Shown: one piece after another, positions 1-35,835 of the stretch
Numbering within the stretch: position 1 is the first letter of the stretch
Layout: each line of letters starts with the position of its first letter
Assembly: GCA_012521315.1 (NCBI GenBank)
Contig: JAAYMP010000062.1
Coordinates: 1 to 35,835 of the forward strand
Source of the DNA: Bacillota bacterium
GTDB taxonomy: Bacteria > Bacillota > UBA4882 > UBA10575
DNA length: 35,835 nt
Direction of reading: 5' to 3'
Program-made: the position numbers and the translations under genes
Notes under the pieces: generated by a model
Told to the model about the DNA's origin: nothing
Databases searched by the model: none
Seen by the model: the letters and a program-made list of their open reading frames with translations, nothing else

Positions 1-257
1 GAAGTTCGGGCGGGCATAATGGGTTGGCCTCGGTGATCGCCGCCGTCGGTCCCGATTTTCCCCGGTTGCGGGTGGGGATCGGGCGCCCGTCCGCCCCGGA
101 AGAGTTGATTGATTACGTTTTGGGTTGCTTTTCACCAGAAGAGCGGGAACTCCTCCCGGCGATCACTCGCCGGGCCGCTCAGGCCGTCGTCGCCTGGTGC
201 GCAGAAGGAATCGAAAAAGCAATGAGTAAATTCAATGGCCCGGTACCGCTGGAATAG
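1..257 (+). CDS. pth: Peptidyl-tRNA hydrolase, C-terminal part (5' end outside window)
   Basis: Pth releases peptides from peptidyl-tRNA that drops off ribosomes, recycling the tRNA in the cytosol. Only the last 84 codons are visible, read from base 3. The first residues hold the family motif GGHNGL, whose Asn binds the substrate, followed by the RVGIGRP and DYVLGCFSPEE blocks typical of the Pth C-terminal half. The family is about 185-200 residues long, so more than half the gene, including the catalytic His, lies upstream. The ORF track starts at the internal TTG at 24, but the reading frame and the conserved GGHNGL continue to the window edge, so that is not the real start. In Bacillus subtilis pth also lies just upstream of mfd, with fin between them; no fin-like ORF is seen in the 128-base gap here. 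Confidence 0.93.
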   Translation, partial: SSGGHNGLASVIAAVGPDFPRLRVGIGRPSAPEELIDYVLGCFSPEERELLPAITRRAAQAVVAWCAEGIEKAMSKFNGPVPLE

Positions 258-385
258 AATATTACGCCGCCTGGCACCATATGTTTTTATGACAAGAGGT
301 GTTGGCGGTTTCAACGTGGAGTCATAATCAATAATCGGCACGGCCAAGGAAGGAGGGGCCCTTTTCTTCCGTTGGCTGTGTTTTC

Positions 386-3300
386 GTGCGTTTTTGTTTA
401 GGGGGTTATTGCTTGTTCGAACAATTGCTTGCCCCACTCCGGACGTGGGCTGAAACCAAAACACTCCTGACGGCCATGGAATCAAGACAAAGGTCGGTCT
501 TAGGGCAGGGGGTCCGCGGGACGTCCGGCCTGTTTCTCTTGGCAACCCTTTGGCAAACGTTGAACCGGAAGATGTTGATCGTGACCAGCACACCGTCGGC
601 GGCGGAACGCTTGAGCGCAGACCTGGCTGTGCTGGTCGGCCCTGAAAGCTGTTCCTTGTTTCCCGCTTACGACCTGTTGGCCCACGAGGAAGCCTACGAA
701 AAAGAGGCGGCCGGGCAACGCCTCCTCGTCCTCAGCCGGCTTTTGGCCAATGAGAAACTGATCGTGGTCACTTCTTGGCCGGCCCTGGTCAGAAAAGTAT
801 TACCCCCGCCAAAATTGACGGCCTTCATCACCCGGGTAGCCACTGGTGAGGAGTTGGGACGGGAAACCTTTCTCCAGAAGCTTGTAACGGTCGGTTACAC
901 CCGGGTGCCCAAGGTGGAGGTCCCGGGCGAATTCAGTGTCCGCGGGGATATCATCGATCTTTACCCGTTGGACCAGCCTGACCCCGTGCGGATTGAGTTT
1001 TTTGGGGATGGGATCGACTCGATTCGTACCTTCAATGCGGAGACCCAAAAATCCGTGCGGAAATTGGAAGCAATAACGATCCTGCCCGCCCGGGAAGGAT
1101 TATGGACCGCGGAGCAATTCCAAACGGCCCGCCCCGCCATTGTCTCCTCCGTTCAGCAACAGAGCCAACGCTTATGCAAACTGGAGACCAACCAAAAGGC
1201 GCAGGAAGGGGCGGTCTTTTTACAAAAACGTTTTGCCGAGTTACTGGAGAAGATCGAGAACGGCTTGAGTTTTCCGGGGATGGACCGCTTTTTACCGCTG
1301 GTCCACGACGAGCTTGTCCCCTTCTGGGCTTATCTTTCGGATGCCCTTTTGGTCTTGCATGAACCGGTGCGGGGCAGTGAGTACCTGCGGGCCCTGGAAG
1401 AAGAAAACACCCGGATTATTGGGGGTTTTCTCGAACGTGGACACCTCCTTTCGGATGAAACCCGTCTTTATCTGTCTTTAAATGAAATCCAAGCCGGCCT
1501 GGTTGCCCGGGCCCGGCTTCATCTTTCCACCGTTGGCCGGACCTTGAAGGGGAGCAGGGTCGATGCGGTTCTCAGTTTTCCGATGCGGATGGCACCCGAC
1601 TATGCGGGCCAGTTTAAAAAGCTGGTTCAGGACTTAAAGAAGCGGGCCGAAAAACGCTGGACCGTCGTGCTGGCGGTGCCGGGGGTGGAACGCCGGCGCA
1701 GCCTGGCGGAGGCGTTAAGAGCGGAAGATCTTTTCCCCAACGACTGGCCGGAGACCGGCGAGTTGGTTTCGGGACAACTCTATCTAGCCCCCCTTTCCCT
1801 GGGGGAAGGGGTCGAGTTTTCCACTGATAAACTACTGCTCTTAACCGAAACGGAGCTTTACGGCCAACAACGCCGGGTGAAAAAAGGCAAGGCCCGTTTG
1901 GCGAAGGAAGGCTTGAAATTCTCCGATCTCGAGGGGTTACAGGTCGGGGATTATGTCGTCCATATCAACCACGGAATCGGGAAATATCTTGGCATCAAGA
2001 AGCTGGAGATCAACGGGGCCAGCCGCGAATATCTGGAGATCGAATATGCCGACGCGGACCGGTTGTATGTGCCTACGGACCAGGTGGGGATGGTCCAAAA
2101 ATATATTGGTCTCGAAGAAACCCCGCCCCGGATTAACCGGTTGGGCGGGAGTGATTGGCAGAAGGTAAAGACCAGGGTTCAAGAGTCCATTAAGGAAATG
2201 GCTGACAAGCTACTCAAACTATACGCCGACCGCTTTGTCGCCAAAGGCTACGCCTATCCCCCCGATACCGTCTGGCAGAATGAGTTCGAGGAGGCCTTCA
2301 TTTACGAGGAGACCCCCGACCAGTTAAAGGCCATTGAGGAGATTAAAAGGGATTTGGAATCGGAACGGCCGATGGACCGGCTCCTCTGCGGGGATGTGGG
2401 CTACGGCAAGACCGAAGTGGCGATGCGGGCGGCGTTTAAGGTCGTGACCAACGGGAAACAGGTGGCGGTTCTGGTCCCCACGACCATCCTGGCCCAGCAG
2501 CATTTCCAGACCTTTGCTCAGCGGTTCAGTGGTTACCCGGTCAATATCGGCCTGTTGAGCCGTTTTCAGTCCCCTGCGGAGCAGGAAAGAGTGGTGAAGG
2601 GGTTAAAAAACGGAACAATCGATCTGGTGATCGGTACCCACCGCCTCTTATCCAAGGACGTCGCCTTTAAAGATCTGGGTTTACTGATCGTAGATGAAGA
2701 GCAGAAGTTTGGCGTCTCCCATAAGGAACGCCTCAAAGAACTCAAGAAAAATGTGGACGCATTAACCCTGACCGCCACCCCGATCCCCCGGACCCTGCAC
2801 ATGTCGTTGATCGGGATCCGTGATATAAGTGTAATCGATACGCCCCCGGAGGACCGTTACCCGGTGAAAACCTATGTGATTGAATACAACGAAGAAGTGA
2901 TCGCCGAGGCGATCCGGCGGGAATTGGAACGGGGCGGGCAGGTCTTCTTTGTCCATAACCGGGTCAAGACCATCGACCAAATGGCCGCTTATCTGCAGCG
3001 GCTTATCCCCGAAGCGCGGGTTGACATTGCCCACGGACGGATGTCCGAGGACCAACTGGAAGAGGTCATGCTCAGTTTTTACGAAGGGGCCAGCGATCTT
3101 TTGGTCTGTACCACGATTATCGAAAACGGGCTGGATATACCGAACGTAAATACCATTGTTGTTTATGATGCGGACCGGTTGGGCCTTGCCCAACTGTACC
3201 AGTTGCGGGGGAGAGTCGGGCGGAGCAACCGGGTTGCCTACGCCTACTTTACCTTCCGGAAAGACAAACTCCTCAGCGAAGTGGCGGAGAAAAGATTAGC

Positions 3301-3949
3301 CACGATCCGCGACTTTACGGATCTTGGGTCCGGGCTGAAAATCGCCCAGCGGGACTTGGAGATCCGGGGGGCCGGCAACCTGCTGGGCGCCGAGCAGCAC
3401 GGCCATATTGCGGCCATTGGTTTTGACCTGTACTGCCGCTTGTTGGAGGAGGCCATCACCGAGCGGCGCGGGGAGAAGAAACCGGACACCCCGGATCCCA
3501 CCATTGAGGTGGCGATGGATGCCTTGATCGAGGAAAATTACATTGGTGATCCGGCCCAGAAAGTTGAGATGTACAAGAAGATTGCCGCCATCGCCAGTCT
3601 GGCGGAGGCCGATGAGGTGGAAGCGGAGATGGAAGACCGCTATGGCGAACCGCCCCTGGCGACGCGGAACCTGGTGGAGATTGCCCGCCTGAAAGTGCTG
3701 GCCAAACGGCTGGGGGTCAGCACGGTGACCACGGAACGGGGTGATCTGGTCGCCCGTTTCTTACCGGGTTTGTCCTTGGATGCGGAACGGATCACCGCGT
3801 TACTGGTGGGTTATAAGGGCCGGGTTCGCTACCAACCGGGCCGCCAGCCGGTGATGCGCTGGCGGACGGCGGGACATGAAGCGGCGGACAATTGGAAACT
3901 GGTCAAAGATTCCCTCCTTTATCTGTTAGGGGAAAAGAAGTCTGTTTAG
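386..3949 (+). CDS. mfd: Transcription-repair coupling factor Mfd
   Basis: Mfd removes RNA polymerase stalled at DNA lesions and recruits UvrA for nucleotide excision repair. The 1187 residues match the usual ~1150-1180. Visible in order are a UvrB-like N-terminal module (QRLLVLSRLL, then GEFSVRGDIIDLYPL), the RNA polymerase-interacting Tudor-like domain around residue 515 (GDYVVHINHGIGKYLGI), a helicase core with Walker A GDVGYGKTEVA near 669 and Walker B DEEQ near 770, RecA2 motifs including the helicase motif VI-like QLRGRVGRS, and a C-terminal TRCF domain. The start is uncertain. GTG at 386 lies 27 bases after the AGGAGGGG at about 351, whereas TTG at 413 has GGGGG eight bases upstream and would shorten the protein by nine residues. 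uvrC sits at the other end of the window. The open frame is intact. Confidence 0.97.
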   Translation: MRFCLGGYCLFEQLLAPLRTWAETKTLLTAMESRQRSVLGQGVRGTSGLFLLATLWQTLNRKMLIVTSTPSAAERLSADLAVLVGPESCSLFPAYDLLAHEEAYEKEAAGQRLLVLSRLLANEKLIVVTSWPALVRKVLPPPKLTAFITRVATGEELGRETFLQKLVTVGYTRVPKVEVPGEFSVRGDIIDLYPLDQPDPVRIEFFGDGIDSIRTFNAETQKSVRKLEAITILPAREGLWTAEQFQTARPAIVSSVQQQSQRLCKLETNQKAQEGAVFLQKRFAELLEKIENGLSFPGMDRFLPLVHDELVPFWAYLSDALLVLHEPVRGSEYLRALEEENTRIIGGFLERGHLLSDETRLYLSLNEIQAGLVARARLHLSTVGRTLKGSRVDAVLSFPMRMAPDYAGQFKKLVQDLKKRAEKRWTVVLAVPGVERRRSLAEALRAEDLFPNDWPETGELVSGQLYLAPLSLGEGVEFSTDKLLLLTETELYGQQRRVKKGKARLAKEGLKFSDLEGLQVGDYVVHINHGIGKYLGIKKLEINGASREYLEIEYADADRLYVPTDQVGMVQKYIGLEETPPRINRLGGSDWQKVKTRVQESIKEMADKLLKLYADRFVAKGYAYPPDTVWQNEFEEAFIYEETPDQLKAIEEIKRDLESERPMDRLLCGDVGYGKTEVAMRAAFKVVTNGKQVAVLVPTTILAQQHFQTFAQRFSGYPVNIGLLSRFQSPAEQERVVKGLKNGTIDLVIGTHRLLSKDVAFKDLGLLIVDEEQKFGVSHKERLKELKKNVDALTLTATPIPRTLHMSLIGIRDISVIDTPPEDRYPVKTYVIEYNEEVIAEAIRRELERGGQVFFVHNRVKTIDQMAAYLQRLIPEARVDIAHGRMSEDQLEEVMLSFYEGASDLLVCTTIIENGLDIPNVNTIVVYDADRLGLAQLYQLRGRVGRSNRVAYAYFTFRKDKLLSEVAEKRLATIRDFTDLGSGLKIAQRDLEIRGAGNLLGAEQHGHIAAIGFDLYCRLLEEAITERRGEKKPDTPDPTIEVAMDALIEENYIGDPAQKVEMYKKIAAIASLAEADEVEAEMEDRYGEPPLATRNLVEIARLKVLAKRLGVSTVTTERGDLVARFLPGLSLDAERITALLVGYKGRVRYQPGRQPVMRWRTAGHEAADNWKLVKDSLLYLLGEKKSV

Positions 3950-4026
3950 CAAGTATATTCATAGCTGGACAGGGAAATCTAATCATGACAGTTTCCATCC
4001 GGCATTGTTCCAGAGACGGCGGCAAA

Positions 4027-4056
4027 TGAATATTCCTGCTCAGCAAGGTATATAAT
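4027..4056 (+). promoter_or_regulatory. Possible sigma-G/F-type promoter upstream of spoVT
   Basis: TGAATA at 4027-4032 is followed after 16 bases by TATATAA, close to the forespore sigma pattern TGAATA / CATAnTA. The same stretch holds TATAAT at 4051-4056, but no TTGACA-like box sits 17 bases upstream, so a sigma-A reading is weaker. In B. subtilis spoVT is transcribed by sigma-G, which fits. The two boxes are short and this remains a pattern match. Confidence 0.35.
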
Positions 4057-4169
4057 ATCAATAAATAACAATAGATCCTGAACAATGAAGGAAGGGTTGG
4101 CAGCGAAAACATTGAAACCTTTGCCCCAAAATTGGCGGATGGAGGACTTAGAAGAAGGAGGGAAAAAGG

Positions 4170-4733
4170 ATGAAGGCAACAGGTATAGTTCGGCGCATTG
4201 ATGATCTGGGGCGTGTTGTGATTCCAAAGGAAATTCGCAGAACCCTCCGGATTAGGGAGGGGGACCCGCTGGAGATCTTTGTTGACCGCGAGGGTGAAGT
4301 AATCTTAAAAAAATATTCACCCATCGGTGAACTTGGGGATTTTGCCAAGGAATATGCTGATTCTTTGTATGAATCAACCGGACATATTTCCCTTATTGCC
4401 GACCGGGATCTCATCATTGCGGTCGCCGGTGCCCCGAAAAAAGAGTTTATTGACAAACCGATCTCAAAAGCGGTAGAAAATGCGATTGAAGAGCGGAAGG
4501 TTGTTTTGATGCCTTCGCCCGGCGAGCATAAATACTGCGAAACCTGTCCGATCCTCGAAGAGGAGGGCGAATGCAAATTTACCGCTCAAGTGATCGCGCC
4601 AATTATTGCCGAAGGGGATCCGATTGGGGCCGTTATTTTAGCGTCAAAGGAACCCGGGGTAACCATGGGGGAACTGGAGATAAAAGTGGCGGAAACGGCC
4701 GCGGGTTTCCTCGCCAAACAAATGGAACAGTAG
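4170..4733 (+). CDS. spoVT: Stage V sporulation protein T, AbrB-family regulator
   Basis: SpoVT is a forespore DNA-binding regulator that adjusts sigma-G-dependent genes during late endospore development. The 187 residues compare with 178 in B. subtilis. Residues 1-50 are an AbrB/SpoVT swapped-hairpin DNA-binding domain (MKATGIVRRIDDLGRVVIPK, EIRRTLRIREGDPLEIF). Residues ~55-180 form the GAF-like domain found only in SpoVT (ADSLYESTGHISLIADRDL, then SPGEHKYCETCPI). The ATG follows GAAGGAGGG at normal spacing. The gene lies downstream of mfd as in Bacillus, separated by 220 bases holding a possible forespore promoter. A GC-rich hairpin follows the stop. This gene is the clearest single sign that the organism forms endospores. 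Confidence 0.96.
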   Translation: MKATGIVRRIDDLGRVVIPKEIRRTLRIREGDPLEIFVDREGEVILKKYSPIGELGDFAKEYADSLYESTGHISLIADRDLIIAVAGAPKKEFIDKPISKAVENAIEERKVVLMPSPGEHKYCETCPILEEEGECKFTAQVIAPIIAEGDPIGAVILASKEPGVTMGELEIKVAETAAGFLAKQMEQ

Positions 4734-4753
4734 GAAAAGACGGCAACAAGGCC

Positions 4754-4779
4754 ACCCCGGGTATCCCCCGGGGTTGTTC
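4754..4779 (+). terminator. GC-rich hairpin after spoVT, weak T-tract
   Basis: ACCCCGGG (4754-4761) and CCCGGGGT (4767-4774) pair perfectly across a five-base loop, followed by TGTTCC. The U-run is poor, so termination may be partial. It lies between convergent genes and could serve either strand. Confidence 0.5.
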
Positions 4780-5193
4780 CTAGTCCCGTGGGCGGCTGGC
4801 TGCCAACATACTGACCAGACTGGCGAGGACCGTTGGGTTCAGACTCTGGTTATTGAGGGATGAGGTTATAAGCGGTAACATCCCGATGAGCGGGGCCAGA
4901 TTAGGATTGGCCGGGTTCTTTTGCGTGGTGTTTTTGACCGGGGCGGCGTAGTTGTTGATCAGTTGTAAAAGCTGCTCCGTATTGAGTTCACCCTTTTCGT
5001 TGAAGGCCTTCATTAGCAGGGCAATTACTTCTTGTCCCTTTGGGCTCAGCTTAGGTACCAATTCCTGAAAAGCGGCCAGGTCTTCCGGGGGTAAACCCTT
5101 GGCTGGCGTGGACGGTTCCGGTTTGGTCTGGCCCGCGTTGCGCCGGCGGTAGACCCGTTTTTTCGGGAAACTTTTCCCCTCATGATCGGACAT
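4780..5193 (-). CDS. Hypothetical protein, 137 aa, basic disordered N-terminus
   Basis: I do not recognise this protein. The ATG at 5193 (minus strand) follows AAGGAGG at good spacing, so translation looks real. Residues 1-35 are basic and low in hydrophobics (KKRVYRRRNAG), then Pro-rich. Residues ~38-85 look helical and carry an amphipathic stretch (FQELVPKLSPKGQEVIALL). The C-terminal third is rich in Asn, Leu and Ser (LITSSLNNQSLNPTVLASL). No signal peptide or membrane span is visible. The gene converges on spoVT and is divergent from the small TM1266-like gene, with 67 bases between their starts. The composition would suit a spore or DNA-associated structural protein, but that is a guess. 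Confidence 0.75.
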   Translation of the reverse strand: MSDHEGKSFPKKRVYRRRNAGQTKPEPSTPAKGLPPEDLAAFQELVPKLSPKGQEVIALLMKAFNEKGELNTEQLLQLINNYAAPVKNTTQKNPANPNLAPLIGMLPLITSSLNNQSLNPTVLASLVSMLAASRPRD

Positions 5194-5260
5194 CTTGATG
5201 TTTCCTCCTTGCCCCAGTTTTACGATAGCTTATGCGCTTGGCAGAAAGGTGGTGCCTGTC

Positions 5261-5509
5261 TTGGTACCAAGCGACCAAATGTTTCTCGTGGGGCTTCAGG
5301 TTCCAAACCGTGCCGATCTAGCCCCGGCGGTCCAGTCGGTGATCACCAAGTATGGTGACAATATTATAGGCCGTTTTGGCCTTCCCAGTCCCAATAAGGA
5401 AAAAGGATTGATTGTCCTGTTGATGCAAGAAGCGGCGGCGGTCGACCGTCTAACAACCGACCTGACTGAGCTGGCCGATTTACAAATTAGAACTGTTGCC
5501 TTCGATTAA
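5261..5509 (+). CDS. Small ACT/NikR-C-like protein resembling the TM1266 family
   Basis: The 82-residue product reads as one ferredoxin-like beta-alpha-beta unit set. It begins MFLVGLQVPNRADLAPAVQS, continues through a YGDNIIGRFGLP block and a GLIVLLMQ strand, and ends with a helix (VDRLTTDLTEL) and a last strand (QIRTVAFD). This resembles the NikR-C/ACT-like fold of TM1266-type proteins, some annotated as iron-only hydrogenase system regulators. No hydrogenase gene is in the window. I chose TTG at 5261 because AAAGGTGGTG lies six bases upstream; the longer ORF from 5195 overlaps the start of the divergent gene and has no ribosome binding site. A strong terminator follows. The fold assignment rests on motif resemblance only. 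Confidence 0.7.
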   Translation: MVPSDQMFLVGLQVPNRADLAPAVQSVITKYGDNIIGRFGLPSPNKEKGLIVLLMQEAAAVDRLTTDLTELADLQIRTVAFD

Positions 5510-5512
5510 CGG

Positions 5513-5537
5513 AAAAGCCGGGTTTCCGGCTTTTTTT
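5513..5537 (+). terminator. Rho-independent terminator
   Basis: AAAAGCCGG and CCGGCTTTT form a nine-base-pair stem across a GTTT loop, running into seven T. It ends the transcript of the small TM1266-like gene. Confidence 0.9.
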
Positions 5538-5604
5538 GTTTGGGTGGCGGGCAGGGGATTCTAGCCGGATCGCGAAATAACTCAAAGCGAGGGAAGGTGT
5601 TTGG

Positions 5605-7221
5605 ATGAACCCGGACGAGCTGCGAGTTATTCTATCCCGGTTAACCGCCGCCGGTTACCAGGCCCGGGAAGTCCCGGCAAAAGAAGGCTTTATTCTTCTG
5701 GCGAAGGATGAACCTTTTCACCGGAAATTGTTGTTGATCGGGGCAAACTTGTACCAAACAGATCAGTGGCGTGATTTGATCATCAAGACCGTTTTGGCGG
5801 AGCGTAACCAGCGGACCCAGTTGTCGCTGGCGGTTTTGTTGCTGGCGGATGTTGAGGGGGCAGGGGGGCAAAAGGTCCTGGCTTATCTGGGGGAGATGCC
5901 GTGGGTCGAAGCGGTCTGGGAAAAGGCCGGACCCCGGCTTTCAACGTTCAAAGCCCATTTTCGCTGGCAAGTCGAAGAAAGGATCCTTTCCCTGGCGGTC
6001 CAGTTGGCGAATGCGGTCGTGCTGGAGCAGCCAACCGTTCCCGGCAGCCGCCGGGAGGAAACGGGAGGCCGTCCACGGCTTACATATATACTGCTCTTCA
6101 TCAACCTGCTCGTTTTTTTGGCCACAATGCTCCACGGCGAAACCAACCCGACCAGTTTTTTGATTGGCATGGGGGCGAAGTATAATCCCCGTCTGTGGAT
6201 GGGGGAGTATTGGCGGCTCCTGACTCCCCTGTTTTTACATGCGGGGTGGGAACATTTTCTCTTCAGCGCGTTCGCCCTTTTTCAATTGGGTAGTCTGGTC
6301 GAACGTTTTTTTGGAGAAAGACGATTTTTCTGGATTTACTTTGGAGCTGGACTCTTGGGAACGCTCTCCGGCGTGCTTTGTCAACCGGACACGGTAGCGG
6401 TGGGCGTGCCGGGGGCGATTTGCGGACTGGTGGGCGCCCTCCTCTACTTTAGGATTCGCCGGCCGCAAACGGCGCAAGGGTTGTTCGGGCGGAGTTTCTG
6501 GATCATATTGGGTTTGAATCTGGTCCTTGGTTTGGTGCTTCCCGGGATCGATTACACGGGTTTGCTTGGGGGGTTTCTTGGGGGGTTGCTCTGGGCTTAT
6601 GCTTTAGGCCTGGGTAAGAAGGACCAAATCACCGGGCGCTGGTTATGGCGGTGTCTTCTCGGTTTGGTCATCGTTTTAGCCACCATCAAGGCGATGACAC
6701 CGCCCCCGAACAAGTGGTATCTGCCGTTGGAGACCGGCCGCCTTGCGCTGGAACAAGAGGATTATACCAATGCCCTTGCCGCATTGGAGGAGAGCTACCG
6801 TTTAAATCCGCAGTCCGCATTGGCCAGCCGCTTGTTGGCCAGTGCCTACTTGGCGGAAGGCGAGAAGGCGTTAGCGGCTGAAGAGTGGGATAAGGCGGTG
6901 CAATATTTGGAGGAGAGTCAAAAAGTGCAACCCAACGACAGGGCGGCCCGTCCTTTGCTGGCCCGGGCTTATCTCAACCGCAGTTTTCACCGTTATAACG
7001 CCGCTGATCTGGCCGGGGCCGAGGAAGACTGTGCCCGGGGGATTGCGCTGAACCTGAGGATTGAAGGATTCCATTACATTTTGGGTGCGGTCTACTATCA
7101 ACAGGAACGGTGGGCGGACGCCGTTCAGGAACTGGAGACGGTGCTGAGGCTGAACCCGGAGAACCAAGCGGCGCAAGCCCTTTTGGCGGAGTCAAAAAAA
7201 GCGGGTGAAAGTATGAAGTAG
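5605..7221 (+). CDS. GluP-type rhomboid-TPR membrane protein lacking catalytic residues (pseudoprotease)
   Basis: The architecture is that of Bacillus GluP/YqgP: a ~150-residue cytosolic N-terminal domain, a rhomboid membrane domain (~155-345) and TPR repeats from ~370 to the end, 538 residues in all. The rhomboid landmarks are clear: EYWRLLTPLFLHAG, then WEHFLFS and FALFQLG. However, the catalytic serine motif GxSG reads GVPG, so Ser is Pro269. The catalytic His of the last helix (DN-SGHIGG in GluP) reads DYTGLLGG, so His is Leu320. The oxyanion Asn of HxxxHxxxN is Ser. Active rhomboids are Ser-His dyad proteases, so this copy should not cleave peptide bonds. The fold is otherwise well kept and the frame is open, so it is not a decayed pseudogene. 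A binding or membrane-protein quality-control role, as for iRhoms, is inferred. The ATG follows GGGAAGGTG. Confidence 0.9.
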   Translation: MNPDELRVILSRLTAAGYQAREVPAKEGFILLAKDEPFHRKLLLIGANLYQTDQWRDLIIKTVLAERNQRTQLSLAVLLLADVEGAGGQKVLAYLGEMPWVEAVWEKAGPRLSTFKAHFRWQVEERILSLAVQLANAVVLEQPTVPGSRREETGGRPRLTYILLFINLLVFLATMLHGETNPTSFLIGMGAKYNPRLWMGEYWRLLTPLFLHAGWEHFLFSAFALFQLGSLVERFFGERRFFWIYFGAGLLGTLSGVLCQPDTVAVGVPGAICGLVGALLYFRIRRPQTAQGLFGRSFWIILGLNLVLGLVLPGIDYTGLLGGFLGGLLWAYALGLGKKDQITGRWLWRCLLGLVIVLATIKAMTPPPNKWYLPLETGRLALEQEDYTNALAALEESYRLNPQSALASRLLASAYLAEGEKALAAEEWDKAVQYLEESQKVQPNDRAARPLLARAYLNRSFHRYNAADLAGAEEDCARGIALNLRIEGFHYILGAVYYQQERWADAVQELETVLRLNPENQAAQALLAESKKAGESMK

Positions 7222-7527
7222 CGGTCTCCGCCAGTAAGTTGAACAAATAAAAAGCGGGTTGGACCTTGCTTGGCCGGGATTGTTGGCCGGTGGCGGGGAA
7301 AGCTTAATTACGTTATTGTGAATCAGCGGCTGGACGGGCTGTTTTTTTTATGCCGCGGCCAGGTGGGCGGTTGTCCGGGAGCGCGACTGGCACCATGCCT
7401 TTCGCCCTTTCATATCATAAATAATGATTTTCCGTTCGCGGAGAACCCGACACCGATCAACGACCCGGGCGGGGGCAATGAAAGCACGCCCGGGGAAGAA
7501 GAAGCAAAGATAAAGGAGAGGGGAAGC
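7222..7527 (+). other. 306-base intergenic region upstream of spore-envelope genes
   Basis: No gene is supported here. The ORF track runs the next frame back to 7270, but that extension has no ribosome binding site and reads as low-quality sequence. An eight-T run near 7337-7346 follows only a four-base-pair stem, so it is a weak terminator candidate for the rhomboid gene. A sigma-K-like promoter is annotated separately at 7391-7419. Confidence 0.6.
7391..7419 (+). promoter_or_regulatory. Sigma-K-like mother-cell promoter
   Basis: CACC at 7391-7394 and CATATCATA at 7411-7419, separated by 16 bases, match the late mother-cell sigma-K pattern mACm / CATAnnnTA at every defined position. It lies 108 bases before the start of a peptidoglycan-binding protein and ahead of a SPOCS-LysM spore protein, which suits expression late in the mother cell. 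The pattern is short, so chance matches occur. Confidence 0.5.
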
Positions 7528-8673
7528 ATGCCCCGTCTGGCGCTTTTGCCGGTCAACAGGTTACCTTTGGGGAAAAGATGGCTGTCGGTGGGCGGTCGTG
7601 GTCAAGATGTCCGGCAGTTGCAGACACTCTTATCCGCCTTGGGACTGTACGCCGGTGCGATCAATGGTGAATATGACCTTTTAACCCGGGAAGCGGTGAA
7701 AAGCTTCCAAAAAGCCTACCAGCTTCCGGTCGATGGGGTGTGCGGTCCGGACACCCTCAAGCTGCTGGCGGAAAAGGGGATTTACAACCGAACCCTGTTC
7801 ACCAGCGATGCAGGGGAGACCGTTCAAACCCTGGCCGCGCAGTACGGCGTAAGCGGGCGCGCCTTTAAGGATCCGGTGACCCGTTGCCGTCTCCGCCGCG
7901 TTCAGCCCGGGCAGCAAATCATGGTGGAAAGAAGGGAATTGATCTTAGCCTTCGCCGGCGAAGAGCTACCCGGGGAGGCGGGCGGTGAGCAGGCCGCGGA
8001 GGAAAGCTTTATTTATGTAAAAGCCGAGCGGCTCTTGGGGTTGGCGGCGGGTTGGGCGCTCCCGGACGGGGCGCCGTTGGTGGTCGATTTGTCCGGGGCA
8101 AAACTCTCCCGCCAGGTAAAGAAAGCTCTCCGGCGGGTACGCCGGACGATCGACACCGAACTGATCTGGTGGCAATCCTTGGACCATGCTTCTCTGCCCG
8201 CCAATACCGAAGCGGACGCCCTCATCGTTTCTGTACCGGTCTCCGTTGCGGCTGCCGATCCGCTGTCGGTTTGGCCGCGGCAGATTAAAAAGCTCTTAGC
8301 CTATTATCCATGCACGCGCCTGTTTCTCCATTTCGACCTCCACGGCAGGGGTTTGGACGAAAAGGGAGCGGCGTATTGTTTAACCCCGGTGGAGAAAAGA
8401 ATGGCCCGCCTCAACCGGATCGGGGAACCGAAAAGAATTGGCCGGTATGGTTGGCTTTGCTATCGTTACCGGTATAAAGATGAGACGAGAACGGTTTTCA
8501 TCCCCGACCGCTTGACCCTGCGGGGGATCTTGGACCAGGTTGACCGCTTAAATCTGCGCGGGGCCGTCTTTACCGGGCTGGAGAATGGATGGAAAGTCTG
8601 GCAGGAGGAGGGAAACCGCTATTTTTTAGCTACCCCCCGGCTGATGGTAATGAAAGATGGCGGGTTGGCATAA
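7528..8673 (+). CDS. Peptidoglycan-binding protein with degenerate GH18-like C-terminal domain
   Basis: The 381-residue product starts at ATG 7528 behind AAAGGAGAGGGG; the upstream extension in the ORF track is rejected. Residues ~20-85 are a PG_binding_1 domain (GGRGQDVRQLQTLLSALGLY, ending VDGVCGPDTLKLL). Residues ~92-135 look like a worn LysM module (AGETVQTLAAQYGV ... VQPGQQIMV). The rest, from ~175, has alternating strands and ends GAVFTGLENGWKVWQEEG, which recalls the last strands of GH18-type barrels in spore-cortex enzymes such as SleL/YaaH. I see no DxxDxDxE motif, so hydrolase activity is doubtful. No signal peptide is present, as is common for proteins built into the spore from the mother cell. 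It shares its orientation and probably its transcript with the next gene. Confidence 0.75.
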   Translation: MPRLALLPVNRLPLGKRWLSVGGRGQDVRQLQTLLSALGLYAGAINGEYDLLTREAVKSFQKAYQLPVDGVCGPDTLKLLAEKGIYNRTLFTSDAGETVQTLAAQYGVSGRAFKDPVTRCRLRRVQPGQQIMVERRELILAFAGEELPGEAGGEQAAEESFIYVKAERLLGLAAGWALPDGAPLVVDLSGAKLSRQVKKALRRVRRTIDTELIWWQSLDHASLPANTEADALIVSVPVSVAAADPLSVWPRQIKKLLAYYPCTRLFLHFDLHGRGLDEKGAAYCLTPVEKRMARLNRIGEPKRIGRYGWLCYRYRYKDETRTVFIPDRLTLRGILDQVDRLNLRGAVFTGLENGWKVWQEEGNRYFLATPRLMVMKDGGLA

Positions 8674-8695
8674 ATATTCTTATAACGTGGAAACG

Positions 8696-8721
8696 CGGCC
8701 TTAAAAAGGAGGGTAAGGCCG
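8696..8721 (+). other. Eight-base-pair hairpin with a Shine-Dalgarno-like loop
   Basis: CGGCCTTA (8696-8703) pairs with TAAGGCCG (8714-8721). The ten-base loop is AAAAGGAGGG. No T-run follows, so it is not an intrinsic terminator. It lies 40 bases before the true start of the SPOCS-LysM gene, which has its own ribosome binding site. It may be an mRNA stability or regulatory element. Confidence 0.5.
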
Positions 8722-8761
8722 TACGCTTTTGGCACGCAAATTAACACAAGGAGGGGGTAGC

Positions 8762-10375
8762 ATGTTTACTTGCCATTACGGGCAGGCCGTGATGGAAAGA
8801 ACCTTACTCAACACCAGCAAGGATCTGGAAGCCCATGGCCAGCTTGAGTTGGCGGCCGATTGTCCGGACCTGGAAACGGTTCTTGCCGCCCACGGGTACT
8901 TGCGGGAGATAAAAGGGGAAATCGTCGGGAACAAACTTTATTTGTCCGGAATGGCCGACGTCCATCTGGTTTACCGGGGAAAGGAGAGCTTGGACCAGGT
9001 CCCGGTGTATGGAATGGTGTGGAAAGGGACGGCGGGTGCGGTTGTTAACGGAGAGATTGAGCTGCCTGAGCGGGAGGCGGACTGGGATTGGCAGGTGCGC
9101 TTGTTACAAACGAAACTGCAACCGGAGACGGAACGTACGCTAAAATACCAGTTGGAACTGGAAGTCCGGTTGCGGGCCCATGAACCGGTGGCGGTCGGCT
9201 TTGTCGAACAGATCGAAACCGAAGCCCCGGTCCATACGGAAGAGGAGCATTTGTTGGTAGCGGAGCCGCTGGTCCAAACCTATGTTAGCCGGGAGTTCAG
9301 CAACACGTTCGCGCTCACCTATCCGCGTCCGCCGCTGAGCCGGGTCATCAGTTGCCAGGCCTTCCCGGTGCACACGACAGTCTCGGTGGGCAAAGAAAAA
9401 GTCAACATCGAAGGGAGATTGGAAGTGCATCTGGTCTATGCGACCCTGACCGAAGACGGACAGGAGGGTGGCCTGGAGACCCAAAAATGGACCGAAGAGA
9501 ACGGCGGCGCCCTTCCCTTCCAGATTACGGTGGAAACCCCGGTGCCGCAGGAGCCCTCGGTTGCTTATGAACTTTGGGTGGAGAGCGTGGACTGTCTTTC
9601 CCCGCATCCGGAGAGCTGCCGGGTGCAGATCCAGCTTGGCGTCGACGTGTGCCTGACCAAAACCCGGCAAGCAAAGGCCGTTATTGATGTGTCGGCGGAG
9701 CAAGGGATCATCGATCTCAAGCGGGAAATCGGTTCATGGGTTGAAGTAGTGGAAGAAGCGGAACGCTCCTTTGTGGTGGAAAAACTTCTTACTCTTCCGG
9801 AGCAGCGGCCACCGATCAAAGAGGTCTTGCAGGTTATGGTGACGGAGCCAAAGCTCCAATGGGAGCTGGACCACGACCAGTTGATTGTCGCCGGGGAAGC
9901 CCTGGCCACCCTCCTTTACGAAGCGGAGAGGATGGGTGAGGAAGGGGACGTGATTACAGCGGCCGGTTGGGGGCAGGACGGGACGGAGGCCTTATCTTTC
10001 GGCACCACCGTCGATCTCCCCGGGGTGGAGGCGGAGATGCAAGCCCGGGTCTTTCTCAATCCCCAGCGGCCGGCGGTGGAACTGGTGGATGAAAGAACGA
10101 TCAAACTGATCTGGGAGTTCAAGGCGATGATTACGGTAACGCAAAATCGCGAGTTAGCACTGGTTACCGACAGCGCCTTGGTTTGGCCGGAGGAAGGGCC
10201 GAAACCAAGTATGTTGTTTTACTTGGTGCAGCCGGGTGACACGTTGTGGGGGATTGCCCGCCGCTACAATACGACCATGGCTGCCCTGGCCAAGGCGAAC
10301 CAGTTGACCGGTACCGACCAGGAACTGGTTTTCGGGAAAAAGCTCCTTATTCCAAAGGCCCCGCTTGCCAACTAG
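8762..10375 (+). CDS. SPOCS (DUF3794)-LysM spore-envelope protein
   Basis: The 537-residue protein starts at ATG 8762 behind ACAAGGAGGGGG; the 11-codon extension from TTG 8729 is rejected. It carries repeated beta-rich SPOCS/DUF3794-like units across residues ~10-470 (for example GEIVGNKLYLSGMADVHLVY and later KVNIEGRLEVHLVYA). A LysM domain follows at ~484-532 (YLVQPGDTLWGIARRYNT ... GKKLLIP). SPOCS-LysM proteins are found almost only in endospore formers and are thought to sit in the spore coat or on the cortex, with LysM binding glycan. No signal peptide is seen, which fits assembly from the mother cell. It follows the peptidoglycan-binding gene by 88 bases and ends at a strong terminator, so the two form a likely spore-surface operon. 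Confidence 0.88.
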   Translation: MFTCHYGQAVMERTLLNTSKDLEAHGQLELAADCPDLETVLAAHGYLREIKGEIVGNKLYLSGMADVHLVYRGKESLDQVPVYGMVWKGTAGAVVNGEIELPEREADWDWQVRLLQTKLQPETERTLKYQLELEVRLRAHEPVAVGFVEQIETEAPVHTEEEHLLVAEPLVQTYVSREFSNTFALTYPRPPLSRVISCQAFPVHTTVSVGKEKVNIEGRLEVHLVYATLTEDGQEGGLETQKWTEENGGALPFQITVETPVPQEPSVAYELWVESVDCLSPHPESCRVQIQLGVDVCLTKTRQAKAVIDVSAEQGIIDLKREIGSWVEVVEEAERSFVVEKLLTLPEQRPPIKEVLQVMVTEPKLQWELDHDQLIVAGEALATLLYEAERMGEEGDVITAAGWGQDGTEALSFGTTVDLPGVEAEMQARVFLNPQRPAVELVDERTIKLIWEFKAMITVTQNRELALVTDSALVWPEEGPKPSMLFYLVQPGDTLWGIARRYNTTMAALAKANQLTGTDQELVFGKKLLIPKAPLAN

Positions 10376-10396
10376 AAGGAAGAAAGGAACGGACAG

Positions 10397-10423
10397 AAAA
10401 GACGCCGCAAGGCGTCTTTTTTT
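10397..10423 (+). terminator. Rho-independent terminator
   Basis: AAAAGACGCC and GGCGTCTTTT pair across a GCAA tetraloop and run into seven T. It closes the spore-envelope pair. Confidence 0.93.
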
Positions 10424-10449
10424 CTCGTTATTGGCGGAGGGGACAATCC

Positions 10450-10478
10450 TTGACAAGCATCTGGAATTAGCGTATATT
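10450..10478 (+). promoter_or_regulatory. Sigma-A promoter for the FmdB-type gene
   Basis: TTGACA at 10450-10455, a 17-base spacer and TATATT at 10473-10478 make a near-consensus housekeeping promoter. Transcription would begin near 10485, about 75 bases before the gene. Confidence 0.85.
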
Positions 10479-10558
10479 ATTGTGATGTAGGCAAAAACGA
10501 AGTTACATCGCCGGAACTGCTTAGCGTAAGCTTTGGTCTCTAGTATGGAGGTGAGGAG

Positions 10559-10795
10559 ATGCCAACCTACGACTATAAGTGTGCAAACTGTGGCCGGTTC
10601 GAGTGGTTTCAAAAGATCACCGAGGAACCGTTGACAGTTTGTCCCCATTGCGGCGGAGAAGTCCAGCGTCAGATCAGCCGCAACGTAGGGATTATCTTCA
10701 AAGGGAGCGGTTTCTATACAACCGACAACCGGAAGCCGAGCCAGGACAAAGAAAGCACCCATTCTTCGGCGACAAGCGAACAAAAGGTTTCATAA
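10559..10795 (+). CDS. FmdB-family zinc-ribbon protein
   Basis: The 78-residue product starts [12 protein letters not shown] and has a second pair of cysteines in CPHCG about 20 residues later, giving one four-cysteine zinc ribbon of the FmdB/CxxC-CxxC type. The middle keeps the family pattern [19 protein letters not shown]. The tail (~55-78) is polar and probably disordered. These small proteins are common, and their function is not settled; they have been called putative regulatory proteins. The ATG follows GGAGGTGAGGAG. The gene has its own sigma-A promoter and terminator, so it is a single-gene transcript, probably expressed during growth. Confidence 0.9.
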
Positions 10796-10800
10796 ATATC

Positions 10801-10834
10801 AGAAAGGTCCCTTCTTGAGGCGACCTTTCTTTTA
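10801..10834 (+). terminator. Rho-independent terminator
   Basis: AGAAAGGTC (10801-10809) pairs with GACCTTTCT (10822-10830), followed by a T-run (TTTT, then AATG). It ends the FmdB-type gene. Confidence 0.85.
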
Positions 10835-12753
<1,919 letters not shown>

Positions 12754-12802
12754 TCTGGACTAATTGGCGCCAGATCAGCGGTCATCCCGCGAACCCGTTT
12801 TT

Positions 12803-12830
12803 CCGCCTTTCCCCTGGCGGGGAGGGGCGG
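12803..12830 (+). other. Strong 12-base-pair hairpin without T-tract
   Basis: CCGCCTTTCCCC (12803-12814) pairs with GGGGAGGGGCGG (12819-12830) across a TGGC loop, all twelve positions pairing as RNA with two G-U pairs. No T-run follows. It sits between pyrG and the transglycosylase gene and may stabilise or process the transcript, or act as a weak terminator. Confidence 0.55.
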
Positions 12831-12867
12831 GTGCCGTTGGAAAAAAGGGAAGAACGGGAGGGGTAAC

Positions 12868-13719
12868 ATGGGAACGTCACGTCCGCTCCCTGGGACCAGG
12901 CCGGTAAAGAAGGTGAAGTCCCGGAAGGAGAAGGGGAACCTTCCACTGAAAATCTTCCGGATTGTCTGCAGCCCGCTCTTACTTTTCGTCGACATTTTCC
13001 GGGCGCGGCCTTCGCCCCGGGTTTTCAAGGCTTTCCTCTGGTTAATGCTGGCGCTTATTCTCCTGATGACCGGGTTGTTTTTTTGGGTCGACCGGCAGGA
13101 GACCCGGTTGCAGGAGGTTTTGGGGTCCTATTTTTCCTATGCGGCCGGGGCGATCCCGGTAAGTACCGAAATTCAGGAGATTATCCACCGTAATGCCCTT
13201 TTGTTTAATGTCAGCCCGCAATTGGTGACGGCGGTGATCCAAGCGGAAAGCAGTTTTGACCCCGAAGCCTACTCACCAAAGGGGGCCTGCGGTTTGATGC
13301 AGTTGACGCCCTTAGTATGGCAGGCCTATAACCCGGACTCCAAGTGCAACGGGCGGCACCGGCCGGGGGAAAAAAACCACGGGCGGGACTGTATTTACAA
13401 CATCGAAGCGAATATCGCCACGGGAGTTCGTTATCTTAAGGATTTAATCGATTACTTTGATGGTGAAACCGGCCGGGCGCTTGAAGCATATAATGCGGGG
13501 TTGACCAATGTTGATCTGGAGAAGATCCGCCCCAAGTACAGGGAGACCCGGGCTTATCTGGGCCGGATCGGGCAGTTGTTGGCCCGTGATGAGCTGAGGA
13601 GTTTCGTCAACCTTTACGACTTGAACCGTTACGGCCGCACGATCCTCCGGGGCCTCTTCCTTGTTGCGTTGTTTTTATGGGCCGTCTTTTTGTTTTGGGT
13701 CAAAAAACACTATACCTAG
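12868..13719 (+). CDS. Membrane-anchored lytic transglycosylase, SLT domain
   Basis: The 283-residue protein has a basic N-terminus, a membrane span at ~53-73 (WLMLALILLMTGLFFWV), an SLT domain (~100-235) and a second span near the C-terminus (TILRGLFLVALFLWAVFLFWV). The SLT motifs are complete: VIQAESSFDPEAYS with catalytic Glu127, KGACGLMQLTP, and later NIATGVRYL and LEAYNAG. Such enzymes cut glycan strands of peptidoglycan to 1,6-anhydro ends. The domain between the two spans should face outside the membrane, where the wall is. A short insert with two Cys (SKCNGRH ... GRDC) follows the LMQLTP motif, which is less usual. The gene lies where Bacillus has yabP, just before yabQ, so a role in spore cortex or engulfment is plausible but inferred. 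The ATG follows GGGAGGGG. Confidence 0.9.
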   Translation: MGTSRPLPGTRPVKKVKSRKEKGNLPLKIFRIVCSPLLLFVDIFRARPSPRVFKAFLWLMLALILLMTGLFFWVDRQETRLQEVLGSYFSYAAGAIPVSTEIQEIIHRNALLFNVSPQLVTAVIQAESSFDPEAYSPKGACGLMQLTPLVWQAYNPDSKCNGRHRPGEKNHGRDCIYNIEANIATGVRYLKDLIDYFDGETGRALEAYNAGLTNVDLEKIRPKYRETRAYLGRIGQLLARDELRSFVNLYDLNRYGRTILRGLFLVALFLWAVFLFWVKKHYT

Positions 13720-13751
13720 CCGGACCGGCACCGGCCCTTCCTTGTCGCCAG

Positions 13752-13779
13752 ACATAATTCCCGAACTCGAACATAAAAG
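13752..13779 (+). promoter_or_regulatory. Possible sigma-E-like promoter before yabQ
   Basis: ACATAAT near 13752 and CATAAAAG at 13772 resemble the early mother-cell pattern (KMATATT / CATACAMT), but the spacer is a little short and several positions differ. B. subtilis yabQ is under sigma-E, which is the main reason for listing it. Confidence 0.28.
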
Positions 13780-13805
13780 ATTAAAAGAGGGAAGGGGGCG
13801 CAAGG

Positions 13806-14120
13806 ATGGAAGGGATTGGGTGGCAGGTTAGTGGTTTGATGTTTCTTTTTTTGACCGGTTTGGGGTGGGGGTTACTCTACGATGGCTGCCTGTTCTTCTT
13901 TGCACGCCGGCGGCAAGCGGGCGACTTCTTGTTTTGGGTCCTCTCGGTCTTTTTGATCTTTCCGGTGCTCCTCTTTACGACCGGCGGCGAGCTACGGGTC
14001 TCTTTTGGGATCAGTTTAATCGTTGGGGTGGCTTGCTACCGGTGGGTCTTTCATCCGACGATTCATCTTTATTTAAAACTGTTAAAAAGAAAACTCCGTC
14101 GCCGGCGGGGGTTTTTTTAA
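13806..14120 (+). CDS. yabQ: Spore cortex biosynthesis protein YabQ
   Basis: YabQ is a small integral membrane protein of the outer forespore membrane needed to build the spore cortex in B. subtilis. The 104 residues form three hydrophobic segments: SGLMFLFLTGLGWGLLYDG, FLFWVLSVFLIFPVLLF and ISLIVGVACYRWVF. Between the last two is the family block TTGGELRVSFG. The protein ends in a very basic tail (KLLKRKLRRRRGFF). Position just upstream of divIC confirms the call. The usual upstream partner yabP is not next to it; the place is taken by a lytic transglycosylase. The ATG follows GAGGGAAGGGGG. Expression is expected in the mother cell. Confidence 0.9.
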   Translation: MEGIGWQVSGLMFLFLTGLGWGLLYDGCLFFFARRRQAGDFLFWVLSVFLIFPVLLFTTGGELRVSFGISLIVGVACYRWVFHPTIHLYLKLLKRKLRRRRGFF

Positions 14121-14247
14121 GCACAGTTCAGGTCAAAGACAGGAGTGGACGGGTTTGAAGCGAATTAATTAAAATGGCTTTGCTTTTGCTGGGAGGGGAA
14201 ACGAGGCGGAGAGAGGGAAAAGGAAGGGGAAAGAAGGGGGGAGTAGG

Positions 14248-14508
14248 ATGAACCGGGTTGTTTATTTTCCGAAGCGGATGGGAACGGAAAATAGACGGAA
14301 ACGGTTTAAGGTAAAGGGTTTATCCCTTTTCTTGCTGCTCCTTTTTTTGATCCTAATCTATCAGATTGGGAGCGGGCTTTATATCTATTTTATGTATAAC
14401 CGGCGTTTACACAACGCCCGGTCGCTGCTTCGGGAGAAACAAAAGATCATGGAGCAGTTGGAAAGGCAGTTGCACAAGGCCGAAATTGAGACGTCGGCCG
14501 GGACGTGA
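14248..14508 (+). CDS. divIC: Cell-division protein of the DivIC/FtsB family
   Basis: DivIC joins FtsL and DivIB in the division complex at the septum. The 86 residues have a basic cytosolic N-terminus (~30 residues), one membrane span (LSLFLLLLFLILIYQIG) and an external coiled-coil (RRLHNARSLLREKQKIMEQL). This is the size and layout of the family, although the coiled-coil tail is short. The order yabQ-divIC-yabR is the Bacillus order, except that tex is inserted after divIC here. The ATG lies downstream of a purine-rich stretch with GGGGGGAG at good spacing. A strong terminator follows. Confidence 0.85.
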   Translation: MNRVVYFPKRMGTENRRKRFKVKGLSLFLLLLFLILIYQIGSGLYIYFMYNRRLHNARSLLREKQKIMEQLERQLHKAEIETSAGT

Positions 14509-14525
14509 AGTGAACGGATGGATTG

Positions 14526-14549
14526 AACGGCTGCGCGACAGCCGTTTTT
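14526..14549 (+). terminator. Rho-independent terminator
   Basis: AACGGCTG and CAGCCGTT pair across CGCGA and run into five T. It separates divIC from tex. Confidence 0.88.
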
Positions 14550-14597
14550 GTTCGTTAAAATAAAAATAAAAAAAGCCGACAAAGGTCGGGAAGAAGG

Positions 14598-16775
14598 GTG
14601 CGGTTTATCACATTGACGTTGCTTGCACAGTTAGCATCTGAACTGGGGATTGGACTCGACCAGGTCAGACGGACAGTAAAATTGTTCGATGAGGGCAATA
14701 CTTTGCCGTTTATTGCCCGCTACCGAAAGGAAGTCACGGGCGGGCTGGATGAAGAACAACTGCGGCGGTTGGAGGAACGCCTTGGCTATTTGCGGAACCT
14801 GGAAGCGCGGAAGGAAGAGGTTCTGCGGAGCATTGCGGAACAGGGGAAACTTACCCCCGAGTTGGAACAGGCAATCAGAGCGGCCACGATCCGTCAGGAA
14901 GTGGAGGACTATTACCGGCCTTACCGACCAAAACGGCGGACAAGAGCCACCAAGGCGAAAGAACAGGGTCTGGAGCCTTTGGCCGCGTTGATCTGGGCCC
15001 AGGAAATGACCGCCGGTGATCCGGAAGAAGTGGCCACCGCCTATCTCCGCCCCGAGCTTGGCGTGGAAGAGCCGGAGCAGGCTTTGGCCGGAGCGCTGGA
15101 TATTATCGCCGAACAGATTGCCGACCAGGCGGAGTGGCGGCGGATGATCCGAGATTATCTGTGGGAACATGCCCAGCTTGCCTCGGAGTTGAAGACGGAA
15201 GGGCCGGAAGCGCAGGTTTACCGCCAGTACCATCAGTACAGCGAACCGGTGAAGCGGATTCCGCCCCACCGGGTGCTGGCTTTGAACCGGGGTGAAAAGG
15301 AGGGGGCTTTAAAAGTCGGGCTCCAAGTCGACCAGGCCCCCCTGCTCAGCCGCCTGGAGGAGCTGGTGCTGAAGAACCGGTCCTGTATTTTCACCCCTTA
15401 CTTGGAGGCCGCCGTTGAAGACAGCCTTAACCGCTTAATTTTGCCCAGTATCGAACGGGAGATCCGGGCCGCTTTGACGGAAACCGCTGAAGAACAGGCG
15501 ATTAGAGTATTTGGGATTAACTTGCGGCAGTTGTTGCTGCAACCGCCCGTCCGCGGCAAAACGGTGATGGGAATCGATCCCGGTTTCCGGACCGGTTGCA
15601 AAGTGGTGGTGGTTGACTCCATCGGCCGGGTCCTGGCGGCGACGACGATTTACCCCCACCCACCCCAGAACGAGTGGGAAAAGGCGAAAGCGGAATTGAC
15701 GGCGTTAATCGCGGAGTACCAGGTCGATTTGGTGGCCAGCGGGAACGGGACCGCCGCGCGGGAAACGGAGGAACTGGTCGCGGCGACTTTGGCCGGGATC
15801 GAGCGTCCGGTTTACTATACCATTGTCAGTGAAGCCGGGGCTTCCGTTTATTCCGCTTCGAAGATCGCCCGGGAGGAACTGCTCGGATACGATGTGGCCA
15901 TGCGCGGAGCCGTCTCGATCGCCCGCCGGTTGCAGGATCCCCTGGCCGAACTGGTCAAGATCGAACCGAAAGCCCTCGGAGTGGGGGAATACCAGCATGA
16001 TGTGGACCAAAACCGCCTCGGTGAAACGCTGAGAGGGGTGGTCGAGTCCTGTGTGAACTACGTTGGCGTTGATCTTAATACGGCTTCGGCTTTTCTCTTG
16101 CAAAACGTGGCGGGGATCGGGCCGACGCTGGCCCGGGCTATTGTGGCTTACCGTGAAGCCAACGGCCCCTTCCGGCGGAGGGAAGAACTCCTCAAGGTCA
16201 AAAGACTGGGTAACCACGTTTATACGCAAGCGGCCGGCTTTTTGCGCTTGCCCGATGGCGAATACAGTCTGGAGAATACGGGAATCCATCCCGAGTCGTA
16301 CCATGTGGCCGAAGCCCTCCTGGCGGCGGTGGGTTACGAGAGTGGGGATCTAAGGGACCCTTCCCGTCTGGCCGGGTTACGGGAAAAACTAAAAACCCTT
16401 GATTTGGCGGCGATGGCGGTAAAACTGGACGTCGGCCTTCCCACCCTGCAGGACATCTTCGACGGGCTCTGCCGCCCGGGACGCGACCCCCGCGCCGAGT
16501 TGCCGGGTCCGGTCTTCCGCCGGGATGTTAAATCGATGAACGATTTAAAACCGGGAATGATCCTAAACGGCGTGGTCCGGAATGTGGTTGATTTTGGCGC
16601 CTTTATCGACATCGGGGTGGAAGAGGATGGCCTGGCCCATATTTCAGAGTTGGCGACAAGGTATATTCGCCATCCGCTGGAGATCGTCGCCATTGGGCAA
16701 ACGGTGAAAGTGCGGATCTTAAATGTCGATCCGGAGCGCCGGCGGATTGCCCTTTCCTTGAAAGGGGTCGAGTAA
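14598..16775 (+). CDS. tex: Tex-family RNA-binding transcription accessory protein
   Basis: Tex is a conserved nucleic-acid-binding protein related to the core of eukaryotic Spt6, linked to transcription and RNA handling. The 725 residues match the family (~720-780). Visible in order are the helical Tex N-terminal region (NTLPFIARYRKEVTGGLDE, then YYRPYRPKRRT), the YqgF-like RNase H fold near 322-450 (VMGIDPGFRTGCKVVVVD), helix-hairpin-helix motifs near 500-560 (NVAGIGPTLARAIVAYRE) and a C-terminal S1 domain from ~648 (PGMILNGVVRNVVDFGAFID). The GTG start at 14598 follows GGGAAGAAGG. A small CCGAC/GTCGG hairpin lies just before the ribosome binding site. The gene sits between divIC and yabR, and both it and yabR carry an S1 domain. 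Confidence 0.95.
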   Translation: MRFITLTLLAQLASELGIGLDQVRRTVKLFDEGNTLPFIARYRKEVTGGLDEEQLRRLEERLGYLRNLEARKEEVLRSIAEQGKLTPELEQAIRAATIRQEVEDYYRPYRPKRRTRATKAKEQGLEPLAALIWAQEMTAGDPEEVATAYLRPELGVEEPEQALAGALDIIAEQIADQAEWRRMIRDYLWEHAQLASELKTEGPEAQVYRQYHQYSEPVKRIPPHRVLALNRGEKEGALKVGLQVDQAPLLSRLEELVLKNRSCIFTPYLEAAVEDSLNRLILPSIEREIRAALTETAEEQAIRVFGINLRQLLLQPPVRGKTVMGIDPGFRTGCKVVVVDSIGRVLAATTIYPHPPQNEWEKAKAELTALIAEYQVDLVASGNGTAARETEELVAATLAGIERPVYYTIVSEAGASVYSASKIAREELLGYDVAMRGAVSIARRLQDPLAELVKIEPKALGVGEYQHDVDQNRLGETLRGVVESCVNYVGVDLNTASAFLLQNVAGIGPTLARAIVAYREANGPFRRREELLKVKRLGNHVYTQAAGFLRLPDGEYSLENTGIHPESYHVAEALLAAVGYESGDLRDPSRLAGLREKLKTLDLAAMAVKLDVGLPTLQDIFDGLCRPGRDPRAELPGPVFRRDVKSMNDLKPGMILNGVVRNVVDFGAFIDIGVEEDGLAHISELATRYIRHPLEIVAIGQTVKVRILNVDPERRRIALSLKGVE

Positions 16776-16805
16776 GCGTGGAGATTTGTCTGGTTCTGTC
16801 TCACC

Positions 16806-16835
16806 TTGACAACACATTTTTAACTGCGATATAAT
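16806..16835 (+). promoter_or_regulatory. Sigma-A promoter for yabR
   Basis: TTGACA (16806-16811), 18-base spacer and TATAAT (16830-16835) are both perfect consensus boxes. The start of transcription would be near 16842. Confidence 0.85.
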
Positions 16836-16852
16836 AATATATATTACTTTGG

Positions 16853-16864
16853 AGAGAATTCTCT
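16853..16864 (+). promoter_or_regulatory. Perfect 12-base palindrome in the yabR leader
   Basis: AGAGAATTCTCT reads the same on both strands and lies about 11 bases after the predicted transcription start, a typical operator position. A related sequence, TAGAGA-ATTCA-TCTCTA, lies in the leader of the HD-GYP gene at 24386. Confidence 0.45.
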
Positions 16865-16890
16865 AAATCAAGGGGAGGAAATAACTGAAT

Positions 16891-17274
16891 ATGTCTTTTG
16901 CGGTGGGCCAGGTTGTGGAAGGGAAGGTCACCGGAATCACTAATTTCGGCGCATTTGTGGAGCTATCGCCAGGGATGACCGGATTGGTCCATATTTCCGA
17001 AGTCGCGGATGTCTATGTTAAGGACATCAAAGACTTTGTTCAACTTAACGACCAGGTTAAAGTGAAGATTTTATCGATGCAAGATGGAAAGATTGGTCTC
17101 TCGATCCGTCAAGCCCAACCGAAGCCCAGCCGACAAAGCCAGCAGTCTTTCGAGGATAAGCTAGCGAAGTTTCTAAAGGATTCTGATGAACGCCAATCCG
17201 ACTTGCGAAGAAGCATGGATTCGAAACGCGGGGGAAGAGGAGGAGGGCGTTTAAGCCTTTTAAAGGGGAAATAA
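16891..17274 (+). CDS. yabR: S1-domain RNA-binding protein YabR
   Basis: The 127-residue product has one S1 RNA-binding domain at residues 1-75 (VGQVVEGKVTGITNFGAFVE, then GLVHISEVAD and VKVKILSMQDGKIGLSIRQA). A charged linker follows (FEDKLAKFLKDSDERQSDL), then a Gly/Arg-rich tail (SKRGGRGGGRLSLLKGK) that probably also contacts RNA. This is the pattern of YabR/general stress protein 13-type proteins, and the position before tRNA-Met is the same as in B. subtilis. It has its own near-perfect sigma-A promoter and a palindrome just downstream. The ATG follows AGGGGAGG at slightly long spacing. The exact cellular role is unclear; binding to ribosomes or mRNA is likely. Confidence 0.93.
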   Translation: MSFAVGQVVEGKVTGITNFGAFVELSPGMTGLVHISEVADVYVKDIKDFVQLNDQVKVKILSMQDGKIGLSIRQAQPKPSRQSQQSFEDKLAKFLKDSDERQSDLRRSMDSKRGGRGGGRLSLLKGK

Positions 17275-17309
17275 TTAATGGTCGGTTGACCAGTTGCGGA
17301 AAAAAGGTC

Positions 17310-17338
17310 TTGATTAACAAGGGGATTTGTATTATAAT
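17310..17338 (+). promoter_or_regulatory. Sigma-A promoter of the tRNA pair
   Basis: TTGATT (17310-17315), 17-base spacer and TATAAT (17333-17338) place the transcription start around 17345, about 13 bases before tRNA-Met. Confidence 0.85.
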
Positions 17339-17357
17339 CAGGAATGCAGTTGTCCTT

Positions 17358-17434
17358 GGCGGTGTAGCTCAGTTGGTGAGAGCATACGGTTCATACCCGT
17401 AGTGTCACTGGTTCGAATCCAGTCACCGCCACCA
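17358..17434 (+). tRNA. tRNA-Met (anticodon CAT), elongator type
   Basis: The acceptor stem GGCGGTG/CACCGCC is perfect, and CCA is encoded at 17432-17434. The anticodon stem TACGG/CCGTA encloses loop TTCATAC, so the anticodon is CAT. The T-loop reads GGTTCGAATCC. The anticodon stem lacks the three G-C pairs of initiator tRNA and base 1 pairs normally, so this is the elongator type. The sequence is very close to the B. subtilis elongator found in the same place after yabR. A lysidine-modified tRNA-Ile2 cannot be fully excluded. Confidence 0.95.
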
Positions 17435-17439
17435 AAAAC

Positions 17440-17515
<76 letters not shown>

Positions 17516-17529
17516 CTAAAAAGCAAAAG

Positions 17530-17554
17530 ACCGTCCGGAGAGGACGGTTTTTTT
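17530..17554 (+). terminator. Rho-independent terminator after tRNA-Lys
   Basis: ACCGTCC and GGACGGT pair across GGAGA, then seven T. It ends the tRNA transcript. Confidence 0.92.
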
Positions 17555-17577
17555 GGTTCAGCGCAAGGTGTTTTTAA

Positions 17578-17586
17578 TGATATAAT
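17578..17586 (+). promoter_or_regulatory. Extended -10 promoter for the PAS kinase gene
   Basis: TGATATAAT has the TGn extension and a perfect -10 box. No good -35 box is seen, as is usual for extended -10 promoters. Transcription would start near 17593. Confidence 0.55.
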
Positions 17587-17719
17587 TAATAACAAGGGAA
17601 AGCCGGCGCAAGAAGGAAGCGATAAATTAACATAACGCACCACCTCTTTGGCAGAAAAGTACTTTCCTAGGCCCATGCCCGCGAAAGCTTTCCGTGGAAA
17701 GAGAGTGGGAGGATTTAAG

Positions 17720-20062
17720 ATGGAACTGGGTCACACGCCATCGTCCTTTCTGGAAAAGGCCGCCCCTGAATCATTAGAAGAGATCTTCACCCATACCGAC
17801 GATGGGATGGTTTTGGTTGGACCGGATTATAAGGTAAAAAAAGTGAACGACCGTTTTGTCCGGCAGCTTGCGGCCCCGGTCCGGGATTGGGAAGGCGTTG
17901 CCATCGACCAACTCATCCCCGGGTTTGATCGGAAGCTGCGCGGACTTTTCTCCCAAGTGCAGGAGGGAAAGGAGCCGTTGGTCACGGAGCGGCTCAAGAT
18001 CTTTCCGGTCTTCGTTGCGGGGAAGTCCTTTGCCGGATGGTTGCTTTTGGTTTCGGCCGGATGGGAAGAGAGTCTCGGTTCCGTCGCCCAACCGGAGGGC
18101 GAGGCGAGCGGCGACCAAGGGAAAGCCGGCCAAAGCTTAGCCAATCCCCTGCCAAAACGCCGGATTGAGTCGCTCCTCTCGGCGGAAACGGTCTTTAGTA
18201 ATTTACCGGTGGGGATTGCCGTCTATGACAGCATCTCCTTGCGGCTGAAATGGGCGAACCCGGTTTACCGGGGATTCCTGGAGGAACAGGGCGCCTTGGG
18301 GCGGACCATCCTGGAGACGATCCCGGGTGCCCACGAGAACGGGCTGGTCCTTGCCTGTGACTACGTGACCACGACGGGAGAACCCTTCGTGGCGTCCGAA
18401 TTTCGAATTGAAGGTTTTAAGCGGGGAGTTGTATACTGGCGTCTGACGATTGTCCGTTTGGACCTTAACGAACCCGAAGCGCCAGCCCTTTTATTTATCG
18501 CGGTAGATGTGACCGAACAAGTCCAAACGGGAAAGCAACAGAAAGACACGGAGAAGATTACCGGAAGCGGCCTTGCTCGACTGAAAGCCGTGGCGAACGG
18601 CCTAAAGGAAGGGATGATCATTACGGATCCCCGCGGCCAAGTGGTCTTGTTGAACCTGGCGGGGATGAGAATGATGGGTTGCGACGCCATCGAAGAGACG
18701 TTGCGCCCGGTTGCCGAGTATAACCGGCGGTATAGGTTTAAAGAGCTATCGGGGGTCCTTTTGCCCCCGGAGGCTAGCCCGTTAGCCCGGCCGTTACAGG
18801 GGGAAGCCTTTTTTGACTGGGAATTGATGGTCGAAGATTGGCGCCAAGCCCGAACTTGGATTGGCAAGTTCAACGGGACACCCATCCGTAACCGGGAAGG
18901 CGAGTTGATCCTTGGGGTAGTAGTTTTCCATGATATTACCCACACCAAACAAGTGGAGCAAGACTGGGAAAAACTAGTGGCCCTTGAGCAGAAGGTGCGG
19001 ACCGCGGCTGAAAGGCAAGACCTGCAGAAACAGGTGCTCCTTGATAATATTGGGGAAGGGGTATTGGTGCTTTCCCCCAACGGTCGCCTGTTGATGGCCA
19101 ACAAAGTAGCGTTGGAGATCTGCGGCGTGCAAGGGTGGCCGGAAACGCTAGAAGACCTCCTTTCGCCGGCTGTTTTGTTCCGGAAAGACGGGTCGCGGTT
19201 GGCCCCGGACGAACTATTGGCGACACGCCTGCAGGCGGGCGACTACTTTACCGACGAAGAGTACCGGCTAAAAAGGGCGGACGGAACGGAACGGCGCCTT
19301 TTGGTCAGCGGAAATGCGGTTAAAGACCGCCAGGGGCAGATTTTCGTAAACCTGGTGACGATCCGGGATGTGACCGAGTTGCGGAATCTGGAACAGATTA
19401 GAGAGGACTATTTACAGATGGTCTCCCACGATCTCCGCTCGCCGCTGGCGGTGATCATATCCCATGCCCAGTTGTTGGGGTTAATCGCAAAGGAGGAAAT
19501 CCGGATCGCCAACAGTGTGCGCGCGATCACGGTTTCCGCCCACCGTATGAATAACATGATCGCCGATCTGGTTGATTCGACGCGGATCGAGGCGGGGCGG
19601 TTAGTCTTGAGAACGGTCCGCCTTGACTTGGACCGGTTTATCCGTGATTTATTACTGCGTATGCAAGGCGTCATCGCCGTCAGGCGTGTTCGCCTGCTTA
19701 AGAAGGAGCCTTTATTGCCGGTGGTCGCCGACCCCAGTCGCTTGGAACGGATCATGATCAATCTTTTGTCTAATGCTTTGCAGTATTCGCCGCCGGATAG
19801 TCCGGTCGAGATCGAATTTGGGGTGGACGGCGACCGGATGGTGGTCGCCATCCGGGATAAAGGCCAAGGGATCAGTCGGGAAAACTTACCCATGGTCTTT
19901 GACCGGTATTACCGGGTGTCGGGTGACGGTGGAGAAGGAATTGGTTTGGGCCTCTACATTGTGAAAAAGTTGGTCGAAGCCCACCAGGGGGCGGTTTGGG
20001 TGGAGAGTACGCTAGGGGAGGGGAGTACTTTCTATTTCACCCTGCCGGTGGCAGCTAAGTAG
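17720..20062 (+). CDS. Soluble multi-PAS sensor histidine kinase, orphan
   Basis: The 780-residue kinase starts at ATG 17720 behind GGGAGGATTTAAG; the 24-codon extension is rejected. Four PAS-like units are visible: ~20-105 (DDGMVLVGPDYKVKKVNDRF), ~150-275 (NLPVGIAVYDSISLRLKWAN), ~285-415 (GMIITDPRGQVVLLNLAG) and ~440-555 (GEGVLVLSPNGRLLMANKVA). Then come HisKA with the H-box MVSHDLRSPLAVI (phospho-acceptor His570) and HATPase_c with N-box INLLSNALQYSP, DKGQGIS, and GIGLGLYIVKKLVEAHQG. No membrane span is seen, so it senses a cytosolic signal. No response regulator lies next to it, as with Bacillus sporulation kinases that feed the Spo0 phosphorelay. It sits exactly where B. subtilis has spoIIE after yabR and the tRNAs, which hints at a sporulation link but does not prove it. 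Confidence 0.92.
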   Translation: MELGHTPSSFLEKAAPESLEEIFTHTDDGMVLVGPDYKVKKVNDRFVRQLAAPVRDWEGVAIDQLIPGFDRKLRGLFSQVQEGKEPLVTERLKIFPVFVAGKSFAGWLLLVSAGWEESLGSVAQPEGEASGDQGKAGQSLANPLPKRRIESLLSAETVFSNLPVGIAVYDSISLRLKWANPVYRGFLEEQGALGRTILETIPGAHENGLVLACDYVTTTGEPFVASEFRIEGFKRGVVYWRLTIVRLDLNEPEAPALLFIAVDVTEQVQTGKQQKDTEKITGSGLARLKAVANGLKEGMIITDPRGQVVLLNLAGMRMMGCDAIEETLRPVAEYNRRYRFKELSGVLLPPEASPLARPLQGEAFFDWELMVEDWRQARTWIGKFNGTPIRNREGELILGVVVFHDITHTKQVEQDWEKLVALEQKVRTAAERQDLQKQVLLDNIGEGVLVLSPNGRLLMANKVALEICGVQGWPETLEDLLSPAVLFRKDGSRLAPDELLATRLQAGDYFTDEEYRLKRADGTERRLLVSGNAVKDRQGQIFVNLVTIRDVTELRNLEQIREDYLQMVSHDLRSPLAVIISHAQLLGLIAKEEIRIANSVRAITVSAHRMNNMIADLVDSTRIEAGRLVLRTVRLDLDRFIRDLLLRMQGVIAVRRVRLLKKEPLLPVVADPSRLERIMINLLSNALQYSPPDSPVEIEFGVDGDRMVVAIRDKGQGISRENLPMVFDRYYRVSGDGGEGIGLGLYIVKKLVEAHQGAVWVESTLGEGSTFYFTLPVAAK

Positions 20063-20133
20063 GAAGGGGAGTAATGCAACCAAGGATTTTCTTTGGATCA
20101 CAATTATTATCTGATAAAGGAGTTTCCCGGAAG

Positions 20134-22197
20134 ATGAAGAGGTTTTGTTCGAATTGGCGCTCTTTTTTTAGTATTCTTTTGATCTTGGTCGTCCTACCGG
20201 TAGTTTCAGCCACCGAACCGGGGGGTGAAGAACCCGGTTGGGGGTCGGGAAAACCCCAGTGGACCGCCGACCGCGACTGGACTGAGGAGGACGAGGACCG
20301 CGCCTGGATGGAGGTAACCCTTGACTGGACGGCGGCGGCCGCGCCGGAGGAGGATTCCGCGGCGGATGGTCCCCAGTGGATTGTGGAAACCGGGCCGACG
20401 TTATGGTACGGTCTTTCCCCGCGGGCGGGCTTTCTGGTTTCGTTTGATGCGGGTATAACCTGGGAAACCCGGAACGAAGGGCTTCCCGGCCGCCTGTCGA
20501 CCGGGATGGAACAACCGGCGCTGCTTACCGCAATCGGGGTGGACCCGGTGCAGCCCCAGCGGGTAGCCGTGACCACCACGACCCAGATCTATCTCTCCGA
20601 AGATTGCGGTGCCACTTGGCGGCGGATTCCCTTTAACAACGGCAGTGTGATCACGACGGTGGCGCTGGCGCCCGGGCAAGCAGAGCGAATGATGGTTGGC
20701 ACTTCCTTTGCCGGTATTTATGAAACAACAAACGCCGGGCGCAACTGGACCAAGTTGTCCGGGGAGTTAAGTTTCCTGCAGCAGGCGCCTTATGAAGAAG
20801 AGATTGCCGCTTTGGCCTATCATCCCGAGAATCCCGACAAGCTCGTCTTGGCCTGTGGTTTTGGCAACGGCCTCTATCTATACAATAAGGCTTTACAGAT
20901 CTGGGAAGCATTGGAGGCGGGCGCGCGTCGCCGTTTGGTGAAAAACCTGTTATTCCGGCCGGTGCCACTCCCCGCGACGACTGAGGTTTCCACCTCGTTC
21001 GCGTCGCCATCCTGGTGGCTGCAGATTACATACGATGATGGACAAGCGATCTACTCCTGGCCTGCTTTTGAACTGATCGCGTTGGCGACCGAGCCGCGCC
21101 AGCCCTTGGCCGACCGGGCGAAAGCAGAAAGGATGGCCCTGGCCGCCGGTAAGTACGGGATTTACGTGCGTTCCGATTTTGCCGCCGGTCGCCAACTGGA
21201 CGACCACATCCGGTTCATCAAGAAAAACGGCTTAAATGCCATGGTCGTTGACTTTAAAGATGACATGGGCTACATCACCTACGATACCGGAGTCGCGTTT
21301 GCCCACCAAATCGGGGCGGTCCAAAAACGCTTCGCCGCCAAAACGCTGATTAAAAAGGCGAAGGAAAACGGGATCTATTTAATCGGCCGTTTGGTCGTCT
21401 TTAAAGACAGTCGTCTGTACCGGTACGACAACCACCGGTATGCGGTCTGGGACCGTAACAGCGGCGGACCCTGGCGTGATTTGGTGGCAACAGAAACGGA
21501 TGGCGGCGAAACCACCTATGTCCAGAGGGAACACTGGGTTGATCCTTATGCCAGGGAGGTTTGGGAATATAACCTGGCCATCGCCGAAGAGCTGCAGGCC
21601 TTGGGCGTAGATGAGATCCAGTTTGATTATATTCGTTTTCCCACCGACGGGGACCTTAGCCGGTGCTATTACCGGTATCAGCCACCCGATGCCCGGCGGA
21701 TTGACGCTTTGGAAGGATTTTTAGCCCTGGCCCGTTCACGGCTGAGGGTGCCGATCAGCGCCGACCTTTACGGTTACCACTGTTGGTATCTGATGGAAGG
21801 GCTGACCGGGCAGAATATTCGCATCTTCGCCCAGTATGTGGATGTGATCTGTCCAATGTTTTATCCTTCCCATTTTCCCAACTCCTTTTATCCCGTGGAT
21901 TATTTGGAACGGGCCGAGTATATTTACCGGGAAGGTTCCTTCCGGGCGCAGGTTTTGACGGGGGGAGAATGTCTGATCCGTCCATATGTACAAGCCTTTC
22001 GCTTAACCGGGCGGGAATTGAGGATGACCGCACCCGTTTATACGGAATACTTGATTAAACAGGTTACGGGAACCGTCGCCTCGCCTGCTTCCGGTTTTAC
22101 CTTGTGGAATAACAGCAACGACTACTATATGGTCAAGCGGCCGCTCACCGACATAATTTACCAGATTGACAAAGAGAGGGAAATCCAGTTTGATTAG
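20134..22197 (+). CDS. Secreted protein: Asp-box (BNR) propeller fused to DUF4015-type putative glycoside hydrolase
   Basis: From ATG 20134, behind AAAGGAG, the 687-residue product begins with a clean signal peptide (SFFSILLILVVLPVVSA, cleavage near residue 30). An alternative ATG at 20074 also has a ribosome binding site but would bury the signal peptide. After an acidic, Trp-rich linker come Asp-box motifs typical of BNR/sialidase-type propellers: SFDAGITW, SEDCGATW and TTNAGRNW. The C-terminal half (~345-650) is a DUF4015/putative glycoside hydrolase barrel: LNAMVVDFKDDMGYITYD, ENGIYLIGRLVVFKD, VDEIQFDYIRFPTDG and VDVICPMFYPSHF. The acid-rich QFDYIRFPTDG strand end is the probable active-site region. 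It lies 71 bases after the kinase gene and may share its transcript. It probably acts on envelope or external polysaccharide. Confidence 0.85.
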   Translation: MKRFCSNWRSFFSILLILVVLPVVSATEPGGEEPGWGSGKPQWTADRDWTEEDEDRAWMEVTLDWTAAAAPEEDSAADGPQWIVETGPTLWYGLSPRAGFLVSFDAGITWETRNEGLPGRLSTGMEQPALLTAIGVDPVQPQRVAVTTTTQIYLSEDCGATWRRIPFNNGSVITTVALAPGQAERMMVGTSFAGIYETTNAGRNWTKLSGELSFLQQAPYEEEIAALAYHPENPDKLVLACGFGNGLYLYNKALQIWEALEAGARRRLVKNLLFRPVPLPATTEVSTSFASPSWWLQITYDDGQAIYSWPAFELIALATEPRQPLADRAKAERMALAAGKYGIYVRSDFAAGRQLDDHIRFIKKNGLNAMVVDFKDDMGYITYDTGVAFAHQIGAVQKRFAAKTLIKKAKENGIYLIGRLVVFKDSRLYRYDNHRYAVWDRNSGGPWRDLVATETDGGETTYVQREHWVDPYAREVWEYNLAIAEELQALGVDEIQFDYIRFPTDGDLSRCYYRYQPPDARRIDALEGFLALARSRLRVPISADLYGYHCWYLMEGLTGQNIRIFAQYVDVICPMFYPSHFPNSFYPVDYLERAEYIYREGSFRAQVLTGGECLIRPYVQAFRLTGRELRMTAPVYTEYLIKQVTGTVASPASGFTLWNNSNDYYMVKRPLTDIIYQIDKEREIQFD

Positions 22198-22264
22198 CGA
22201 ATCTGGGATAAGGCGGGGTAAGGAGTCGAGCCAAAGAGAGGAAGAAAGGAAGGAGAAATTAACC

Positions 22265-22759
22265 ATGAGAAAAGTTTTTTTCGTCGGCTTACTGGTTATT
22301 GGTCTGTTGTTTATTCCCCAGGTTACCCTTGGGCTGACCTCGCCTGAAGTTAAAGCGCGGGGCGGCGAGACCACCGTAATGTTTATTGGGGACAAGGGTT
22401 TGCAACTTGACACGGAATACGGCATCAATTCGGAAGTCGGCTTAAACGTTGCGATCAGAAAAGACATGGCCAAAGTTGGGGCGAAGTATGAATTCGATTC
22501 CAACCTGGCCTTACTTTTAGGGGTGGTTGACCAGGCCCCATTTTTCGGTGCGAATCTGGCCATGCCGCTCGCCCAGGATATGGGGTTTATCGGCGATCTC
22601 ACCATTGCACTGGCCAGCAACCGGCTGATGGCCACCCTGGAAATGGGCGTGGTGATCGACTTGGGCAATAATCTCGACCTCCGGGGCGGGTTGTTGGCCG
22701 AAACCAACCAGTCCGGGAAGAATTTCAGTTTTCAGATCGGCTTGGGTGTGAATTACTGA
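22265..22759 (+). CDS. Small secreted protein with outer-membrane beta-barrel-like pattern
   Basis: The 164-residue product starts at ATG 22265 behind AAGGAGAAA; the ORF-track extension to 22166 overlaps the previous gene and is rejected. Residues 1-23 are a signal peptide (VFFVGLLVIGLLFIP ... LG). The mature part alternates polar and hydrophobic residues in short Gly-broken strands (TVMFIGDKGLQLDTEYG, KVGAKYEFDSNLALLLG, LRGGLLAET). It ends FQIGLGVNY, with a final aromatic residue like the C-terminal strand of outer-membrane barrels. I do not recognise a named family. If the organism has two membranes this would be a small porin-like barrel; in a single-membrane organism it would be odd. A terminator follows. 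Confidence 0.78.
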   Translation: MRKVFFVGLLVIGLLFIPQVTLGLTSPEVKARGGETTVMFIGDKGLQLDTEYGINSEVGLNVAIRKDMAKVGAKYEFDSNLALLLGVVDQAPFFGANLAMPLAQDMGFIGDLTIALASNRLMATLEMGVVIDLGNNLDLRGGLLAETNQSGKNFSFQIGLGVNY

Positions 22760-22832
22760 AGCAATGGCCCTAATATGGCTGGGCCAGTCTGGTTGACGGT
22801 GTTGGAGGGAGATTGTTTAAAGGCGGCACGAC

Positions 22833-22864
22833 AAAAAAGGGACCTGGCTAAGGACCCTTTTTTT
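22833..22864 (+). terminator. Rho-independent terminator
   Basis: AAAAAAGGG-A-CCT and AGG-A-CCCTTTTTT form a long stem with one A-A mismatch, running into seven T. It follows the beta-barrel-like gene. Confidence 0.85.
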
Positions 22865-23030
22865 CGAGCATAATGGAAGTGGTGTGGAGAGGGGAACTTT
22901 AGACAAACTTCGACGTTTTATCGATGGATCCGTCGTTTCGCAGGCCGACGCGGACCGGCGCCGGGCAAGAGGCGCCAGGCGAGACGGGGAGAAGGTCTTT
23001 TTGGTCCTGGTGTAGAAAGGAAGGATCGGG

Positions 23031-24320
23031 ATGAACATCTTAATCGCCATTTTGGCTTTGAATCTAATTGTGATCCTGCATGAGTTGGGCCACTATATAC
23101 TGGCAAAAGCAGCGGGGATCCGTGTCTTGGAATTTTCGTTGTTTTTTGGCCCAAAACTGTTCAGCACCAAAAAGGGGGAGACCGCTTTTTCCCTGCGGCT
23201 CTTTCCGGTTGGTGCTTTTGTGCTCCTGGAAGGGGAGGAAGAAGCTTCCGACAGTGAGCGTTCCTTCAGTAGGAAACCATTGGCCGTCAGGATGGCGGTG
23301 ATTGCCGGCGGCCCGATCATGAATTTCCTTGGGGCCCTGGCCTTTATCTGCGTGGTCTTTGCCATGATTGGGTATGGTTCAATGGTCCTGGGGCCGGTTC
23401 CGGCCGGTTCCCCCGCAGCCGAGGCCGGTTTGATGGCCGGTGACCGGATTCTCCGTTATGACGGGCGGCGGGTGTACCAACCTTCCGACTTATATTCCTT
23501 TATGGCGATCAACAATGGAAAGCCCAGCGTGATCCAGCTTCAACGGGGGAACGAAAAGCGGCAGGTGTTGTTTGTTCCGGACGTTATCCCCGCGGAACGT
23601 TATGTTTTAGGTTTTGGGGCCGCCGAACCTTACGGTGAAGAATCCACCCTTGTTCAGTATATCGTCCCCGGTTCCCCGGCGGAGGAAGCGGGGTTGTTAC
23701 CGGGGGACCGGATTATCCGCCTTGATGGGCAGCCCGTCGCGACCAAAAAAGAGATCAGCCGGGTGGTCCAGGCGAAGCAGGACCAACCGATTACCGTAAC
23801 CGTTTTAAGGGCTGGGCGAGAGGAGACCTTGCGGCTCACCCCACGCCTGGAGAAGGACGCCACTTATTTTGATACCGGGCTTTCTTTCCAGACCCTCCGC
23901 GGCGGCGGCATTACCACCTTAAAACAGGGGATTGTTTATATTTACGCGGTGATCCGGAGCGTGGTTTATAGTTTTAGCTGGTTGTTGACGGGTAAAGTAT
24001 CATTGACGGAGTTGGCCGGGCCCGTCCGGATCGTCAGTATGATGAGCGAGGCGGTCAGTTACAGCCCGACCTTGTCTTTAATCGTGCTTAACCTGCTGAA
24101 TATCTCGGCTTTGATCAGTATTGCCATTGGGGCGACCAACCTCTTGCCGTTTCCCGCACTAGACGGGGGACGCCTCTTGCTCTATGTCCTCGAGGCGATC
24201 AGGGGGAAACCGCTCCCACCGGAACGGGAGGCCAGTATCTCGATGGTCGGTTTCGCGTTGTTGATGGTATTGGCCGTTTTTGTCCTCTTCAACGACATCA
24301 TCCAACTGGCCCGGGGTTGA
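23031..24320 (+). CDS. rseP: RseP/RasP-type site-2 zinc metalloprotease
   Basis: This membrane protease cuts single-pass substrates such as anti-sigma factors and leftover signal peptides inside the membrane. The 429 residues contain the zinc motif HELGH at 17-21 in the first span, a second core segment (MAVIAGGPIMNFLGALAFI), two PDZ domains (~120-190 and ~205-280, the second starting around VPGSPAEEAGLLPGDRIIRL) and the final motif NLLPFPALDGGRL, with Asp378 as the third zinc ligand. Two tandem PDZ domains are the E. coli RseP layout; B. subtilis RasP usually shows one clear PDZ. All catalytic residues are present. The ATG follows GAAAGGAAGG. No dxr, ispG or other usual neighbour is next to it. 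Confidence 0.95.
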   Translation: MNILIAILALNLIVILHELGHYILAKAAGIRVLEFSLFFGPKLFSTKKGETAFSLRLFPVGAFVLLEGEEEASDSERSFSRKPLAVRMAVIAGGPIMNFLGALAFICVVFAMIGYGSMVLGPVPAGSPAAEAGLMAGDRILRYDGRRVYQPSDLYSFMAINNGKPSVIQLQRGNEKRQVLFVPDVIPAERYVLGFGAAEPYGEESTLVQYIVPGSPAEEAGLLPGDRIIRLDGQPVATKKEISRVVQAKQDQPITVTVLRAGREETLRLTPRLEKDATYFDTGLSFQTLRGGGITTLKQGIVYIYAVIRSVVYSFSWLLTGKVSLTELAGPVRIVSMMSEAVSYSPTLSLIVLNLLNISALISIAIGATNLLPFPALDGGRLLLYVLEAIRGKPLPPEREASISMVGFALLMVLAVFVLFNDIIQLARG

Positions 24321-24385
24321 CCCGCCGGTTCCCGTTATAATAAACAAATTTTCAACAACGGCAAATAGAGGAAACGGTGACCGCA

Positions 24386-24402
24386 TAGAGAATTCATCTC
24401 TA
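24386..24402 (+). promoter_or_regulatory. Inverted repeat TAGAGA-ATTCA-TCTCTA in the HD-GYP leader
   Basis: Six-base arms pair perfectly around ATTCA, 40 bases before the gene start. A TATAAT at 24336-24341 upstream could be a -10 box, though its -35 is poor. The repeat resembles AGAGAATTCTCT in the yabR leader. Confidence 0.4.
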
Positions 24403-24441
24403 ATGGTTTGATTTTTAGCGGTGGCAGGAGGGAGGGGAAAA

Positions 24442-25446
24442 ATGAAATTTTTACCGTTAAAAGAGATTTCGGAAGATATGTTTCTAGCGCATGCGGTGAT
24501 TGGAAATGACGGGCGCGTCCTGCTGAATAAGGGGACCAGGCTGACCTCGGCCTACCTGCATCGTTTGGAGAAGATGGAATATACCCATTTATACGTTTAT
24601 GAGTCACCAGCGGAGGACTGGAACTGCACCGGTCTGCTCAGCGACCGGATCCGGATTGAAGCCATTCGCGTTTTACGCGAATCCTTGATTCGGGTGGTGG
24701 AGCGCAAGCCCCTGGACGAACCGTTAATCTCTTTCATCATCGAAGGGCTTTTGAAGGATGTGCTGCAACAGGAAGACCGGGTTTTTGATATTATCGATAT
24801 TAAGACCCCCGACAACTATCTTTACAACCATTCCCTCAATGTGGCGGTGATCTCCGTTTTGATGGGAAGGCAGCTCCAGCTTGAACAGGAAGAATTGAAG
24901 GAGATCGCCTTGGGTGCCTTCCTCCATGATCTGGGTAAAGCGCACATCAAGACGGCGACCAAGAAGATTCATGCCCTTTCCGTAAACGACACGGTCCACA
25001 TCAAACAGCATACGACCAGAGGGTTTGAGACTTTGCAGGCCAGCTTTTCTCTTACCGTAGCCAACATCGCCAATCAGCACCACGAGCGGGAAGACGGTTC
25101 CGGCTACCCGCTGGGGTTAAGCGGGGTCGATATCCCCCTTTCCTCAAAGATTGTGGGGGTAGCCAATGCTTTTGAAACCATGGTCGCCGACCTCTGGAAC
25201 GACCAAGCGCTCGAGCGGTTAACGGCGGAGAGCCCGGCCAAGTATAATCCGAAGGTTGTGCGCGCCCTTCGCCAGGTGGTAGCCTTTTACCCGGTGGGGA
25301 GTGTGGTCGAGCTCACCGACGGCGAACAAAGGGTGGTGGTCGCTGTTTCGACCACCAAAATGATGCTGCAAAATCCAAAACAACTTTCGGACCTGCTGGA
25401 GTTACCGGTGGAGGAGTTCTCCCGGATTGCCAAACGGGTGCTTTAG
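24442..25446 (+). CDS. HD-GYP domain protein with altered metal site
   Basis: HD-GYP proteins usually hydrolyse cyclic di-GMP. This 334-residue protein has the common N-terminal module (~1-60, MKFLPLKEISEDMFLAHAVI) and an HD-GYP domain (~120-260). The HD pair is His162-Asp163 in FLHDLGKA, and the second His pair and GYP signature are in HHEREDGSGYP (213 onward). The Asp that binds metal after GYP is replaced: the block reads VANAFETMV, with Asn242, where the paralogue at 32908 has ADSYDAMT with Asp242. The R-x-YR tail of that block is also missing. Activity is therefore doubtful. The last ~70 residues resemble the paralogue (AFYPVGSVVELTDGE). The ATG at 24442 follows GGAGGGAGGGG. Confidence 0.92.
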   Translation: MKFLPLKEISEDMFLAHAVIGNDGRVLLNKGTRLTSAYLHRLEKMEYTHLYVYESPAEDWNCTGLLSDRIRIEAIRVLRESLIRVVERKPLDEPLISFIIEGLLKDVLQQEDRVFDIIDIKTPDNYLYNHSLNVAVISVLMGRQLQLEQEELKEIALGAFLHDLGKAHIKTATKKIHALSVNDTVHIKQHTTRGFETLQASFSLTVANIANQHHEREDGSGYPLGLSGVDIPLSSKIVGVANAFETMVADLWNDQALERLTAESPAKYNPKVVRALRQVVAFYPVGSVVELTDGEQRVVVAVSTTKMMLQNPKQLSDLLELPVEEFSRIAKRVL

Positions 25447-25496
25447 TAGCCCGGCACAACCAAACTTCAACAGGTGTGATCACAGGGGGAGATTTA

Positions 25497-26519
25497 ATGG
25501 GGGAACGATCATACTCCGTTTGTATTCCAAAAGATTACCGGTCCTTCCTGGGGATTAAGGATACCCAAATTGCCATCAAAAAACTGAAAGATTACTTTGA
25601 AAATGCCTTGGCGAAGGAGTTGAGTTTGGTCCGGGTTTCGGCGCCCTTATTCGTGACCCCGGAATCGGGGTTGAACGATAATCTGACCGGTACAGAGCGA
25701 CCGGTCAGCTTTGATGTGAAAGCTTTAAACGGGCGAGGGTGCGAGATCGTCCAATCCTTAGCCAAATGGAAACGGATGGCCCTGCAAAAATATGGTTTTG
25801 GCCCCGGTGAGGGACTATACACCGATATGAATGCGATCCGCCGGGATGAGCATCTGGATAATTTGCATTCGATCTACGTTGACCAGTGGGACTGGGAGAA
25901 AGTGATCCGGCGGGAGGAAAGGACGGTTGAGACTTTACAAGAGACCGTCCGGGCCATTTACCGGGTGTTGCAATCGACGGAGGCCTATATCCGACAGTAC
26001 TACCCGGCCCTTCCTGCGGAATTGCCGCCGGAGATTAAATTCATTACCGCCCAGGAGTTGGAAGACCGCTATCCGGACGCCAGCCCGAAAGAGCGAGAGG
26101 ACAAGATCACCCGGGAATGGGGGGCGGTATTTATCATGAAGATCGGGGGAACCCTGAAGTCAGGTCAGCGTCACGATGGACGCGCCCCCGATTACGACGA
26201 CTGGAGTCTCAACGGTGATATCATTCTCTGGTATAATCTGCTGGGGAAGGCGCTGGAGATCTCGTCGATGGGGATCCGGGTTGACGCCGAAAGTCTGCGG
26301 CAACAGGTGGCGGAAGCGGGCTGTGAGGAACGGCTGACCCTGGCTTACCACCGGGATTTGCTGGCGGGTAAGCTCCCCTACACGATTGGGGGCGGGATTG
26401 GCCAGTCGCGGTTATGCATGTATTTTCTGAAGAAGGCCCATATCGGGGAAGTCCAATCTTCGGTCTGGCCCGAGCAGATGCTGAAGACCTGCCGGGATGG
26501 GGAGATCTTCCTCTTATAA
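25497..26519 (+). CDS. asnA: Aspartate-ammonia ligase (asparagine synthetase A)
   Basis: AsnA makes asparagine from aspartate, ammonia and ATP. The 340 residues (usual ~330) start at ATG 25497 behind GGGGGAGA. The class II synthetase-like fold is clear: LSLVRVSAPLFV, GLNDNLTGTERPVSFD, EIVQSLAKWKRMALQKYGF and GEGLYTDMNAIRRDE, then SIYVDQWDWEKVI. Toward the C-terminus come LSSMGIRVDAESL-like (ISSMGIRVDAESLRQQ) and the motif 3-like GGGIGQSRLCMYFL. The gene is followed after 84 bases by asnS, so the product amino acid and the enzyme that charges it are made together. No T-box leader fits in the 50 bases upstream. The upstream gap is too short for a separate long leader, so it may be read through from the HD-GYP gene. 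Confidence 0.97.
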   Translation: MGERSYSVCIPKDYRSFLGIKDTQIAIKKLKDYFENALAKELSLVRVSAPLFVTPESGLNDNLTGTERPVSFDVKALNGRGCEIVQSLAKWKRMALQKYGFGPGEGLYTDMNAIRRDEHLDNLHSIYVDQWDWEKVIRREERTVETLQETVRAIYRVLQSTEAYIRQYYPALPAELPPEIKFITAQELEDRYPDASPKEREDKITREWGAVFIMKIGGTLKSGQRHDGRAPDYDDWSLNGDIILWYNLLGKALEISSMGIRVDAESLRQQVAEAGCEERLTLAYHRDLLAGKLPYTIGGGIGQSRLCMYFLKKAHIGEVQSSVWPEQMLKTCRDGEIFLL

Positions 26520-26603
26520 GGTGGGGCAAGGAAACGGCTACGGACGGGCGACCAGCCTTAAAATAAAGAAACATAGCGCAGAAAAGCGATCGAAGTTGGG
26601 GGA

Positions 26604-28001
26604 ATGAACATGGGAGAAGTATTGGTGAAACAGATTTTCCGGGATCCCGGCTCTTTTTTGGGCCGCACAATCCAGGTTAGCGGTTGGGTCCGGACGATCC
26701 GGGCCTCGAAAAGCTTTGGTTTTATCGAGCTCAACGACGGCTCGTTCTTCTACAATATACAGGTGGTCTTTGACGACAATTTACCTAATTTCCAGGAGAT
26801 TGCAAAACTACCCATCGCCACCGCCCTGCGGATCGAGGGTGAGTTGGTGGAGAGTCCGGGGGCGAAACAACCGTGGGAGATCAAAGCGGCCAAGATCACC
26901 ATCGAAGGCCGGTCCGAGTCGGACTATCCCTTGCAGAAGAAACGCCATACGCTGGAGTACTTGCGGACCATCGCCCATTTGCGGCCACGCGCGAATACTT
27001 TTTCCGCGGTCTTTCGTCTGCGTTCCTTGGCCGCCTATGCAATCCACCGGTTTTTCCAGGAGCGGAATTTCGTCTATGTCCACACCCCGATTATCACCGG
27101 GAGTGACTGCGAAGGGGCCGGTCAGATGTTCCGCGTGACGACCTTTGATCTTGACGACCTTCCCCGGGATGTAGAGGGCCGTGTGGATTTTGGCCAGGAT
27201 TTTTTCGGCCGGGAGACCCATTTAACCGTCAGCGGGCAACTGGAAGCAGAGACCTTCTGCATGGCCTTCCGCAATGTCTACACCTTTGGACCGACCTTCC
27301 GGGCGGAAAACTCCAATACGCCGCGGCACGCCGCCGAGTTTTGGATGGTGGAACCGGAGATCGCCTTTGCCGACCTGAACGACAATATGGCTTTGGCGGA
27401 AGCGATGCTGAAGTACCTGATCAACTATTGCCTGGAACAGGCCCCGGAGGAGATGCAGTTCTTTAACCGCTTTATCGATCCCGACCTCTTGGCCCGGCTG
27501 GACAATGTGGTCAACTCCGATTTTGGGGTGGTTACCTACACGGACGCCATTGAGCTTCTTAAAAAAGCAGACCAAGACTTTAAATATCCGGTGAAGTGGG
27601 GAGTTGACCTCCAGACCGAACACGAACGCTACTTGACCGAAAAGGTCTTTAAAAAGCCGGTGTTTGTCATCGACTACCCCAAAGAGATCAAAGCCTTTTA
27701 CATGCGTCTGAACGATGACAACCGGACGGTGGCCGCCATGGATCTTTTGGTGCCGGGGGTTGGTGAGATCATCGGCGGTAGCCAAAGGGAGGAGCGGCTG
27801 CCGGTTCTGGAAGCCCGGATGCGGGAGTGCGGGTTGGATTTTGCTAATTACTGGTGGTACCTTGAATTGCGCAAATATGGCGGGACCAAGCACGCCGGCT
27901 TCGGTCTTGGCTTCGAGCGCGCGATTATGTACCTGACGGGGATGGCCAACATCCGGGATGTCCTTCCCTTCCCGCGGACGGTCAAGACGGCCGAATTTTG
28001 A
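26604..28001 (+). CDS. asnS: Asparaginyl-tRNA synthetase
   Basis: This class II synthetase charges tRNA-Asn. The 465 residues are the length of the E. coli-type enzyme. The N-terminal OB-fold (~1-110) binds the anticodon ([20 protein letters not shown]). The catalytic core has motif 1 ([20 protein letters not shown]), motif 2 ([15 protein letters not shown] and EFWMVEPE) and motif 3 ([16 protein letters not shown]). All are intact. ATG 26604 is preceded by TTGGGGGA; a second ATG at 26610 is also possible. Having asnS suggests tRNA-Asn is charged directly rather than by transamidation, which fits the neighbouring asnA. The stop codon overlaps a TTGACA box. Confidence 0.97.
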
Positions 28002-28026
28002 CAAACCGTTTTTTCGGGGATAATTT
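27998..28026 (+). promoter_or_regulatory. Possible sigma-A promoter for the SMP-30-like gene
   Basis: TTGACA at 27998-28003 overlaps the asnS stop. A 17-base spacer leads to TAATTT (weak), or a 15-base spacer to GATAAT (better box, short spacing). The -35 box is perfect, the -10 uncertain. Confidence 0.45.
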
Positions 28027-28118
28027 TTGTTGCATTTGGCGATACTATAAATAACGAGGAGTTGTTACCAATGGGTTCGGTGGGGAAACCGGATTAAACC
28101 CGGCAAAGGAGGGCGCCA

Positions 28119-28991
28119 ATGAATAGCCAGGTCGAGCTGGTGGTTGACAGCAAAACCTTGATGGGAGGAAATCCTTACTGGGAAGAAGAGACCCAAACCT
28201 TCTACTGGGTGGATCTGATGGGGACGAAAGTCTATACTTATCAGCCGACCACCGGGGAACGGCACTGGCTGGAAGTAAACCAGCACGTCGGGGCGTATAT
28301 TCCCCGGCGGGGCGGCGGGGCGGTTATTGCGCTCCAAAGCGGCCTTTATCTTTTGGACCCCCAGACGAAAGAAGTGGCGCCTGTCTATCTTCCGGATCCT
28401 TCCGAAAACCGTTTTATTAGTGGAAAATGTGACCTGACCGGACGGCTTTGGGCCGGGACCTCCGATCTTTTGAGCCAGACGCCCTGGGGGACCCTTTACT
28501 GTATGGAAAAGGACCATACGGTCCGGCCGGTGTTGGTCAATGCCACCCTGCCGTGGGGGTTGGGTTGGAGTCCGGACTACCGGTTGATGTATTACGTGGA
28601 CACGCCGACGCGGGAGATTGTTGCTTTTGATTTTAACCCGGAGAGCGGCGCGTTAAACAATAGGCGGACGGTGGTTAAGTTTCCGGAAGGAGCGGGCATG
28701 CCCGCCGGGATGACCGTCGATGCCGAGGGGAAGCTTTGGGTGGCCCACTGGCAAGGTGGCCGGGTGACCCGTTGGGACCCGGAGAGCGGCGCGCTGCTCG
28801 ACACGGTTCAGCTTCCGGTTTCCCTGGTCACGGCTTGTCAGTTTGGCGGGAGTGACTTTGCGGAACTGTATATCACCACCGCCCGTTACCCGTTGAACCC
28901 CAAAGAAATAGCCCGGCAACCCCACACCGGGGGGATCTTCCGCTGCTGGCCGGGGGTGAACGGGCTTCCTACTCCGAAATATGCTTCTTAA
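28119..28991 (+). CDS. SMP-30/gluconolactonase-like beta-propeller lacking metal ligands
   Basis: The 290 residues align along their whole length with SMP-30/regucalcin: NPYWEEETQTFYWVDL, GLGWSPDYRLMYYVDTPTRE, NNRRTVVKF and TVDAEGKLWVAHWQGGRVTR. In the human protein a divalent metal is held by Glu18, Asn154 and Asp204, with Asn103 and Asp104 nearby. Here these positions read Gly17, Trp146, Ala196, Ile100 and Ser101; Arg98 (Arg101) is kept. All metal ligands are therefore gone while the rest of the propeller is well kept, so lactonase activity is unlikely. No signal peptide is present. The ATG follows AAAGGAGGG. The 3' end overlaps the convergent patatin-like gene by 23 bases. A binding or scaffold role is an inference. 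Confidence 0.88.
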   Translation: MNSQVELVVDSKTLMGGNPYWEEETQTFYWVDLMGTKVYTYQPTTGERHWLEVNQHVGAYIPRRGGGAVIALQSGLYLLDPQTKEVAPVYLPDPSENRFISGKCDLTGRLWAGTSDLLSQTPWGTLYCMEKDHTVRPVLVNATLPWGLGWSPDYRLMYYVDTPTREIVAFDFNPESGALNNRRTVVKFPEGAGMPAGMTVDAEGKLWVAHWQGGRVTRWDPESGALLDTVQLPVSLVTACQFGGSDFAELYITTARYPLNPKEIARQPHTGGIFRCWPGVNGLPTPKYAS

Positions 28992-29925
28992 AGGTTGGGG
29001 GCGGCGGGGTGGCCGGGGCCGGGTAGCGGTTCATCGCCAAGCAACGGGGCTTTTCGGCCGCTTCGTAACCGGCTTTTAGATTCGCCCTGATCTGGTCGGG
29101 ATCAAAAGAAAGGGCATGGCCTGGTAAAGGCTTGGCGGGCGCGATAATCTGGATCGGAATCGGTTTTTTTCCCGGATAGCGCCACCAAGCCTTATTAATT
29201 GCCTGGGCGAGTTGGAGATCATTGACCGCAATTTCACTGAGGAGGATCTCCACCGTACGCAGGATGGCCTGGAGGGCATTGCCTGGCCGGCCGGGGGGCA
29301 TGGTGGCTTCCAAGTTGGGGCTGAGGGGGAAAGTGGTAATCGCAATAATCTCATCGGGGTCTTCTTTGATTGCGGTCGCCAAAGGGGTTAGATCGCGCAA
29401 TCCCCCGTCGTACCAATGTTGGCCGGCGATGGGAACCGCCGGAAAGAAAAAGGGCATACTGGCGCTGGCCAAAACATAGGTGAGATAATCCTGGTGGAAG
29501 GCCGGCTGGCGGCTGTCGGCGCACAGGAGTTTTCCGGTTTCGAAGGAGACGACCGTTACTTTGACGACGGTCCGCGGATGGAAGAGGCGCGCCGGGTCAA
29601 TTTTACGGCGGATGAGATCCCATAGCCCGCTGGGGCTGTATAAAGCGCCATGCCGCAAGATCCGCCAGAGATTCCCCAACAACCCGCTCCGGTAAATGCA
29701 CCGGTTACCCTTAATCCCTAACCAGGTCGCCGTAAGTTCTTTGACCAGTTCCTGTAGTTCCTTGAAGTTTCTGGCCTGACCGAGGAAGGCGGCGTTGAGC
29801 GCGCCCACGCTCGTTCCGGTGATCAGCTGGAAATCCAGCTTTTTTTTGTTGACCAGATTGGCAATGGCGCCGGCCTCGAAAGCGCCTTTGCTCCCCCCTC
29901 CGGATAACACCAACGCTCGTTTCAT
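28969..29925 (-). CDS. Patatin-like phospholipase family protein
   Basis: The 318-residue protein has the patatin/RssA hydrolase motifs: the oxyanion loop SGGGSKGAFEAGA at ~8-20, the nucleophile Ser39 in GTSVGALNAAF and the catalytic Asp173 in YDGGLRDL, preceded by ASASMPFFFPAV. These Ser-Asp dyad enzymes cleave acyl esters of lipids. There is no signal peptide; the protein is probably cytosolic or loosely membrane-bound. The start at 29925 is chosen because GGGGGAG lies seven bases upstream; the GTG at 29940 precedes that site. The last ~45 residues are a Pro-rich, polar tail. It follows tldE on the same strand after 107 bases with no clear terminator between them. Confidence 0.92.
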   Translation of the reverse strand: MKRALVLSGGGSKGAFEAGAIANLVNKKKLDFQLITGTSVGALNAAFLGQARNFKELQELVKELTATWLGIKGNRCIYRSGLLGNLWRILRHGALYSPSGLWDLIRRKIDPARLFHPRTVVKVTVVSFETGKLLCADSRQPAFHQDYLTYVLASASMPFFFPAVPIAGQHWYDGGLRDLTPLATAIKEDPDEIIAITTFPLSPNLEATMPPGRPGNALQAILRTVEILLSEIAVNDLQLAQAINKAWWRYPGKKPIPIQIIAPAKPLPGHALSFDPDQIRANLKAGYEAAEKPRCLAMNRYPAPATPPPPTFKKHISE

Positions 29926-30032
29926 CTTTAACTCCCCCACTTGGATCGGTAATCCCCGAAAATGATCCGGCTTCGCTATTGGGATCGATCTATTTTATGA
30001 GTGGGCAGGGGAGTTGTTGCCAGGTTGTATCC

Positions 30033-31325
30033 TTACCCGGAGATGGTTACCCCATGCGCATGGATCCATGGCAAAAGGGCCGAACCAAAGTCGATGCGTT
30101 CCCGCGAAACAGCGGCAATCGACTGAAAGAGGGAGATTAGATTTCCGGCGATCATCGTTTCGCTTAGCGGATATTGAATCTTCCCGTCTTCAATGTAGAA
30201 ACTGTTCTTGGCCACACCGGAAAAGTCCCCGTTGGGGCTGGGGGCGCCTCCGGAAAAACGGTTCAGGAGGAGACCCTTTTTTACTTTTTTCATGATTACG
30301 GTGAGGGGGTGGTCGCCCGGGGTGACGACAAAGGCGCCTCCATCGTTGGCCCCCCGGGGCAGGCCTGTTCTTCGCGCGCCATACTGGCTTAAAAGAAAGC
30401 TTTTCAAAACGCCGTTCGCAAAGATGGTTGCGTTTTGGGCTTCATACCCGTCGCTGGTGATAAAATAGCCGCTGCTGATCTCCGGGGCCACCGGACAGCA
30501 GGCCAAGGTTAAGCGGGGGCTGACCACCAACTGGTTTAAGCTATGCCGAAAGGGGCTGGTCCCCGCGATCAAAGGCCCGTCGCTGATGGTGATCTCGAGT
30601 AAAAAGTGGAGAAAATCTTCGAGGCAATCCGGGGTGATCAACACCTCGCCGGTAAACTTGCCTGGGGACTTCCGCGGCGTTTGCCCCCGGTTGGCCTGGT
30701 CTAGAAGGATGCGGAGGGAACCGCCGTTCAGCAACTCCTCGTCCAGGTCCAAGGTGAAAAAGCCCGTGTGGTTAAAGGAAGAGGAACCGGGTCCTTCTTG
30801 GGCCGAGAAGGTGACGGCAAAACGGTACCCGCCTTGGTTCACGGTAAAATCGACACCGTTGGAATTCTGGAAGCACGTGGTCTGGCGCGTAAAATCCAGG
30901 TGGGCATTGAGCAGTACAATCCGGGGAAATTCCGCCGCCACCTCACTGGTGAAAGTTTTGAACCTTTGGTACATCAAGTCCAAATCGGGAGCGGTCCCGC
31001 CCTTGTTAAAGGTTTTGGCCGGTTGATACTCCGCGATATCATGGGCGGGGTCCGGCGCGGCAGCGGCGGCGATCGCCAACACTTCCTGCACGGCCGCGTC
31101 CACAACGCTCCGGTCGCTTTTGTTCAGGAGAAGGCTGCCCCGCCGCTGGTTTTGCAAAGCCGTCAAACGCAGATGGTGATCGACGGTGGTCCGGATCAGC
31201 TTCAATGCCCCGTTTTCCAAATTCATCTCCGTCTTTTCCGTCCGGGTCAGGATGGCTTCGGCTTTCTCGGCCCCGGACTGGGTTAAGGCGTGTAGCGCGT
31301 AGGTGTTTAATTCCTTTGTTGACAT
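30033..31325 (-). CDS. tldE: TldE/PmbA-family subunit of the TldD-TldE protease
   Basis: TldE pairs with TldD to form a metalloprotease that trims unfolded or modified peptides, such as microcins or antitoxins; TldE itself lacks the metal site. The 430 residues begin MSTKELNTYALHALTQSGAE, then show the family blocks LENGALKLIRTT, CFQNSNGVDFTVNQGGYRFA and, near the C-terminus, GAPSPNGDFSGVAKNSFYIEDG and MIAGNLISLFQSI. No HExxxH is present, as expected for this subunit. The start at 31325 has GGAGGTCG upstream; the longer ORF to 31424 runs into tldD. It begins two bases after the tldD stop codon, so the pair is translationally coupled. Confidence 0.93.
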   Translation of the reverse strand: MSTKELNTYALHALTQSGAEKAEAILTRTEKTEMNLENGALKLIRTTVDHHLRLTALQNQRRGSLLLNKSDRSVVDAAVQEVLAIAAAAAPDPAHDIAEYQPAKTFNKGGTAPDLDLMYQRFKTFTSEVAAEFPRIVLLNAHLDFTRQTTCFQNSNGVDFTVNQGGYRFAVTFSAQEGPGSSSFNHTGFFTLDLDEELLNGGSLRILLDQANRGQTPRKSPGKFTGEVLITPDCLEDFLHFLLEITISDGPLIAGTSPFRHSLNQLVVSPRLTLACCPVAPEISSGYFITSDGYEAQNATIFANGVLKSFLLSQYGARRTGLPRGANDGGAFVVTPGDHPLTVIMKKVKKGLLLNRFSGGAPSPNGDFSGVAKNSFYIEDGKIQYPLSETMIAGNLISLFQSIAAVSRERIDFGSALLPWIHAHGVTISG

Positions 31326-31327
31326 CT

Positions 31328-32704
31328 TTAACGACCTCCGATCATAACTTGGCATTTGAGGGCGGGTCCGCCTAAGCCGACCGGGATCAGTTGTTTTTTT
31401 CCACACATTCCCCCGCTTAACCATTTAAACTCCCGTGAAACTTCGTTTACCGTCTGCAAAACCTGAAAGGCCAAGCCGGAGATGGTCGTGTCTTTGATCG
31501 CCCGGCCGAGCCTGCCGTTTTTTACTTCGTAACCCAATGTTACCCCAAACATAAACTCGCTGGTCGCATCGGCCTGACCGTTGCTGGGCCGCATCAGATA
31601 GTAACCGTCGTCGAGGGATGCGATCATCTGATCCAGGCTGGCCTTGCCCGGCAGGATGGCGGTATTCCGCATCCGGATTAAGGGTTCATCCGAATAACGA
31701 AAAGCACGGGCGTTCCCGGTCGGCGGGACTTGGAAGTGGCGGGCCGTTTCCTTGTTATGCAGGAAGCCCTTGAGGATGCCATGGTCAATCAAGAGCGCGT
31801 CGGTGGCGGAGGTCCCTTCGTCGTCGATGTAGATGGGAACCGGGCAAGCTTCACCCAGGGCGGTATGGGCAAAATCAACCAGGGAGACCAAGGGGCTGGC
31901 CACGGGCTGATCCAGTTTGGTGCCGGCCACCGATCCGCCCAGCACCAGATCGGCTTCACAGGTATGGCCGATGGCTTCATGGGCCAAGATTCCGGTTAAT
32001 TCGGGGGCGAGGATACAAGTTTTCAGCCCGGCGGTGGGGTAGACCCCTTCCCGTTTGCGCATCAAATGCTCGTATAACTGATCGATCTGCGGATAGAGCG
32101 TGTCCGGAGTAGGAAAATGGGTTTCAAACCGGCCGCGCCCCCCGAAGACCTCCTGCAGGCTGACGGGCGCCCCGTCGTGCTCCACGGTTAAGCCAATCTG
32201 AATTAGCGACCGGGTATGCAAAGAAAAGGCGGAAGCGCCGTCGGAAGTGAGGAGGGCCTTTTTCAGCTCGGTCCGGTTGAGGGTCACCGTCCGGCTGGCC
32301 AGATTGGGGTATTTTCCGGCAATGTACCGGTCAATTTCTTGCAGAAAAGCCACCAACTGTTCCGGACTGGGCGGCGGCGTGGTCAGGGGCGGATCGTGAT
32401 GGACGACCACGGCGCCACGGGGTAAAGGCGGGGCGCTTTGCCTTTCTTTGGCGGCGAGAAAAGCGGCGTTGTCGGTGGCGGCGGTTACCACAAACTTCAC
32501 GCCGTCGGCGTTCGCCTCGGGGGAGGAGGCAAAACCCCAGACCCCGTCCTTATAAACCCGGGCGGAGACCCCGCTGGTGGACAACCGGGTGTTTGTCGTG
32601 TTGTTACCTTTAAAAAAACTAATGACCAAACTGTTATTCTCTTGACAACGTAATTCGGTGTAATCCGTGAACAAGCTTTTAAAGGAAGACAAATCTATAT
32701 TCAT
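31328..32704 (-). CDS. tldD: TldD-family metalloprotease subunit
   Basis: TldD is the catalytic half of the TldD-TldE protease. The 458 residues contain the zinc motif HEAIGH at 242-247, followed by TCEADLVL, and the third ligand Cys near the C-terminus in GGMCGKKQLIPVG. Other family blocks are GILAHEAIGHTC, IYIDDEGTSATDALLIDHG, and YSDEPLIRMRNTAILPG. All key residues are present. The ATG at 32704 follows GAGGGAAG. It is the first gene of a minus-strand run tldD-tldE-patatin, with a likely sigma-A promoter in the 203-base divergent gap. No peptide-modification enzymes or clear precursor peptide lie next to it, so the natural substrate cannot be read from the context. Confidence 0.95.
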   Translation of the reverse strand: MNIDLSSFKSLFTDYTELRCQENNSLVISFFKGNNTTNTRLSTSGVSARVYKDGVWGFASSPEANADGVKFVVTAATDNAAFLAAKERQSAPPLPRGAVVVHHDPPLTTPPPSPEQLVAFLQEIDRYIAGKYPNLASRTVTLNRTELKKALLTSDGASAFSLHTRSLIQIGLTVEHDGAPVSLQEVFGGRGRFETHFPTPDTLYPQIDQLYEHLMRKREGVYPTAGLKTCILAPELTGILAHEAIGHTCEADLVLGGSVAGTKLDQPVASPLVSLVDFAHTALGEACPVPIYIDDEGTSATDALLIDHGILKGFLHNKETARHFQVPPTGNARAFRYSDEPLIRMRNTAILPGKASLDQMIASLDDGYYLMRPSNGQADATSEFMFGVTLGYEVKNGRLGRAIKDTTISGLAFQVLQTVNEVSREFKWLSGGMCGKKQLIPVGLGGPALKCQVMIGGR

Positions 32705-32745
32705 CCGGACTTCCCTCGCTTTTAATTGCTAGGTGGATTAAAAGG

Positions 32746-32775
32746 ATTATAACATTAAAATAAACTCTTTACCAA
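32746..32775 (-). promoter_or_regulatory. Sigma-A promoter for tldD-tldE
   Basis: On the minus strand TTGGTA (32770-32775) is followed after 18 bases by TATAAT (32746-32751). The -10 is perfect and the -35 keeps four of six bases. Confidence 0.5.
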
Positions 32776-32907
32776 TCTTTCTAGAAAAAACAATCAATTT
32801 GATTTATACTTGAAATAAGGAGTCTTCTTTCCGCCGCGCAGGAGACGGCCCTTCCTCGTTAGTGTACCGTTTTGCTTAATCATTTATGAACAACGGAGGA
32901 TTCGGGA

Positions 32908-33936
32908 TTGCGTTATTTACCGTTGGATGAGATCGAAGAAGGAATGATTCTCGCCCGGAGTGTCATCACGGAAGACGGGGGAACGCTGCTGCCCAAAGGC
33001 TTAAAATTGACCAAAGACCACCTACAAGAACTAAAAGCCCTGAACTTTACCCATCTCTTTGTGGGGGTAGGGCCGGAAGATTTTGAAGCGGAGGGGATCA
33101 GCGAGCAAACCTACAGTCAGGCGCTGAGTTATGTACGGGAAGTCTTTCTGAACGCGGCGAAAAAACAGAACCTTGATTATAAAGGGGTTCTGGATGTGGT
33201 CGATTTCATGGTGGATGAAGTGTTGAATGAAGATGTTTTGTTTAATATTTTTGAGATCAGAAACCATGATAATTATACTTACCTGCATTCGGTGAAGGTT
33301 GGCATCATCGCCATCATCATGGGGAAAAACCTGGGTTTGGAGAAGGATCAAATCAAAGAGCTGGCGGTCGGTGCTTTGCTTCATGATATCGGCAAAATGT
33401 TTATTGAGAATTCGATTCTCGAAAAGAGGGGGCGCCTTACTTATCAAGAGTACGAAAAGATGCGTTTCCACCCGCGATACGGTTTTGAAATCCTATGCGG
33501 AGCACCGGGGTTGAGTCGTCAATCGACGCACGTCGCTTATCAGCACCACGAACGGGAGGACGGGTCCGGTTATCCCCGCGGCCTGATCAGCGAAGAAATA
33601 CATCTTTACGCCAAAATTGTGATGGCGGCCGACTCTTACGATGCAATGACTTCGGGGCGTAGTTACCGGCGAACGCTGTGGAGCCATGAAGCTCTGGCGC
33701 AATTGGCGGCGGAAGCGCCGGAGAAGTACGACCCCAAGATGATCAATCTTTTGGCCAAGTCTGTTGCTTTGTACCCGGTAGGCAGCGTCGTTTTACTAAA
33801 CAATTTGGAGGTAGGATTGGTCACCGATATAACCCGTGGCAGCGTTAAGATCGAATTCTTGACTGGAGAGGACAAAGGGAAAAAGATTGCTTTAAAGGCG
33901 AACGATTTATTAAAGATCGAACGGCGGCTTTCTTAA
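32908..33936 (+). CDS. HD-GYP domain protein, probable cyclic di-GMP phosphodiesterase
   Basis: This 342-residue protein is a paralogue of the one at 24442 and keeps the full HD-GYP metal site. It has the same N-terminal module (RYLPLDEIEEGMILARSVI), then His in YTYLHSVKVGI, His159-Asp160 in LLHDIGKM, His in HPRYGFEIL, the pair in HHEREDGSGYPRG, and Asp242 in ADSYDAMTSGRSYRR. Hydrolysis of cyclic di-GMP is the expected activity; no membrane span is seen. The TTG start follows CGGAGG, and is supported by alignment with the N-terminus of the paralogue. TATACT at 32805 could be a -10 box with a poor -35. Low confidence applies only to the substrate, not the family. Confidence 0.93.
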   Translation: MRYLPLDEIEEGMILARSVITEDGGTLLPKGLKLTKDHLQELKALNFTHLFVGVGPEDFEAEGISEQTYSQALSYVREVFLNAAKKQNLDYKGVLDVVDFMVDEVLNEDVLFNIFEIRNHDNYTYLHSVKVGIIAIIMGKNLGLEKDQIKELAVGALLHDIGKMFIENSILEKRGRLTYQEYEKMRFHPRYGFEILCGAPGLSRQSTHVAYQHHEREDGSGYPRGLISEEIHLYAKIVMAADSYDAMTSGRSYRRTLWSHEALAQLAAEAPEKYDPKMINLLAKSVALYPVGSVVLLNNLEVGLVTDITRGSVKIEFLTGEDKGKKIALKANDLLKIERRLS

Positions 33937-33965
33937 AAAAAAATATAAATTAACATAAAACAACC

Positions 33966-33994
33966 TTGACAAGCTGTGTGCGCTTCATTATAAT
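33966..33994 (+). promoter_or_regulatory. Perfect consensus sigma-A promoter
   Basis: TTGACA (33966-33971), exactly 17 bases, TATAAT (33989-33994). Every consensus base is present. Transcription should begin near 34001. Confidence 0.92.
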
Positions 33995-34069
33995 AGCGGA
34001 GGCAGTTTTCCCTAATTATGTTATTTATGCCAGACCAGAAACAGTATATATGTTTATTTAACTCTATTT

Positions 34070-34297
34070 ATGATCGGGGAAGGAGAAACAGTCCTGGAAG
34101 AGATTATTACTTTTTTAGAGGAGAATAAAACCGGGGATTGGCAGAAAAACGTGGCTTACCTAAAGGGAAAAGGCCGCCTCAGGCTCTTGGAAGCCGGGCG
34201 TAACCTCCGTGTTTATCAATTTGTTTCCTTTAAAGGTGAACGTTTGAAAGTGCGGTTCTTCTGGGATGAAATCAAGAGCCAAACGGAGATCTTATAA
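34070..34297 (+). CDS. Hypothetical protein, 75 aa
   Basis: I do not recognise this protein. The sequence has an acidic N-terminal helix (GETVLEEIITFLEENKTGDW), a short basic turn (LKGKGRLRLLEAGR) and three likely strands (LRVYQFVSFKG, ERLKVRFFWDE). No membrane span or signal peptide is seen. The ATG at 34070 has no good ribosome binding site before it; GGGGAAGGAG lies just after it, which would suit a later, non-standard start at CTG 34094. The ORF is framed tightly by a perfect sigma-A promoter and a strong terminator, which argues that the short transcript matters, whether as mRNA or as RNA. Confidence 0.6.
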   Translation: MIGEGETVLEEIITFLEENKTGDWQKNVAYLKGKGRLRLLEAGRNLRVYQFVSFKGERLKVRFFWDEIKSQTEIL

Positions 34298-34313
34298 AAA
34301 CAGGGAATAACAT

Positions 34314-34338
34314 AGTGGCCGCGGTCGGCCACTTTTTT
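34314..34338 (+). terminator. Rho-independent terminator
   Basis: AGTGGCCG and CGGCCACT pair across CGGT and run into six T. It closes the 75-codon transcript before uvrC. Confidence 0.92.
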
Positions 34339-34403
34339 ATTCCTTTGTTTTTTGGCATAATTAGATTAAGAGGGAGAAGAAGAGCGAAAAGGGGCAATCC
34401 TTG

Positions 34404-35835
34404 ATGAACGAAGAAGAATTGCGGATGATTCCCACGACCCCAGGGGTTTATCTGATGAAAAACGAAGCGGACCAGATCCTCTATGTCGGAAAGGCAAACT
34501 CCCTGCGCCACCGGGTGCGTTCCTATTTTCAACCCGCGAAGAAACACCCGCCGCGGATCGCGCGGATGGTCGAACAGGTTGCCAAGGTTGATTTCATCAC
34601 GACCGCCTCCGAACTTGAGGCGTTGGCTTTGGAATGCAATTTGATCAAAGAGCATCGTCCAAAGTATAACGTGCGACTCCGCGATGATAAACAGTATCCG
34701 TGGTTGAAAGTGACTTGGCAAGAACCTTATCCGCGGGTGTACATTGTGCGCCGTCCGCAACGGGACGGGTCGCGCTATTTTGGTCCGTTTACGGAAGCGG
34801 GAGCGTTACGGGAGATTCTTCGGCTCTTACAAAAGATCTTTCCGCTCCGTTCTTGTAAAAAAAGCTTGAAGCCGGAGGAAAGGCAGCGCCCCTGCCTCAA
34901 CTATCATATTGGCCGGTGTTTGGCCCCTTGCGCCGGTGAAGTTGATGCCGAAACCTACCGCCGGATGGTCCAGGACTTCTGCCGGATTTTGGAAGGTCAT
35001 ACCGAACAACTGGAGGCCAAGCTAAAGAAGGAGATGGAAGCCGCGGCGGTGCGGCAGGAATACGAAGAAGCGGCGTTGTGCCGCGACAAGTTGCGCGCCT
35101 TACAAATGGTTGTCCAGCGGCAGACGGTGGTCTCGACGGAGCCCATTGACCGGGATGTTTTCGGGTTGGCCATGACGGACGAGGGCAGTTTTATTCAGGT
35201 GCTCCAGATTCGCCGGGGGAAACTCATCGGGAAAGAGAGCTTCTTCTTCTCGGATCTGGTCGGGGAAACCGAGGAATTGCTGCGGAGTTTTCTCCTCCAG
35301 TACTATGATGAGCTGGATTATATCCCCAAAGAAGTGATCCTGCCGGTGGCCCTCCCCGACCAGGCACCGCTCGCTGCTTGGCTTACGGAACGGAAAAAAC
35401 AGAAAGTGGAATTAATCCACCCGAAACGCGGAGAGAAGCTGCAGCTTTTAGGGATGGCCCGGGAAAATGCGGAGATCCTCCTGGAAAGGGAACTGGCCCG
35501 GCGGAAACAGGCCGCGGCGACGACCCGGCTGGCTTTGGAACGGTTGCGTGATCTGTTGGCCCTTCCCAAGTTCCCGCAGCGGATCGAAGCCTTTGATATC
35601 TCCCACTGGCAGGGGGAGGAACCGGTGGCCGCGATGGTGGTTTTTCTTGACGGGCGGCCGGCGCCGGAAGCCTACCGGCGGTTCCGGATTCGCGGGATCA
35701 CCAAAAGTGATGACTACGCTGCCCTCCAGGAAGCGGTTAGCCGCCGGTTTCTCCACGGCAGGAAAGAAGAGGAGGAGGGGGTGGAGAACCCCGGTTTTCT
35801 ACCTTTCCCTGATTTACTGGTGATTGATGGCGGGA
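34404..35835 (+). CDS. uvrC: Excinuclease ABC subunit C, N-terminal part (3' end outside window)
   Basis: UvrC makes the two cuts on either side of a DNA lesion in nucleotide excision repair. About 477 codons are visible of the usual ~600. The GIY-YIG nuclease domain is at ~10-90 (TTPGVYLMKNEADQILYVGK, SLRHRVRSYF, ALALECNLIKEHRPKYN). It is followed by the Cys-rich region (RPCLNYHIGRCLAPCAG), the UvrB-binding UVR motif near 200-235 (RQEYEEAALCRDKLRAL) and the start of the RNase H-like nuclease domain (IEAFDISHWQG, RFRIRGITKSDDYAAL, LLVIDGG at the edge). ATG 34404 or the adjoining TTG 34401 follows AAAAGGGG. It is absent from the ORF track because it has no stop here. Together with mfd it bookends the window with repair genes. 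Confidence 0.96.
   Translation, partial: MNEEELRMIPTTPGVYLMKNEADQILYVGKANSLRHRVRSYFQPAKKHPPRIARMVEQVAKVDFITTASELEALALECNLIKEHRPKYNVRLRDDKQYPWLKVTWQEPYPRVYIVRRPQRDGSRYFGPFTEAGALREILRLLQKIFPLRSCKKSLKPEERQRPCLNYHIGRCLAPCAGEVDAETYRRMVQDFCRILEGHTEQLEAKLKKEMEAAAVRQEYEEAALCRDKLRALQMVVQRQTVVSTEPIDRDVFGLAMTDEGSFIQVLQIRRGKLIGKESFFFSDLVGETEELLRSFLLQYYDELDYIPKEVILPVALPDQAPLAAWLTERKKQKVELIHPKRGEKLQLLGMARENAEILLERELARRKQAAATTRLALERLRDLLALPKFPQRIEAFDISHWQGEEPVAAMVVFLDGRPAPEAYRRFRIRGITKSDDYAALQEAVSRRFLHGRKEEEEGVENPGFLPFPDLLVIDGG

Follow-up and report, generated by a model that had tools for sequence, protein, structure and literature searches.

Active rhomboids use a Ser-His dyad. Such a dyad is present in Bacillus subtilis YqgP (GluP), which binds FtsH and cleaves MgtE, and whose dead form S288A, made in the laboratory, still presents MgtE to FtsH (PMC7231995). 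This adaptor role needs the N-terminal domain of YqgP as well as an unobstructed active site (PMC7231995). On the basis of the S288A mutant, it has been proposed that YqgP combines the functions of a protease and a pseudoprotease and gives a clue to the origin of derlins, YqgP-FtsH being put forward as a bacterial analogue of the latter (PMC7231995). Derlins are pseudoproteases of the rhomboid fold that deliver membrane proteins to an AAA machine, and iRhom1 and iRhom2 of animals likewise have this fold but no working dyad; the Escherichia coli rhomboid GlpG, the numbering of which is used below for alignment columns, is active. In a limited literature search we found no natural bacterial pseudo-rhomboids of the GluP/YqgP type.

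The gene described here is predicted to code for one. It lies in a window of 35,835 nucleotides (the whole stretch of DNA analyzed), which is contig C134 of a metagenome-assembled genome of a Bacillota bacterium (G000; 1.89 Mb, 94.5% complete, 255 contigs); the closest named records are a 'Hydrogenispora sp.' and Bacillota metagenome genomes. Like YqgP, the product has a cytosolic N-terminal domain of the same fold, a rhomboid core, an extra helix and a TPR tail; unlike YqgP, it has neither residue of the dyad, and unlike S288A it is natural. The features referred to in the text are as follows, with the basis of each in brackets.

5605..7221, + strand: GluP/YqgP-type rhomboid without the catalytic dyad (538-aa open reading frame; Pfam Rhomboid and TPR; synteny)
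5605..6054, + strand: cytosolic alpha/beta N-terminal domain, residues 1-150 (AlphaFold2 model; fold match 6r0j)
6070..6624, + strand: six-helix rhomboid core, about residues 156-340 (Pfam PF01694, 104 bits; model against GlpG and iRhom1)
6265..6267, + strand: Ser221 for the oxyanion Asn (GlpG Asn154), AAC to AGC (alignment, codons)
6406..6411, + strand: Val268-Pro269 for the Ala-Ser of GASG, Pro269 being in the nucleophile column (GlpG Ser201) (alignment, codons)
6421..6423, + strand: Cys273 for Phe (GlpG Tyr205 position) (alignment, codons)
6562..6564, + strand: Leu320 (TTG) for the catalytic His (GlpG His254; CAT in the sister species), three base changes (alignment, codons)
6637..6696, + strand: seventh transmembrane helix, residues 345-364 (helix in the model)
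6718..7215, + strand: C-terminal TPR domain, residues 372-537 (Pfam TPR matches; model helices with pLDDT of about 90)
7270..8673, + strand: peptidoglycan-binding-domain gene, about 49 bases 3' of the GluP gene (Pfam PF01471; synteny)

The open reading frame translates without interruption, and the region 5' of the gene, including the ribosome-site-like GAGGGAAGG, is conserved. Pfam Rhomboid matched residues 200-334 (E 1.8e-28, above the cut-off of PF01694) and TPR families matched residues 376-529. In a model of the full-length protein (pLDDT 75) the core matches iRhom1 with a Z of 19 and GlpG, which shares the six-helix core but has another N-terminal domain and no TPRs, with a Z of about 16. 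The HxxxxH motif and the helix-packing glycines are kept, as expected for the rhomboid superfamily: H212, H217, G267, G270, G323 and G327 correspond to GlpG H145, H150, G199, G202, G257 and G261, which are among the conserved rhomboid residues (PMC2989971). To the extent that the prediction can tell, the fold tolerates the substitutions; the loops of the rhomboid have low pLDDT and the shape of the cavity at Pro269 is poorly modelled. When the N-terminal domain was modelled alone (AlphaFold2; pLDDT 82), its top fold match, first of 998 chains, was the N-terminal domain of B. subtilis YqgP (6r0j; Z 7.4 over 127 of 150 residues), a Z below 8 being middling, so that the YqgP-like nature of this domain has moderate support; the YqgP domain was not among the best 50 Foldseek matches listed. 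The seventh helix and the C-terminal TPR domain are those of the GluP/YqgP type. Thus Pfam, the models and the kept motif residues agree with the original prediction, made from the DNA alone, that the rest of the fold, the N-terminal domain and the TPR tail are intact.

The best rhomboid sequence matches in the PDB are iRhoms, which also carry a Pro in the nucleophile motif (GPAG). However, the iRhoms, which bind ADAM17, carry a long N-terminus in the cytosol and a large iRhom homology domain in the lumen, whereas here there is no insertion of iRhom-homology-domain size within residues 156-366, 202 residues align to an iRhom1 chain range of over 400, and the N-terminal domain is YqgP-like. iRhom is not orthologous to GluP, and the common loss of catalysis is convergent. 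Derlins differ in their AAA partner and in their location (the eukaryotic ER), and are not close in sequence.

Alignment with the orthologues places the Pro of GVPG (Pro269) at the Ser of GxSG, the Leu320 of TGLLGG in the column of the catalytic His and Ser221 in that of the oxyanion Asn, just as had been read from the sequence. These residues sit on the exact catalytic columns, where the family members are gap-free, and the alternative alignment that had been allowed for, with another Ser and His in the active site, was not found, none being aligned at these columns. In addition, Val268 stands for an Ala (GlpG position 200) and Cys273 for a Phe. All changes are in-frame base substitutions, up to three per codon, and neither a frameshift nor a lone miscall accounts for them. 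G000 changes 10 of the 82 rhomboid-domain columns that are invariant across ten orthologues (G005, see below, was set aside), and these include all four of the core catalytic columns, i.e., the Asn, the residue before the Ser, the Ser and the His (hypergeometric P = 1.2e-4); none of the 82 differs in the sister species, G002. The loss of active-site residues is beyond chance. Active proteases of MEROPS family S54 have the GxSG Ser and the His of the last core helix; with Pro269 and Leu320 in their places, the protein is predicted to be without proteolytic activity.

An orthologue was found in all seven congeners and in eight further family members (37-81% identity), and in 13 related genomes its position is conserved, downstream of mfd, spoVT and a TM1266-like gene. 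The latter, a small gene (TM1266-like proteins being hydrogenase-system regulators), is at 5195-5509 of the window and lies upstream of GluP throughout the family. The seven congeners and all other same-family orthologues retain the His and the Asn, and all but G005 retain the Ser; Pro269 and Leu320, the conservation of which had been raised as a check, occur in no orthologue found. On this comparison of sequences, the active-site loss is confined to one species; catalysis was probably lost after the split from G002, a judgement that we make jointly with that of retention as a pseudoprotease. The original prediction of a retained pseudo-rhomboid stands as regards retention under purifying selection (see below), and the role that it suggested, escorting substrates to another protease without cleavage, is known by experiment for YqgP (PMC7231995), but an established lineage is not what was found, since the congeners keep the dyad. 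The G005 orthologue reads GATG (Ser to Thr) with the His intact, and is under strong purifying selection (branch omega 0.13); the equivalent GlpG mutant, S201T, is inactive (PMC3093617). A separate loss is seen in a more distant GluP-type rhomboid of the same order, that of G016, in which Pro replaces the catalytic His and Cys stands in the column of GlpG Gly199, with the Ser intact. The order thus has two more GluP-type rhomboids each lacking one dyad residue, whereas among 219 genomes surveyed across the phylum dyad loss was seen in none of about 25 matching rhomboids outside the order; a class-wide search added no genomes. With three losses inside the order and none beyond it, recurrent loss is suggested rather than proven, and the picture is apparently one of species-level, recurrent loss and not of a conserved pseudo-rhomboid family.

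Codon models were fitted to eight sequences of the genus. For the whole gene, the G000 terminal branch has a dS of 0.31, a dN of 0.078 and a dN/dS of 0.25, with a background of 0.18, and omega = 1 is rejected (lnL -9281.1 vs -9308.2; 2dlnL of about 54). Branch omega is 0.16 for the rhomboid domain against a background of 0.09 (omega = 1 rejected, 2dlnL 35.8) and 0.26 for the TPR tail (2dlnL 15.3 vs omega = 1); for the N-terminal domain it is 0.49 against 0.25, a difference that is not significant, and neutrality for this domain alone is not firmly rejected (2dlnL 3.4). Neighbouring genes likewise have a moderately long branch (dS 0.20-0.26), and the species is therefore simply somewhat diverged. 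Of the 11 changes at otherwise invariant sites nine are in the rhomboid domain and none in the N-terminal domain, where 0 of 25 invariant positions changed. The change of the His codon from CAT to TTG took three base changes, so that the loss is unlikely to have been the last event. When neutral drift since the loss was modelled, the catalytic codons needed a decay fraction (f) near 1, i.e., most of the branch, whereas no more than about 0.1-0.2 is compatible with the remainder of the gene; a joint neutral-decay fit was worse than independent rates by a 2dlnL of about 16. The gene is kept under purifying selection, unlike an ordinary decaying gene, and fold, loss of the dyad and retention by selection are together those of a rhomboid pseudoprotease. 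Recombination with a foreign dead domain is not supported, as every segment groups G000 with G002.

Orthologues with a normal Ser and His do exist, which the original prediction had taken as a pointer to error or recent decay; the codons speak against error and against neutral decay. That sequencing, assembly or strain mixture altered the motif is very improbable, even in an assembly fragmented into 255 contigs: the active site differs at six or more distinct positions by in-frame substitutions, some of which changed two or three bases of a codon, and the open reading frame is sister to G002 in all its segments and otherwise under purifying selection. Hardly credible is a changed catalytic mechanism, with another residue for Ser or His; only two new Cys (259 and 273) arose on the G000 branch, neither is at the nucleophile position, the last core helix has no His, and the oxyanion Asn is gone. 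A weightier alternative, though still an unlikely one, is that the protease became dispensable late on the branch and the gene is turning into a pseudogene, the low dN/dS then mostly predating the loss. The restriction of the loss to one species, an assembly among the smallest of the genus (1.9 Mb, in a range of 1.9-2.6 Mb), the somewhat raised whole-gene and N-terminal omega and the failure to find MgtE in the assembly would all fit such relaxation, as would the decay fraction that the rest of the gene allows. However, the gene has neither a stop nor a frameshift, its invariant N-terminal positions are unchanged, and its catalytic codons changed like a neutral site over most of the branch, with three bases replaced in that for His. 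Conditional on the loss of Ser and His (because the gene was chosen for having lost them), the probability of recent decay with f set to 0.1-0.2 is 0.006-0.08, which makes very recent decay unlikely if still conceivable.

The product could also be a non-proteolytic partner of a cell-wall enzyme, working with the adjacent peptidoglycan-binding protein instead of FtsH. Staphylococcus aureus ActH/Rbd is reportedly a YqgP homologue that serves as partner of the amidase LytH. The peptidoglycan-binding gene directly adjoins GluP in the congeners and is its downstream neighbour in 12 of the 13 syntenic genomes (it was not found on the examined stretch of G012); its product is 72% identical to that of the sister species, against 81-99% for its neighbours. 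Nevertheless, the two genes are about 1.8-2 kb apart in other genera of the family, and Pfam recognised neither an amidase domain nor any other known catalytic domain in the 7270-8673 product. ActH and LytH are mentioned in the YqgP study (PMC7231995), and we consider a role of this kind quite improbable here.

We favour, with a probability of about 0.6, a naturally evolved YqgP-like pseudoprotease that lost catalysis in one species, was retained, and acts with FtsH. FtsH is present in the G000 genome, and a dead protein of the YqgP type that keeps its domains and occurs alongside FtsH is most simply read as an adaptor without scissors; by homology to YqgP, the protein is probably an FtsH substrate adaptor. 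The rhomboid cavity would still recognise unstable or mis-metallated polytopic membrane proteins, the cytosolic domain may sense conditions, and clients would be handed to the membrane AAA protease FtsH, which would do the degrading. Several observations weigh against this reading: the loss is known from a single metagenome-assembled genome of one species, branch omega is raised in the N-terminal domain, on which the adaptor role of YqgP depends, YqgP needs an unobstructed active site and the Pro269 cavity is the poorly modelled part, and MgtE is absent from the assembly. A natural GluP without Ser, His and Asn, under selection, next to a sister species with all three, is a natural experiment on the idea developed for YqgP, and makes testable whether adaptor function alone suffices to keep a bacterial rhomboid.

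MgtE (PF01769) was not found in the G000 assembly and is present in all seven congeners; CorA was found in no congener, and across the eight genomes searched MgtA gave no match above cut-off. The place of the rubrerythrin-MgtE block is where contig C22 ends and contig C74 starts; the locus is thus at a contig break and its loss indistinguishable from an assembly gap. The 25 bases at the end of C22 occur nowhere else in the G000 genome. In the sister species, rubrerythrin and MgtE lie between the DAHP synthase/rubredoxin end and PEPCK; C74 begins in a type III restriction-modification locus. Co-loss of MgtE with the dyad as a rule was ruled out: MgtE is present in G005 and G016, the two other genomes with an incomplete dyad.

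A second, active rhomboid, for which a search had been suggested, did not turn up, as a profile search of the G000 genome (94.5% complete) found no second PF01694 protein and the other superfamily member detected lacks the dyad. The latter, of 235 aa (contig C174:5417-6121), has weak matches to DUF1751 (TMEM115-like) and DER1, is conserved in all eight genomes searched, and belongs to a group in which the Ser/His dyad is absent from every member compared. Within the limits of 94.5% completeness, G000 seems to have rhomboid-fold proteins and no competent rhomboid protease, and the DUF1751/DER1-like proteins are possibly a bacterial derlin-like family. A broader proposal, tentative and to our minds possible rather than probable, is that the GluP-type rhomboids of this order have lost catalysis repeatedly and are maintained as dedicated pseudoproteases, the FtsH-adaptor role and not cleavage being selected; G000, without a competent rhomboid, might then run a derlin-like pathway with two pseudoproteases, GluP and the Der1/DUF1751-like protein. 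The G002 copy of the DUF1751/DER1-like protein adjoins a gene for a coiled-coil protein with a terminal C4 zinc ribbon.
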